A DNA stretch of 64,000 nt from Bolinopsis microptera (taxonomy: Eukaryota; Ctenophora; Tentaculata; Lobata; Bolinopsidae). Position numbers and translations under genes: made by a program. A model generated the notes under the pieces. It was not told the origin of the DNA. It worked only from the letters and a program-made list of their open reading frames with translations, and ran no database searches. Shown piece by piece: positions 1-64,000 of the stretch. The first letter of the stretch is position 1; every line of letters begins with the position of its first letter. The stretch covers positions 17,933,669 through 17,997,668 of the forward strand of contig NC_087072.1 of NCBI RefSeq assembly GCF_026151205.1, given 5' to 3'.

Positions 1-346
1 GTTCTCAAATTATTTGTGAGCACATTTCACCGCAGGCACACCACGCACGATAAATTTCAACAGTTGTAATATTAAATGATAAGCACAAATGTGAAGTGTA
101 AACTTGCTTCTTGACATACGTTGCAAGCCACTTTTCGCGCGCGAAGCGCGCGCCGCCGATACGAAACATGTATCAACTTGCTTCCAAAAGTGAAGAATGG
201 CGACTGGCAGCCATACAAAAAGCAAACGATAATTTTATTCTCCTAAAGCTCATCTGTTAATTTGAGAGATCTCCTGCATTTCAATGTTCTCTTGCGGTGT
301 AGTATAGCCATTGAAGACCGCATGCTCGCAGCAAGGTCAAATATTA

Positions 347-440
347 TTGTCATACGTTGTATGACCCGCCGCGCACGAAGTGCGCGGCTCCCCCTGTAGC
401 GTCGAAGTGAAGCGACCGTGGGGGTCACCACGTGATACAA
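347..440. repeat. Short element family A, copy 1
   Basis: A 94-bp GC-rich hairpin element beginning TTGTCATACG and ending GTGATACAA, with an internal GCGCACGAAGTGCGC palindrome. It is flanked by a perfect 8-bp duplication (AAATATTA, 339-346 and 441-448). Other copies lie at 2340-2580, about 3023-3086, 17544-17639, 17858-17959, 45752-45925 and 46053-46205. It has no coding capacity. The terminal TTG...CAA and the 8-bp duplication indicate a non-autonomous DNA transposon, but I could not assign a superfamily. Confidence 0.8.
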
Positions 441-536
441 AAATATTATAGTATTTGTCCGGGATAAGACCATCCTTACTTTTCTCATGAAAATATCGCT
501 GTAGAGGAAGGGGTTGATTCACGATGTCAATCCTTC

Positions 537-653
537 GCAGCTCGGTGAGGCACAGTGGTGCATCTCGCCGATCTACCGAAGAGAAGCATTATTTGATGAG
601 AAGCATTATTTGATGCGCGCGCGACCCAGTAGTGCATCGCGCTACAAAGGAAG
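537..653. repeat. Short element family F, copy 1
   Basis: About 117 bp of GC-rich sequence (GCAGCTCGG...GCATCGCGCTAC) that recurs at 44954-45062. It lies in the TM7 codons of the GPCR remnant. The flanks repeat the target with a few changes (GGAAGGGGTTGATTCAC on the left, GGAAGGGGTTAATCAC on the right), a duplication of roughly 15 bp. The second copy is flanked by about 12 bp (AGTGGTTTAATT). Duplications of this length resemble retroposition more than the 8-bp duplications of families A-C and E, but no tRNA-derived promoter or poly-A tail is evident. Confidence 0.6.
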
Positions 654-826
654 GGGTTAATCACAGAGTTAATGGGTAGAATCACCGTAGAGAAGATTGG
701 ATACCATGGTGTAGCATCAACGATCTCCAGATAATGAAACATACAGATAATGATAAACGGAACCCAGCAGAGAAAGTCTGTTATGATTATGATAGAAATC
801 CGTTGGTTCATTCGCCTGTTTCTTTG

Positions 827-907
827 TTACTGGGCCGCGCTCAGCCTGTCATTCCGCCAAATCTTTATTTATGTTAATGAACATAATAGCCTGGGGTCCT
901 CAGGTAA
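827..907. repeat. Short element family E, copy 1
   Basis: An 81-bp element, TTACTGGGCC...CTCAGGTAA, with imperfect inverted ends. It is flanked by a perfect 9-bp duplication GTTTCTTTG (818-826 and 908-916), and it interrupts the TM5-TM6 loop of the GPCR remnant. Other copies are at 43432-43511 and, inverted, 44059-44138. A partial copy lies near 18552. Confidence 0.8.
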
Positions 908-1119
908 GTTTCTTTGACGAGTCTGTTTATCGGCTCTTCTGGAGGTCACATTATTGGAAGATCTGGTAGATAGTATGTTGATAATGATGTAGAAAATTGA
1001 TATCACTACAAAGCAAATGAAGTCCAGTATAAGAATAATCCATACGAACGCCTGTTGTGGATCTGATCTCCGGATAAAGTATTTGAAAAACAAACTCCAT
1101 CGTTCCCGTAGAATCCTAC

Positions 1120-1269
1120 GGGGTCGTTCACATATTACGTAATCAGCTGAGGGGGGTTCCGAATGATTACGCTAGTGTAATTTTGACACAATAGCTATGT
1201 GTAAAACTGATTACGGAGGGGGGGGTAAAAATGTTCCAAAAAATGATTACGTAATTTGTGAACGACCCC
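1120..1269. repeat. MITE family G (GGGGTCGTTCAC ends)
   Basis: A 150-bp element with inverted ends GGGGTCGTTCACATATTACG and the matching end near 1248-1269. It has no coding capacity. It is flanked by TAC on both sides, a 3-bp duplication compatible with PIF/Harbinger-like or related superfamilies. A partial copy of one end is at 21873-21895 within a METTL6 intron. Confidence 0.75.
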
Positions 1270-1789
1270 TACTTTTGTTTCAGTTTTTGTGAAATCCTCT
1301 GCCAAGTGCCAGAGTATCGCGGGAGAACATATTAAAGACCATCCCATCTATGACTATAGATGTGGATACTGGCGGGGAGGTGATAATTGTTTGTTTACAT
1401 TTTAGGTCGAGCACATGTTAAGCAGGCTGATGAGGTGATACATATTTTGTATTATAGAAGGCTTGTAACACTTGTAACGCCTTCTTGTTACCCCCCTTTG
1501 AGGGCCCCGAAATTATTTTCTGAACGAAAGCTTAAAATCCTTTCATCCATGCGTCCTAAGTATTCTTTGAATACTTTTGTGCGAGTCTCCTTGCTAACCA
1601 GGCTCCTAAAAAGTTGCAGTTCATTGTCATATCTTATTCCATTGACGAAGAAGGTTTTTTTGCCCATAACTCTCCAGGGAAGCATTTTACCACCTACGTC
1701 ATGCCCATGGGGGGTGATTCGGAATCAGCGTCCAAAAATACACCGATCTAGATCACTTTCAAGCCCAAAGGGGGATGATGAATCACTCT

Positions 1790-1882
1790 TTGTAGGTTTA
1801 TAACCTACCAGGACGCGCGCCGAGTTGGACTCGTCGACGGTCCAATATATGGAACAGATATTTTACGAGTATCACCCGTTAA
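1790..1882 (+). repeat. Short element family C, copy 1
   Basis: An element of about 93 bp starting TTGTAGGTTTATAACC and ending TATCACCCGTTAA, with a GGACGCGCGCCGAG core. The best-preserved copy (17990-18072) has a perfect 8-bp target duplication, TGCTTTTC. Further copies are at 2634-2715, 2942-3010 (inverted) and 44831-44923, where an internal ATATTTTACGAGTATGGAAC unit is duplicated. Confidence 0.75.
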
Positions 1883-2339
1883 AATTAAATCACTCTACAC
1901 TCGACTGTCACGTGACTTTTTCAACCCGATCTCTAGCTGGTTCTGAACGACTTTTCGAAACTAAACTAAACTAAACCCTAACCCTCTAATCTGATCCCAA
2001 CCCTAACCCTAACCCAATCCTTTAAAGAAAAACATATGCTGAAACCCTAACCCTAACGAGAAATTGGACTAACTTCCTTATACGGTCATATCACGTGATC
2101 GAGACATTTTTTAATTTTATCGATCAGCGCCAAAATCTCATCAAACTGCAGTTGAATTGAAACCTATAATACAAAACTGCGAAAGGTGTTCTGCATTCTG
2201 GCGGAATTGTAAAATGTAACATTTAATTTGCGCAAGGACTTAACTTTTGTATTTGAACTGGGGCGGCGTTCGCTTATAATTCTAAGATTAAGAATGAAGA
2301 AGAAAACATTTTCTTACACTAGTAATGCATAATCTCTCC

Positions 2340-2580
2340 TTGTCATACGTTGTATGACCCGCCGCGCACGACTGCGAGGCTCCCCCTATATCCTTGACGG
2401 ATGTTACTCGTCTAAATTTCTTCGAAGTAGCGCGCGCCGCTTTCTTCTCGAAATGTTAAATGTTAAATGGCCCGACGGCACGAGCTACGAAGTAGCGCGC
2501 GCCGGGCCAGATCATTAACAATGGTCAACCTGTATCCTCACCATAGTGAAACGACCGTGGGGGTCACGACGTGATACATT
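2340..2580. repeat. Family A element split by a nested family B element
   Basis: An A element flanked by AATCTCTCC on both sides. It is interrupted at 2394-2528 by a complete B element (TTGACGG...GGTCAA), whose own flanks are CTATATCC and CTGTATCC. The B copy is therefore younger than the A copy. The same arrangement recurs at 45752-45925. Confidence 0.75.
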
Positions 2581-3788
2581 AATCTCTCCATGGTGGACAT
2601 TGTCCATCAAGTAGTACAACTATAATTTGTGAATTGTAGGTTTATAACCTACCAGGACGCGCGCCGAGTTGTATTGGACTCGTCGAACAAATATTTTACG
2701 AGTATCACCCATTAATGTGTGAAGGCCGGCCTTCACGTGCAAAGTATGAAGTACTCACTACACTTTGACGCGCATTGTCATCCTTGCTTCGCTTTGAAAA
2801 TCTGACTAGATCTTTGCTATGCTTCTCAGAGCAATCATCTGGAAGGGCTGACATTATCAATCAATTTACTACGTGGAGCATCAGCAACGAGACCCAAGCA
2901 TTACAAATATATCAACTCGTGTGATTAAATTTAATGCATCAGTCACCGGGTGATACTCGTAAAATATTTGTCCAACTCGGCGCGGGTCCTGGTAGGTTGT
3001 AAACCTACAATCACTTGTCTCAGGCTCCCCCTGTACCGTCAGGGGGACTATAGTGAAACGACCGTGTGGGTCACAACGTGATACAAACAATCACCGGGCC
3101 CACTAACTTTTTGGGTGAATCAATTGACAAGTGCAAAGTGGTCCCACGGATGATGTTGAAGACAAAAACATTAGTGTCGTGTGTACTGTGTGCACTAATA
3201 TTACGAATGAACAATTAAATGGGTGGGCTTAAGGTTTTGTGACTATCGACGACGATGGCAGATTAAGTGGGTTCAAATATTAGCCAAAGTCACAGACATA
3301 GCTTATGTAGTAGTAGTATGGGTAGTATGCAGTGAAGGTCACACATATTGGACTAGACAACTTCGTTTAGGCTACACTTGGGCTGAAGGCCAGTATGATG
3401 AGTGTTCTCTTATGTCTTATTAGCTTGCTCAAACGAGTGGACTGGTTACTGTCGACTGGGTCACGCCAATAGGACTGAAGTGAGATTTTACAGGACTAGA
3501 GGTCGTTAACATGCCGGGACAGTCCCAGTTTTATCGACTTACAAAACAAGTTGGAGAAGAAATCATGTTGAATTTGGTTTAGAATACTTCACTCAGTGTT
3601 ACTGTTATTAGTGTTAGTCAACATGCAACGTTGATAAACTGGACAGTGGGGTGTCGTGAAGCAATATGGCTTGTAATTTCAGTACTGATTGTCGAGGATT
3701 CTGCAACACTGTACTGTGACCAAAACTAAGATTGGTCACCACAATTTGTAGAATGTTTGTAGTCCTTCGATCCCAAGTAGTGCTATTA

Positions 3789-4027
3789 GGGGCCATCTAC
3801 TTAAGAAGTCCGCCAAAATCGGGTGTGTCCGAATTTTCAGAACCACCCCGGATTTCCAGCTACTTTTAAGAGTACAAATAAAACCAACTCAAATTCATTG
3901 TTAATAAAATTCAGAGTTGAAATGAATGGGACTTTTTCGTTAATTCTGCCAAAATTTCCGGACGTGCGGATTTTCAGAAACCACCCCCCCCCCTCCCTAT
4001 TTACCGACGTCTTAAGTAGATGGCCCC
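3789..4027. repeat. MITE family J (GGGGCCATCTACTTAAG ends)
   Basis: A 239-bp non-coding element with roughly 20-bp terminal inverted repeats, starting GGGGCCATCTACTTAAGA and ending TCTTAAGTAGATGGCCCC. It is flanked by TTA on each side, which fits the TWA target of PIF/Harbinger elements. It lies just downstream of the RPS25 coding end. Confidence 0.75.
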
Positions 4028-4120
4028 TTAATTATTCACATTTGACAGAAGTTTTATCGTAAATTATTACAAAATAAAGGCGGAATCTGATAAATAAAAA
4101 ACAATTATTGTTCAAAATAA

Positions 4121-4468
4121 CTATTCTTCTTGTCCCTCATTGGAAGTTCTGGTGTAAATAACTTGGGATCCGTGCTTGTCCACCAACTTGATTAAACCCT
4201 TATCGTGCAACTCCTTCAGTCCGAATCTGGCGAGAGAACCTCTGACTTTCAGTCGCTCTGATACTATGGAAGGTGTGATGAGTTTGTATTTAGGGACCTC
4301 TTCTACTAACTTAGCGTAGGTGGCTTTATCGAAGAGAGGGGCATTATTCAGCTTATCCCTGGATTTTCCTTTTGACCACTTCTTCTTCTTGGCCTTTCCT
4401 CCGGACTTGGCCTTTGCGGGCTTGTCCTTACCACCCTTGGCGGGGACGGCAGCTTTCTTAGGTGGCAT
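4121..4468 (-). CDS. RPS25: 40S ribosomal protein S25 (eS25)
   Basis: A complete 115-residue eS25 of the family's usual length. A lysine-rich N-terminal tail ([17 protein letters not shown]) is followed by the conserved winged-helix domain ([49 protein letters not shown]). eS25 sits in the head of the 40S subunit and is needed for some IRES-driven initiation. The coding region is one exon. An acceptor-like TTACTTGTAG precedes the ATG by two bases, so an intron probably lies in the 5' UTR. RPL7A lies upstream on the same strand. There are no breaks. Confidence 0.96.
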
Positions 4469-4924
4469 GCCTACAAGTAATATTAACGGTTAAAACTTGA
4501 AATTTTTCGGAAGGCTGTACATCAATTTGATTAACAATATTATCAGTAAATCTTGAAATTTATGATATGAAACGAACAATACATGTGTGGCACTTTAATT
4601 GATAATCATAACAGCCAATTTTTAATTCAACCATATCAATCAAAAACGTTTGTAGTTTATTCTACTGTGACATCATGCAAAACCCTGACAACAGATATGC
4701 TGTTAGGGGTGAAGTAGATGTAGTTATGTGCGATGATCTAAGACCCAGCTGGGCATGACTTGCTCAACCAGGGGAATTACCATCGATATGAAGTTTATTA
4801 GCCTTTGAACTTATACTGTGTTTGGTTGAGAGACCACGTCCAGCTGAATTGATACAATAATCAGGGTCACAGACAGGAAACAATGAAACACATGATGGTA
4901 AGATAAAATGATATAAATTAAGAT
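4469..4924. other. Intergenic / 5' region of RPS25
   Basis: 456 bp between the RPL7A stop and the RPS25 start on the minus strand. It should contain the RPS25 promoter and a 5' UTR intron. I see no coding exon, and none of the sequence continues the RPL7A C-terminus. Confidence 0.5.
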
Positions 4925-5632
4925 TTATTTGCCACCACCCCATGTTCTCCTGATTTCATCAAATCTGTCGTTATAATTAGTTGTGACCGAGGCGACCAGG
5001 TTGTTAAGTGCGTTCTTGTCTTCTGCTTTGACGGATGTGATGCAGAGGACAGCAGCTGTCTTCTTGTGAACAACCTGTCCGAGACGAGCCTTACCCTTCA
5101 CGATACAGTAAGGGATGTTCATCTTTCTGCAGAGAGCGGGCATCCATACAACGAGCTCGATAGGGTCAACATCGTGAGCGATGACGACCAACTGGGCCTT
5201 CTTCTTCTCGATCAGAGCTGTGACGTGGTTGAGTCCAAACTTAACAACAGTTGGCTTCTTGCCAGCCTCGGTCTTGCTTGCTTCGGCCATGCTCTTCAGA
5301 CGCTCCTTCTTCTCAGCAGCTGTTTCAGGTTTGTACTTCTTCAGGATTTTAAAGAGGTTAGTGGCGGTCTGCTTGTCCAAAGTCTGGGTAAACTGGTTGA
5401 CGCTTGGGGGGACCTTCAGTCTCTGGTAAAGGGTCTTCTTTTGGCGTTGGAGACGCACATACTTGGGCCACTTCACGAATCTCCTCAGATCTCTCTTGGG
5501 CTGGATGTCTCCACCAATGCTGAAGTTCTTGGATCGCTTCTCGATCAAGGGGTTGGAGGTTTTCTTCACGGACTTAGCAGCATTGTAAGCCGGAACTGCC
5601 GGGGTCTTCTTAACTTTTTTGACCTTGGGCAT
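4925..5632 (-). CDS. RPL7A: 60S ribosomal protein L7a (eL8), short C-terminus
   Basis: A 235-residue eL8 with a basic N-terminal extension, the [20 protein letters not shown] block and the L7Ae/L30e RNA-binding fold ([60 protein letters not shown]). It forms part of the 60S subunit near the L1-stalk side. The coding region is one exon, and an acceptor-like TATTAG precedes the ATG, suggesting a 5' UTR intron. Oddity: the protein stops right after RRTWGGGK, whereas vertebrate homologues (266 residues) continue with about 30 more basic residues. The stop overlaps an AATAAA hexamer, and no continuation is found downstream. Confidence 0.95.
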
Positions 5633-6005
5633 CCTTGCCTAATAATATTTAAGGTTAGATTATTCGGTTATTTGATTTGATTAGCAAAGCTTATAGCATC
5701 CAACAGGATAAAAGGAAGATGAACATGAGCACATTTACTACATCCATTACTCTCGGACTCAGCTGCATTAATACGGCTGAGCTATCCCAAATCTAATGCT
5801 CAAATGAAAGAATGGGAAAGAAAAATGGCAGTGTCAATCCCCAACAAGTTCATCTGCCAACACCACCAATTTCACATAATAAATGAGATATCAGTAACAC
5901 GGATCAAAATACCACATAGTAGTCAAATGGAGAAATATTTAACAAATTATATACATACGAAAATACAAACTGAATAAATTAAGCACTGATCAAGTCTAAC
6001 GAAGG
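5633..6005. other. Intergenic, no gene seen
   Basis: 373 bp between the RPL7A ATG and the end of the unidentified gene upstream. A short A-box-like string (GGGATAGCTCAGCCG, minus strand near 5790) is present, but no tRNA B box or cloverleaf follows. Confidence 0.4.
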
Positions 6006-6634
6006 TCACTGTTCATCGGAATCCTTGAAAATAGCCTTATATTCTGCCAAAATGTCTTGTTTAACGGGGTCTGGAGTGGAAGAAGGAAAGTCTAAGAAAT
6101 GTGATGTGTCACCACACTTCTCGTGTATGTCCGACAGTTTATCGGCAGAAGGGTAAAAGACGCCATTAGGGGCAAGAAAAGGATGGTCTGCGTAAGGATA
6201 GGGCTTAGGTGCGATCACTAGAGGCTGCACATGAATAAGAGATCCAAGGCTTTCCAGGGCTACATTATTGGACGGCGTATTTGGAACCACGGTCGGTTGG
6301 TAGATAGTATTTAACCCAAAATCTCTGGCGGTTGCTTGCAGAGCTCTAGAGTTTCCGCTGAGAACCTGAACCAACTGTACAAACCAAAGTTTAGGGACCT
6401 TCGTCATCTCACATCAAGTTCATTTCATCCTACGATGCAATTGTTCAAGAAACAAAATACTGAAAATGAGTGCGCATAAAACGCGCGCTCAAAAACCTAC
6501 CGCAGATGCCCAATCATATGGACTTGGTCTAATGTTAACTGTTCTGCGCCTTACATAAAGTACCATTCGGCCCAGTTCCGTGGCAAATTTGCGTACGGGG
6601 ATCAAGTTTCCGATTAAAGGTAAGTTGTTCATTT
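6006..6634 (-). CDS. Unidentified two-exon protein, 166 residues
   Basis: I do not recognise this protein. Two exons join in phase 0: 6501-6634 (ATG at 6632) and 6006-6374. The first has an acceptor TTCTGCTTAG and a donor GCG|GTAGG; the second has an acceptor TTTGTACAG. The joined protein begins MNNLPLIGNLIPVRKF, continues GRMVLYVRRRTVNIRPSPYD and ends AIFKDSDEQ. It is proline-rich in the middle (PLVIAPKPYPYADHPF), has no clear membrane segment, and its C-terminus is acidic. It looks coding because both exons are open, the splice sites agree in phase and the composition is protein-like. Further upstream exons are possible because the first exon starts at an acceptor two bases before the ATG. 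Confidence 0.55.
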
Positions 6635-7504
6635 CTAAGCAGAATATTATCAACAGAAATGACTTGAATATTTATCACAACTGTGTCATACTTATTCTGC
6701 TTATCAAGGAATTTAAAATGATCAGGTCGGGACAACAAGGCACAAGATTTCACCACCCTGACCTGTAAAACCGTTATCAAGGCACTAGCAGTCTTGAAAC
6801 TAAGCTAGATATTCTTACAGTCTGAATCTTATCTGATAAACAAGAAATGGAAGGAGTTTCTATCTGGTAAGATCTGATGAGAGGGTGTTCTAGAACACTG
6901 CATCTCGGGGCGTGGTGTTTTAGAGTTGTGGAGACAATCGAACTACAAACTCGGCGAACATTTCTCATTCCTAGAAGAGTCGGTGGTTAGTTATAATAGT
7001 TGTCCATAAATCTCAATGGTGCTAAGTAATAAAATAAATTAGAAATTAAATCATATACAAAATATTAACGTTCACAACGGTAGGTACGATTTTCGCTAAA
7101 TAGTCAGTTTCCCATTAATTATTTTACACAATTACCGATCCCATCATTATTAGAAACAATTCCATCAATATCCACATCCACTTTCTGATATGTAAAGATC
7201 TGCCATGTTGTGGATTGCCCAGCCTACCCTGACCCATACATTCCCATAAAGTGCCAAGATATACGGTAAAATATAAAATCGACCAGATTTGCAAGAAAAT
7301 GAAATCAAGCGATCATTAAAAATACAATTTGAAAGTATAAAACCATATTTACCTCTCATTATACAATTATACAAATATTAATAATCACCACCATTGAAAG
7401 AACCAATGCAAATTGCAAACATAAGAAAAAACTAAACTTGGTCAACAAGTAATTAAATATATAAAGTCTAAAGTGACAATCTAGGTAACATCTAAAAGTA
7501 AAAG
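6635..7504. other. Intergenic, no gene seen
   Basis: 870 bp, AT-rich, with only short chance ORFs. The right edge meets the 3' UTR of the SelU-like gene. Confidence 0.45.
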
Positions 7505-7575
7505 CGTGTGTTTGAAATATCAGCCAAAACGGAGTACGAAACTTTCCCGTTCCAGCGTCATATTAAAACTCAAAA
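7505..7575 (-). promoter_or_regulatory. SECIS-like element in the SelU-type 3' UTR
   Basis: On the minus strand, about 140 nt after the stop codon, an ATGAC is followed by a 10-base stem (GCTGGAACGG), an apical loop GAAAGTTTCGTACT containing unpaired AAA, the complementary strand CCGTTTTGGC and TGATAT. All ten stem positions pair (Watson-Crick or G-U). The AUGA/UGAU quartet and the loop adenosines match the eukaryotic SECIS design, and flanking A/T-rich sequence can pair below the core. In eukaryotes SECIS elements recruit SBP2 and eEFSec so that UGA is read as selenocysteine. Its position downstream of a gene with a UGA at the redox cysteine makes the assignment strong. Confidence 0.88.
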
Positions 7576-7704
7576 CACAAGTCGGGCAAACTTTGCCATA
7601 CTTAATAGAAGTACCTTGGAAAAGCACAGAATCCTCAAATCAAACTAGCATTATTTACCGAATCAAAAAATTTAACAGCATTACAAGTGTCTCTGATAGT
7701 CCTC

Positions 7705-8849
7705 TTACTGGCTGATCTTCTGGACCGCCTCCATGACTTTATCAATATCACACCTCTCAGCTACTTTAGCTTCAATATGTTGATACAGGATTCCTTGCTC
7801 TCCAGGACCGATAACAAGTACTCCTCCCATAACCCAACCTTCTCCCTTCATGTTTCCTGTGGTCTGTATCTTACGATACGCTCCCATCATCTTGAAACTC
7901 ATCAGGTCAGACATTCCTCCCACTCGCTCATGGGGCCCGTAGAATTCTTTCTGAGGAAGGATTCTATCATAAGAAGAAATAATACAGCGGATTTTAAAAG
8001 CGGATTGAGATGATGATTCCCCCTCCCCCTTTTGTCTAGACATTATGATTCAACCCATTAGCTTAACATTGCATGTAATACTTCAATTCAGAATTAAGAA
8101 ACTTGAAAACCCACCTTCTCATCGAGATGAATATCTCCTGTAAAGAACTCCCTAAATTCCTCTATCTCATTATCCAGGTCTTCCTTAACAATAGCGTGCA
8201 GTTTCACAGCGCCCAACTGTGAAGCTTTCGAGGATAGCCATTGGGCCTCCTGATAAAAGCTGGATTAATTTATCTACTTAACTTGTATGAATCAAATTTT
8301 GTAAATCAACTTTTGTTCGTCTAATTTTTATGAAAAAGTTTGGTGAATTTTCAAAATACGGTCCACGCAAAGCTGGTCAAAAAAATTACCTTAAATAAAA
8401 CATCAATTTGAAACCTGAAATGAGAATAAAATTACCTCGCGACAAAACTTTCATCCAGGCCGTCTAACAATTTGTATAACAGCCCCAGTTTCATCCCACA
8501 GAGATTTAGCAGTTATTTCAGGTCCATCCGGTAACGTCTTCACCTTTGTCTCAGTGCTCAGCTGAAATAATATGTTCATTTATTCGTTGATAAAATCGCA
8601 CTTAAGATTCAATGATGAATACACAATTAAGCTAAACGTCAGAGTACATAGTCTAGATAATTAGAAATGTTAGAAGGAGAGCTATTTAGTATTTACCTTA
8701 TGGAAATCAACGCCTTGAACAGCGGCCATTGAAGATAATGACGCTTTTGAGGATAAAGAAGCTGCAGTTATCACTATTGTAATGCCGCTTAGGACAGCAA
8801 TGGACTTTTTAGTCTGTTTAAGTATGCAGGATCGAACTATGGATAACAT
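7705..8849 (-). CDS. PRXL2A: Peroxiredoxin-like 2A selenoprotein (SelU type, UGA = Sec)
   Basis: Four phase-0 exons (8697-8849, 8436-8561, 8115-8249, 7705-7950) encode 219 residues, close to vertebrate PRXL2A/FAM213A (229). An N-terminal hydrophobic anchor (KSIAVLSGITIVITAASLSS) is followed by KSLWDETGAVIQIVRRPG, the redox motif, LGAVKLHAIVKED, FFTGDIHLDEKKEFYGP and GGVLVIGPGEQGILYQH. These are the signature blocks of the thioredoxin-fold AhpC/TSA-like 2 family, thought to act in redox control. The first residue of the CxxC motif is an in-frame TGA (8451-8453): the sequence reads RRPG-TGA-KFC. Fish, bird and several invertebrate SelU proteins carry selenocysteine here, and a SECIS-like hairpin lies in the 3' UTR. 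Annotation pipelines would probably call this a stop or a broken gene. Confidence 0.92.
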
Positions 8850-9350
8850 CTACTACATGATCTATTACGGTATATGAGGGGTTATATCGGTTATTAATGT
8901 TGGGCTTTTTTATTACTAGCAGACAAATCACTCAGTTTAATGATGCTTCATTTAACATTAAATTTTATCAAAATTATCTGTCATATATTTCTAGCGAGGT
9001 GCTCAGCGTGATCGGAAGTTGTTGATATTGCAGTAAAACCCGCTGGTATATAGCTTGAATGTATGGAAATATTGTGATAACAAATAATATACAAAGTTGT
9101 ACTGTGCGGCATATAATACAAAAATCATTCATCTCACTTGATGTCAAACTTTACGTAACTTTATGCGTCACCGGGCCCTACATTTTAAAAGATAAAGATG
9201 GTTCTGAAAGTATGCATTAGTTAAACTGCGACTAAAAGATATATCAGTTGTTTGTACTATGTACTCGTCTAAAAAGCGTAAAAATTGAAATATAAGCGAA
9301 TAACAAAATATAGCAATAAAAGAACAACAAGTCAAGTAATGTATCAACTC
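8850..9350. other. Intergenic, no gene seen
   Basis: 501 AT-rich bases between the SelU-type start and the KH-protein stop on the same strand. It must hold the SelU promoter and the KH-gene 3' UTR. No other feature was noticed. Confidence 0.45.
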
Positions 9351-10322
9351 CTACCTCAGACCCCTCGCTCCACCACCAGCACCGCCGCCTCGACCACGCC
9401 CTCTTGAAGCACTATTATCATAGCCACCCCCACCGTAACTGTTCTGCTGTCCACCATATCCACCATCATATCCACCACCATACCCTCCATAACCACCACC
9501 ACCACCACCACCACCATATCCACCTTGTTGTGGGTACCCACCATACCCTCCTCCACCTCCTCCACCACCACCGTAACCTTGCTGGTAGCCTTGTTGATAA
9601 CCCCCTGCTCCACCGTAGCCGCCTCCACCAGCACCGTAACCACCTCCCTGCATGTTGTAACCTCCACCGCCTCCGCTACCCTGGTTGTAGCCTGGCGAAG
9701 TGAACGAACTGTAGATCAGACTGCTGCTCATTCTCTTATCTGGCTCCTCGTTCAGCATCTGCACCACTTCTTTCCCTGCCTCGAACACGTTATCAGCTTC
9801 CCCTGTGATATCTACTCCTCGCTCATCTAGTCCGGGAATTGCTTTAGCGCTGGGAGTCACATCTATCTTTACTGAATGTTCGTTTTGAAGTTTCTGAACT
9901 GTCTCACCCTTCTTACCGACTATTTTACCGGCAATACTGGCTGGAACCAGACATTTCATGGTCTTCCTCCTCTTCTCTGCTCGGTCTCCTCGGTCGCTCT
10001 CTTTGAAGGGAATCTCCTCAGTTCTTAGAGTATTACTGATCCTCTTGAATACGTCCAGAACATTCTCCTCCATTCCCGTCACCACCACAATACGCTCTCT
10101 GGTACCCGGGAAGAACTCCTGGGCCTCGGAAAGATGAACCTGAGTCTGGGTCTCTGATTTCAGTTTGCTGATTTCGGCCCCTTTAGCCCCTATGATAGCT
10201 CCGGCAGTGTAAACTGGGACGAGGAATTTGATTCTGGTGCGGTTGTCTACTTTCTGGTGCTTGGCATTCTGGCTGTCTGGATCTGCCTGGTCGTCATATG
10301 AGCGCTTCACCGCACCCGACAT
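9351..10322 (-). CDS. Two-KH, glycine-rich RNA-binding protein (NOVA/PCBP-like)
   Basis: 323 residues in a single coding exon. KH1 spans about residues 30-95 (KFLVPVYTAGAIIGAKGAEI, with the GAKG loop) and KH2 about 120-190 (MKCLVPASIAGKIVGKKGET, with the GKKG loop). A Gly/Tyr/Gln-rich low-complexity tail (about 210-300) ends in an RGRGRGGG box. KH domains bind short single-stranded RNA or DNA motifs, and such RGG tails often support condensation and RNA contacts, so a nuclear splicing or mRNP factor is likely. The first KH resembles NOVA and the PSI group, but the C-terminal third KH typical of NOVA is missing. An acceptor (GATCTCAG) lies one base before the ATG, suggesting a 5' UTR intron. 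The family-level assignment is firm; the orthologue is not. Confidence 0.88.
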   Translation of the reverse strand: MSGAVKRSYDDQADPDSQNAKHQKVDNRTRIKFLVPVYTAGAIIGAKGAEISKLKSETQTQVHLSEAQEFFPGTRERIVVVTGMEENVLDVFKRISNTLRTEEIPFKESDRGDRAEKRRKTMKCLVPASIAGKIVGKKGETVQKLQNEHSVKIDVTPSAKAIPGLDERGVDITGEADNVFEAGKEVVQMLNEEPDKRMSSSLIYSSFTSPGYNQGSGGGGGYNMQGGGYGAGGGGYGGAGGYQQGYQQGYGGGGGGGGGYGGYPQQGGYGGGGGGGGYGGYGGGYDGGYGGQQNSYGGGGYDNSASRGRGRGGGAGGGARGLR

Positions 10323-10481
10323 CCTGAGATCATTCAGTATAGAGGTTGATACTCAAGAATCAAGTGACATTCATACAATGAAATGAATTGTAAATGTAAT
10401 GCTTCAGCAATCAGCATGGCATTGGAATGATTTTCAAAGACTATCTACAATGTTGGGAAGGCGAGACAGGAAAACTGCCTT

Positions 10482-10527
10482 AAATCATATCAATCGCACC
10501 CTTGCAAGGGTGCGATTGATATGATTT
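10482..10527. repeat. Perfect 46-bp palindrome
   Basis: Each 23-base arm is the exact reverse complement of the other (left arm starts AAATCATATCAATCGCACCC, centre CTTGCAAG). It lies between RPL8 and the KH-protein gene, upstream of the latter. There is no spacer. Such perfect symmetry is unlikely by chance in AT-rich intergenic DNA. Confidence 0.9.
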
Positions 10528-10655
10528 GTACGACGATTAAATTTGAAGAATTTGTATGCCTTCCCACCAGCTGAGACGAAATCAATATTTTGGTAACTTG
10601 CAGAGAATCTAACGCAATAAAACAGGTTTTGGCTGGATAAAAAATAAATTAAAAT

Positions 10656-11426
10656 TTAAGCATCTTTTGTTTCCTTCTTTGTTCCCCTCAGTCGTCCAGT
10701 TCGTCTGGCAGCGATCAGACCGACCTTGGCTCCGGAACTGGTATCTCGTCGAACAGTTGAAGGATGACCGATATGCTGGTGGTTACCTCCACCATGAGGA
10801 TGCTCCACGGGGTTCATAGCCACACCACGAACCTTGGGCCAGCAGTTACGTTTGACCTTGTATTTGTGATAAGCTCGGCCAGCCTTCAAGAGAGGCTTGT
10901 CGATACGTCCACCTCCAGCGATGATTCCGACAACTGCTCGGGCTTTGGAGTCTAGAACCTTCTTGGAACCAGATGGGAGTTTGATCCTGGATTTTCCAGT
11001 GTCAGGGTTGTGTGAGATGACGGTTCCGTAGTTACCGGATGCTCGGGCCATCTTACCTCTGTCACCGGGCTTAGCCTCGACGTTACAGATGATGGTACCC
11101 TCGGGAAGCTGTCCAATTGGCAGGCAGTTTCCGATTCCGAGTGTAGCTTTCTTACCGCAGTATACGAACTGACCGGTGTACATGCCCTCTACAGCACAGA
11201 TAAGCTCCTTGTTGATTCTGTACTTGTAGGGATCTCTGAAGTAAACTTTGGCAAGAGGTGCTCCACGACCGGGGTCGTGAATGATGTCTTTGACTACACC
11301 CTTGATATATCCGTGCCTCTCCGCATAATCGAGGTCTCTAAGTTTAACTTGTCCTTTCCTCTTTTTTACGTGGGCTTTGAAGATGCTTCCGGGCCCCTTA
11401 CGCTGTCCTCGGATGACGCGACCCAT
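10656..11426 (-). CDS. RPL8: 60S ribosomal protein L8 (uL2)
   Basis: A complete 256-residue uL2 (human 257): [11 protein letters not shown] start, the RNA-binding OB domain, the [20 protein letters not shown] block and the highly conserved [20 protein letters not shown] region that contacts the peptidyl-transferase centre, ending in a basic tail. The coding region is one uninterrupted exon, with an acceptor-like TACTTAATAG just before the ATG. It belongs to the run of minus-strand translation genes (RPS25, RPL7A, RPL8, RPL13, RPS27A). Confidence 0.97.
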
Positions 11427-11604
11427 CCCTATTAAGTAATATAATATAAGATATTATGTTAACTGTAGAAAGCGATTCTATCAATTATTTTAAATATTGG
11501 GGCGACCAACTTGATTGATATTTTAACAGGACTTTAAAATGCATAGATGAAATTCTACATGAATAAAACGATCACAAGTCATATAGATAAAAAGGGGAAA
11601 TAAA

Positions 11605-12945
11605 TTATTTCTTGGCTTTCTTGGCTTTCGCTGCTTTCTTCTTGGAACCTAAACCGTCATCTTCAGCGGCTTCCTTAGCTCTCTTTTCTCTGATTCCGAC
11701 TAATCGTACATTGGCTTTGTACATTCGCATGGTCTGGAAAGCTGAGGCCTTCTTCTCCTCGTCAGTGATAACTCGGGCGGTGGTGTCTGCGTATTGTTGA
11801 ACGATTGGCAGAACTGGGCCAGTAAGTTGGGTGGCTACATCAATTTCAGCCTGTGTGCTGTCTCCCTTCTTGGGCTTGGCGGCCTGAAAATTAAAATGAT
11901 TACAATCTGCAATCCCAAAAATATGCTAAAAAACCTCTTCTCTAACTAAAAGGAAGTGAAACCAGCTCAGATACACTGAACGATGAACCAGCCGCAGCAT
12001 GACATAAACAAAATTTAATTATGACCGAATAGATTCCATAGGAATAAAGAAAATCTTCAAAACGAACCTTTCGTGGGAAGAGGATGAGTCGGCTCTTGTA
12101 TTCCTTCAGTCTGAGAACATTAGCTTGAAGACTTTCTTGAGATCTGTTCTTCCTCCTGTGGTCTACAGCGATTCCGATTGAAAGAGCTTGTTTCCTGTTG
12201 ACACCAGCTGCCTGACGAGGCGAAATATTTTAAATTATTTGCAGAATAATATTCTAAGTACAATTAAGGTTATGTCGAAAATAACTGGTATGTGAGTGCT
12301 TTGGTTAAGGACATGTATAAAACGTCTTTGAAGAGTGAAGAATATAGGTCACCCTCTTTTAAAAACGAAATAAGTTTTTCTCCCAGAGTCTTGACTGTGA
12401 ACGACAATAGTGTAGTCACAAACACAACTCTGGTGCAACGATAACATAACTGTCAACCAAAATTACCTTAAGCTCGTCGAGGGTGAATCCTCGGCCAGCC
12501 CTGACTCGGGCGTTGTATCTGATTGTCTGGCAGTGAACCACTGGTCTCAGGAGACCGGCAACTGGGCGGGGGGCAATAGCCTGGGCCTTTACCAATCTCT
12601 TTGCTCGTCTGGACTTCTTCTTTCCAGCCTGGTTGAACCAGGTTTTGACGTATCTGAAACCAATAGCAGTCATTATCCAGTGATGATTCGATATTATTAC
12701 TATTTCATGGCACATGTTCTGTATTAAACGTGTCTAGGAGAATATCTAAAGTAGTTTATCCTCTTAATTGCGAATGAGTTGATATTCCAGAATCTTGTTT
12801 TGTAAGATGTCAAATGCAGCCACAAAGTCCAGATTCTGGAATAGAAAGGATATAGCAATATATCAGTTGACAGAAATTAATCTTACCTTTGCCAATCCTT
12901 GTGGAAATGGCTGTCAAACACCATATTATTATGTTTGGGCGCCAT
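11605..12945 (-). CDS. RPL13: 60S ribosomal protein L13 (eL13)
   Basis: Four exons (12887-12945, 12467-12653, 12068-12211, 11605-11883) join in frame to 222 residues (human 211). The start [20 protein letters not shown], then [60 protein letters not shown] and a lysine/alanine-rich tail follow the eL13 family throughout. It is a component of the 60S subunit. Donors and acceptors are canonical. Introns 1 and 2 carry H/ACA snoRNA-like sequences in the sense orientation, as expected for ribosomal-protein host genes. Confidence 0.96.
12311..12436 (-). ncRNA. Possible H/ACA snoRNA in RPL13 intron 2
   Basis: The minus strand folds as hairpin 1 (CCAGAGT ... ACTCTGG), followed by an H-box candidate AGAAAA (ANANNA). 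Hairpin 2 has a lower stem CGTTTTT/AAAGACG, an internal pocket and an upper stem near AAGAGGGTGA/TTCACTCTT, then ACA three bases from the proposed end. The architecture fits a pseudouridylation guide RNA released from the intron. It was assigned by eye only, and no target was identified. Confidence 0.45.
12728..12845 (-). ncRNA. Probable snoRNA (H/ACA-like) in RPL13 intron 1
   Basis: A minus-strand sequence with a CCAGAATC...GATTCTGG stem around GGACTTTGTGGCTGC, then ATTCGCAATTAAGAGGATA, a short second stem and AGACACG near the end (ACA three bases from the 3' end). A diverged paralogue with compensating loop changes lies in the corresponding orientation inside the RPS27A intron (13665-13776). 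Conservation of the paired segments between two introns of two ribosomal-protein genes argues for an intronic guide RNA. The second hairpin is short for the class, so the exact type is uncertain. Confidence 0.55.
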
Positions 12946-13213
12946 GATGAGAGCCGGTTATGCAAGAACCTTGACTTGCCTAAAGTAAGATAACAGGTTA
13001 ACCAAAACATTTTGATACATATGAAATCAGATCGCATCAAATATATTTATATACACATTCCCTTAAATTAAATTTGATAAGATAGACGATACTTGAAGAT
13101 TTAGTTACATCCAAATGAAGAAACAGATCAATTTCTGAAAACAATTATTGTTTGCAAGAGTCACGAATAAAACATCGTCGAGTTACAATAAATAAAAACA
13201 TTTAAAACTCTAA

Positions 13214-14119
<906 letters not shown>

Positions 14120-14279
14120 TTAAATGGTTAGAATATTGTAACAATCGGTATGATAAAAGATGTAATTTACAACAAAATGAATATTTGATACATTAAGATG
14201 TTTCGGGCACAAACAGTTTCAAAGTCTGCTGTAAATACAGGGGAGGCCAGAAGTCAGTACACTCAGTTTAGATCTTATA

Positions 14280-15089
14280 GGGGGGGGGGGGTACCACTGT
14301 CAATTTTGTCCATTTTGTCTTTGTCTTTTTTTACATTTTTTGTGAAGGACAGTGTTTTGGGGACAAAATGGACAATACTAGGGACAAAAGGGACACAAAT
14401 TTTGGACAAATGAGACAAAAAATTAGACAAGCTCAAATGTAGAGAATGTATATATTCTACTCGACATCAACAATTTAGATTTTCATGTCAGTGTTTTGCT
14501 GTACTTAGAATCAACTGAAACCACTGAAGGGACTTAAATAAGCAGAATTCATCAACGGCATCACATAAATAAATGTGTACACGGTTCAGTCAATATTTCA
14601 TTAATCCCATTAATCAAGTGGTGATATCAAAAAAGTCATAATCTTTTAATATCATAACGCTGTACCCTCTTGCTTTTAGAGTGTTGTTTGCAATGCAAGT
14701 TCAGCTCAAACGTCAAATGTGAATCAGTGAGCAGGCATATCGGACTAGACCAAGTTGTCTTGAACAGTGAGTACACTATAAAGGCTGATATATAACCAAT
14801 ATTGACTTTACTGTTCTGTCTGAATTTACCCAACTTATTAGCTTGTTGGAACTGTGCCTGAACAAGTATTTTTTGCATTTCAACGGATAATTAACCTTAT
14901 TTTCTTTACTGTCCATTTTGTCCCTGTCTATTTGTCTCGTTTGTCCCTGTCCTTTTTGTCCATTTTGTCCATTTTGTCCTTTTGGTCCCCGTCTTTTTTG
15001 TCACTATTATCTTTTTTTGTCCCTTTTGTCCCTCTTGTCCCTTTTGTCTTTTTTCAGGGATAAAATGGACAGTGGCACCCCCCCCCCCC
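14280..15089. mobile_element. Non-autonomous DNA element with poly-G ends and TGTCC-rich arms (K)
   Basis: An 810-bp element. The left end is a run of 12 G then TACCACTGTCAATTTTGTCC; the right end is the inverse, GACAGTGGCACC followed by a C run. The subterminal arms are arrays of (T)TTTGTCC-type units in opposite orientation (14300-14410, 14910-15080). Both sides carry TTATA (14275-14279 and 15090-15094), probably a 5-bp target duplication. No transposase is encoded. Confidence 0.7.
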
Positions 15090-17128
15090 TTATAACATGG
15101 CCATGTTTCATATTCGAGACCTGTAACTTTGCAGATGGTAAACTGTAACTACTTATTCGAGGATTGTCGCCAGAATTCAAAAATTCGGTTTCAAGAAGCC
15201 ACACCCAATGAAAATTGAATTGGTTTTACTTGTGTTTGCGAACATGCTAGAATCTCCATTTTATCATTTTGCAACAGGTCAGTAAATGTGGAATGCCATT
15301 TGAGAAGATGGCACAAAACAGATCGAAAACGACAAAGTTATCAATCAATTAACCAAATTGATTGGGTCATCATGTGATAGTGCTAAGACACCACAGTTGG
15401 GCAGCACGATTCCCATTATGCTTGTTTGATTCAATATATTCCTCGAATGGTTGATAATAGCAAGTTAAGTACTAAAATTTCTTGTTTCATTGATTTTAAT
15501 CGGGCTGAGAAAATAAGCCCAAACGCATGTTCGATGACTTTTATTTTATCCCCTATACTATTAAGCACTTGCACTGTTCTCATAATTAACTCTGTTGCTA
15601 AATGAATAAAGGTGTAAAGGGCATGTCACATCCCTTCGTGCACGAGGATAGTTATGTTCCTGCGAGACAATGGGACTGAAGTTAATATGACTTTTTCTAC
15701 ACATCTGAGCTCGTGTGAACTAGCACATAAGCAAACAAGCAAGTGACTCCAAAATGATGAATATTTGAGTGATAGGAAGATGTTAAACATTGGATCTGAT
15801 GGAAATCTGATGGAAACCGAAGTAAAAGAAAGGCTGACAGGGATAGAATAGGAAAAAAACGAGTGGGTTTCAGGACCGGGCCGAGTGAAGTCGGACACCG
15901 TTTAGTAGGAAGAATTTTTATGAACAGCTCCTTAATAGACGATAGAAAAATCTGAATTAATTCTCAATACTTATACTTCGTTACATGAGAAAATATTCAA
16001 TAGCATTTGATAAGGGAAAGCAGTAATCCTAAAAGTCTTGAAACTAGTGTTATATATCAAATCAACTTCATACAAATTAATTAATTATTATTATTATTAA
16101 ATCTAAAATAGCTAACAATTTAATAAATTATTAACAGGCCCCTTAACGTGGGCAATAATATACGCTTTATTAATTAATTAATTAATAAGTATTAGACCAT
16201 AGTCAGCAAACTCAACAATGCACTTGACCGCAGTATTTGTGGGCAAAACACATCAGGTGGGCAAATATTAAACTAGTTTAGATATATAAAAGGTGTGGAG
16301 ATTAAGTGAAATCTTTACAAATTTAAAATGCAAGGTCGTTACAGAGATAATTTGGTTAATAGTTGAGTTTCTTTTGATCACATTAACATGGCACCTACAA
16401 ATTAATTCACGTGGAAGAAATGGTCTGGACTTCCCACCCATCAAAAATGATAATCTAGAGCAACGCAATTCAAACCAAGTTAAAGATTAACTTTATTACA
16501 TAAAATTTGTACTTTACTTTAAAATCTAAACAGAAATTCGAGGTGTATATCACACACATGTTCGCAATTTGAAACAGTGGATGAAAGCATGACTATTGGC
16601 CAAAATCACATCTTGATGCAGCAGTACATTTCTGGAGCAAGCGAGAATTTGTGAAACTGATAGAAACTTGCCCTATTTGTGTTTTGATCACCTCATTCAA
16701 TGTGGTAGTTTAGAGTACCAAAGAAAAAGCTTCATTAGTCTCGTTTGGTAGTGACAGTTTTCAGGGTAGTACGTCCCTTAAGCATTTATCAATAAGCCCA
16801 CATTTGTCTTCGAACAAGGTACATAAAGAGGAGGGAAGAATATCCAGTGTAGTTATCACTTTAATATATAATATGAAACTCACATTTCCACTTATCTTAG
16901 GGTGACAATGGAATAATAAAGTAATGTTAACAACGCTGAAAATATCAAAGTTGTACACGACGCTCGACTTTTATATTACCATGGATGGACTAGTGCTTTG
17001 ACGTTTTTGACTAATCTTTAATTTTGGTGATTTAAGATTTGTTGAAATTTTTAAAACTTTGAAATGGCATTTAAAATTAAATTTAATTCGTTTATAAGTT
17101 TAAAAAATTGTTTGTATCGATTATCAAT
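15090..17128. other. Intergenic, nothing recognised
   Basis: About 2 kb of AT-rich sequence with simple TTAATTAA and ATT runs near 16080-16190 and only short chance ORFs on both strands. Confidence 0.5.
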
Positions 17129-17246
17129 TTGACCATTATTAATGGTTTGGCCCGGCGCGCGCTACTTCGTAGCACTTGCCATAACATTTCGAGAAGAAAG
17201 CGGCGCGCGCTACTTCGAAGAAATTTAGACGAGTAACATCCGTCAA
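17129..17246 (+). repeat. Short element family B with an 8-bp duplication
   Basis: A 118-bp element from TTGACCATTATTAATGG to CATCCGTCAA, with two GGCGCGCGCTACTTCG blocks. It is flanked by a perfect 8-bp duplication TTATCAAT (17121-17128 and 17247-17254). Other copies lie at 2394-2528, 18235-18357, 43588-43657 (internally deleted, duplication CCATAATC), 43788-43913 (duplication GAAAAAGG) and 45794-45851. Confidence 0.85.
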
Positions 17247-17543
17247 TTATCAATTATAGGGGCGCAATTATATTTTTAACGTTCTGTGTCATGTGTACAT
17301 GCTTATACGTTTTTGTTTTATGAGTAAGCTGTGGTCTTTCGAATAAGACCTATTACATAACATGAAAATAATTTCTTGACGAATTATGAGCAAATAAACA
17401 TTTTGTCAGACGCGCGCGCGTGACAGGCTTGATCGAACAGTCAATATGCAAAATTTAATCGCGCCCTAATTATGAATTAAAGCTTAAATATTTACAGAAA
17501 TTAAGCAAAATATGCAATGCAGCTTTTGATACGTTTTCAGTTT

Positions 17544-18357
17544 TTGTCATACGTTGTAGACCTGCGCCGCGCGAGTGCGCCGCGCGGCTGTATCGTGGCC
17601 ACTTAGTGAAACGACAATGGGGGTCATGACATGATACAAATACGTTCAATATTTGACGTTGAACATGGCGCGCCGGGTTAACTTGTTAATATATGTGATA
17701 TGATAATGGACAACCAATTCATTACGTATGAAATTATGAAATAGTTCTAATTTTATAACAATTGCTAGATTATGCATCAAGTTGACGTGCTCCAACCAAA
17801 ATTGAACAGGGAATCGTTTAAAATAATTGTTAGTTCACGAGGCATCTCGACAAAAGCTTGTATCACGTGGTGACCCCCACGGTCATTCATTGTATCGTCT
17901 TCGACGATACAGGATGAGCCGCGCACTTCGTGCGCGGCGGGTCATACAACGTATGACAAGCAAAAGCTACTTACGCTATTGTGCTTTTCTTGTAGGTTTA
18001 CAACCTATCAGGACGCGCGCCGAGTTGGACTCGTCGACGGTCCTAATATTTTGAAGCATTATCACCCGTTAATGCTTTTCTAGATAGTCAATAGTAGTGT
18101 TCTTGAGCCTAGCTTGTTATACGAAAAACAAATGCATATGATATTGATTCTAAATACATTGCGAAAGATTTGATCTCGATTCATAAAGTTTGAAAGAAGT
18201 TACTGCAATGCGCGCAATTTGGGGAGTGTGCTTTTTGACCATTGTTAATTATCTGGCCCGGCGCGCGCTACTTCGTAGCTCGTGCCATCGGGCCACATTT
18301 CGAGAAGAAAGCGGCGCGCGCTACTTCGAAGAAATTTAGACGAGTAACATCTGTCAA
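17544..18357. repeat. Second repeat nest: A, A, C and B elements
   Basis: Four short elements occur in 0.8 kb. They are A at 17544-17639, A in the opposite orientation at 17858-17959 (flanks ACAAAAGC/GCAAAAGC), C at 17990-18072 (perfect 8-bp duplication TGCTTTTC) and B at 18235-18357 (GTGCTTT on both sides). Intervening DNA is unremarkable. Confidence 0.8.
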
Positions 18358-18754
18358 GTGTGCTTTATGTGGATATATAAACTGCGCCCTTAATTCAATA
18401 ATGGAAATTGGAGGACGTCGTCGGTTTGCACACCGCTTACTGGGCGTTGGAGGCCGCGCAAACGATCATTTTTACTTCGCATCGAGATCGTTACTTTGTT
18501 AATTCGCAGAGGAACGATCTGGAACGATCTGGAAGGGTTGACATCTTCAATCAAACTGGGCGGCACTCAGCCTGTCATTCAATTTCAACCGCATCATAAT
18601 TATGAAAATTACAGACCTTTACATTTACAACATTATATTACCGCTCCCAGTCCCACTACACACTTTACTAGTGACTATAAATCGCGATCGCCCAAATTCA
18701 AAATTTAAAGAAAATTCTCGTGAAAAGGCCCTTAGGGTATGAAATTAATCGTAA

Positions 18755-19555
18755 TCGGTGTATTTTTGGATGCTGATTCCGAATAACCCCCCACACCCCA
18801 TGACGTAGGGTAAAAATGCTTCCCTGGAGAGTTATAGGAAAAAAACTGTTTTAGTCACGTGACAGGCTAGTTAAACACGAATTCGATTGTTTAGGGCTCG
18901 GGTTAGGGGTATGGATAGCTTCGGGGTTATGGTTCATGTAAAACCGTTTAATTTGTTTGGCCAAGTCACGTGATAATTTTTGGGCCGAAAATTACAGACG
19001 TAATGCCGACGTACATTGCGCGCCGACGTACCACCTTGCTGTGTCTTGTTGCTTACAAACCTTTTATCTTTAAATGTTAAAAATCCTAAAATTTAGTTAA
19101 CAGTTAATCTCCAGTTTCAAAGCCGGGCTGACTTATTTTTCGATTAGGAAATTTCTAACTTGTTAGTTGTTTTAACTACTCCTTATTGGGCACTACACAC
19201 TACCCATGGCTCATCTTTAAACCGAGCGTGCCAAATCACTCTACTCTCGATCTTCTAAGGGCCCCCTAACAGTTGGAACCAACTTGAATAGATGTATTTT
19301 CGGACGCTAATTCCGAATCACCCCCATGACATAGGGTTAAAATGCTCCCCTGGCGAAAAACTGTCTCGATTAAGTGATATGACCGTATAAGGAAGTTGGT
19401 CTTATTTCTCTTTAGGGTAAGAATTCCAGGATATGCTTTTGTTAGGGATTGGGATCAGATTAGAGGGCTAGGGTTTCGAATAGTCGTTCAGGGCCAGCTA
19501 AAGAACGGGTTAAAAAGTCACGTGACAGTCGAGTGTAGAGTGATTAATCATCATT
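18755..19555. repeat. Dispersed repeat D, inverted relative to 1662-2110
   Basis: Two D segments (18755-18960 and 19285-19550) share blocks such as ATGACGTAGGG, TGCTTCCCTGG and TATGACCGTATAAGGAAG with the reverse complement of 1662-2110. Remnants of TTAGGG-like hexamers occur in both locations. No coding capacity is evident. Confidence 0.6.
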
Positions 19556-19796
19556 CTCCATAAACACCAAAAAAAATCAAGTATAAAAACGGTCAATTGT
19601 AAAAGTTTGAATAAATTAGAGCCAAGCATCACCAATGATATTTGTTTATTTCCACTAACAGGACTATCGTCTAACATTTACAAACATTCTAACATCTAAA
19701 AAATCGAGCAGTATCGTGGTAAACCGTCATATCATTATATTCTCAATAGATTGTACACTGTACAATGTACAGTATAGAAATTAGCGTAACTAACCT

Positions 19797-19970
19797 AGGT
19801 CTATAAAGATATTTCTGATGTAATCGTTCACTGAAGTGATTCCCATAATTTCGTAAACAGATCGCACGTTTCTAAAAGCTCGAACATCGGAAACCCACTG
19901 TGCTATTCGCTGTCTCATTTCAAATTTCTCAAAGTCCTCTAAGCGGAAATAATCATACTCAAACTTAAAA
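19797..19970 (-). other. Possible terminal exon, unassigned
   Basis: A minus-strand open stretch with protein-like composition (RQRIAQWVSDVRAFRNVRSV, ending NIFIDLG then stop), preceded by acceptor-like TTCCGCTTAG. It lies 3' of METTL6 on the same strand. I do not recognise it. It may be an alternative last exon or chance. Confidence 0.25.
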
Positions 19971-20079
19971 TCAGATAATTTAAGTCGATTATAACGATAT
20001 CATACTGATTACTGTCCTTCTTTGACTGGTATTCACCGTATTCTATCACAATAATAAGAAAAATAATAAAAATGGCGTG

Positions 20080-23000
20080 TTATGAAGACTTCTGTTGTAG
20101 GAGAAGCCTGAATTGAGACTGAACGAATATCCTTGGAACAGAGATCCCTTCTTTCTTGTTAGAAGTTTCTTTATGAACATAGTAATTGAAAACTACCTCA
20201 AATCCCGCTTCTTCGAAAAGTGCAGCCATTTCCTCTGAAACGAATAAGCAGGTTAACATATCGATATACATTTTTCTCAAAATTAGAATTTTTGGAACAG
20301 GGCCAAAAAAATTAACAAAGTTGAATCGCTGGAACAAATGAGCTTAAAAATCAAATTTGTAAGCTTTATGAACTAATGGCAATCGATAATGGGCATTTTG
20401 CTCCTTTATAAAAATTGTATTGTTTTTGAAAATCAGGACATTATTTTTGAAACACCCTGTATATATATATGTGAGCAGTGAAGCGATTACCAAATCCAGA
20501 ATTGAAATAAAGGCCGGGATTAAATCAATTTCCAGTAAAGCTAACATTGAATAAGATGGTATTCTTTGAAGTTTGATTAACTTAAACTTAAATAAAAAAC
20601 TGAGATATACAGGGGGGGGGGGGGGGGGGGGCAAAAGTCAGTGTGCAAACGTTGGCCTTAATAGCTCAGTCACCGAGTGCCCAATTGAAATAATTCTTTC
20701 TGGTATGACTTACTACCACCATGACCGGTTCGAGGAATGTGTCAAATCGAAGAATATTCGTGTTCATTTTTTTCAAATTAAGGTTCATTTTCGCAATTAT
20801 TTGATAAGTTGATAGTTTGGATAGTCGGATCGAGCCAAATTTAATTGAATTGTGTTTGGCCATTTGAATGAGAGTTGTAGCTTCTCAGATGACCGAGATA
20901 CGAAGCATAACGAGTTTATTCATTACGTGTGATCAGGTGATTGGCATACTTAATCACGTGATAAGGTGACACCGTTAACCACCCCGTTAAACGTTATGGG
21001 AATCGTTAAGGCTGCCCAATTAAAGTGTCGTGTCACGGTGTCACATAATCACCCAGTCAATTTTGTTAACGAGATACATAAAATGCTTGATAACTTCGTC
21101 ATTTCTAATTTGTTTTGCCTCATGTTTTCAGATCAGATGCAACATTTAATAATCTACCGTCTCTGAAAAAAAATTAGGCGTCCAGCATGCTCAAAGAGAA
21201 CAATATAGGTGTTTTAATATCGAATGGGCGTGGTCTAAAATATTCGAATTTTCAAATTTTGGTGACGAAATCCTCGAACAAGTTGGTACAGTATGCCATC
21301 TGCAAAGCAACAACTCTCAAATATAAAACACAGTGGAGGTATAAGACCCAACTTTGCCCCCCCCCCTGTACTTTAAAATAAAGATAATATTTACCAGTTG
21401 TGAAGTAGTAAGCCCTTGTTCCATCTTGCCGTTTATAAAAATGTTCCTGAATCTTGTGTCCAGACTTAAACCTCAACATTGCGTGATCATACAAACCATA
21501 GTCGCGCAGAATAACGTTTCCACCAGGTTTCAGAACCTAAAATTTGCTATGTTAAGAAAACAACAGAATATATTATATTTCATTTCGACTGGCATTGACC
21601 TTATTGGCCTCTGGTAGAACTGAACTTGACGGTCTCATAGTCTACAATAAGGGTCGATACTAGTGGGCAATTTAATATGTAATATGCAACTATTGTGATA
21701 TCCATGAGTCTTAACAATGAAAATGTTCCATTTATTTACAGTTATATTATACTTTAATGCTAATATACTCTCGAACAAGATAAGACTGGCGCCCCTGCCC
21801 CTGGAATGTATACAAGCCACAATTTTCCATAACCTGAAATAACTGGCCCGACCAAATAAATGTGCCCATTAGGGGTCGTTCACATATTACGCAATCAGCG
21901 TAATATGCAGCGCTGGAATAAGGCAATAAATCGATTTATAATTCACATAAATCATACATCACTAACTGGCATCATGTCAACTTTACGGGACGGAGAGTTT
22001 ACAACTTATAAGGCTCTTCTAGATCATTCTTCCTCTGATTGACGTCATCGGGCGCATCTTAATTAAGACCAGAAAGTTCGTTTTGGCAGATCAAATTATT
22101 ATTCACAATGTTGCAACTACAGTCTACAGTCTACACTGCTATAAAAGCTCAAAATTGCGAAAGAATTGGGGACTTAGGACTTCCGGTCTGGAAATCCGAG
22201 GTTTTGGCGGACGTCTCTTACACTATTAGAGCTAGAAATTTAGAGCTAGAAATTTGGAGCCTTCACAGCTGTGTAAAAATATCGTTCAGGCCTGAGTTAG
22301 CACTATATCCCCTAGTTACAGTATTTACCTGTTTTATATTCTGAATAGCACGTGCCACAGTCTCAGGGGATAAAGCTGACAAAACGTAGATAAGAGTGAT
22401 AAGATCCACACTTCCGGGAGGGATGCGATCTGTCAGGGGAGGATCTGACACGTGATATCACTTGGAAAACAGTATATCTTATCCGAATCGTACTGAGGGT
22501 GACTCTGAAACAGTTCTTGTTTGTCAAACAGCAGAAAAAAACAGCTAATTTTGGGTGAATAAGAGTTCAGGATTCAAATTGTTATGTTGTAACATGCAAA
22601 CCTTCACAATGTCCACAGCCCTAGGAGAAATGTCACATCCGTAAAAGAAAAGGGCAGGACACTCCTCTCGCAAGGGATAAATGGTGTTCCCAACACCACA
22701 TCCAACCTCGAACACTATTCCGCTACCGGCCTGAGTAAGAGATCATGTGATGCACTCTATCGAGTCATGAGGTCATCATATACCCTACGTGCAGCGTAGG
22801 GTTACGATGAATTAGATTGAGGAAATTTGTGTCGATTGGATCGTACGTGCGCGGCTGTGGATGAGACAGTGGGATCTTTTGATATTAAAAGCTCAAAAAC
22901 TTTGCTAGTAAAAAAGATGCGACACTATTTCCTTTATTCGGGGCAACGTGATCGGTTCTTACCTCATGAAGGTTGCGGATTGCTTCGAATTCTCTGGTCA

Positions 23001-23163
23001 GCCAATGTCTGTCTTTGAAGAAATGGTCCGAATTTCTCTTGTAGAATAGGTCCCAGTTTTTCTTTGCTTCTGCTTCCAATTTCGTCCTATGAAAATCACT
23101 TATTTTCTTCTCTTTTTCTAGTTTTTCTTTTTCATCATTGGACAAAACTCGCGGATGTGACAT
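20080..23163 (-). CDS. METTL6: METTL6-like tRNA m3C methyltransferase (one apparent frameshift)
   Basis: Five exons (22963-23163, 22602-22730, 22329-22504, 21395-21536, 20080-20234) give about 267 residues (human 284). The blocks match METTL6: [20 protein letters not shown], the SAM-binding motif [74 protein letters not shown] and [22 protein letters not shown]6 installs 3-methylcytidine at position 32 of serine tRNAs. Exon 3 is 176 nt, but both neighbours require a multiple of three. The frame is lost near 22446-22451 between CFPSDIT and SDPPLTDR, so one base seems missing. All other splice sites and motifs are intact, which favours a sequence error over pseudogenisation. Introns contain a 21-G run (20611-20631) and a partial family G repeat (21873). 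Confidence 0.88.
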
Positions 23164-24200
23164 GTATCCTAAACCATTTTAACACTTACAATCCAGATAA
23201 CACACCATGTTAACTCAGTGATGTACAGATTTTGATAATTTAGAGGATTACCCTGGTGTAGAAAAGTGGTGTAGAAGATAACTAAAACAAAATCATTAAA
23301 AATCATAAATTTAAGGTATCAAAATATTACTTCGGCTGAATAAATTACGAATCACGGGTTTGGTAATACAAAATACCAAAAAGATAGACTTGACCAATGC
23401 TGGGGGAGGAAGATATAGAAGACAAAATTGTTTATGATATCTGAATACGTAATATTTTATTGGTATCTAGACAATGACCAATTATGCCATATATAGTAAA
23501 TTATCAGGACGAAAGGCGAAAGCTAGATATTTCTAGAATAAACATAGATATCAGACCCACACTAGACTTCGATTAAACTGGGCTAACATGAGTTGTGTCA
23601 CCGACTAATCACGTGTTGCAGGTGAAGGAATATTCAAAATTGGCTTTACTTTGAAAAGACGACATAAAACTGAATCAGCCTTTTAAGTATGTTCAGTAAT
23701 TAAGTATGTTTCAGTGAAAAAGCTTTCAATGATCTATTTTTAGAAAGAAATTGAGCGGTTGCCACAAAAGAAATGCCCCTCATTTCTTGTTAGAGAACAC
23801 GGTTCGGTGGTGCGACTCATTTTGCAGCATGCTGTAACGAAACTCAACAACTTGACCATCTTTAAGATTTTATAACACCTATCAGCTGAAAAAAGAATTC
23901 AACTCTACAAGAGGTAGAGAACACAATCTTTTAAAAATATATATCCTCGTTAAATCACTCTACCATTTCAACTCTGTAATAAATTACATGTTGTATGACA
24001 TATTGTTAACCATTTAAATTTAGAGGCCGAGGGGCTACACTTCTGTCCACGTTCCTGGTGTCAATGCTGTTATATATTGTTAATCTCCCAGTTATAAAGT
24101 TTAGATCCCCTATTTATAAAGTTTTATATTTTGACAATTATATTAACCATTATATTTACAGCATGTAAGATCAACGCTCCTTAATCGTTTCAACTGCTGT
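23164..24200. other. Intergenic, no gene seen
   Basis: About 1 kb upstream of METTL6. It is AT-rich with only short chance ORFs, and the METTL6 promoter should lie at the left edge. Confidence 0.45.
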
Positions 24201-24223
24201 GTTTCATTTGTGCGCTCCAAAAC

Positions 24224-24600
24224 AATGGCGACGAGAATTAAAACGTTACAAATAAATGCAGACAGACAGACTGTGCAGAATTGGGTGAAAGACTTAATAC
24301 ATTATCAAACATTGCCGTATTTACGTCATCAGATCAATTACCAGAGAGTGAAGATAATAAGAGGGATAAATAGAAAGACTAAAGAAGGACTATTTGATCG
24401 CTTTTTTGGGTAATATCGCTCTTAATGAACTATATTCATGGACTGCCCCAGATGCACCTGAGTCATAAACGTTCGATGAGCTAATCAAACTCATTGAGAA
24501 ATAATGTTCGCCAGAACCTAAGAAAATTGTAGGTATTGCTGAGGAATTGAAGTCCAATCAGATTGTTGAGGAGTATGCCGAATTATTATTAGGTGCATGA
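24224..24600 (+). pseudogene. Ty3/Gypsy-type gag remnant
   Basis: A short ORF (MATRIKTLQ...) is followed, in another frame and across stops, by LYSWTAPDAPES, TFDELIKLIEK and CSPEPKKIVGIAEEL. This order matches the capsid part of Ty3/Gypsy gag polyproteins, where a TYDEL-LxxHxSPKP-like block is common. Two stop codons and a frame change show it is dead. No pol or LTRs were recognised. Confidence 0.5.
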
Positions 24601-25165
24601 CTAGGTGTTAACAAAGACCGTAAATGGCATGATTTGCTTTGCAACCACGTCATCCTTCATTATTTATCATTAAACTATCTTCCATTCATGCCTTATCAGG
24701 CCAAAGAATATAACTATTCCTTGGCTTAGTGCTAATGTAGTGCCACCTCGTTTCACCTCCCCAACAGTGGTCAAGTCTCAAATACCGAAAGCAGTCCTGT
24801 TAGAATTTTATCAAAACACAATATGCTTATCATATATCACTTTTAACAGGAATATACCAAAATTAAAACTAAGGAAAATTTACAAGCACACTTCGCATAA
24901 AATGTATCATTACACTTTCATTGATTTGATTTAGCCGTGCACTGTTATTGAGGCTCATTTTATTAACCTTTCAACACAATATGTCTGACTTTCTGATTAG
25001 CAATCTTGCTAAACTTGTAACAGGCAATCTTTACAGAAAACATGGGCTTGGGCAACAACTTACTATTATACTATGACTGCGTTGTGCGTTTAGAAATCAG
25101 ATCTTACAAACCAAATCTTAGAAACCAAATTAAACATGATAAGACAATTAATATTACCGCTATTT
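24601..25165. other. Intergenic, nothing recognised
   Basis: AT-rich sequence between the gag remnant and the CHCH gene. Short ORFs only. Confidence 0.4.
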
Positions 25166-25525
25166 TCATTTATCCTCCCTGTTCATAAGCATCATTTTAC
25201 AGGTTGTGTAATCTTCAATTTGTTGCGAGCAATATCTTTGGTCTTGATGCCTCCTTGCCATGCAATCTCTAACCCTCTTCAACGCTTCAGAACAGTTTCC
25301 CGCTACAAGATAATCCGATGGATTCGCAGTTTTTCCGGTTACTTTCTGTTTTTGTGGTTTCAAAGCAGCGGGTGCATCATCAACTAACATGCGGCAATGT
25401 GCTAACAACCGCTTGGCATGTGCACAGTCGCCTCCCTCTTTCAGGCACTTCGCTAAGCTTTCCTTGAGAGGTCTACAATCGTAATTAGCAGCGAGTTGTA
25501 CAGCAACCCTATCTTCAGCTGACAT
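25166..25525 (-). CDS. Small protein with four CX9C motifs (double CHCH)
   Basis: 119 residues. Cysteines form CRPLKESLAKC and CAHAKRLLAHC in the N-terminal half and CSEALKRVRDC and CSQQIEDYTTC in the C-terminal half: two helix-loop-helix CHCH units, each with twin CX9C. Proteins of this kind are usually imported into the mitochondrial intermembrane space and oxidised by MIA40, acting in respiratory-chain assembly or as subunits. The halves are joined by a basic Pro/Lys linker (AALKPQKQKVTGKTANPSDY). I cannot assign the orthologue; NDUFA8 also has four CX9C motifs but the sequence does not match it. An acceptor-like ACTCAG lies two bases before the ATG. Confidence 0.7.
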   Translation of the reverse strand: MSAEDRVAVQLAANYDCRPLKESLAKCLKEGGDCAHAKRLLAHCRMLVDDAPAALKPQKQKVTGKTANPSDYLVAGNCSEALKRVRDCMARRHQDQRYCSQQIEDYTTCKMMLMNREDK

Positions 25526-26640
25526 ACCTGAGTTTTCGGATTAGGAGTAATATAAAATGAACCTTAGAATTGAAATTATGGGAGTCTGAAAGCTGATCAG
25601 GACGTTTGCATTTTATTGGACGAGACTGAGGATAATTTAAGCGGTAGAAAACTGCAGCTTTTAGCAGTGGCACCGTGTAATTAATTTTAAATTATAACTT
25701 CTTCAGAAATACACTACTTTTCTTGGTGTTTAGTATGCGGCCACTGACCCTGTTAGGCAATGTATAGAGGACAGAGGTACGGTAACTAAGACTATATAAT
25801 ATATGTGTGGCTGATTTTTAGTTTTTTGGCTGATTTTTAGTATTTGTTCTTGTAAGATAAATAAAACAGCGTTTAAAGTTTAGAGTATTCCAGAATCAAT
25901 AACATTTAAATATTTTGTGGAATAAGATGACGGATCACAACATCATGTCTGAATTTAACTTTGACGATCTGTGAAAAATCTATATATTATTCATATTTTG
26001 TTAACTAAATTGGAACTCAAGTTCTCAATCGCAACATTACTAATACAAATTATTTCATCAACTAAACTCGAAAGCCTCAAACGAACTTTTCTTTAAACAT
26101 TTCTTCGTAAAAGTACTGCTAAGATTTCATCCTCTACCAGATCAATCAAAAACACACTTCAACAGTACCGTAAATGTCTATTAAGTAAACTAAAAGCATA
26201 GCCCTTTTTAAAAGTGATATTATCTGCAATATCAAAAAGATAGTTACACCCTCAAAGTCTAATGAATGTCATTTTAAAACAGTATCATAACCAGAAAGCG
26301 AGGATCTCAAAGAATGACGTCTCAAACGTTTTGAAAAATGCCATATGTTAGCCTGATCATCTGTCAATAAAGTATTCAAGTATCATGATTAATCTGTCAA
26401 ATTAATCGTCGAATCACAATATCCAGAATCCAGTCTAGTAAAAGTTGAACTGGTTACTAAAAATTTACGAAAAAATTTTACATTTCAATTTTGATAAATA
26501 TTTATTAGAGTTTATATCATAATATATACCCTTAAAGACATTCCAATCAAAAACGCAGCAACAATCACAAACCAGGACACAACAGACTCAGAGACAATGA
26601 GATAGGATTTATTTGAAACCAGAATGAAACTAGGATCATA
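25526..26640. other. Intergenic, no gene seen
   Basis: 1.1 kb of AT-rich sequence without convincing ORFs. The right part is the 3' UTR region of ubiquilin. Confidence 0.45.
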
Positions 26641-29600
26641 TCATGTCATCTGATCCCTCTGTTGGAGGAGACGCTCTATTGCAGAGTTCAAATCACCATT
26701 TGTTGAAATAAGAGCTTGAAGGTTGGCATGTGCATCAACAAAGCCCATCTGAAACAATGCATCCATTAAATTCCGATTTTTTAATTGAGTTAATTTGCGA
26801 CATATAATATATGGGATCTGTAGTTGAGTTAGCGTGCATAACACGAGAAGGGTGTGGGGGATTGAATGTGAAATATTTGAAATATTATAATACCTGAGTG
26901 AGTTGCTGCAGCTGAGCTTGGTACGCCACCTCAGGGTTAGGAGGAGCAGCTCTCACACCACCCACCGGCTGCTGACCTCCTCCTCCTCCACTGTTCAGCG
27001 AACTTACCATCTGCCGAGAAGAATTTGTGTAACATTTCAAATATATTGTTATTTCAGAAAAGAATGTTTACACTTACATGATGTTCTATGTTACATTTTA
27101 CAGATCTGCTAATAATAAGATCTGAAGTGTTAAATACAAAATAAAAGCAAAGACCGCCGCTTTTGAAAGACAACCACCAGAACTTAATACTTCAACAAAG
27201 GTCAAAGAATGTAAGAATGTAAAATAATGTACCTGGGACATGAGGTTTTGCATATTATAAGCGTTGTTTGGCATGGCTCCAGGAGCAGGGGGAGGCCTTG
27301 CAGTGCTCCCCATAGGGTTAATACCCATTCCAGGTAGCAGTCCAGGAGCTGCGTTGGTCAGTCTCTGCATTCCTTGTTGGATCTGCATCATAGCAGACAG
27401 TACCTGTTTAATAGTACTAGATCAGTCAACTTGCTAATCATCTAGATTATTCAACAGTTTATCTCTACAATATACATTTCAACGTAACCATGATATAACT
27501 AGGAATGTATTCTTATTTCCTAAAACCACACACGTCACACATGATAACATGCAGTAAGATATGTTAGATGCCTCAATTTCCAACCAATTACCAGTCACGT
27601 GGTAAACGAAGCTCATTAACACACTGAGAGTACTGTTGACAGTACTCTTCAGCAGAGGTCTTTAAAAGTAATTAAACTAACCTCAGGGTTGGTCATGGCC
27701 TGCTGAAACTCCGGGTTCTGCATCTGAGACATGATAGTTGGGAGCTGACTCCGGACCTGGTTAGCCAGGTTGGGGTCAGCAGCCAGGAGAGGGTTGCTGG
27801 ACACCAGCAGGTTCATCAGCTCAGGGTTACTGGAGAACTGGTGCATCATTTCCTGCATCTGGGGCATCTGCATTGCGTTCTGCAGCAGCTGGGGGTTCTC
27901 CTGCATTTGTCTCATCAGGTTTTGTAGCCCGGGACTCTGGAACAGTCCTTGTAGAGATGGGCCTGGAGAGGAGCGGGGTTAAAATAGTTTACAATTATTA
28001 TGCCTAATTTAAATACCTAACTTAACGGTTCTTTAATGTGTGTTAAAAATCTTATATAGCTCAATCTTAGAGCTTGGAATGTGGAATTTGATGCCGTATT
28101 TGGAAAAGAATGCTATGACTAGAAGTAAATACTAAAAATTACAGTCAAATTTAAAAGATGGCGTTACTGAACGCGAAGATCAACACTAATTTTACATACC
28201 AATCTAAATATAATATATATAGGTATATAACGAACTGCTACTTATAAATATTTAAAGTTAAATCTGTACCTCCCGGTGGAGTTGGTCCAGGAGCAGTGTT
28301 GGTGCTAGTTGAGGTAGGCGGTGCACCCGAAGTTGGTGGAGCCCAGGGGTTAGGTAGCGGGTTAGTGTTCTCCGTACCAGCCGGTACACTTGGGACGCGC
28401 GGTGCGGGTTGGGACTGAGAGGTAGGGGGGAAGAGCCCAGCAAAGGGGTTGGCTTCCTGTGTACCACCTTGTCCTGGCTGAAAAGTTTCCTGTGCAGCAC
28501 TTATCATGGGCTCTTGAACTTCACTGTACAGTCTACGCAGAGCACTGTAACCTCCTGAACAAAATAAAAGATTATTGTACATATGTAATGAAACAAATAG
28601 GGTTTTAAATCAAATAGCATTCCAGATGCAACGTGAAACGGTTTCCCTCATAGCATAAAGTTTTAAGTTTTTTTAACGTGAAAAATAATATATAATGATT
28701 CAAACCTGGTAAAGACTCGATGTTCCTAAGAGCCACGTCCTGATTGCGCATCATCTCCTGCATCAGCGCAGGGTTACGTGCAATCTCCATAGCCTGACGC
28801 ATCAGTTGCGGGTTATTGAGGACGTGGCCGATCTCAGGATTTCTTTCTAACACACCTTGCATCTGAAAAAAACAAACAATTTAGTTGGTATTAATTTAAA
28901 GTAGATATGACCACGAACAGATTGAAAAGAACAAAAGAACATTCACTGGAACTGTAAATGGATTTTGGGTACAAAGATTTTAACAAACCTGGGAGTTGTT
29001 GAGGAAGAACTCTCTGAAGATATCAGGATTACTCATGAGCCCCTGAACAGCGGGACTGTTCATCAACTGTGACATAAGCTCAGGATTCTGTAATAGATGT
29101 TGCTGAGCTTGTTCCAATAGTTGAGGATTCTGAGCGGACATTTGAGACAATCCAGCAAGTCCTCCCAGTCCCCCAGACCAGGTCCTAGTCCAGGAGGTGG
29201 GGCTGGTGCTGGGGCAGACACGGAGGTTGTAGTTGGGGTACTGGAGGGTGCGGGAGGCTCTTGTTTCGGTTGTGGGTCTTTGTTGTTCTTAATAACTAAA
29301 TGCACCTGGGGAGAAATTATGATGACGATGTTTAGTTTTAAAATGACTTTTGGTACTTTTTAAAGTGTAATCGGTATAGTGACTAAAATTAAGAATTCTC
29401 GCAAGTACAGTATCATAACACCAACAATTACAAGATTCAATACAGTAATCATAAGAAAAAGATCATACCGTCAGACCGTCCTTGATATCGAGTTTATCAA
29501 GAGTTTCGTCATCTTTCAGAATCTTCCCACTAAAAATCAGGCATATCTTGTCGGGCTGAGCGTTGAACTTCTGGCTGACCAGCTCCTTAAATTGCTTTAC

Positions 29601-29690
29601 AGTAGCATTGTGCGCTGTTTGCACAGTCTCCTTGTTCTTCGGAGTCTTTATGTGAACTGTTATGAGTTGTTCTGCGCTCCCCGACTCCAT
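26641..29690 (-). CDS. UBQLN: Ubiquilin (one apparent frameshift)
   Basis: Eight exons: 29469-29690, 28989-29305, 28706-28862, 28270-28554, 27682-27962, 27233-27403, 26894-27010 and 26641-26748, about 552 residues. Exon 1 is the ubiquitin-like domain ([20 protein letters not shown] ... LDIKDGLT). STI1-type Met/Asn/Gln-rich repeats follow ([60 protein letters not shown]). The C-terminal UBA domain reads [20 protein letters not shown]. Ubiquilins shuttle ubiquitinated clients to the proteasome and chaperone membrane proteins. Exon 2 is 317 nt, one short of phase. The break sits in a five-base C run (G on the coding strand) near 29170-29175, between the Pro/Gly linker and [15 protein letters not shown], and looks like a homopolymer error. 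Confidence 0.92.
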
Positions 29691-29699
29691 CAGCTACAA

Positions 29700-30139
29700 T
29701 TGGAGTAAGGAAATTAGTTATAAATTATATGCAAACTTGATCAATTTTATGATACCTACAAAACTTAGACTGATGCAAATGTACTGATTGTATAAAATTA
29801 AAAGGTGATGTAAAAGTAGTATATAATACAATTGCACGCATCATGATACTTATGACAGGCAGGAAGGATAACAACTAAAAATAGCATGTCGAATGCATAG
29901 TACGAGCACAAATCACAGACAGAATTATTGCAAATTGACTTTTTTATGTCACAGCAATGAACGTACAAATTAATTTGGAACAATACAATATGATCAGCCC
30001 AACCTTATATACAACTCCGTGTAGTGAAACAAACTTATCGTCAGAAGATCAACTCCCAAAAGTTCTAATTACACAATTCCCCTACAAAAACTAGGAACAC
30101 ATTGATTTCTACTGTCCGTATCAAAATTCAGTCCGTAAA
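29700..30139. other. Intergenic, no gene seen
   Basis: 440 AT-rich bases between ubiquilin and PSMC6, both on the minus strand. No feature recognised beyond the expected promoter and 3' UTR. Confidence 0.45.
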
Positions 30140-31551
30140 TTAGATAGGCTTGTAATCCAGTTTAGACTCCAATTTCTTGGTGTCCGAGACCTTCCTTACA
30201 GCCTTCATAAAATCTTCCTGTATAACGTAATCTCTCTCAGCTCTGATAGCAAACATTCCAGCTTCAGTACACACGTTCCTCAAATCAGCTCCGTTGAAAC
30301 CGTCTGAGAGCTTCACCACGGCCTCGTAGTCGATCTCACCATGTTTTGTTATCTTAGAGGAGTGAATCTTGAGAATATCCATTCGAGAAAGTTCGTTAGG
30401 TAGAGGGATTTCGATCTTTCTATCCAGTCTTCCGGGCCTGAGAAGAGCAGGATCCAGTGTGTCTGGTCTGTTTGTAGCCATGATAATCTTTACTTTACCA
30501 AGAGTATCGAATCCATCCATCTGGTTAAGAAGTTCCATCAAAGTTCTCTGGATCTCACGATCAGCACTAGTACCCTCACTAAACCTACGTCCTCCAATAG
30601 CATCGATCTCGTCCATGAAAATAATGCAAGGCTGGTGGTCCCTGGCGTAGTTAAACATTTCTCTGATCAATCGGGCACTTTCACCAATATACTTGTCAAC
30701 AATAGCACTGGAGACAATCTTCAAGAAGTTTGTTTCCAGCTGAGAAGCAACTGCCCTTGCAAGAAGTGTTTTTCCTGTTCCAGGAGGACCGTACAGCAGG
30801 CATCCTTTAGGAGGGGTTATACCTGAAATATCAATTATTAAACAGCAGTAAAAACACTAACATAGAAACTTTTAAACCTTATCGTAATGTAAACGATAAA
30901 GATTGAAGATTTTGAAGCCTAAACTGTGTTAAAGCTAATTTCAAATATAGAGTATAAGAACTTAGAACTTAGTTTAGCCATTGCAAATTTTTTAAATGTT
31001 TGCTCCTTCTACCATATTGAAAACAAAAAGATTGAACAATCTACAAAAGTACACTTACCAACACGAAGGAAGAGCTCTGGGTTGATGAGAGGTAACTCAA
31101 TAACCTCTCGTAGCTGTCTGATCTGCTCACCTAGACCTCCTACATTGGAGTACTTCACATCACCAGGATCCTCATGGCTCATCTTGTAAACCAGAGGGTC
31201 CACCTCTCGAGGCAAGCATCTCATAATTGTCAAGGTAGTCATGTCCAAAGCAACTCTGGTGCTTGGCACCAACTTAGCACGATCAATTTGCCTTCTGCAA
31301 CCAACCACATAACGTGGACCATTGGATGCCTTTACAATAAACTTTTCTTCAGTCAGCTGTTTCAGCATTTCACCCACTATCTGACCTACACTTTGCAAAG
31401 CCTTAAGATCATTTTCGGATTTGTCAAAATCTTTCTGAAGGTCTTTCAGTTCCTCACGCATTTTCTTGAGCTTAGCATCAATTTCTTTGTGCTCCATGAG
31501 CTTTTTCCGGTATTCCACCAGTGCTCGCTCTCGCCTTTCATCAGCAGTCAT
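30140..31551 (-). CDS. PSMC6: 26S proteasome regulatory subunit 10B (Rpt4 AAA-ATPase)
   Basis: Two exons (31059-31551 and 30140-30822, phase 1 junction at RVG|ITPPKG) encode 391 residues (human 389). The N-terminal coiled coil ([20 protein letters not shown]) and OB-fold are followed by the AAA module: Walker A GPPGTGKT, Walker [15 protein letters not shown], sensor [20 protein letters not shown] and the C-terminal helical domain. This is one of six ATPases of the 19S base ring that unfold substrates into the 20S core. All catalytic motifs are intact. Its neighbour ubiquilin acts in the same pathway, although linkage alone proves nothing. Confidence 0.97.
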
Positions 31552-32340
31552 GTCTCAAATTACCTATAATGTAATGAATCATTGATATATAACTTATATT
31601 GTTGAAGAAAACATTGATATGAGAACTAAACTGTACGCACAATGCAATGAAGCAGGGTAAAACAATTAAACTTACTATCATCTTTATCAGCATGCTGTGC
31701 TTTTGCAAAAGTTTAAGGGAAAATTGGTAGAAAATCTAGGTAATAATGTTCAATGGCTCCTACTATCGGATTTATTGATATTTCGGAAGCTAAACATCAA
31801 TTTACATTTTCTTCAATGAACATTCGCTTAGGATGATGCTCAGTGAAGTTAATGAGGCTATGCCACATTTGACATCAAGAAATAGACCAAACTAGGAAAA
31901 CTGGCCATGGAATGACAGGAGATTATGAGGATGAGAACATCATGATATAATTTCTAGAATCTAACCTTCAGGACTCGAAGACAAACGGAGGGCTTTGTAC
32001 TTGAGATACAATTTTTTTGTTTTTGATAGTTAATAAACATTATATGACTCGGTGATCTCACAATACCGAGTAGAATTGAAATTTCAAGATGTGATTGGTA
32101 CAGCTAACTCTTTCAACACCAGATATTCACTTTGTGGATAACCTTGATCAGAATCCAAGAGGCAAGGACTACTGCTGTTTGGAAATCTACTCTCATGCAC
32201 TTAGGAGGTTAAAGGCTTTTTAAACTACCTCGGAATCCACCAGACTTTGTTCACAATAACAATCATTGGTCAAAACATATGTCCTATCTTAGGCTACTTC
32301 CCTAAAGCTGTGAAAACTATTCTTATCCTTAAAGAAAAAT
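31552..32340. other. Intergenic, nothing recognised
   Basis: 790 bases upstream of PSMC6. No coding or structured feature is seen before the retroelement remnant begins. Confidence 0.4.
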
Positions 32341-33264
32341 CGCTACTACCAGCAGCCCATTTTATTTGGAGATACTGGTATAGAGATCACATGTGATGGG
32401 GAGTGTCATCTGGGAGCAGTGATAGGTGGAGAGGAGGCTAGAGAGACGTATGTAAAAAAGAAAGTAGAGAAATGGGTGAAGGATGTAGACTTGAGTTGTC
32501 AGATATCGCCCTTGATGAACCTCAGGCAGCCCTATCAGGGTATACCAAAGCCCTATGTCATTGGTGGACCTTTGTGATGCATACCATCCAAGACACTAAA
32601 GACCTCTTCATCCCATTGGAGAAGTGTATAAGAGAAAAGTTCACCCCGGCAATTATTGGTAGGAATGTGTCTGATCTGCACAGGAGAATGTTTGCGCTAC
32701 CTGAAAGACTAGGGGGGCTTGGTATTGTTAATCCAGTAGAGATCGCGGAGAAGGAATATCAGACGTCACTCAAGATAACAGAGGAGCTGGTTGACCTCAT
32801 CAATCACCAGGAGACATCCCTGATGAAGTTGGTTAAAATTAAGATAAAGGGCAGAGTAGACAGCCTCAAGTTAGTTAAAGAATTACGCTTGTTCAAAAGA
32901 CTTCTGGATATTCTTGACCTTTGTCACACTTTTACTACATCTATTGGATGAAACCAGATTAAGACCTGATCTGCTTGGTCTGAACAAGTCTGAACCATAA
33001 TCAGTCAAACCATTAATTACCTTAAAAGCTTCAATAAGGTCCCCACGTTTCATAAGGAGACTTGCTGTGTTGATAGCCACCAAGACCAAGGAGGACTACA
33101 GCAAGGTGATGTGTAACATTAGGAAACGCCTGAGCATGGATACAATGAGTAGTGTGCTAGAAGCAGTTAGAGGTGTACGTGGAAAGACAAAGAAGGCATG
33201 GACCACCCCAATATCCAATGTCTCCTTCAACCTGATACCTGAGGAGAAGAGCTACGAGGGATAG
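32341..33264 (+). pseudogene. Retroelement remnant (RT C-terminal region), broken
   Basis: Plus-strand fragments (LFGDTGIEITCDGECHLGAV, ALCHWWTFVMHTIQDTKDLF, IREKFTPAIIGRNVSDLHRR, LPERLGGLGIVNPVEIAEKE, then MCNIRKRLSMDTMSSVLEAV) resemble the region downstream of the RT domain in a retroelement type common in cnidarian and other invertebrate genomes. The frame is broken at about 32470 and again near 32950, where a second element's fragment is embedded. The family is uncertain. Confidence 0.5.
32883..33089 (-). pseudogene. LINE C-terminal fragment
   Basis: The minus-strand reading LLMKRGDLIEAFKVINGLTD and SRSGLNLVSSNRCS matches the segment just after the RT thumb in CR1/Jockey-type LINEs (RRGDLIE-KI). 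It interrupts the plus-strand retroelement remnant. Confidence 0.5.
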
Positions 33265-33996
33265 ATGATATCTATTGCTCAGGATCTACGATTGTGCTCT
33301 GCCAATTGCATCACTTGATTTAATTTTTATATTACTTAAAAAAATTGTATTTTACTTGACATTTTTCATATCTTGAGAGCAAAAAAAGGAGAGGATTTAA
33401 GGGCTGATTATTTTCTCCAAATGAAGATCAATTGGCATAGAACGGAACTGTCCATAACACAACAGAACTTTGGATAAAAATTAATAATACGAGGGGTCAC
33501 ATTCCAATGTACGTAAACTTGAACGTATTAAAAAGGTATTCAAACAATATATATATACACAGATAACTGGTCATTGTCCAGTTATAAGTTTGAGACACCC
33601 TTAACATTAATAAATAGGCCAATTCAATAAATAAAACTTGTACGTAAAATGAAGGCAAGTAAACATTTCTAATCACATGGAGACACATTCATCCATCCCA
33701 AAGGGCGTGCCAATGACTCCTACACAATCTCCTGAGGTCGGTCAGGAGACCGTAATAATTTTTTGAAAACTGGCCACGGGCCTAAATATTACATATCAAT
33801 CAATTACAATTCATTAACATTACCAATATTAAAAACTATCGAAAATATTCAAGAAAGTATTCTCAAGCCAAAGGGCTCAATATTTAAATCTAAATCTTCA
33901 ATATTGTCTGGTTTATATCGCAAATTGGGCCCTCTGTCCCCCCTTATCGAAAAAAAGACCGTAATAATTCACAATTAGGGGGCTGATTTTTGCATT
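33265..33996. other. Unassigned sequence left of the Naiad insertion
   Basis: AT-rich, non-coding. The last bases (GCATTC, 33992-33997) are the left half of a target duplication that continues at 43429. Confidence 0.4.
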
Positions 33997-36900
33997 CAAT
34001 CTCATTAAACTATATAAAAAATAAGTATAAAGAATAAGGAAAAGGAACGGGAATGAAGCCAATACCAGAAGTGAAACCCCACCAAAGAATAATTGATCCT
34101 TAGGTAGACCTGGTGAAATAAAGTAACTGAACTGTAAGTTTAAGAAAAGACGGAAGGAATAAAGGAGAGAGGAAATAATGTTATGTGAACATCATCAGCA
34201 GATGACTTGGCACACCGGTTTCGGGGGTTTAATACCTGTACCGGTTTAATGTGCCAAGACCCCCTGGCAATCACTCGTCAGTGATCACCTGTTCACGTTA
34301 AATGTGATGTCAAGGATGTCGCTGACATCAAGTATACTGTATTTGTACAGAATACTAGGTCGGTCTTTCAGAAGCTTTCTGAATTTACTCTTCAGGAGTC
34401 TGTCATTATAACATCTTGAAAGAAGTGTCCTATAAAGGGTGTTGGTAGAATACAGAAAAGAATCAAGGTCAGAGATAATGGAAGAGTAACGAAGGACCTG
34501 ACCGTAAAAAACATTATAACCAACAGAAGAGGAAATATTACTGTTAGGAAAGGTGTACATGACCACAGGAAAGTTGAAGTCATCAAGTTTGTTGTAAAGC
34601 TTGGTGGCGACGTGTCCGGAGTTATTCATCGAGATGTTGATGTCGAGATAGTTTACGGACTTATTGTCGTCACCACTCCTCTCCATAAGCAGGTCAGGTG
34701 GATAAATGGACCTGATTAGGTTAGAGAAATGCAAATAGTTCATGGTGTTGAGGTCGTCGACATATCTGCAGTTTCTTGAGAGGAGCTTAGCGAGACCGAA
34801 CTTCTTTTCTTTGATTAGGCGTGTCATGTAGTTGAATTCACACTTCCCTAGCGAAAGATCAGCGAACTGGCTACTAGAATTCCCTCCCATGGGAATGCCT
34901 TTCGTTTGTCTTAAAATCTGATCCCCAAAACAAACAAAAGTGTTAAACAGAATAAATGTAATAGCTGTTTTGAGTTTATCAGCAGAAAAACATAAGTATC
35001 CGTTATATTCCTTTTTAGAGAAAAAATTGTTGTTCTTATACAGAGAAACACAAATAAATTTATTCGTATTACTAAAGAGGAGATCTATTAGCTCGAAAAG
35101 CAGTGACTGTACAACCTGAAGGTCTAGATTGGTATACAGAGTGGTAAAGTCGTATACCTGCATATTAAAAATCTCTAGTCTAGGCAGCCTTTCCAGGAAC
35201 TGTTTAGAGCTGTTAATGCTCCAGTCGCAGTTAATTCCAGTATTGTTGTAGATAGAGTTGCAGTATTTGGAAAAGTATTCTTTTAAAACTTTTAAAGCTT
35301 TGTTGACTACAACTGATATCTGCTTAGTGGTACATTTACTGGCCCCAGCTATAAATCTAGACTTATAAGGATTCTTGTGAAGTTTAGGAATCCAAAAGAT
35401 TCTCGGTAGACAAAGGTTGTCCTCAGAAACACGAATATTAAAGTTATCTTTAATGAAGTTCACATGTTCCTGAATAATATCATCCTCTACAGAGTTAACC
35501 GGATGATAAGTAGAATTGCCACGACACTCTAGAGAAGTGAGATCGTAGCCAAGTTCGTTGAGAAGGGTTAAAAGATAAAACTTCTTGCAGACAAAAACAT
35601 AATTATTTGAAGCTTTATCTACGGAGCAAATAATAAAAGAAGACGAAAGACTGTCGAGATAAGATTTAACATCATCCCTTTGTAGAATGGAATTGTAGGG
35701 AGTGAAGTTATTAGGGGAGGAGGAGAGGAAGTTAAGGCGATTGGTGAAGATCCGGGAGACCTCATCTTTCCAATCCTGGAATTCCAAACATGAAAGTCCA
35801 TGTTTCCTAGCCATACGGGTGGCGAAGTTGGCTGAACACTCGTTGAGGCTCTCCAAGATTTGCTCAGGAGGAACAGACACAGGTTCCCTAAATTTGGTAC
35901 CGTAACTCATGATGCCTCTTAAATCCTCGTGCTCAATGAAAGCAAGGTCACCGGTGATGATGTGGCCTCGAGGCTGATAGCAATAAGGGTTACTGGAACA
36001 GGGGCAATCACCTTCCAGGATGGAGGAAATAGTAGTATTATCAAGTGATTTAAGGAATCTATTATAATTAAAAAGCTTACGCCCGACAGGAATATCGTAC
36101 TTATAGTAAACTTTTAAGGGAAGGAAAGGCGTAAGGTTTGGAGGGAGAAGAGTCAAGATCCTAGAGTCACGAATGACTGATTCTATTCGGAGTTTATCAA
36201 ATATTTTAGAACAATAGTGAAAAGTGATAAACTCGCTATTAACAGAGGTGATATTAGGAGAAGAAGTGCTGTCTTGGCCAGCAAAAGATTGTATAACAAG
36301 GAAAATGGCTCCAGATTTGCAGAGGGAATGAGAGCTAAGTTGCTTGAGCTCGCCTTTTTGAAGGCTACTTATATCTTTATAAAAGCTGTATTTGCTTTCA
36401 GAAATTTTTCTTTTTAAACTTTCATATTTATTGTCAATCTCTCTTAAAGTGAGAGTCCTTTTGTATATTCTATCTTCATGGCTTTTGTTTTTCTTTTTTC
36501 TGCCATGTCCTCTTTTATATCTTTTTATTTTACTTTTAAAATAAATATCGTTAAAGTTGCTTTTAGAAATATTACCAGAACCTTTTATGTTGTCATTGAG
36601 ACCTAGAGGGTGAGCAGTGCTCAGGAGATTAATCCAAAGAAGTTCCCTGTCAGCTAAGGCCAGACGAGGGTCTTCAGTAGAGGAAGGGTCAATAAAATCA
36701 ATAATTTGAATGGAGGCGTCATGAAAATTATGACCGGGAGTATTAAAGTGGTCATGGACAAAGGAGGATTTGCCGGCTTTAACCGAAGCACGGTGTCCAT
36801 TCATGCGTTCATTAAGGCGCTGTTCTGTGAGCCCAACATATTGAATACCACAAGAACAAGTGAGGAGATAGATAATAGAAGAAGATTTACAAGAAAAGGA

Positions 36901-37514
36901 TTCAGAGTGAGTTAACATGAAAGAATTATTAGTAACGTAACTGGTGAAAATATTACTTGACCTGAATGGTTTACAGGTGAGACATCTTGACTTATTACAC
37001 GGTGTTATATCAGGGGAAATAATACTGTTGGGATGAATCCAAGTGTTGGATGTGATGTTATATATTTTATTTCCTTTCTTAAGTCAAGAATTTACAGGAC
37101 AAACTTAACAGCCGACTCCAACTGAAAAAGCCCTGGGAACCATCACCAACCAGATGCCTTGGGGCTGCCAAGGTTAAGCGGGCGTTAGGTGACATGAACT
37201 AATGTTCTCCCACTGTCACAGTGCAGCCAAGCAGAGTGCTGTTGTTCCAAGAACACTCTTTATAACCGGATCACACACTGCCGCTGCTTCTCGTACCGTA
37301 GCTAGGGCGGGCAGCTCACGCCCCTGTTTGGTCTAAGGAACAGAAAACATGAAGGGAAACACTCCTGAAGAACTGTGCAAAAGGGGGTAATAATATCATA
37401 AAAAGGGCCAACTAGCAAAAACTAAGGACGTAAATCATATAATAACAAGCTATCACTTGGCGCATCCGGCAGGGCGGAGGAACCGCCACACACTTTCAAC
37501 AGTGATACAAATTG
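33997..37514 (-). mobile_element. Naiad-type Penelope-like retroelement, full-length copy
   Basis: A minus-strand PLE about 3.5 kb long. It contains the ORF at 34285-36918 (which extends open, without ATG, to about 37083) and a 3' region of about 290 bp. The 3' end, starting CAATCTCATTAAAC at 33997, recurs exactly at 37515, where a second partial copy in the same orientation abuts the 5' end. This gives the tandem pseudo-LTR arrangement known for PLEs. Fewer changes than expected for an old copy suggest recent activity. Confidence 0.85.
34285..36918 (-). CDS. Naiad PLE polyprotein: GIY-YIG endonuclease + CxC + reverse transcriptase
   Basis: 877 residues from the first ATG. The N-terminal GIY-YIG domain starts within the first 20 residues (SIIYLLTCSCGIQYVGLTEQ, then RMNGHR), with upstream open sequence carrying CNKSRCLTCKPF, so the true start is probably upstream. 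The linker contains the CxC motif DCPCSSN near residue 305. The RT has IFWIPKLHKNP, motif A DFTTLYTN near 590, motif B KGIPMGGNSSSQFADLSL and motif C RYVDD near 719. Canonical Penelope elements carry GIY-YIG at the C-terminus; N-terminal GIY-YIG plus CxC defines the Naiad/Chlamys group, and animal occurrence with the CCHH-type finger points to Naiad. The ORF is uninterrupted and probably competent, or was until recently. Confidence 0.9.
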   Translation of the reverse strand: MLTHSESFSCKSSSIIYLLTCSCGIQYVGLTEQRLNERMNGHRASVKAGKSSFVHDHFNTPGHNFHDASIQIIDFIDPSSTEDPRLALADRELLWINLLSTAHPLGLNDNIKGSGNISKSNFNDIYFKSKIKRYKRGHGRKKKNKSHEDRIYKRTLTLREIDNKYESLKRKISESKYSFYKDISSLQKGELKQLSSHSLCKSGAIFLVIQSFAGQDSTSSPNITSVNSEFITFHYCSKIFDKLRIESVIRDSRILTLLPPNLTPFLPLKVYYKYDIPVGRKLFNYNRFLKSLDNTTISSILEGDCPCSSNPYCYQPRGHIITGDLAFIEHEDLRGIMSYGTKFREPVSVPPEQILESLNECSANFATRMARKHGLSCLEFQDWKDEVSRIFTNRLNFLSSSPNNFTPYNSILQRDDVKSYLDSLSSSFIICSVDKASNNYVFVCKKFYLLTLLNELGYDLTSLECRGNSTYHPVNSVEDDIIQEHVNFIKDNFNIRVSEDNLCLPRIFWIPKLHKNPYKSRFIAGASKCTTKQISVVVNKALKVLKEYFSKYCNSIYNNTGINCDWSINSSKQFLERLPRLEIFNMQVYDFTTLYTNLDLQVVQSLLFELIDLLFSNTNKFICVSLYKNNNFFSKKEYNGYLCFSADKLKTAITFILFNTFVCFGDQILRQTKGIPMGGNSSSQFADLSLGKCEFNYMTRLIKEKKFGLAKLLSRNCRYVDDLNTMNYLHFSNLIRSIYPPDLLMERSGDDNKSVNYLDINISMNNSGHVATKLYNKLDDFNFPVVMYTFPNSNISSSVGYNVFYGQVLRYSSIISDLDSFLYSTNTLYRTLLSRCYNDRLLKSKFRKLLKDRPSILYKYSILDVSDILDITFNVNR

Positions 37515-38253
37515 CAATCTCATTAAACTATATAAAAAATAAGTATAAAGAATAAGGAAAAGGAACGGGAATGAAGCCAATACCAGAAGTGAAACCCCAC
37601 CAAAGAATAATTGATCCTTAGGTAGACCTGGTGAAATAAAGTAACTGAACTGTAAGTTTAAGAAAAGACGGAAGGAATAAAGGAGAGAGGAAATAATGTT
37701 ATGTGAACATCATCAGCAGATGACTTGGCACACCGGTTTCGGGGGTTTAATACCTGTACCGGTTTAATGTGCCAAGACCCCCTAGCAATCACTCGTCAGT
37801 GATCACCTGTTCACGTTAAATGTGATGTCAAGGATGTCGCTGACATCAAGTATACTGTATTTGTACAGAATACTAGGTCGGTCTTTCAGAAGCTTTCTGA
37901 ATTTACTCTTCAGGAGTCTGTCATTATAACATCTTGAAAGAAGTGTCCTATAAAGGGTGTTGGTAGAATACAGAAAAGAATCAAGGTCAGAGATAATGGA
38001 AGAGTAACGAAGGACCTGACCGTAAAAAACATTATAACCAACAGAAGAGGAAATATTACTGTTAGGAAAGGTGTACATGACCACAGGAAAGTTGAAGTCA
38101 TCAAGTTTGTTGTAAAGCTTGGTGGCGACGTGTCCGGAGTTATTCATCGAGATGTTGATGTCGAGATAGTTTACGGACTTATTGTCGTCACCACTCCTCT
38201 CCAACTAATTACAACACTACAAATCTATTACATTTATTGAGTTTCAGGAAGCA

Positions 38254-39816
38254 ATGTCAATGGCGGGCCATAAGGGGCACGAGGCCCTGGCCAGTAAGAA
38301 GCTCAAGAAGACTCTAAAGCCAAAGAAGAACTCTGTTATACTTCCTGTATTTGAAGACGGCTCGTGTAAACAGTGTGGGAGTAATGACACTGTGAATGAA
38401 TCGATTATCTGTAATGTCTGTGATGGGATGTTTCACTCCGCTTGTCGCAAAAAAACCGGTGTTCAATTTCCTGAGTCCATTTGTACAAATACCTTCCGTG
38501 CTAAGGTGAGACCTATGATTGCAGATCAAGCTCGTTGGGGTTATTTTCTATTCGTATGTGAAGATTGCATTTCACTGGTAGATGACACCCGTTCTTCCAA
38601 AAACTTTTCTCCACCTGGTCCACCTGTACCATCTGTGGTAGATTCTCCTAAGTCCAACCCTGTGATGAGTCATGATAATGGTCATGATGAAGCTCCTGAT
38701 ATTCTCTCCAAAGTTGAGCATCTGATGAGGGCAAACAACTCTGCCCTTCTGGAATCATTTCGTGAGGAAATGCATAGCATTATTGTCGACAAGCTTGCTC
38801 TATGTGCTCCAGCTTCTGAACATTCGCTGGAAGAGCGAGTTTCTAATGTTAACAAGGAAAACTTGCAATCCCGGTCTCCAAGTGCACTGTCCTCTTACAG
38901 CAATTTTGCTGAAGCTCTTGTAGGTGGTTCTAGTTCTCCTCAGCCAAGTAAAGTGTCCGCTAACATAAATCAAATTAGCAAGGAAAGTAAAGAGATATTG
39001 GTGCTAGATAGTCCCTTTCCTTCTGCTGATATTTCATCTGCTCCAGATGTTCTATCTGAGTTGCTCTATGACACACGATTGATTGCTATGAAAACTAGCC
39101 TACTAGATTCACATAAGAAGATAACGCTAGTTTTTCCATCTTCATCTGATAGGCTGAAGGCTAAAAGTCTTATTGAAAACTCTGATGTCATTAAATTACT
39201 TGGTTTTCACATCACTCTTTCACAGAAAGCTCTCCCTAAGGTCACTGTGTCTAATATTCCCAGTCAGATATTCGAAACCATTGATCGCTCTGATTTGCCC
39301 GCTGAAGATTTCCGGTTACAGACTAAAAAAGCTCTTCTAGATATTATTCCCTTGAAAAATCCTGGACTTAAACACTTGCTAGATAATGAGCATTTCTTTG
39401 AAATTGTGTACATAAATGTTGGACTAAGGTACACTACTGCTGGGATCAAGGTCTCTCCTCAGATTAGGAACCTATTAACAGGAGACGGCAAAATCTTCAT
39501 TCTGAATAGTGCTTGTCCTGTAAAGGATAGATTCATCATCAAGCAGTGCTATAATTGTCAGAAGCTCCACCATATTTCCCAAAATTGTCCTGAGAAAGAA
39601 AATCTGGTTTGTATGTATTGCAGCGGTAGGCATAGAACATCAGACTGTCATTACAAGGAAGACCCTAGCAGACATAGATGTCGCAATTGCAGTCTGTCAA
39701 AAGATCCAAGAATCGCATCTCACTGTAACACTCACCATTCCAGCTCAGAGCAGTGCCCCATCATGCAACATGCATTGAATCGGTATAAACAAAACATCCT
39801 TACTTCAAAAAACTAG
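38254..39816 (+). CDS. Non-LTR retrotransposon ORF1: PHD-like finger and zinc knuckles
   Basis: 520 residues. A PHD-type Cys/His cluster (CKQCGSNDTVNESIICNVCD ... ACRKKTG) spans about residues 28-110, followed by a Ser/Pro-rich linker, a coiled-coil-like stretch (LMRANNSALLESFREEMHSI) and a region resembling an RNA-binding fold near residues 270-330. Three C-terminal CCHC/CCCH-like knuckles (CYNCQKLHHISQNC, CMYCSGRHRTSDC, CRNCSLSKDPRIASHC) follow. Such ORF1 proteins bind the element RNA. It ends 29 bases before the ORF2 ATG. Confidence 0.85.
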   Translation: MSMAGHKGHEALASKKLKKTLKPKKNSVILPVFEDGSCKQCGSNDTVNESIICNVCDGMFHSACRKKTGVQFPESICTNTFRAKVRPMIADQARWGYFLFVCEDCISLVDDTRSSKNFSPPGPPVPSVVDSPKSNPVMSHDNGHDEAPDILSKVEHLMRANNSALLESFREEMHSIIVDKLALCAPASEHSLEERVSNVNKENLQSRSPSALSSYSNFAEALVGGSSSPQPSKVSANINQISKESKEILVLDSPFPSADISSAPDVLSELLYDTRLIAMKTSLLDSHKKITLVFPSSSDRLKAKSLIENSDVIKLLGFHITLSQKALPKVTVSNIPSQIFETIDRSDLPAEDFRLQTKKALLDIIPLKNPGLKHLLDNEHFFEIVYINVGLRYTTAGIKVSPQIRNLLTGDGKIFILNSACPVKDRFIIKQCYNCQKLHHISQNCPEKENLVCMYCSGRHRTSDCHYKEDPSRHRCRNCSLSKDPRIASHCNTHHSSSEQCPIMQHALNRYKQNILTSKN

Positions 39817-39845
39817 CTACAAACTCTAAGTCAGAATGTCAGAGT

Positions 39846-42740
39846 ATGAACTTTGCCCTGTTCAATTGCAGATCCATCTGCAATAAAACTGCTGGAGTCA
39901 TGCAATTGCTTGAAGACTTTGATACTGATATTTGCTGTGCTACAGAAACTTGGCTGAGAAAAGATGACAATGCTAAGTTTTCTGAGATGAAAGAACTTGG
40001 ATATTCCATTCATAGCCAGCCAAGAGCTGGGCGGGGAGGAGGTGTTGCTGTTCTGTATAAGAAAAGTCTTAAAGTGACTCCTCAGAAGTGCAAACGATTC
40101 AAAACGTTTGAGTCTTGTGAATGTACCTTCAAATCATCTTCTGGAGATATACTACGAATTGTTTCAATTTACCGTTCTGGCACCTCCACATCTCAGAGTG
40201 CTAACATCCCCCAATTTCTAACTGACTTTGAGCAACTCTTGGTTGATTTAGTAGACAAACCTGGAAAGCCCTTGATCATGGGTGATTTTAATATCCACAT
40301 TGAAGACGAAAATGATTCAGTTGCACAAAGGTTTAATTCACTACTTAAGTCCTGTGGGTGGGTGCAACAAATTTCAGCTGCAACACACAGAGATGGGGGC
40401 ATATTAGATCTTGTAATTACCAGGGACGGTTCTTTTACTCACGATTGCATTGAAGTTCTAGATCCTGTCATTACTGATTCTGGCACATCGTCTGACCACT
40501 ACTTTGTTGCTTTTAATTGCAATGTATCTCCAGCACCCATAGGCACTCTAGAACCAATTACTTACAGAAACATTGCTTGCATAGACCTAGATGCTTTTGT
40601 TGAGGACATTCTTAAGTCAAAACTATGTGACACTGATTGCTTCAATGACCTCGATAGTGCAGTTGATATCTATGAGTCTGAGTTGAGCAGTATTTTAGAC
40701 AAGCATGCTAAAGAAAAAACTTTCATCCCAAGAAAAGATCATAACGCTGAATGGTGGTCTACACACTGTCAACAAGCAAAAGTAATGAGAAGAAAGATTG
40801 AGAGACTGTATCAAAAGAATCATGATTGCCCAGATTATAAACGACTGTACAGGAAAGCATCAGAGAGAGCATCCTTAGTCATTGTATCCACAAGAGATCA
40901 CTTCTACAAAACAAGGTTACAAGATAGTGCAGGTGATGCTAAAAAGACTTATTCCATCGTTAATAAGTTGCTCAATAAAGAAAAAGTTAGTACTACTACT
41001 CCTTCTTGCTCTTCAAATCTTGAGAGTGCTAACAACTTTGCACAGTTCTTTAAATCAAAGGTCGACAACATATACAACAACATTTATTTAGAACAACAAT
41101 CCCAAGATTCTCCTAACTCAGATGAATTTGTTCCTCTTTCTAATAGCCCAAAGATAGTACAATTCCGTCATGTGTCTGATGAAGAACTAGTAAGCATCAT
41201 AAAGAATATGTCCAACAAATTCTGTGATCTTGACCCCATACCTACAAAGATTCTCATCAAGTGTCTCCCAGAACTCCTTCCTCTGATCTCATTTATAGTT
41301 AATGAATCATTAGTTAAAGGTGAGTTTCCTATAAAACTTAAGGAGGCTCTCATTCGTCCAAGTTTGAAGAAACGTGGCCTTGACGGTGAATCTCTATCTA
41401 ACTATAGGCCTATTAGCAATCTCTCATTCTTGTCAAAAATCATTGAGAAGTGTGTATCTATACAGCTCACCAGTTATCTTGAGGACAACAACTTGCTTTC
41501 TAAAGTTCAGTCCGGCTATAGGAAGTTTCATAGCTGTGAAACTGCAACAACCAGAATCCATAACGACATCTTGATAACTATTGACAAGAAAACTAAAGTT
41601 GTTCTTTTACTTCTAGATTTGAGTGCTGCCTTTGATACTGTCAATCACCCAAGATTAATCAAGAAGCTAAGATCTGCTTATGGCATTACAGGCATTGCTC
41701 TTACATGGATCAGGTCCTACTTGGCTAACCGTTCATTTTGTGTCAAAGTCAAGGATTCGTCTTCCTCATCAACTGTTCTTGAGATAGGTGTGCCACAAGG
41801 TTCAATCCTTGGCCCCCTGCTATTCATATTGTACACCAAAGATCTTGAGAACATTGCAAGTATGCATGGGTGCTGTATTCATTTGTATGCTGATGACACC
41901 CAGCTGTATTTCACTCTTGATTCTGATGACCCATCACAGCTAGAGCACAATATGGAACACTGTATGTCTGATATCAAGAAATGGATGACAAACAATTTCC
42001 TTCAACTGAATTCTTCTAAGACTGAAGTCATCGTTATATCCTCTAAATTTGACTCAAAAAATATTCCAGCCTCTCTACAGATTGTTAAGGATCAAGAGCC
42101 ACATGTTGTTAGTGGAACTGTGAAGAGTCTTGGGCTGTATTTGGACAGTTATCTTTCAATGAGTGATCAGATTACGTCAGTGGTTCAAGCATGTAATATT
42201 CAGATCAGAAATTTGTGGTTTATTGCATCAAAACTGTCTTTTAACCTTAAGATTCAGCTTGTTCATGCTCTAGTACTCTCTAGAATTGATTATTGCAATA
42301 GCGTATATTTTGGACTGAGCTCTTATGATTTAAGTCGTTTACAGAAGGTGCAAAATTCTGCTGTAAGATTTATTTTCGGGAGAGGAAGAAAGGCACACAC
42401 TACTCCACTACTTAAGAAAGTTCATTTTCTACCAGTTAGATTTAGAATAGATTTTAAGATTGCCCTACTTGCCTACAAGTGTTTAAATAATATAGCTCCT
42501 CCTTACTTAAAAGAGTTGATATTTCCTAGGCAGCAAAGTTTTAAAAATGTACGTCTTGATAATGATTATTTTTACCTTAGTTTTCCGCCCTCTCCTAACT
42601 ATGTAAACACAGAGAAAGCTTTTAGTCACTGTGCAGTTAAAGTATTTAATTCCTTGCCATACGACATAAGATCAGCTGAGTCAGTTACATCTTTCAAGAC
42701 CAAACTTAAAACATACTTCTTTTCTCTAGCATTTGATTGA
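39846..42740 (+). CDS. Non-LTR retrotransposon ORF2: APE endonuclease + reverse transcriptase
   Basis: 964 residues. The apurinic-like endonuclease occupies about residues 1-220 (FNCRSICNKT, CATETWL, GRGGGVAVLYKKS, MGDFNIH, SSDHYFVAFN). The reverse transcriptase occupies about 470-770 (NYRPISNLSFLSKIIEKCVS, LLLLDLSAAFDTVNH, GVPQGSILGPLLFILYTKDL, catalytic YADDTQLYF). The C-terminal block RIDYCNSVYFGLSSYDLSRL is typical of CR1/L2-group LINEs. All catalytic motifs are present and the frame is open, so this copy may be active. Confidence 0.92.
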   Translation: MNFALFNCRSICNKTAGVMQLLEDFDTDICCATETWLRKDDNAKFSEMKELGYSIHSQPRAGRGGGVAVLYKKSLKVTPQKCKRFKTFESCECTFKSSSGDILRIVSIYRSGTSTSQSANIPQFLTDFEQLLVDLVDKPGKPLIMGDFNIHIEDENDSVAQRFNSLLKSCGWVQQISAATHRDGGILDLVITRDGSFTHDCIEVLDPVITDSGTSSDHYFVAFNCNVSPAPIGTLEPITYRNIACIDLDAFVEDILKSKLCDTDCFNDLDSAVDIYESELSSILDKHAKEKTFIPRKDHNAEWWSTHCQQAKVMRRKIERLYQKNHDCPDYKRLYRKASERASLVIVSTRDHFYKTRLQDSAGDAKKTYSIVNKLLNKEKVSTTTPSCSSNLESANNFAQFFKSKVDNIYNNIYLEQQSQDSPNSDEFVPLSNSPKIVQFRHVSDEELVSIIKNMSNKFCDLDPIPTKILIKCLPELLPLISFIVNESLVKGEFPIKLKEALIRPSLKKRGLDGESLSNYRPISNLSFLSKIIEKCVSIQLTSYLEDNNLLSKVQSGYRKFHSCETATTRIHNDILITIDKKTKVVLLLLDLSAAFDTVNHPRLIKKLRSAYGITGIALTWIRSYLANRSFCVKVKDSSSSSTVLEIGVPQGSILGPLLFILYTKDLENIASMHGCCIHLYADDTQLYFTLDSDDPSQLEHNMEHCMSDIKKWMTNNFLQLNSSKTEVIVISSKFDSKNIPASLQIVKDQEPHVVSGTVKSLGLYLDSYLSMSDQITSVVQACNIQIRNLWFIASKLSFNLKIQLVHALVLSRIDYCNSVYFGLSSYDLSRLQKVQNSAVRFIFGRGRKAHTTPLLKKVHFLPVRFRIDFKIALLAYKCLNNIAPPYLKELIFPRQQSFKNVRLDNDYFYLSFPPSPNYVNTEKAFSHCAVKVFNSLPYDIRSAESVTSFKTKLKTYFFSLAFD

Positions 42741-43248
42741 TTTTGCATTTACATAGGTAAAATGAACTTGTCATGTCTAATTTTCAATTAAACTAAGCTC
42801 AGTTAATGTAAGAGCCGCTTTAGAAAGCACTGGAGTTTATCTCCAGGATTAAATTATATCGAATTATATGATTTAGCTATAAGGCGGTTTATAAATGTTG
42901 TAATTATTATTATTATAAGCAGGTCAGGTGGATAAATGGACCTGATTAGGTTAGAGAAATGCAAATAGTTCATGGTGTTGAGGTCGTCGACATATCTGCA
43001 GTTTCTTGAGAGGAGCTTAGCGAGACCGAACTTCTTTTCTTTGATTAGGCGTGTCATGTAGTTGAATTCACACTTCCCTAGCGAAAGATCAGCGAACTGG
43101 CTACTAGAATTCCCTCCCATGGGAATGCCTTTCGTTTGTCTTAAAATCTGATCCCCAAAACAAACAAAAGTGTTAAACAGAATAAATGTAATAGCTGTTT
43201 TGAGTTTATCAGCAGAAAAACAAAAGTATCCGTTATATTCCTTTTTAG

Positions 43249-43299
<51 letters not shown>

Positions 43300-43431
43300 T
43301 TGTTCTTATACAGAGAAACACAAATAAATTTATTCGTATTACTAAAGAGGAGATCTATTAGCTCGAAAAGCAGTGACTGTACAACCTGAAGGTCTAGATT
43401 GGTATACAGAGTGGTAAAGTCGTATACCAAG

Positions 43432-43511
43432 TTACTGGGCCGCGCTCAGCCTGTCATTCCGCCTAATCTCTATGTTGTTTACCAACATTAAAGCCTGGGG
43501 TCCTCAGGTAA
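43432..43511 (+). repeat. Family E element whose target duplication was split by the Naiad insertion
   Basis: 80 bp, TTACTGGGCC...CAGGTAA. The right flank is CATTCAAG (43512-43519). The matching left flank is divided: CATTC at 33993-33997, left of the Naiad array, and AAG at 43429-43431, right of it. Confidence 0.8.
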
Positions 43512-43587
43512 CATTCAAGTAGAACCTCGATATAAGGGCAATGGAAACATAAATGATACTTTTATCGAGTTTACAATAGCCATAATC

Positions 43588-44138
43588 TTGACCATTGTTA
43601 ATGATCTGGCCCGGCGCGCGCAACTTCGAAGAAATTTAGACGAGTAACATCCGTCAACCATAATCCTGAAATATTTATTATAATGAAGTAAATTCCAATT
43701 ATTTTCACTGCGATGAAATTTCTAATCGAAACTTTGCATATTAGGGACTCGCTACATATACTATAGCCATCAATCCCTGGAAAAAGGTTGACGGATGTTA
43801 CTCGTCTAAATTTCTTCGAAGTAGCGCGCGCCGCTTTCTTCTCGAAATGTTATGGCCCGACGGCACGAGCTACGAAGTAGCGCGCGCCGGGCCAGATCAT
43901 TAACAATGGTCAAGAAAAAGGCCATTCAAGCATATGAGTCAGCTAAAAAAGGTTAAATTGTATATCTCTCAAGGTTTTTGCGGAAAGTCGTGTTAAAGTT
44001 AATGCTGTGGTGTCAGTAAAATGGCAACAAATATATATAGAGTAAGATACTAATAATCTTACCTGAGGACCCCAGGCTATTATGTTCATTAACATAATAA
44101 AGATTTGGCGGAATGACAGGCTGAGCGCGGCCCAGCAA
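43588..44138. repeat. Third repeat nest: B (deleted), B (inverted), E (inverted)
   Basis: B at 43588-43657 is internally deleted but keeps a perfect 8-bp duplication, CCATAATC. A full inverted B lies at 43788-43913 with a perfect duplication GAAAAAGG. An inverted E lies at 44059-44138 with flanks CTAATAATC and CTAATAGTC. Confidence 0.8.
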
Positions 44139-44143
44139 CTAAT

Positions 44144-44821
44144 AGTCAGTGTAATAAGCGCCAAGCGCGAGCACAGAACTTTTTTTCTCCGATTTCGATA
44201 AATTTGGTACCAAAAGTTGTCTAAAAATGTGAATTAAATAAATCCACCGTGTAGCAATTTTCGCTAAAAATGCTACACGGCGCTTGTTCGCCGCGCGTGC
44301 TTTTTTCGCGCAAATTTTTAGTTTTTGGCCTATAACTTTCACATTTTCAATTATTATCACATAGTTATTATGGTATCGTAATCAGCTCATCGAGACAAAA
44401 CTTTTAGTACTAATATTTTAAGATTTAAAGGAATTTTTTTCCAAAAGTTTTTAATCTGAACACAAGGGTTCCCCCCTTGTGTAAAATTTTGAACAAATTT
44501 TCGAAAAATTTGGTGCTTTAAATATTATAATTTTGGTACCAAAAGTTGCGTCTGATTTAAGTTCATTATGATCCTGTAAGAATTATTTCAAAATATTCAA
44601 TATTTTAGGAGTTATAGGCATTTTAAGCAATAAATTAACCATTTTTCGTCCTTTGTACAATTTTGCAATGCACAAGAGGCCCACATACATCTCGACGTTA
44701 TCGTGCTACACGGTGAATTTTCATTATTCACAGTTAAAGGAAACTAGACTTTTGGTACCAGATTTATCAAAATCAGAGACAAAAAATTCTGTGCCAACTC
44801 ATGGCGCTTATTACATAGACT
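44144..44821. mobile_element. Non-autonomous DNA element H with about 110-bp inverted ends
   Basis: The ends read AGTCAGTGTAATAAGCGCCA and the inverse TGGCGCTTATTACATAGACT. The inverted similarity extends inward through TTTGGTACCAAAAGT and CACCGTGTAGCA for about 110 bases. There is no transposase. A target duplication could not be resolved because E and C elements sit directly at both ends. Confidence 0.65.
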
Positions 44822-44830
44822 ATAATAATC

Positions 44831-45062
44831 TTGTAGGTTTACAACCTACCAGGACGCGCGCCAATTTATGGAACAGATATTTTACGAGTATGGAACATAT
44901 ATTTTACGAGTATCACCCGTTAAATAGTAAGTGGTTTAATTAATTGACGATGTCGCAGCTCGGCGAGGCCTAGTAGCGCATATCTCGCCGATCTAGCGAT
45001 TGGTACGTTGCGAGAAGCATAATTGAGTGCGCGGCGCGGCCCAGTAACGCATCGCGCTACGA
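44831..45062. repeat. Family C copy followed by family F copy 2
   Basis: C at 44831-44923 has a duplicated internal unit. F at about 44954-45062 (GTCGCAGCTCGGCGAGG...ATCGCGCTAC) is flanked by AGTGGTTTAATT on both sides. Confidence 0.65.
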
Positions 45063-46052
45063 GTGGTTTAATTGACGGTTTTGTATCCCAAATGTACTAA
45101 AATGTTTAATTTCCCCCTCTCTCACATTTTTTAAATATCAAATATGCAGCCTTTATGCGACAGTCGTGGGTCGACTCATCCGAATAATTGGAAACTGGCA
45201 TTGAAAATTAAATGAGGTTGGCTCTGCTAAGAAATTTAAATGGTAATGGTACCGTTTAATACACTTTTATTAAATGTTAAATTGAAGCAAAAATTTTTTA
45301 AAATAATTGATCATGATAATTACGGTGATCAGTAATTTAAATATAGTAAAATTAAAAAGCTTTTCTTCTATTTTAATCTTTTTGCATTAATTAAAAAACT
45401 ATTTTGCTAATGATAGCAACAAATATTTGTTTTCAATGTCAAAATTGATTGACGATGTCAATCCGTCGAGATCGTTGCTCTGCGAAGCAAAGCAACGATC
45501 GACGACGAATGCTTTGATGCGAAGCAAGAATGTTAGTTTGCGCGGCGCGTCGAAGCGGCGAAGTCCTCCAAATATCAAAACTAAATTTGGCCGGGCAATG
45601 AGACGCAACGCAGCTTGCAGCTCGGCGCACGCGCGATGCTTTGACCTACAAACGCTTTTTAAAGAAATCATACATTCGTGACATTGTTTAAGTAACATTT
45701 ATTTGTTCATTTTATTCTAATAATTTTCGATTTGAGATAAATTCTTTGCGTGCGTTGTATGACCTGCCGCGCACGAGTGCGCGGCTCCCCCTGTTGACGG
45801 ATGTTACTCATCTTAATTTCTTCGCCGGGACAGACCATTAACTATGGCCAACTCCCCTGTATCGTATGAACGTGATAAAGTAAACTATAGTGAAACGACC
45901 ACGAGGGTTACAATGCAATGATAATTTATTATTACTCTTTGGCTTTCTCTAACCAGAGCCCTCTCGCTTGCAGTAGCGCGCGACCGCCGCTATCCTACTT
46001 GTGAAACAAGCGCGTCACGCAGTACGCGTAGGCACATGGCTATGTGAACTCT
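45063..46052. repeat. Repeat-derived sequence including A element with nested B
   Basis: 45063-45440 is AT-rich with nothing recognised. 45450-45665 is a GC-rich repeat-like block (palindromic TTGCTCTGCGAAGCAAAGCAA). 45752-45925 is an A element interrupted by a truncated B at 45794-45851 (flanks CTCCCCCTG / CTCCCCTG). Confidence 0.55.
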
Positions 46053-46205
46053 TTGTCATACGTTGTATGACCCGCCGCGCACGAAGTGCGCGGCTCCCCC
46101 TGTATCGTCAGGACGATAAAGTGGGGAAACGACCGTGGGGGTCGCAACGTGGGGGTCGCAACCGTGGGGGTCGCAACCGTGGGGGCCGGTCGCAACGTGA
46201 TACAA
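46053..46205. repeat. Family A element with internal 15-bp tandem expansion
   Basis: Flanked by a perfect 8-bp duplication TGAACTCT (46045-46052 and 46206-46213). The GTGGGGGTCGCAACC unit near the right end is repeated four times, unlike in the other copies. Confidence 0.8.
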
Positions 46206-46213
46206 TGAACTCT

Positions 46214-47694
46214 TTGGCTGCGTGAAAATTTTTCCATAATTTGTAATTGCTTACTAACATGCCATTATTTTTGTCTTTGCGTGCAGTTTCTGCATATTTT
46301 TTTGTGTTCTTAATCATGATCAGTCAACAATTGACTACAAACAACAAAGGTCACGTAGCTTTCACAGAGTCTTTTGAAGAAGAAGTGAAATTTTTGTTAT
46401 TCTAACTACGAGTTCTTTAAGTCATAAGTATATTTGTTTCACTCAAAAAGTTATATTATATATTAAAGTTATATTATTTACACAATTGCTGGGTCTCATA
46501 AACGAGTAAAGTATGGTCTGACACTGTGACAAGCAGGCAATACAATGAAACCATCAGTAGACTTATGATAGTCTCATTAAATTAAAGTTAACACAAAAAT
46601 GTAGTCATTTAAAAAATTACCTATCAGATCTGTCTTCCCAAAACTCTTTCGGCATAGAATTGATAAAAATTAGGTCGAGGGTTGGCCTCTTAATTTTCGA
46701 CATTTTCTTCTGAGATTAATAGATGGTATTCAGATTGCTAAACCTAAAGGGAGTACTCAGTGTTTGGCAGAATCCCTTTTTTGTAAGACTATATTTTCAC
46801 CAGTAATGTTAAAGACATTCCTGAGGTGTTGGTTGAACTAGCAGGAACCTGTCTAACCCTTAAGTGGTGTCAAGAGATCTCAACAATATTTATTTATTCA
46901 GTGATTTTGACACCACTTGGGGGTCCAAATTTCGGGACCTAAAGTTCTTATTCCTTGGCCAATTTTTAATTTCTTCATACCAGTCAAAAGGCCATGAAAG
47001 CATTCGACCCAGGTCTACTTTAACAGTTGTTATTTTATACCAGCGCGCTAGCTGCTAGCATACGTTTTTATTCAATAATTCAAGTATATTTATAATATGT
47101 ATAGGTATGTTTGATGTTACCGTGGCCATCTAGTTTAGCGCCAAAATTTAGTTGGATATTATTTATTATTTATTCGGTTTTATGTTTATTGATTGATTTT
47201 TAATATATTGTTGATAAAAAATAAAATTGTCTTTTCTGTTCCCATTTGGAGATATCATTTCGACTAAGGGGCTGCAGCATAAGCACTGGCTAACATTTTT
47301 GGTCTAACTTTCCTTTAATTTGTTAAAATATTTAACATAATTTAGCAACTTCCTCACCAGTTTCTACCCATGAACATTGCTTATAATGTAGCTAGCTAAG
47401 ACTGCAACTGTGGTAAAAAGTAAAGTTAAGTAAAGTAAAAATTATGACATAACATCATCACTAATGTCTAGAAAGTATCATCACACTACATGGAAAAATA
47501 TACAGTAACTATTTCTCCATCAAATTTAAAAATAATAATTTATCAAATATTATTCATGAATAACAACAACATTAAAAAAATGTAATTTATTCATACTTCC
47601 CAGAGGAGTAAAGATTTATAAAACGTTTCTTTGCTACATAAGGTGTAACAAAATCACATTACTATTATCAACCTGTGAAGGTTTGGATGTAGAA
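46214..47694. other. Region upstream of the DNMT3-type exons
   Basis: 1.5 kb of AT-rich sequence with no ORF I can support. The DNMT3 promoter or 5' exons may lie here. Confidence 0.4.
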
Positions 47695-50600
47695 ATGGAA
47701 GATGACAATGATAGTGACAAGGAGAACAAGGATCCATCAACTGTTCCAGTCATTCAGCTAACACCATTGTCCAAGAAAAGACGTGGCAAGCGAAGAAGAG
47801 ATAGAGGGGTTGCAAGTCACAGTACTTTACCATACACTTATCCTTTGGAATTCAATGAGGTATTTTTCTAATCATATCATTGTCATTAAGAGTAAACTAT
47901 AACATCATGTCTGTTTTGTGATACAGCAAACAGTGTTAGCTGTTACTCTTTGTTGCTAATACAATCCAATTTTTTGCTTAAATCTAATCTTTTGGCAGAA
48001 AACATTAATACTTTTATTGCCACATTATGTCGCTATAATAACTGGTGTTAATTGTTAAATATAATCTATCATGTAATTGCATTCGACCAAGGATGCACAG
48101 CTTCAATTCTTGACCACTTCTTTTTTCAGGGGTCTTACATTTTCCTGAAGGGAGTCGAGATTTGGCATCCAGGTAAAGTGATGCAAGTGACTAGTCCATT
48201 CAATATCATCTGCTACTCCTTCCTTGACACCAGTATCACTATCACCTCCAGAAGTAAACTATCATCCTTTTTAAACTATGGTTGCAAAGTTGATTTCGAT
48301 TTATTAGAGTCTGATGAAGCATATCAGAAAGGGATCATCGAATGCATTGCCAGTTTTGCTGAAGTCCATCGTCCAGATTTGCTCAAGTTGCCTGACAGAG
48401 ATCTGATGCTGCTTGACTGGGCAAGACTCGGTTTTGTTGGCTGCCATCTTTTACAGAGCAATATACCCCAAATTTTAGTCGACTATAAAACGGATCAGCA
48501 TCCACCAACGTTCTGCGAAGATAGTGAAAGGCCTTCATCCAGTAGTGACTGGAATACAGATGATTGCACCCCACCCAAAGTACGGAAACTGTCCTTACAG
48601 ACCCAAGACAGCGGTTATTCTTCACCGATTACTCCCACGGTTTTGAAATCACCCTTGTCTTCACGCTCGATTAATGATCTGCAGACACGTGATTGTTGCA
48701 GACTTGCTGAGGAGTCAGAAGTTGGGTCTTTTGTTCTGGGAAAGCTTGTTCGATATGGATGGTGGCCTGGACTTGTAAGTTTTTCAATAATGCTCATTGT
48801 CTCTTTGTTCTGACTTTGTTTAACTTTCATCCAACATTAATCAAACTTAAATTAATAATCAATCGAGTCGAGAAATATGTCAGATTAAGTTAATGAGTTA
48901 TTGTTTGTCTGGGCTATTTTGTATAACCTATACTCATTTCAGATTGCAGACCCAAATAAGAGTCCTCGAGAGTGCCTACCCAACGAACGACTAGTTTACT
49001 GGTTTGGAGATTGCACTAAATCTGTCATAGATATCAAAGACCTTGTATCGATAACAAAGTTTGCTGAAGTTTACCAGCCTTCTAAAAAAGGGATATACAG
49101 GGTTGCGTTATACGATTTCTTGTCCGACGCAGCAGAAAGTTGCAACTACACCGAGGTCAATGCTCCGGACTCTGTGAACATAGACGAAACTGCTCTGAGT
49201 CGACTCATAAAGTGGGCCCTAGACGGATTTACTCCTGGGGGCCCTCCAAGCGATTGGGCTCCTTCCGATCATTATAACACGAGAGGCAGATCTGGTTTTA
49301 TTAAACGACTAGATGTAGCAAGTAAGCCTTTCAGGGGTGCAGTCTGTGTTGCCAGTCAAGTGTGTGTTGCTTGTCAAGAGAGGGAGGCGGCACACCCTCA
49401 CCCTCTGTTCGAGGAATATAAACTTTGTGACACTTGTTTGGAGGATTTCTCGCAGTGTGCCTTTCTTTTCGGTGACGATGGTGCAGGTGAGTCCTATTTG
49501 ATCACATTCGTACACTATTACTAAAACGTATGCTGTATTTTTTCCATCCACCATTTTGAAAAAATATAAAGTGGAAGGTTACGAATGGTCGTTTTTGCAG
49601 AAAAACGTGGATTTTGGAGATAGCAGTAGGCGGGTCTGAATATGGTGTCATTCCTTACTTCCGTCCGTTACCATGCAACGAAAAAGCTGCGCGCGCGCGC
49701 AGAAATTAATGGCTGATGCATAGTACTTCCTACAGATGAGGGGTCTACTTAGGACTCTGCCTCGCGTGACGTCACGTTAATGTAGATAAATGATCGCGCG
49801 ACAAATTCAGTCTTTCTGCTAATTACACTTAAAGTTACGTTTCCATTCTTTTCAATTGCAATTTACGAACCTTTAATCTTAATTGATGAAGTACAAGTTG
49901 TTAATCATTTTATTTCTACTGGGATGTTCCACCGACTTAGCACCGGATAATATAATAAAATATGATATTTGTTTTGATGAGGTAAATGTTGCTGTTACAG
50001 GGTTTTTCTTGGAATGTTTTGATATGTTTTGTATGGTATTGTGTTACTTTGGAAACCAAGTACTATTGCCTACAATAGATTTTACCTCGAGGAGTTTGGT
50101 TAATGTGCAATATTACTTTTGTCATAATGTACACATTTGGTTATTATTCAATCGACTGACGTTTGTTTACAAGCACTCTGATTACGGTGTCAGCTCATTC
50201 TACACCTTCACGAGAACATTCTTCGTGCGGGGAGCTTTAGCAGCTACTTCTGTCCTGATTGTGCTGATGTTTGCGTCGTCGATGAACACTGGAGTCCTCG
50301 TAGGTTATGGTGAGTTCGTTTACGGTTGAAATTGCACGTCTCCTACCTGTAGTTTCGTTTCCTTGAGCTTTTCTGTGCTCGATTAGATTGGCTGTTGAGG
50401 ATATCATTGTATAATAAATAGCTAACATATTTATAGGTCGTCTGCTCTCTACACCCAGTCTGTGGACGGTTCTAATGAACCCTGAACAGCTTTTCGTGGT
50501 CGCCCTTCAACCACAGAACACCTTGGCTTTGGCTTCAGGACCTGTGTTGAGTGTTGAATTTTATTTGGAGTTTATTTTTCAAAGTTTTTTGCAACGTTAA

Positions 50601-53600
50601 CATCATGTCAACATTGAATTTAATTTATAATCTGGTTTTGGCTCAATTAATTTATTTGACATCTACAGTTGAAGCTGTTAGCGCTCAGTTACAGAACCTC
50701 GAGGTTGCTGGCCTACTGCCATCTAGTCCTGCAATCCTGGTTCTTGAACTGCTCGTAAACGCTACAGCTGGCGACTTGTCTCCTTCTGTTGTTTGGTCCA
50801 GGATGTGCCTAATACTATCAGGCGATGTGGAAACTAACCCGGGACCCGTACAGTTTAAGTGCAACACCGCCAGCTCCTCTCCTGAGAAGTTCGTCTATAC
50901 GGATAAGAACGTGAGTAATTAAATGTTTTGATTTTACTATAATATGAGGAATATGTACACATTTTCTAGATTGTTGTACAGTAAACCCCAACAGATGTAC
51001 AAGCATTACAAGTACAAATTACACTTCATTTATGTTTGTGGGAGCTTTACATTACACGATGATTGAGAAATAATTTTTTTCAGGTTGTGGTTATAGGAGA
51101 TTCGATGGTTAAATACATTAATTCCGAACGTCCCGAAGAACCTACACGTTTATATCCGCAATCATACCGTGGACTACATGTTTTTTCTTACCGTGGTATG
51201 GACACCCAGCACGTGGCAGACGAGGTAACCAACATCAATCCTCGGAAACTGCCGCAGATAGATGCTGTGTACGTCATGGTGGGAACTAACAACATAAAAG
51301 GTTGGTGTTCGTGTGATAGTGTTACGTTCGCAGAAATGTTTGCTGACCTTATAAACTGTGTGAAATTTAAGTTTCCGAAGGCTACTGTTTTTGTGAATAT
51401 TGTTTTGCCTCGTTTTGATTATCCTAACTGTAAAAGATCACATTTTCTTTCTAAAATTAATGCATTTAACGCTGAATTGGTTTCTTTACGTAATAAATTT
51501 AATTTCGTATTAGTTTCAAACCCTTTTCACCTTACTCCTAATGATGCTTTCAATTATATCCAGCGTACAGATAATTTACATTTCAGCTACACAGGTAACA
51601 TTTTGTTTAAAAAAATTGTAAAGGCTAACATTCACTGCTATTTTAATGGTTTTGCTAGTATCCCCACTCGTCTCCGTTATCTAGTTGACAGTTCACTGAT
51701 CCCTGCATCCCCTTTACCCTCACAATTTCCTGATCAGTCTAATAGCTTGTGGGATTTAACTCCGGGTTATTCTCCATCTCCTGCCTCTGCACCTGCTCCA
51801 TTTGCTGCTCCGGCTCCTCCAGCTTCTGCTGCTCCGGCTCCTCCTGCACCAACACCTGCACCTCCGGCTCCTCCCGCACCTGCTCCTGCTGCACCTGCTC
51901 CTGCTGCACTTGCTCCTTCTGCTGCACCTGCTCCTGCTGCACCTGCTCCTGCTGCACCTGCTCCTGCTGCACCTGCTCCATCTGCTGCACCTGCTCCTTC
52001 TGCACCTGCTGCACCTGCTCCTTCTGCACCTGCTGCACCTGCTGCACCTGCTCCTTCTGCACCTCCTGCACCTGCTCCTTCTGCTACTGCTGCACCTGGT
52101 CTATCTGCTGCAATGGCTCCTCCTGCTACTGTTGCACCTGGTCTATCTGCTGTACCGGCTCCTCTTGCACCTGCTCCTCCTGCTACTGCTGCACCTGCTA
52201 TTTCTGCACCTGCTCTATCTGCTGCACCTACTCCTACTGCACCTGCTCCACATGCTGCATCTACTACACCTGCTCCTGCTGCACCTAATGCACCTGCTAC
52301 TTCTGCATCTGCTCCATCTCCTGCTACTGCTCCTCCTGCTACTGCTGCATCTACTACACCTGCTGCACCGGCTCCTCTTGCATCTGCCCCATCTACTACA
52401 CCTGCTCCTGCTGCACCTGTTCCATCTGCTGCACCAGCTCCTCTTGCACCTGCTCCTCCTGCTACTGCTGCACCTGCTCGTTCTGCACCTGCTGCATCTG
52501 CTGCACCTACTCCATCTGCTGCACTGGCTCCTCTTGCATCTGCTCCACCTGCTCGCGTACCTGCTCCTGCTAAATTCCATACACCAAAACCTGCTCATGC
52601 TGCACCTGATACGCCTGCATATGCTCCTGATGCACCCGCACCTGTTCATGTTCCGGCTGCACCTGCTCCTGCTGCACCCGCACCTGCTTCATATATTTCG
52701 TCCAAGTGTCCGGAATGGCTTCATACAAGGTTAGCCTATTACAAAAATCTACTCCCTGTGCAAATTGCTGAACATGTTGAGGAACTTTTACTATCAAAAG
52801 TTAAACAAGGTCTTTTCATTAGACAGGGTGTCAACTCATCGCAGGTCCTTCTTTTCGGCAAAGATAGATATGTTTACAATAGGGCTACTGAACATCTAAG
52901 TCCTATCCCCATTCACTCAGAGCCTATACTAGAAACTATTTTGTCCATTGTAAATGTTACATTGTCAGCTAGCTTTAACAGCATATTGGTCAACTTTTAT
53001 AAAGACTCCTCTACCATCCTACCATATCATAAGGACGATGAACGGCACTTGGACAAATCTGCCAAAATTGCAACACTATCTATTGGGGCTACACGTTACA
53101 TGGACTTTGCCACGTGTAAAAGGAACCGCCCCTCGTTCAGTCAACAGCTTCTGTCTAATTCGTTGTTTGTTATGGACCCTGAGTCACAGGTAGCGTACTT
53201 CCATCGTATAGCTCCCGGTAGCAAATCTCCTCTTTTCCAAGGCTACCGTTTCAGTCTTACTTTTAGAACACTTAAGCCAAGATCTATTGAAGGGGTGTCC
53301 TCATCCGGCCCTGCTTCATTAAAGCCCTACACCCTCGATAAGACTGAAGGGGTGTCCTCATCCGGCCCTGTTTCATTAAAGCCCTACACCCTCGATAAGA
53401 CTGAAGGGGTGTCCTCCTCCGACCCTGTTTCATTAAAGCCCTACACCCTCGATAAGACTGAAGGGGTGTCCTCCTCCGACCCTGTTTCATTGAAGCCTTA
53501 CACCCTCGATAAGACTGAAGGGGTGTCCTCCTCCGACCCTGTTTCATTGAAGCCTTACACCCTCGATACGACTGAAGGGGTGTCCTCCTCCGGCCCTGTT

Positions 53601-56600
53601 TCTTTAAAGCCCAGCGTCCCTGATGAGAATAACAGAGTAAAGGTGTCACCATCATCCTCCGTTCTTGAAGCACCTATTGTCCCCATCATGAGTCACAACC
53701 CTATTTCTACGGAGTTTCGTCATCTGCCACTGTTTCTTCGGATTCCTGCACCTTTTATAAGACTAACAGGTTGTCACCATCTGCCACTGCTTCCCTGCAC
53801 CCCTGATATGACTGAAGGGACCGGGGTGTCATCATCTGCTACTCATCCTACGGAACCCCTTATCCCTGATATGACTGAGGGGTCCGGGGTGTCATCAGCT
53901 ACCATCCAGGGAAACCCCCTTCCCCCTGATAGACTGAAGGGAGGGTGTCATTTTTGGTACTCACCTAGGGAAACCCCTTATCCCCTGTTGATAAAGGACC
54001 GGGGGGGTCAACGTACTTCCACGGAACCCCTTCCCTGTAGAGAGGGACCGGGTGCCACACGAATGAGCCTTTTTCCCAAACGTTGCCCCCCACAAATTTA
54101 GTAGGGGGTGGGGACAAACAACCTTTCATTGCATGAAGCTCAAGAGAAGAAGCTGGTACCCCAAGGCTGGCAACCCCTAATTTAAGCTTCGCAGGGATAG
54201 GAAAAAATTTCATCGATCCCTGAATCGCAGTTCAGGAGTAAGACCATATTATCGCCACGATGAAGCTATGTACAAATTCCACTCAGGACCCCACTCCGAA
54301 AATGACTCTTATGCTTCAAGTGACAAAGAAAAAAACGACGCCTCAAAAATGGACATCTTTCAAATGGCGGGATAAAGATTTAAAAAAAGGGGAAGTTGCA
54401 ATTCAGTTTTTTTCGAAGGCACGGCCGTGCTTCTAGACAAACCCACAGCGTTAAAAAAATTCGTCAGTAGAGTATCGAAAGCCAAAACGAGAAACAACCC
54501 CACCCAGTCCAAGACCCAACAAAAAGAACGATCTCGACGTGCAAGCTCGGGCCCCATGCCCAAACACCGAGCCAAAGATAACAAAATGAACGATCCGAAG
54601 TTTCAACCTGGATCAAGACAACCCCTGAAGAACGCAAGAAAGACCCCAAAATCGTTTAACCCAAAAAAGAAGGGCGGCGCAAGACAGATGAGAAAAAGGA
54701 AAAGACAAATAAAAAGCGAGCGCGTTGTTTTCTCTCAATAAAGTAGGAACGATTTTCCCAGAAAATCTGTCTCCGTTCCCCTTCGTCAAGAACCCCAAAG
54801 TAATAGAGGGTTACAAAACACCCCCAACCCCCCCTGCATTTTACACGCATTAAATCACGGCCCCAAAGCTTACTGGAAAAGCTTTTTCCCCCCACGACTT
54901 TTCTTTTCACACAGTTACGTTACTGAAAATAAAAAAATTTGATCTCCTTTTAAAGGGCGGAACTTTCTTAAAAGAGATTTTTTTACTTTGGATTGGGACT
55001 TTGTTTCGTTTTCCCAGGGCCCCAAAAATTTTATAGCTAAAATTTGAAACAAAGCGCTAAAAATGCCCTTCTGCCCAGGTTTTTGAAAAACTGCCCATTT
55101 TCTCACCCAAGGTTTTCCCAAAATCAATTTTTACACTTCAGGAAACCACACCCCCAAATCACCCATCAAAATTTTCAGCCTGCATAACTTTTTCGTTCGG
55201 GACCACCCCGAGGTGCCACCCGCCAAAGGGGTTTCCATCCCCTTTTAAGCATAACTCAAAGCACCCCAAAACCCCTCATTTGACCAAAGATGACAACATT
55301 GTAAAAATTTTTGTGCTAAAAGGAAGTACCCAAAATATGCTTGTTTTAAAGTCACAACTTTTTTTCCCGTAGGGTTGTTAAAGGCAAAGGATATCTTAAA
55401 GTTTAAGCTTAATATCCCCCATTTAAATAAAGCGAAAAAAAGGTTTTGTAAACTTTGCAAGTTATTTAAAGGTGGAAAGTTTCCCTAAGTGAAATTTGAA
55501 ATGTTCCTGGATCAGGCGACCTCCCATCCCCTTCGCCAAAACCCCAGAATGCCGCAGTATCCCAAATTATTCCATTTATGAAAATTTTATCCCTTTTGGT
55601 GGTAAAAGTTGTTTTAAAACCCCCTGTTGAAAATGTCCCATCCAACCGACAAAAATGCAGCAGCCCCCGAAACTTTCTGAGTCGGATTTTGGGGGCCGTA
55701 TAAAAAAAGGTTGGTACAAGCTGTTGTAATGTCTATTTTGTTAATCCTGATAAATGAAAATTATTAGTAGGGCCTTAAAAAAAACAATCCTTTTTATAAG
55801 AATGTTGTTTTTTCCCAAATGATTTCATTAAACAAAATTTACGATGGTGAAAGCATTCTTTGACTCGTAATGAGAGAACCCGTTGTTGTTTCTTGTAAAA
55901 ATTTTTTAAACTTTTTTACGAATGTCATAAGAGGGTAGTCTTTGGGGTATGCCTTTTGAGTCTTGCATCCAAAAAACGACCACTGAGAAATGATGACGGT
56001 AAAAAACCTTTCAGGAATTTCAACCGGCAGGGTAGAAAACCCGTCTTTTTGTAATGGATAGAAACCTTGTCATTTTTGATTGTTTCCTTGGGTAAGGGGC
56101 ATTAACGCCCGCAAAAGAAATGATCCATTAAGAAAAAAACTTCCCCAAAAATCCCCTTTAAAAAATTACGTGAAAGCAAATAACTCTAAGCATAGAAATA
56201 CGCTCAAATCCCGGTATATTTTACATGCAGAATGGATTGAACGTGACGCTACTTAGTTGATTTGCCCACCCCTGCCAAAGGTTTAGAATAAGGCGGTCAA
56301 ACATTACCGCGGGCCCTCAGATTTTAAATGCAAAAGGGGTCGCTTCAAGTAAATGATCTTATAAATTCATGAAAAATTGAAAGGACCCACTTATTACAAA
56401 GACAAAAACGATGGAAGCAGGTGGGAAAAGCTAGGTAATTTTACTTGGTTCTTTAAAATTTCCTTTCGATTGGTTACTCAGTTTCCGCATTTGAAATTAT
56501 GGGTAGGAACCCCGAGAAATTTTTAAAGTGAATAAGGGGTTTAGGAAACACGAGCTAATTAAAATGGGCCCCGTCAGGTGCCAGTCGACCGCTATTCCCC

Positions 56601-59600
56601 AAAATTCTATCTTATCTGATTGAGGATCAGGGTGTCATGGGGAGGCTTTGGCTCACTTTGGTAGAAATGAGTTTGGGGGCCGTGGATCCCCTCACCTTCA
56701 TATGCTTCTCAAAGTTAGTAGGATGCCCCTATACCAGGTGAGAGTCCCATCGAGGAAGTAATAGAATTTATGATAAGTATGTTACAACTCATTATCCAAC
56801 ACTTGAAGAAGATCCAGAGGTTCACAAACTTATAAAGCTTCAGCTGCACTCCCATACAAAAACATGTCAGAAAGGTTGGTAAAGACATATAGCCGATTTC
56901 GGGTTTCCCCAAAAACACTTTCTGAGGTTACAAAATTGTCTTAAAGGAAATCAAGAAAATGATGACAAAAAAGTCAAAAAACAACCAAAAGTCTGCTGAC
57001 AGTGAAACCCAAAGTTGAGGCTCATAACTGCGATCTAGAGATGTCATCTACAAACGTAAAACCTGCAGCGAAAATGTAAATACATACAATCGTCTTCTAC
57101 TCCTTGCTATACAAGGGAACATGGACGTTCAAATTTGTATGAGTCCGTGGGATGTTGTTAATTACGTTATTTCGTATGCCACCAAAAATGAGAAAGAGGT
57201 TTGTGACGCCTTGAAAGATGTTATTAAAAATATTGATCAGCCGAGCAATAAGAACTCTAAAGAAGCCCTTAGACAGCTTGGTAATACTTTTTTAAATTCT
57301 AGGTCCGTCTCCGTCCAAGAAGCTATTTTTCGTTGTCTGCCCCAGTTGAGTCTCTCCCATTTCAAACCTTCGGTTCTTTTCATTCCTTCTGACATGCCAG
57401 GGGATAGACATGGCATTGTCAAACCTCGTTCTACCCTACAACAGCTGCCAGATGATTCAGAAGATGTGTTCCATAACTCGCTTCTTGACAAATATCTCAA
57501 TCGTCCTGATGATTTAGAGTCGATCTGCTGGGCTGAATTTGCTTCCTTATACGTTCGGTTAGACAGAAACGTAACTTCTAAAAACAGACACAAAGTAATT
57601 ACTCTTAAATCTAATCTTGGCCAGATGATAAGGCGAGACTCGCCTCAAGTTATCAGAAGTAACAAAAAGTCTCGCACAAAGCAGCCTGAAAAGTATTACT
57701 ATTCGAAACTGTGTTTGTACTTTCCGTGGAGAAAGGAAGCTGATCTTATTGGCTCCTTTGCCACTTACCAAGAGTCATTTGCTGAGAATGTTGATGCCAT
57801 GAAACCCAACATCAAAAAGTTTGAACAATTTGACGACGATACTCTGCAAAAAATGGAAGCTGAAATAAGACAAGAGATCAAAGATTCACTTCTTGATGAA
57901 AATAAAAGGGAAGTTCTTGATGGTAGGCATCTTTTCAATCATCCCTTTGAAGGTATTGACATATCGAAGGAGGAAGAGAAGTCTGTGTTCAACGTCACTT
58001 ACAAGGAGCCCATTGTCACTGACGAACAATACCAACAAATGGTCACCAGTCTCAATGATAAACAGCGCGAACTCTTCAATATTGTAGATCATCACTCTTC
58101 CCTGGTTGCACAGGGTCACGAAGTCAATCAGCTTCTTCATTTTGTTAGTGGTGCTGGCGGAGTAGGTAAAAGTTTTCTCATAAAATGTATGCGCTCCTGT
58201 ATCTCACGCAAGTTCCCAGACAGTATCATTAAACCTAGGGTTGCTGTTGCAGCTAGCACAGGTGTTGCTGCAGCTCTCATTGACGGTCAAACTGTTCACC
58301 AACTCCTTCAGTTAGATTGTCAAGAGGGCGGGAGAATCCAACCTAAACCACTTAATCCAAAAAAGAAGATGCAAATGAGGAGGTTCTTTCAGCATGTAAG
58401 GTATATCATTATAGATGAAGTGTCCATGGTAGGTAACACAAACCTCAACCAGATTAATTCACGGTTGAATGAAATATTTGGGGTTCCTCCTGAAACCACA
58501 ATCTTTGGGGGAATCAACGTTATCTTCAGTGGTGACCTTCATCAGATTCCTGCGGTTCAACAAACTATGGTGTTTGAGACTAAAGGTATCGCTGCTCTTG
58601 GGCCTAACATTTGGAAGGATTCAATTACATTTTCTGAGCTAACGGACATAGTTAGAGCAAAGGGTGACAGTCAGTTCACGGAACTCTGTCACAGGCTTAG
58701 GGTAGGAGAGCACACCCCAGAGGATATTGAGTTGCTGGGTTCAAGGGTTGTTGAGAAACAGCCTAAACCTGCTGAAATCATGGACTCAATGGTCATTTAT
58801 CCAACCAATAGGCAGTGCAATAGTCACAATCAGGAGTGTGTTCAAGAATTGAGCAAAACCTCTTCAATAGTTAATGTTGTTGCTCAAGACAGATTCTCCA
58901 ATGAAGTTTTCAACAAATCTTCTAATTTTGGCGACAAAGTTTACGACAAAATGAACAAGAAACCCCAAGATTACACGACTGATGATGTGAACAAAACTGC
59001 TGGGTTACCAACTTCATTAAATATTGGTCCAGGAGCTAGGGTCATGGTGCGTGTTAATATTGACACCCCTGACAAAATTGTTAACGGTGTGACTGGGACT
59101 GTCCACAGTTTCCAACTCCAAAACGGCAAATCTGTAAAGGACGGTTCATGCAGTGCTAGAGACATTCGGCATGTTAATGTTATGTTTGATGATGTTAACG
59201 TCGGCAGAACCATAAAACATCATTGTGACAATTGCTGCGCTAACAATTGCACCAAGGCTGGCACTGTTCCAATTAAGCCCGTGGAAAAGGAATTTATCTC
59301 CAAAAAGAATAGTAAAACATGGCTGAAACGCTATCAAATTCCGATGGTTCTCTCTTGGGCATGCACTGTTCACAAAGTTCAGGGTTTGACTTTGAACAAA
59401 GCATATGTATTCCTCGCTGGAGCATCAAAAGGTCACTCATGGCAGTCAGGCATGGCATACACTGCTATCTCTAGGTTAACATCTCTCCTTGGTCTGCACT
59501 TCATATCTTTTGACCCCAGGCAAATTCGCACATCTAAGAAAGTTGTAGATGAGTATGCTCGACTACGTGATGTTCCTAAATTTTGTGTTCTCCTCCAAGG

Positions 59601-62600
59601 TAATAATGTTCCTGCAGCTACTTGTGAAGAAGTTTTAATAATGAGTCCCCATACCATCTGATCCCATCACTCTTCCCTGCAGTAAACCATGTAATGTGTC
59701 ATCTTCTCCCCACAACACCATCATCAACTCGCCTCCTGTATTAAAACGCCACATACCTTTTTCTCCATTAGCGGATCTTACGAAGAAACATTTCAAGGCT
59801 ACCTCATTATATTCTCCGCTCTCTATGATGTCTCCACAGCCTACTACTGGTCTCAAACGTCCTTTACCAAACTCTCCTCAAGTTCCAGCAAGTCCACTTC
59901 TAAGTAAACATCTCAAAACGACAAAGTCTCTTTCTCCTTTATACAATGCAGATGTGGTCAACAATCCGGTTATGCAAGTTCCTACCAGTTATCCACAAGT
60001 TATCTCTGAAACTGTTGGCAGGGCACATGTCATTGATTTTTTGGGTCATCCTCAATCGGCAGAAACTGCAACTTTATTACAATCTTTGGGATTCTCAGTC
60101 AATGCCTCCTTTGCTAATATCCAGGTTAATTCCAGTTGTGGTTACATCGCCTCTAGAGTCATTTCTAAACTGAAGTCCTTCCTTTCGACAGGCCAGTCAT
60201 GGTTTAACGCATCACTATTCGACTGTAACTATTGGGGAGCCTCGGATTTTGAGACAGACATATGTGCACTAGGTAATCATGCTCTTAACATTTCCGGCAC
60301 AAGTCCCGTATTCCTTTCAGAAACTAATTGCCTTGATCTTATTCCTATTTACTCGCTACATTTTCACAATTTATTATTTATACATAGAAATGATTATCTT
60401 TCCAATGTAGAACCTCCCCATAGTAAGTCTACGTTCAAAGCCCGCATCATACACCTTTGGGATAAGTTTAAGTCTAACGCACAGGTCCTTCCCCCAACCT
60501 TATTTATAGTTAATACAGACGATGGTCATGGCGTTCATTGGTATACTGTTATTTTAGAAATTGGCTCTGCGCACTCCCCATCTCATGAATTGTAATTTCA
60601 TCCTCGGCATTGTGAATGTTAGCCCTTGCACTTATAAATAATCTTACACTCTAGCTCTCATTCACTTGCAATTTATAACAATCACGAACACCACTCACCC
60701 CATACCTATCCTAGAACTTTCACAACACCATACCAGTGCTGTTGTAACGTGACTTCTTGCGGTGTGAACAGTGTAGTCAGCCTTACATTCTTACACTCGA
60801 GGTTCTGATTACACAGGTAATACAGTCGCGTTTTTAAACCAATAATCTTTTTTGTCGCCTATAATAATGCTTTACATTGATAATACTAATTAGTTTCAAT
60901 TACCTATTCACCGTTACGGTTTAAATGCCAATAAATTTAGTACATATTAATGTTCCTTTCAACATAGTTCCTCCTAACATTATTCGTTTTTCAGGAAGTT
61001 AGACGTACAACAGGACACTGAAGTTTAAGACAGAAGCTATAACAACAATTATAACATTACATATTACTACTATTCTACAATTCAATCAACATTATCTTAT
61101 ATAATTATATCTACGTTAATTTATGCTCTCCATAATTAACCAATTTCTATTATCACATTAGCAATAAATGACATGCACATACTACATTTTCCATTTAACT
61201 TGCACTCTAACTTTACATTTGTTTTACTGCAGCTATTTAATCGATATACTTTTGTTACTTTATAATTTTCAATATGTCATAAATGTCATGTTATTATCTC
61301 ATAATATATCTTTAAACCCCTGTAATATCTCAGTTATCAGATAAGATTGGATGCATTATCATATGTTAGCAAAGAGGTTCGTCCGAGCAATTTACCCGTG
61401 GGATTGTCACGTGCTAACGGAAACTGGGAAGAGTGGTTAACTGCGTGTGGTTATTGTACCTCACTATCAACTGTTCTCAGGCTAATTACCTCACCTCATT
61501 CTCCACATCTACATAAAAGGGAAGGTGTTTCTATACTTTTTTAATATAATAATACAATTATTATGCACATTAAGTTTTCTCACGCTTTCATTCAAGATTG
61601 CTTCACCACTTTTGATTTAATATTCATATAATGTAGATGTAATATTACGCACGGGACAATTACAACTTATTTCCTTTCAGATCAGTTGCTTGCTGTTTTC
61701 CAGTCTTCACATTCAGTTTCACAACTGTCAACAGTTCCTTTCATGCCATAGGCTCGCTTATAGATAAAAATGCCGTCTCCGGATCAGCCCTCCTTGACAG
61801 TTGACTCTATCATATCACAATCCATGAAATGGTTCGTAAATTAAACATTATCGTTCTATTAGTGTTCATATTTAATTATATTGGAAAAATTCTCCATTTT
61901 TCTCTGTCACCCTATGATTCCGAAGTTATATAATATACCTTATTTCAACCTATATTAGTGTTATAATCATGCAAACGCATGAAAAACTAATTGAATAATT
62001 CACTGATTTCAGAGCAGCTGTGAACACAATTTTGTCAAAACGTAACGCACACCATCGGCTGCTGATTGAGTGATATTACTTCCTAATTCACAGATCTCCA
62101 AATCTACTACTTTACACTAACCTAGCGAGACAATGGAATGAACACTTCATCTTACTGAACTAATTAACATACTGGACATTGAGACTTGAATTCCAATAAT
62201 TGGTATCATTGAAGTATGACTAAAACACATCATTTAATCTTGTATAACCACTAATTAGAAAGTGGAACAGAGGGACCAGTTTTATGCACAACATGATAAT
62301 ATTTAATAATATGTTCTCTTCCTTAACTATTTCACCGGAACCTAGATTATATCGTGTATCATTTTTCTCTGCCACAGAGTTGCGCGTTGTTATGGCAACT
62401 TTGATCTTAACGTTTGCGGAGGAACATTCAAATTAAATCTACACGCAATATTTCAGAGTACAGTCGCGCGGCTTATCAGTAAAATTAATTAAATTACCTT
62501 AACGCGCGCACTGTGTCTGAACAACATTAATTTTCCTCGATGCACAACTATTATCAATTATATTCCTTTAGCATCCACAGACAACTAAACTCGCGGCACC

Positions 62601-63709
62601 TCCAAACTTGAGCTAATTAACAATTACATTAAGCTGGTCCGGCCCACTCTAATTGCATTGTCTGACCTGAGGTTCAGGTACAACGATCAACTTTTATTTT
62701 GGTTTAATGTAACTATTCACAATTCAGCTAGTCAATTAAGCCAATTCACGTGACACAAGGAAGGAAAATTAATTGAAGGCCAATGTATTATATAATGAAA
62801 TTTGAAGAGTTTTAAGTTGGTGCAAGTGGATGGAAATCTAGCGTCCGCCGACAGCCGAACAAACGGGCGCAATTCTTGTTTCACACTGCACTAGTTTAAG
62901 AAGTGGTAAGTTAGTGTGAGCTCACCAGAAGGTTGAAGGCCGATATATTTTACGGTATTAATATTAAAGAACGGATATCAGCGTGGACTATCCTGATTAC
63001 ATGCTTACTAAAACATTGCGATGTTTATTTACTGAGCTCAAAGTAATCAGGAGATCAGCAATAGAGTGATGATTGTGGATAATAATAACCACATCCACAC
63101 GTCTGATGTGCTTTGTAATGTGTAATGTGCCTTAAAACATCATTAATTCCTCTCTTTGAAGGCTAAAGACTGTAATATGATGATGATATCACTTTCCCAT
63201 ATCAATAAATGTGTACTGTGTACTGTACTGTGTGATGTACTGTGTGCTGTACTTTTTTGCTGTACTTTTTTGCTGTACTGTGTGTTGTACTGTGTGCTGT
63301 ACTGTGTGCTATACTATGTGCTGTACTGTGTGCTGCACTGTGTGCTGTACTGTGTGCTGTACTGTGTGTTGTAATGTGTGCTGTACTGTGTGCTGTACTG
63401 TGTGCTGCACTGTGTGCTGTACTGTATGCTGTATTGTGTGCTGTACTATGTACTATACGTAGTTTTGATAGTACATAACTTATATAACACCCACACTCCA
63501 CAGGGTCCTACTGCTCTGTATGTAACGAAGGAGGAAGTTTGTTTATATGTGACGAGTCCCAGTGTGGTCGCCCCTACTGTCACGCCTGTATAACCCGGGT
63601 ATGTGGGCCCCACTCTCTGGAAATGGTGGAGAAATCTGATCCGTGGTTATGTGTGCTGTGTAACCCCGCTGGGAAGGAGGGGAACCTGGTGAAACGACCG
63701 GATTGGCAG
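47695..63709 (+). CDS. DNMT3: DNMT3-type de novo DNA methyltransferase, N-terminal part (continues past window)
   Basis: Exons 47695-47859, 48130-48774, 48943-49486 and 63504-63709 join in phase and end open at GATTGGCAG|GTAACC. After an acidic/basic N-terminus and about 200 unassigned residues, a PWWP domain starts (VGSFVLGKLVRYGWWPGL | IADPNKSPRECLPNERLVYW). An ADD zinc-finger domain follows (VCVACQE ... LCDTCLEDFSQCAFLFGDDG | SYCSVCNEGGSLFICDESQC ... DPWLCVLCNPAGKEG). In vertebrate DNMT3A/B, PWWP reads H3K36 methylation and ADD reads unmodified H3K4 and autoinhibits the methyltransferase. The catalytic domain lies beyond the window. The intron between the two ADD exons is 14 kb and holds a large Helitron-like insertion. 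The Ser-rich block before PWWP and the GSYIFLKGVEIWHPGKV region are unassigned. Confidence 0.88.
49487..49885. other. DNMT3 intron, left part
   Basis: No coding feature. A (GC)n run GCGCGCGCGCGC lies at about 49690. The left boundary of the Helitron-like element was not located. Confidence 0.35.
49886..50600 (+). CDS. Unidentified hydrophobic ORF at the start of the Helitron-like element
   Basis: Exons 49886-50309 and 50437-50600 (donor G|GTGAG, acceptor TTTATAG) join to 195 residues. A signal-peptide-like N-terminus (MKYKLLIILFLLGCS) is followed by a Phe/Cys/Tyr-rich region with further hydrophobic segments (AALAATSVLIVLMF-like near 50230) and no recognised domain. The stop codon is four bases before the ATG of the 2A-SGNH-AlkB ORF (TAAcatcATG). 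It may be a genuine protein, or an upstream or alternative reading of the same transcript. Low certainty. Confidence 0.35.
50605..54101 (+). CDS. 2A peptide - SGNH hydrolase - Ala/Pro linker - AlkB-type dioxygenase
   Basis: Exons 50605-50910 and 51084-54101 join in phase 0 (about 1107 residues). An 81-residue leader with a hydrophobic start (NLIYNLVLAQLIYL) ends in a perfect 2A motif, GDVETNPGP, where ribosomes skip the Gly-Pro bond. Next comes an SGNH/GDSL hydrolase (VVVIGDSMVKYI, VMVGTNNIKG, TDNLHFSYTG) with the catalytic Ser and the Asp-x-x-His-type block. A roughly 300-residue Ala/Pro-rich tract is followed by an AlkB-like 2-oxoglutarate/Fe(II) dioxygenase (ILVNFYKDSSTILPYHKDDE with the HxD pair, YFHRIAPG, GYRFSLTFRTL), then six 19-residue repeats EGVSSSDPVSLKPYTLDKT. 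The C-terminal 150 residues run into low-quality sequence, so the stop is doubtful. It lies in the same orientation upstream of the Helitron Rep/helicase. Confidence 0.82.
50818..50850 (+). other. 2A ribosome-skipping motif
   Basis: Encodes LSGDVETNPGP, matching the D(V/I)ExNPGP consensus exactly. The residue after the final proline is Val. In other invertebrates 2A peptides occur in non-LTR retrotransposons and NLR genes, where an uncleaved 2A can act as part of a signal sequence. Confidence 0.93.
51778..52690 (+). repeat. Coding minisatellite (Ala/Pro-rich)
   Basis: Imperfect tandem units built on GCACCTGCTCCTGCT encode APAPA-type repeats between the SGNH and AlkB domains. The array is about 0.9 kb long and gives long leucine- and cysteine-rich shadow ORFs in other frames. 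Confidence 0.9.
53288..53630 (+). repeat. 57-bp tandem repeat, six copies
   Basis: The unit GAAGGGGTGTCCTCCTCC... (57 bp, 19 residues) is nearly identical across six copies. Degenerate relatives continue to about 53990, with growing length irregularity. Confidence 0.9.
54102..57120 (+). pseudogene. Helitron Rep region, frame-broken / low-quality sequence
   Basis: Between the SGNH-AlkB ORF and the helicase, fragments of the Helitron N-terminal part are recognisable across several frames. They are ILSYLIEDQGVMG, then EFGGRGSPHLHMLL with the HUH-type HLH motif (about 56660-56705), a Cys/His block HSHTKTCQKG followed by FGFPKN, and YKRKTCSENVNTYNRLLLLA, which runs directly into the helicase ORF start. 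The stretch is full of A, C, T and G homopolymers and frame changes, unlike its right neighbour, and the transition to a clean 846-codon ORF at 57121 is abrupt. I think the Rep domain exists but is corrupted by poor sequence; true decay is the alternative. Confidence 0.7.
57121..59661 (+). CDS. Helitron Rep/PIF1-like helicase (C-terminal part, open frame)
   Basis: 846 residues, starting with the Helitron segment MDVQICMSPWDVVNYVISYA, then LRQLGNTFLNSRSVSVQEAI and the SLLDKYLNRPDDLESICWAE region shared by eukaryotic Helitron proteins. The SF1 helicase domain has Walker A SGAGGVGKS (about residue 345), Walker B IIIDEVSMV, GDLHQIPAV and the C-terminal motifs SWACTVHKVQGLTL and GMAYTAISRL. It should unwind DNA during rolling-circle transposition. 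The ATG at 57121 is probably internal: the HUH Rep half lies just upstream in the damaged stretch. All helicase motifs look functional. Confidence 0.9.
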   Translation: MDVQICMSPWDVVNYVISYATKNEKEVCDALKDVIKNIDQPSNKNSKEALRQLGNTFLNSRSVSVQEAIFRCLPQLSLSHFKPSVLFIPSDMPGDRHGIVKPRSTLQQLPDDSEDVFHNSLLDKYLNRPDDLESICWAEFASLYVRLDRNVTSKNRHKVITLKSNLGQMIRRDSPQVIRSNKKSRTKQPEKYYYSKLCLYFPWRKEADLIGSFATYQESFAENVDAMKPNIKKFEQFDDDTLQKMEAEIRQEIKDSLLDENKREVLDGRHLFNHPFEGIDISKEEEKSVFNVTYKEPIVTDEQYQQMVTSLNDKQRELFNIVDHHSSLVAQGHEVNQLLHFVSGAGGVGKSFLIKCMRSCISRKFPDSIIKPRVAVAASTGVAAALIDGQTVHQLLQLDCQEGGRIQPKPLNPKKKMQMRRFFQHVRYIIIDEVSMVGNTNLNQINSRLNEIFGVPPETTIFGGINVIFSGDLHQIPAVQQTMVFETKGIAALGPNIWKDSITFSELTDIVRAKGDSQFTELCHRLRVGEHTPEDIELLGSRVVEKQPKPAEIMDSMVIYPTNRQCNSHNQECVQELSKTSSIVNVVAQDRFSNEVFNKSSNFGDKVYDKMNKKPQDYTTDDVNKTAGLPTSLNIGPGARVMVRVNIDTPDKIVNGVTGTVHSFQLQNGKSVKDGSCSARDIRHVNVMFDDVNVGRTIKHHCDNCCANNCTKAGTVPIKPVEKEFISKKNSKTWLKRYQIPMVLSWACTVHKVQGLTLNKAYVFLAGASKGHSWQSGMAYTAISRLTSLLGLHFISFDPRQIRTSKKVVDEYARLRDVPKFCVLLQGNNVPAATCEEVLIMSPHTI
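59660..60595 (+). CDS. Putative papain-fold cysteine protease of the Helitron-like element
   Basis: The frame is open from at least 59660, overlapping the helicase stop, to 60595. A splice-acceptor-like CTTCCCTGCAG lies at 59672-59682, so it may be spliced rather than started at an ATG. The N-terminal 100 residues are Ser/Pro-rich with SPL-type repeats. The C-terminal part has VNSSCGYIASRVISKL (candidate nucleophile Cys followed by Gly-Tyr), QSWFNASLFDCNYW, and TDDGHGVHWYTVILEIG (candidate His-Trp). Cys before His is the order of papain-like proteases. Other Helitrons carry OTU cysteine proteases, but this is not a clear OTU. Moderate confidence in protease function. Confidence 0.5.
   Translation, partial: DPITLPCSKPCNVSSSPHNTIINSPPVLKRHIPFSPLADLTKKHFKATSLYSPLSMMSPQPTTGLKRPLPNSPQVPASPLLSKHLKTTKSLSPLYNADVVNNPVMQVPTSYPQVISETVGRAHVIDFLGHPQSAETATLLQSLGFSVNASFANIQVNSSCGYIASRVISKLKSFLSTGQSWFNASLFDCNYWGASDFETDICALGNHALNISGTSPVFLSETNCLDLIPIYSLHFHNLLFIHRNDYLSNVEPPHSKSTFKARIIHLWDKFKSNAQVLPPTLFIVNTDDGHGVHWYTVILEIGSAHSPSHEL
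60596..63203. other. Right part of the DNMT3 intron, non-coding
   Basis: 2.6 kb of AT-rich sequence with no supported ORF. The Helitron 3' end (hairpin plus CTRR) should be in or near here, but I could not pick it with confidence. Confidence 0.4.
63204..63455 (+). repeat. 10-bp minisatellite (TGTGCTGTAC)n
   Basis: About 24 imperfect copies of a TGTGCTGTAC unit lie 50-300 bases before the acceptor of the second ADD exon of DNMT3. It produces the cysteine-rich and histidine-rich shadow ORFs on both strands. Confidence 0.92.
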
Positions 63710-64000
63710 GTAACCTTACTGGGATATGTATCATTATAATGGGTAATTAGTGGGTAATTAGTGTGTAATTGTTGTGGTGATTAGTGTGAAGCTGTAATTG
63801 TTTGGGGGTGTAAAAGGAGAGGGCTTTTTGGAGCATTGACTTTGCAGTTTGGAGAATAGGCTGCTGTAAGGCTTCGTGTATAATTGTAGTGCTGTATAAC
63901 AATACCCACAACGACTCATGATATATTACATGTCTATGATATATATACGTGACTCAACCAAAGTTCAGAGTGTAAGGTCAAATTTCAGTACGGAACAAGT

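Follow-up and report, generated by a model that had tools for sequence, protein, structure and literature searches.

A Helitron2-type transposon in a ctenophore DNMT3 intron that joins SGNH hydrolase and AlkB domains to its Rep-helicase

An intron of the DNMT3 gene of Bolinopsis microptera harbours a 13.3-kb insertion that is almost certainly a Helitron2-type rolling-circle transposon, and in which an SGNH/GDSL hydrolase domain and an AlkB-type dioxygenase domain are fused to the Rep-helicase. The window is the whole stretch of DNA that was analysed (64,000 nucleotides of contig NC_087072.1). Taken as a whole, the reading that we regard as probable is that of an autonomous Helitron2-type element encoding a 2A-split polyprotein, the AlkB domain of which would demethylate the element's own single-stranded nucleic acid.

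Accessory enzymes that selection maintains in transposons indicate where transposition is limited. The occurrence of AlkB both on a rolling-circle transposase and in LINE-like ORF1s suggests that single-stranded intermediates meet a real barrier in base methylation or alkylation, a reading that parallels the TET/JBP enzymes of fungal transposons. These observations also point to a protein domain being exchanged across the divide between retrotransposons and DNA transposons, as well as to a putative 2A-split giant polyprotein in a Helitron.

Genomic location, copies and termini

The element lies in an intron of about 14 kb (49486-63503), the flanking exons of which end at 49485 and resume at 63504 (borders read by eye). 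This intron splits the DNMT3 ADD domain between its two zinc-finger parts, one in each flanking exon (Pfam PF17980, E 1e-4, below its cut-off, and PF21255, E 1.4e-11). An earlier note on this DNA had extended the element over the whole intron; the location stands, with narrower limits (49537-62880). That note had also allowed that residence in a DNA methyltransferase gene may be chance and, with DNMT3 being one of many insertion sites, it probably is. Features of the window copy are as follows.

49537..62880, +, whole Helitron2-type element; exact 5' end shared by 8/8 copies, exact 3' end by 6/8, a seventh by BLAST
49541..49551, +, 5' asymmetric terminal inverted repeat TTTCCATCCAC; 11-12 bp in 6/6 copies with both ends
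49886..50309, +, predicted exon 1, coding for a hydrophobic leader that begins like a signal peptide (MKYKLLIILFLLGC, judged by eye); open in the window copy, c10a and c12c
50310..50436, +, predicted intron 1 (GT-AG); identical splice sites in 8/8 copies, script lengths 123-128
50437..50910, +, predicted exon 2, rest of the leader then 2A; a 167-aa open frame in c10a
50821..50847, +, 2A (StopGo) motif GDVETNPGP; in the window copy and all 7 others
50911..51083, +, predicted intron 2 (GTGAGT...CAG); identical sites in the 5/8 copies matched by the script
51090..51596, +, SGNH/GDSL hydrolase domain (PF13472); mean dN/mean dS 0.29
51787..52690, +, Ala/Pro-rich linker with degenerate tandem repeats
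52701..53285, +, AlkB (2OG-Fe(II) dioxygenase) domain (PF13532), H-D-H-R-R intact; mean dN/mean dS 0.21
53288..53612, +, 57-bp in-frame tandem repeats following AlkB
~54000..56700, +, dense-indel patch over the basic region, DUF6570 and most of Rep
56690-56710, +, Rep HUH motif SPHLHMLL
57028..59661, +, Rep end (YVISYATK) and PIF1-type helicase (E 1.5e-22, PIF1 stretch 58051-58671); mean dN/mean dS 0.08
60017..60592, +, C-terminal Cys/His domain, candidate papain-like protease (Q-x4-SCGY ... N ... GVHWYTV); mean dN/mean dS 0.08
62826..62836, +, 3' asymmetric inverted repeat GTGGATGGAAA, 44 nt before the 3' end
62841..62870, +, 3' terminal hairpin GCGTCCG...CGGGCGC; folded in 6/6 copies

A search of the 264.7-Mb assembly with 1 kb from the middle of the element (8/8 candidates scored) revealed seven additional copies: C12 and C10 carry three each (c12a-c and c10a-c) and C3 a single one (c3). 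All eight copies share the 5' terminus ATTTTTTCCATCCAC between unrelated flanks, and six share the 3' terminus GGCGCAATTCTTGTT; c12a has a matching 3' end at C12:2482693-2482822 (87%), and none was found for c10c. In the six copies with both ends, inverted repeats of 11-12 bp start at base 5, and the 3' repeat ends 44 nt from the terminus and is followed by a 7-bp hairpin. Predicted hairpins at the 5' end are weak and vary among copies. A related site lacking the insertion was identified for c10b, the one copy examined in this way (84-88% identical); the host there reads GATTTTTTTAATTA, indicating insertion into a T-run without duplication, with an exact border that is ambiguous among the Ts. 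The first ATTTTTT and last TT of the element may likewise belong to a host T-run.

Loci carrying the AlkB domain of the element were also counted, with 150 of 738 first-look candidates scored. Eleven were found, ten complete (73-100% identity) and one broken in two, and the helicase lies downstream on the same strand at nine of them (52 of 65 helicase candidates scored). The two others (C10:13.249 Mb and C7:0.0535 Mb) match the element only to about 6.8 kb and 4.4 kb, respectively. The C7 locus is a ninth relative, with a 5' end at C7:56885-56968 and SGNH-AlkB present; no Rep-helicase was found within the 9.9 kb examined there, nor in c10c. Two short AlkB fragments also occur on C11 near Rep/helicase pieces, in jumbled order.

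The earlier note had proposed a single autonomous rolling-circle element, to be abandoned if the arrangement turned out to be two adjacent insertions. The broken frames of the window copy, together with the C7 relative and c10c, which carry SGNH-AlkB without Rep-helicase, would suit two or more unrelated insertions side by side in one intron; yet other copies show this order bounded by these ends, and in three of them one frame runs through it. The shared ends (5' in 8/8 copies, 3' in 7/8) and these three open frames refute adjacent insertions, to which we assign a negligible probability, and the single-element proposal is borne out by the shared ends and by the helicase at 9/11 AlkB loci among the candidates scored.

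The element termini also match elsewhere in the genome (587 first-look candidates for the 5' end and 507 for the 3' end, 40 scored each). From pairs of 5' and 3' matches on the same strand, at least three putative short, non-autonomous relatives can be deduced, at C10:4982341-4984171, C6:10583212-10584244 and C10:901470-902678, with lengths of 1.83, 1.03 and 1.21 kb as measured between the matches. Autonomy of the full-length element is supported.

Classification among rolling-circle transposons

Copies sharing one set of ends and all domains do exist, as the earlier note had anticipated, but not with the ends that it named (5' TC, 3' CTRR, insertion between A and T). Such Helitron1 termini were not found: the 5' end reads ATTTTTTCC and the 3' end CTTGTT. 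Helitron2 is characterized by asymmetric inverted repeats of 8-15 bp, one near the 5' end and the other preceding a 3' hairpin, here present in 6/6 copies; by an HUH Rep and a PIF1-type helicase in one protein, here PF14214 (E 7.5e-23) and PF05970 (E 4.8e-22) in c10a; and by a T-run target without duplication, here seen at the one empty site (c10b). A 5' terminal hairpin that involves the repeat is a further Helitron2 trait, and the folds obtained there are weak and dissimilar among the copies. The Helitron2 elements of Bao and Jurka (2013, PMC3627910), as presented in the portion of that paper considered, likewise combine short asymmetric terminal inverted repeats, a 3' hairpin, a T-rich target without duplication and a Rep-helicase without AP endonuclease. 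They differ in their accessory protein, Fanzor, and 2A, SGNH and AlkB are not described in that portion.

Helentrons have very similar termini, with repeats that lie 2-4 nt inside the 5' end and about 38-60 nt inside the 3' end, as well as a T-run target, according to the part considered of Thomas et al. (2014, PMC4067079). The 3' repeat at 44 nt thus falls inside the Helentron range (38-60 bp, PMC4067079) and beyond the 20-30 bp of Helitron2 (PMC3627910), as those excerpts give them. However, the AP endonuclease given there as the hallmark of Helentrons (PMC4067079) has no match in the element: no endonuclease was detected by Pfam in the scanned Rep-helicase ORF parts of the window copy, c10a and the C9 family, and assignment to Helentrons was therefore rejected.

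Genetic organization

Every motif listed in the earlier note was found on the + strand at its given place, and the AlkB, GDSL and PIF1 domains are backed by Pfam. The two open reading frames that it described correspond to one giant frame preceded by a predicted spliced leader. This frame runs uninterrupted through all domains in c10a (3388 aa), c12b (3366 aa) and c3 (3321 aa), and is split over two frames at full length in each of c12a and c12c. Pfam matches and reading of the c10a product gave the order SGNH, AlkB, basic region, DUF6570, HUH Rep, PIF1 helicase and C-terminal domain, which c12b and c3 match domain by domain. By comparison, RepHel proteins exceed 1,500 aa, and 2,000 aa with additional domains, in the part considered of a review (PMC6431247).

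The first leader exon has homologues in the C9 and C4 families described below and no Pfam match. The splice sites of intron 1 were not picked up in the C9 family by the pattern of the script. Exon 2 of the window copy carries a one-base frame break near 50.59 kb, and intron 2 measures 165-180 bp with a phase that is not uniform in the 5/8 copies matched. The 2A StopGo consensus is D-[VI]-E-x-N-P-G-P, which the putative 2A of the element fits at motif level; the C9 form reads GDIELNPGP. Since the motif is encoded by the predicted leader exons, it would separate a leader of about 280 residues from a downstream product of about 3,400 aa.

In the window copy, the GDSL lipase (PF13472, E 5.2e-8) and AlkB-type 2OG oxygenase (PF13532, E 2.2e-22) matches both fall in ORF 51063-54101. 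The blocks typical of SGNH hydrolases (GDS serine block, GTNN and DxxH) are present as GDSM, GTNN and DNLH; PF13472 is above its cut-off in the window copy and the C9 family, and below it in c10a (27.4 of 32.9 bits). Further downstream, YVISYATK contains what we take to be the paired Rep tyrosines.

The Rep had been called a fragment in the earlier note. Its HUH motif was rightly recognized, but the fragmentation is damage in the window copy, since Rep is open in five other copies at the same place. Comparison with c12a, the one copy compared, revealed 11-48 deletion events and 18-62 substitutions per 500 bp at 54.0-56.7 kb, against 0-2 deletion events and 6-22 substitutions per 500-bp bin at 57-61.5 kb; the left border, at about 54.0 kb, was set from other results. 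The sharp border of this patch suggests unpolished assembly, and the patch is probably a result of poor assembly rather than decay. A further single-base frame break occurs at about 59.65 kb, between the helicase and the C-terminal domain.

The C-terminal domain is compatible, on its conserved residues, with a papain-like protease candidate. Q-x4-SCGY and G-x-H-W are kept in three families (as GVHW, GTHW and GIHW), and the catalytic His is assumed from this conservation; in the C10:5710661 family, the His part sits in another frame. No Pfam match was found up to E 10, the window scan giving only DUF2415 at E 0.25, and no PDB sequence match was found up to E 10 with profile A1 or the C9 sequence. 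The C9 domain has a weak PHROGs match of function not known (E 0.0048). Assignment to VTD or another named protease family was rejected, given the lack of a Pfam match and the absence of the D-x-H of VTDs.

Selection and mosaic history

Mean dN/mean dS over 5-6 copies was 0.29 for SGNH, 0.21 for AlkB, and 0.08 for both the helicase and the C-terminal domain, and these four domains are under purifying selection. Less constrained parts include leader exon 2 (0.64, a figure that includes the damaged c12a with four stops), the basic region (0.63) and the linker (0.58). Matches covering less than 70% of a domain were dropped, the helicase and basic region resting on five copies, and these within-family means were calculated without C9, c10b and c10c. 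Values for Rep ranged from 0 to 0.10 over ten pairs, leaving out the damaged window copy with its 23 stops.

Helitrons are known for gene capture, and SGNH and AlkB might be passengers, taken from host or transposon genes and adding nothing to transposition, as the existence of families without AlkB could suggest. The constraint on both domains within the family (0.29 and 0.21), the low AlkB dN of 0.167 against a dS of 1.19 between two families, the in-frame fusion in three long open frames and the recurrence of the layout in a second family all argue against passengers, a reading that we consider very improbable.

The modules have not diverged in step. Mean dS between copies reaches 0.22 for AlkB against 0.056 for the helicase. 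Comparison of c10a, c12b, c12c and c3 in 500-bp windows gives 97.4-99.8% identity for all pairs throughout the region between 6.5 and 11.5 kb of the element, but 74.7-99.2% upstream of it. An AlkB dS so far above that of the helicase indicates that modules were exchanged and that no copy has a single history; judged from these alignments, the copies are mosaics with recombining modules.

Sister families

The C9 family, with a helicase 53% identical and a frame of 3226 aa, has the same order of 2A, SGNH, AlkB, DUF6570, Rep, helicase and C-terminal domain. Between C9 and c10a, AlkB is 73% identical and SGNH 39%, and synonymous sites are saturated in SGNH, the basic region, Rep, the helicase and the C-terminal domain. 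The lower divergence of AlkB suggests either stronger constraint on this domain or its later exchange. In the C10:5710661 family (47%), SGNH is present with GDSM on a separate exon, and neither AlkB nor 2A was found. The C4:14145331 family (74%) keeps the leader, with neither SGNH nor AlkB detectable within the 8 kb examined, and Pfam detected neither domain in the distant C2, C11 and C3 families (one locus each). The existence of sister families devoid of AlkB, or of both domains, implies that rolling-circle transposition does not require AlkB.

The 5' ends of the C9 and C10:5710661 families are alike, ATTTTTT(T)CCC being followed by a GCCGAAGGC hairpin; their 3' ends were not found, in the 2.9 kb after the ORF for C9 and in the stretch examined for C10:5710661. 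A stepwise history in which SGNH came first and AlkB later, with losses, fits these distributions. The Rep tree leaves the placement of the C9 and C10:5710661 families loose and favours neither gain nor loss of AlkB. Among viral contigs, no relatives were confirmed for the helicase or AlkB.

Origin and expected substrate of the AlkB domain

AlkB enzymes clear methyl lesions from DNA and RNA. The domain is very abundant in this genome: all 150 scored among the 738 first-look candidates were significant. The four loci opened in full context are all LINE-like, with AlkB in ORF1 and an endonuclease and/or reverse transcriptase in the next frames (endonuclease only in L023, where the frame is cut by the end of the retrieved sequence; both in L024 and L025; reverse transcriptase and PHD in L026). 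Among them, the nearest AlkB is that of L025 (39%, E 2e-31), followed by one at 32% (E 6e-19). In the tree built from 27 rows, the Helitron AlkBs, three in number, group with four L025-type rows (support 100/99) and fall among other transposon rows, apart from three presumed host genes, which join the transposon row L054. This tree carries a long-branch warning and a midpoint root, leaving the finer order unsure, and rows L038-L057 were drawn from search lists, their host or transposon status being an assigned label. Its presence in LINE-like ORF1s and the grouping of the Helitron domain with one of them suggest that AlkB was probably passed between transposon classes. Capture of the whole 2A-SGNH-AlkB block from these LINEs is not supported, since their ORF1 has AlkB before SGNH, opposite to the Helitron (3/3 loci with Pfam matches to both), since SGNH occurs without AlkB in C10:5710661, and since the SGNH of the L025 type has no match to that of the Helitron, though its AlkB matched.

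The catalytic residues (HxD...H iron ligands and Rx5R) are kept in 27/27 aligned rows, and the best PDB relatives are ALKBH3 (E 1.8e-12) and ALKBH2. The VFG hairpin of the ALKBH2 type occurs only in the presumed host row L051. It is absent from all three Helitron rows and from other transposon rows with letters there, as well as from presumed host rows L052 and L053, so that its absence is not special to transposons. The part considered of PMC10816986 associates VFG with double-strand recognition and reports that ALKBH3 acts on single-stranded DNA (ssDNA) as well as RNA. With catalytic residues kept and the double-strand hairpin missing, ssDNA or RNA is the likely substrate; with ALKBH3 as nearest solved relative, the first expectation is an ALKBH3-like activity on m1A or m3C in such single strands. 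Fusion to the Rep-helicase favours ssDNA, and because the domain also occurs in LINE ORF1s, RNA is just as good a candidate. That AlkB acts on the single-stranded nucleic acid of the element, ssDNA and RNA being about equally likely, seems to us slightly better than an even chance.

Proposed mechanism

From the domains and ends, we infer the following sequence of events. A transcript with two small predicted introns would encode the leader and 2A, followed by a single protein of about 3,400 residues. The leader would be released from the ribosome by the 2A and may be routed into secretion, with the remainder expected to act in the nucleus. There, Rep would nick at the terminal repeats, the helicase would peel off one strand, and the resulting circle would insert into a T-run without target duplication. 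AlkB would oxidatively strip base methyl groups (of m1A, m3C or m6A type) from the ssDNA intermediate or the mRNA, and the Cys/His domain would cleave the polyprotein or remove ubiquitin.

If AlkB served the RNA stage, stripping m1A, m3C or m6A from the element mRNA, the element could evade silencing based on RNA marks, as was proposed for an orchid Gypsy AlkB ORF in the part considered of PMC9289625. The nearest AlkB relatives found are LINE-like ORF1s, whose replication intermediate is RNA, and the orchid protein binds RNA and is a demethylase in vitro (PMC9289625, same excerpt). Yet the best solved relatives are ALKBH3 and ALKBH2 rather than ALKBH5, ALKBH3 also acts on ssDNA (PMC10816986, in part), and the domain is here fused to an ssDNA-handling Rep-helicase, and we regard this reading as somewhat less likely than not.

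DNA methyltransferases create 3-methylcytosine (3mC) as a by-product and co-occur with ALKBH2. The AlkB domain might then mend 3mC left by host methyltransferases on the ssDNA of the element, and such elements would be expected to prosper in hosts with active cytosine methylation. The host does possess a DNMT3 gene and, in L051, a presumed ALKBH2-like gene that has the VFG hairpin; however, this is a single genome and the DNMT3 location is one insertion among many, and we consider 3mC repair unlikely. The part considered of a krill paper counts alkB2 in the methylation toolkit.

Beyond the favoured reading of AlkB as a demethylase of the element's own single strands, the domain may tentatively be viewed as a mobile counter-defence module, passed between RNA-copying LINEs and a rolling-circle DNA transposon, joined to SGNH in opposite orders, and shielding the single-stranded stage from host base methylation or methyltransferase-born 3mC. 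This broader proposal is rather doubtful.

Relation to known systems

No description of AlkB in a Helitron or LINE ORF1 was found in open-access titles and abstract starts, subscription papers and Repbase reports being outside the scope. An esterase and AlkB within a Helitron transposition protein thus have no precedent found in the open-access literature, which is weak evidence of absence. SGNH (PMC4021074), cysteine proteases (PMC4067079, PMC9741609) and TET/JBP dioxygenases (PMC12730594) are already known in Helitrons, as the excerpts of these papers document. Texim of fish Helitrons is also a Helitron-associated SGNH hydrolase related to CR1 retrotransposon proteins, but a captured gene, in contrast to the in-frame Rep-helicase fusion reported here, and AlkB and 2A are not described in the part considered of PMC4021074. 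In the excerpt of PMC12730594, fungal TET/JBP enzymes are similarly nucleic-acid dioxygenases on Helitron1 and Helitron2 that moved between transposon lineages; they act on methylcytosine and no retrotransposon carrier was found there, whereas the present AlkB also occurs in LINEs. The orchid Ty3/Gypsy ORF provides another AlkB domain in a transposable element, although of ALKBH5 type, in an LTR element and as a separate ORF (PMC9289625, in part).

As regards the protease candidate, Helentrons carry accessory cysteine proteases of the OTU type (PMC4067079, in part), for which the element has no match. VTD deubiquitinases of Helentrons are also Cys protease domains within a Helitron ORF; the part considered of PMC9741609 gives them an invariant D-x-H, whereas the conserved His of the element lies in G-[VTI]-H-W. 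Finally, the leader followed by 2A recalls the "2A-like" signal sequences named in the part considered of PMC4981915, and membrane targeting has been put forward for LINE esterases similar to the SGNH domain (PMC3905857, in part).

Mosaic copies and a decayed or rearranged copy

The copies of the Helitron2-type element on C10, C12 and C3 (c10a, c12b, c12c and c3) are mosaics. Their Rep-helicase core is 97.4-99.8% identical, the SGNH-AlkB half is 74.7-99.2% identical, and their 3' ends vary. Remains of the same family were also found on C11:

C11:15484878-15500039 (-), jumbled AlkB, SGNH, Rep and helicase fragments

These fragments represent a decayed or rearranged copy. Within the element, window 54000-56700 is densely riddled with small indels that stop sharply on its right side, and is probably an unpolished assembly stretch; many single-base indels also distinguish L034, the related empty site for copy c10b. 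The end of the element-bearing DNMT3 intron is occupied by a repeat array:

window 63212-63451, 12-bp tandem repeat, unit TGTACTGTGTGC, about 20 copies

AlkB outside the Helitron

A genome search with the window's AlkB domain revealed very many locations (150 scored places). All four loci opened in full context (L023-L026) were LINE-like, with AlkB carried by an ORF1 of 539-697 aa, accompanied by SGNH in three of them (Pfam). These ORF1s are possibly a separate finding in themselves. L025 is, among them, the closest to the Helitron by AlkB. A degenerate 2A-like string, SILNPGP, precedes its endonuclease (L025:3129-4001, -). The presumed host gene (L051) would be a useful control enzyme:

C5:18690250-18691150, ALKBH2-like gene with the VFG hairpin
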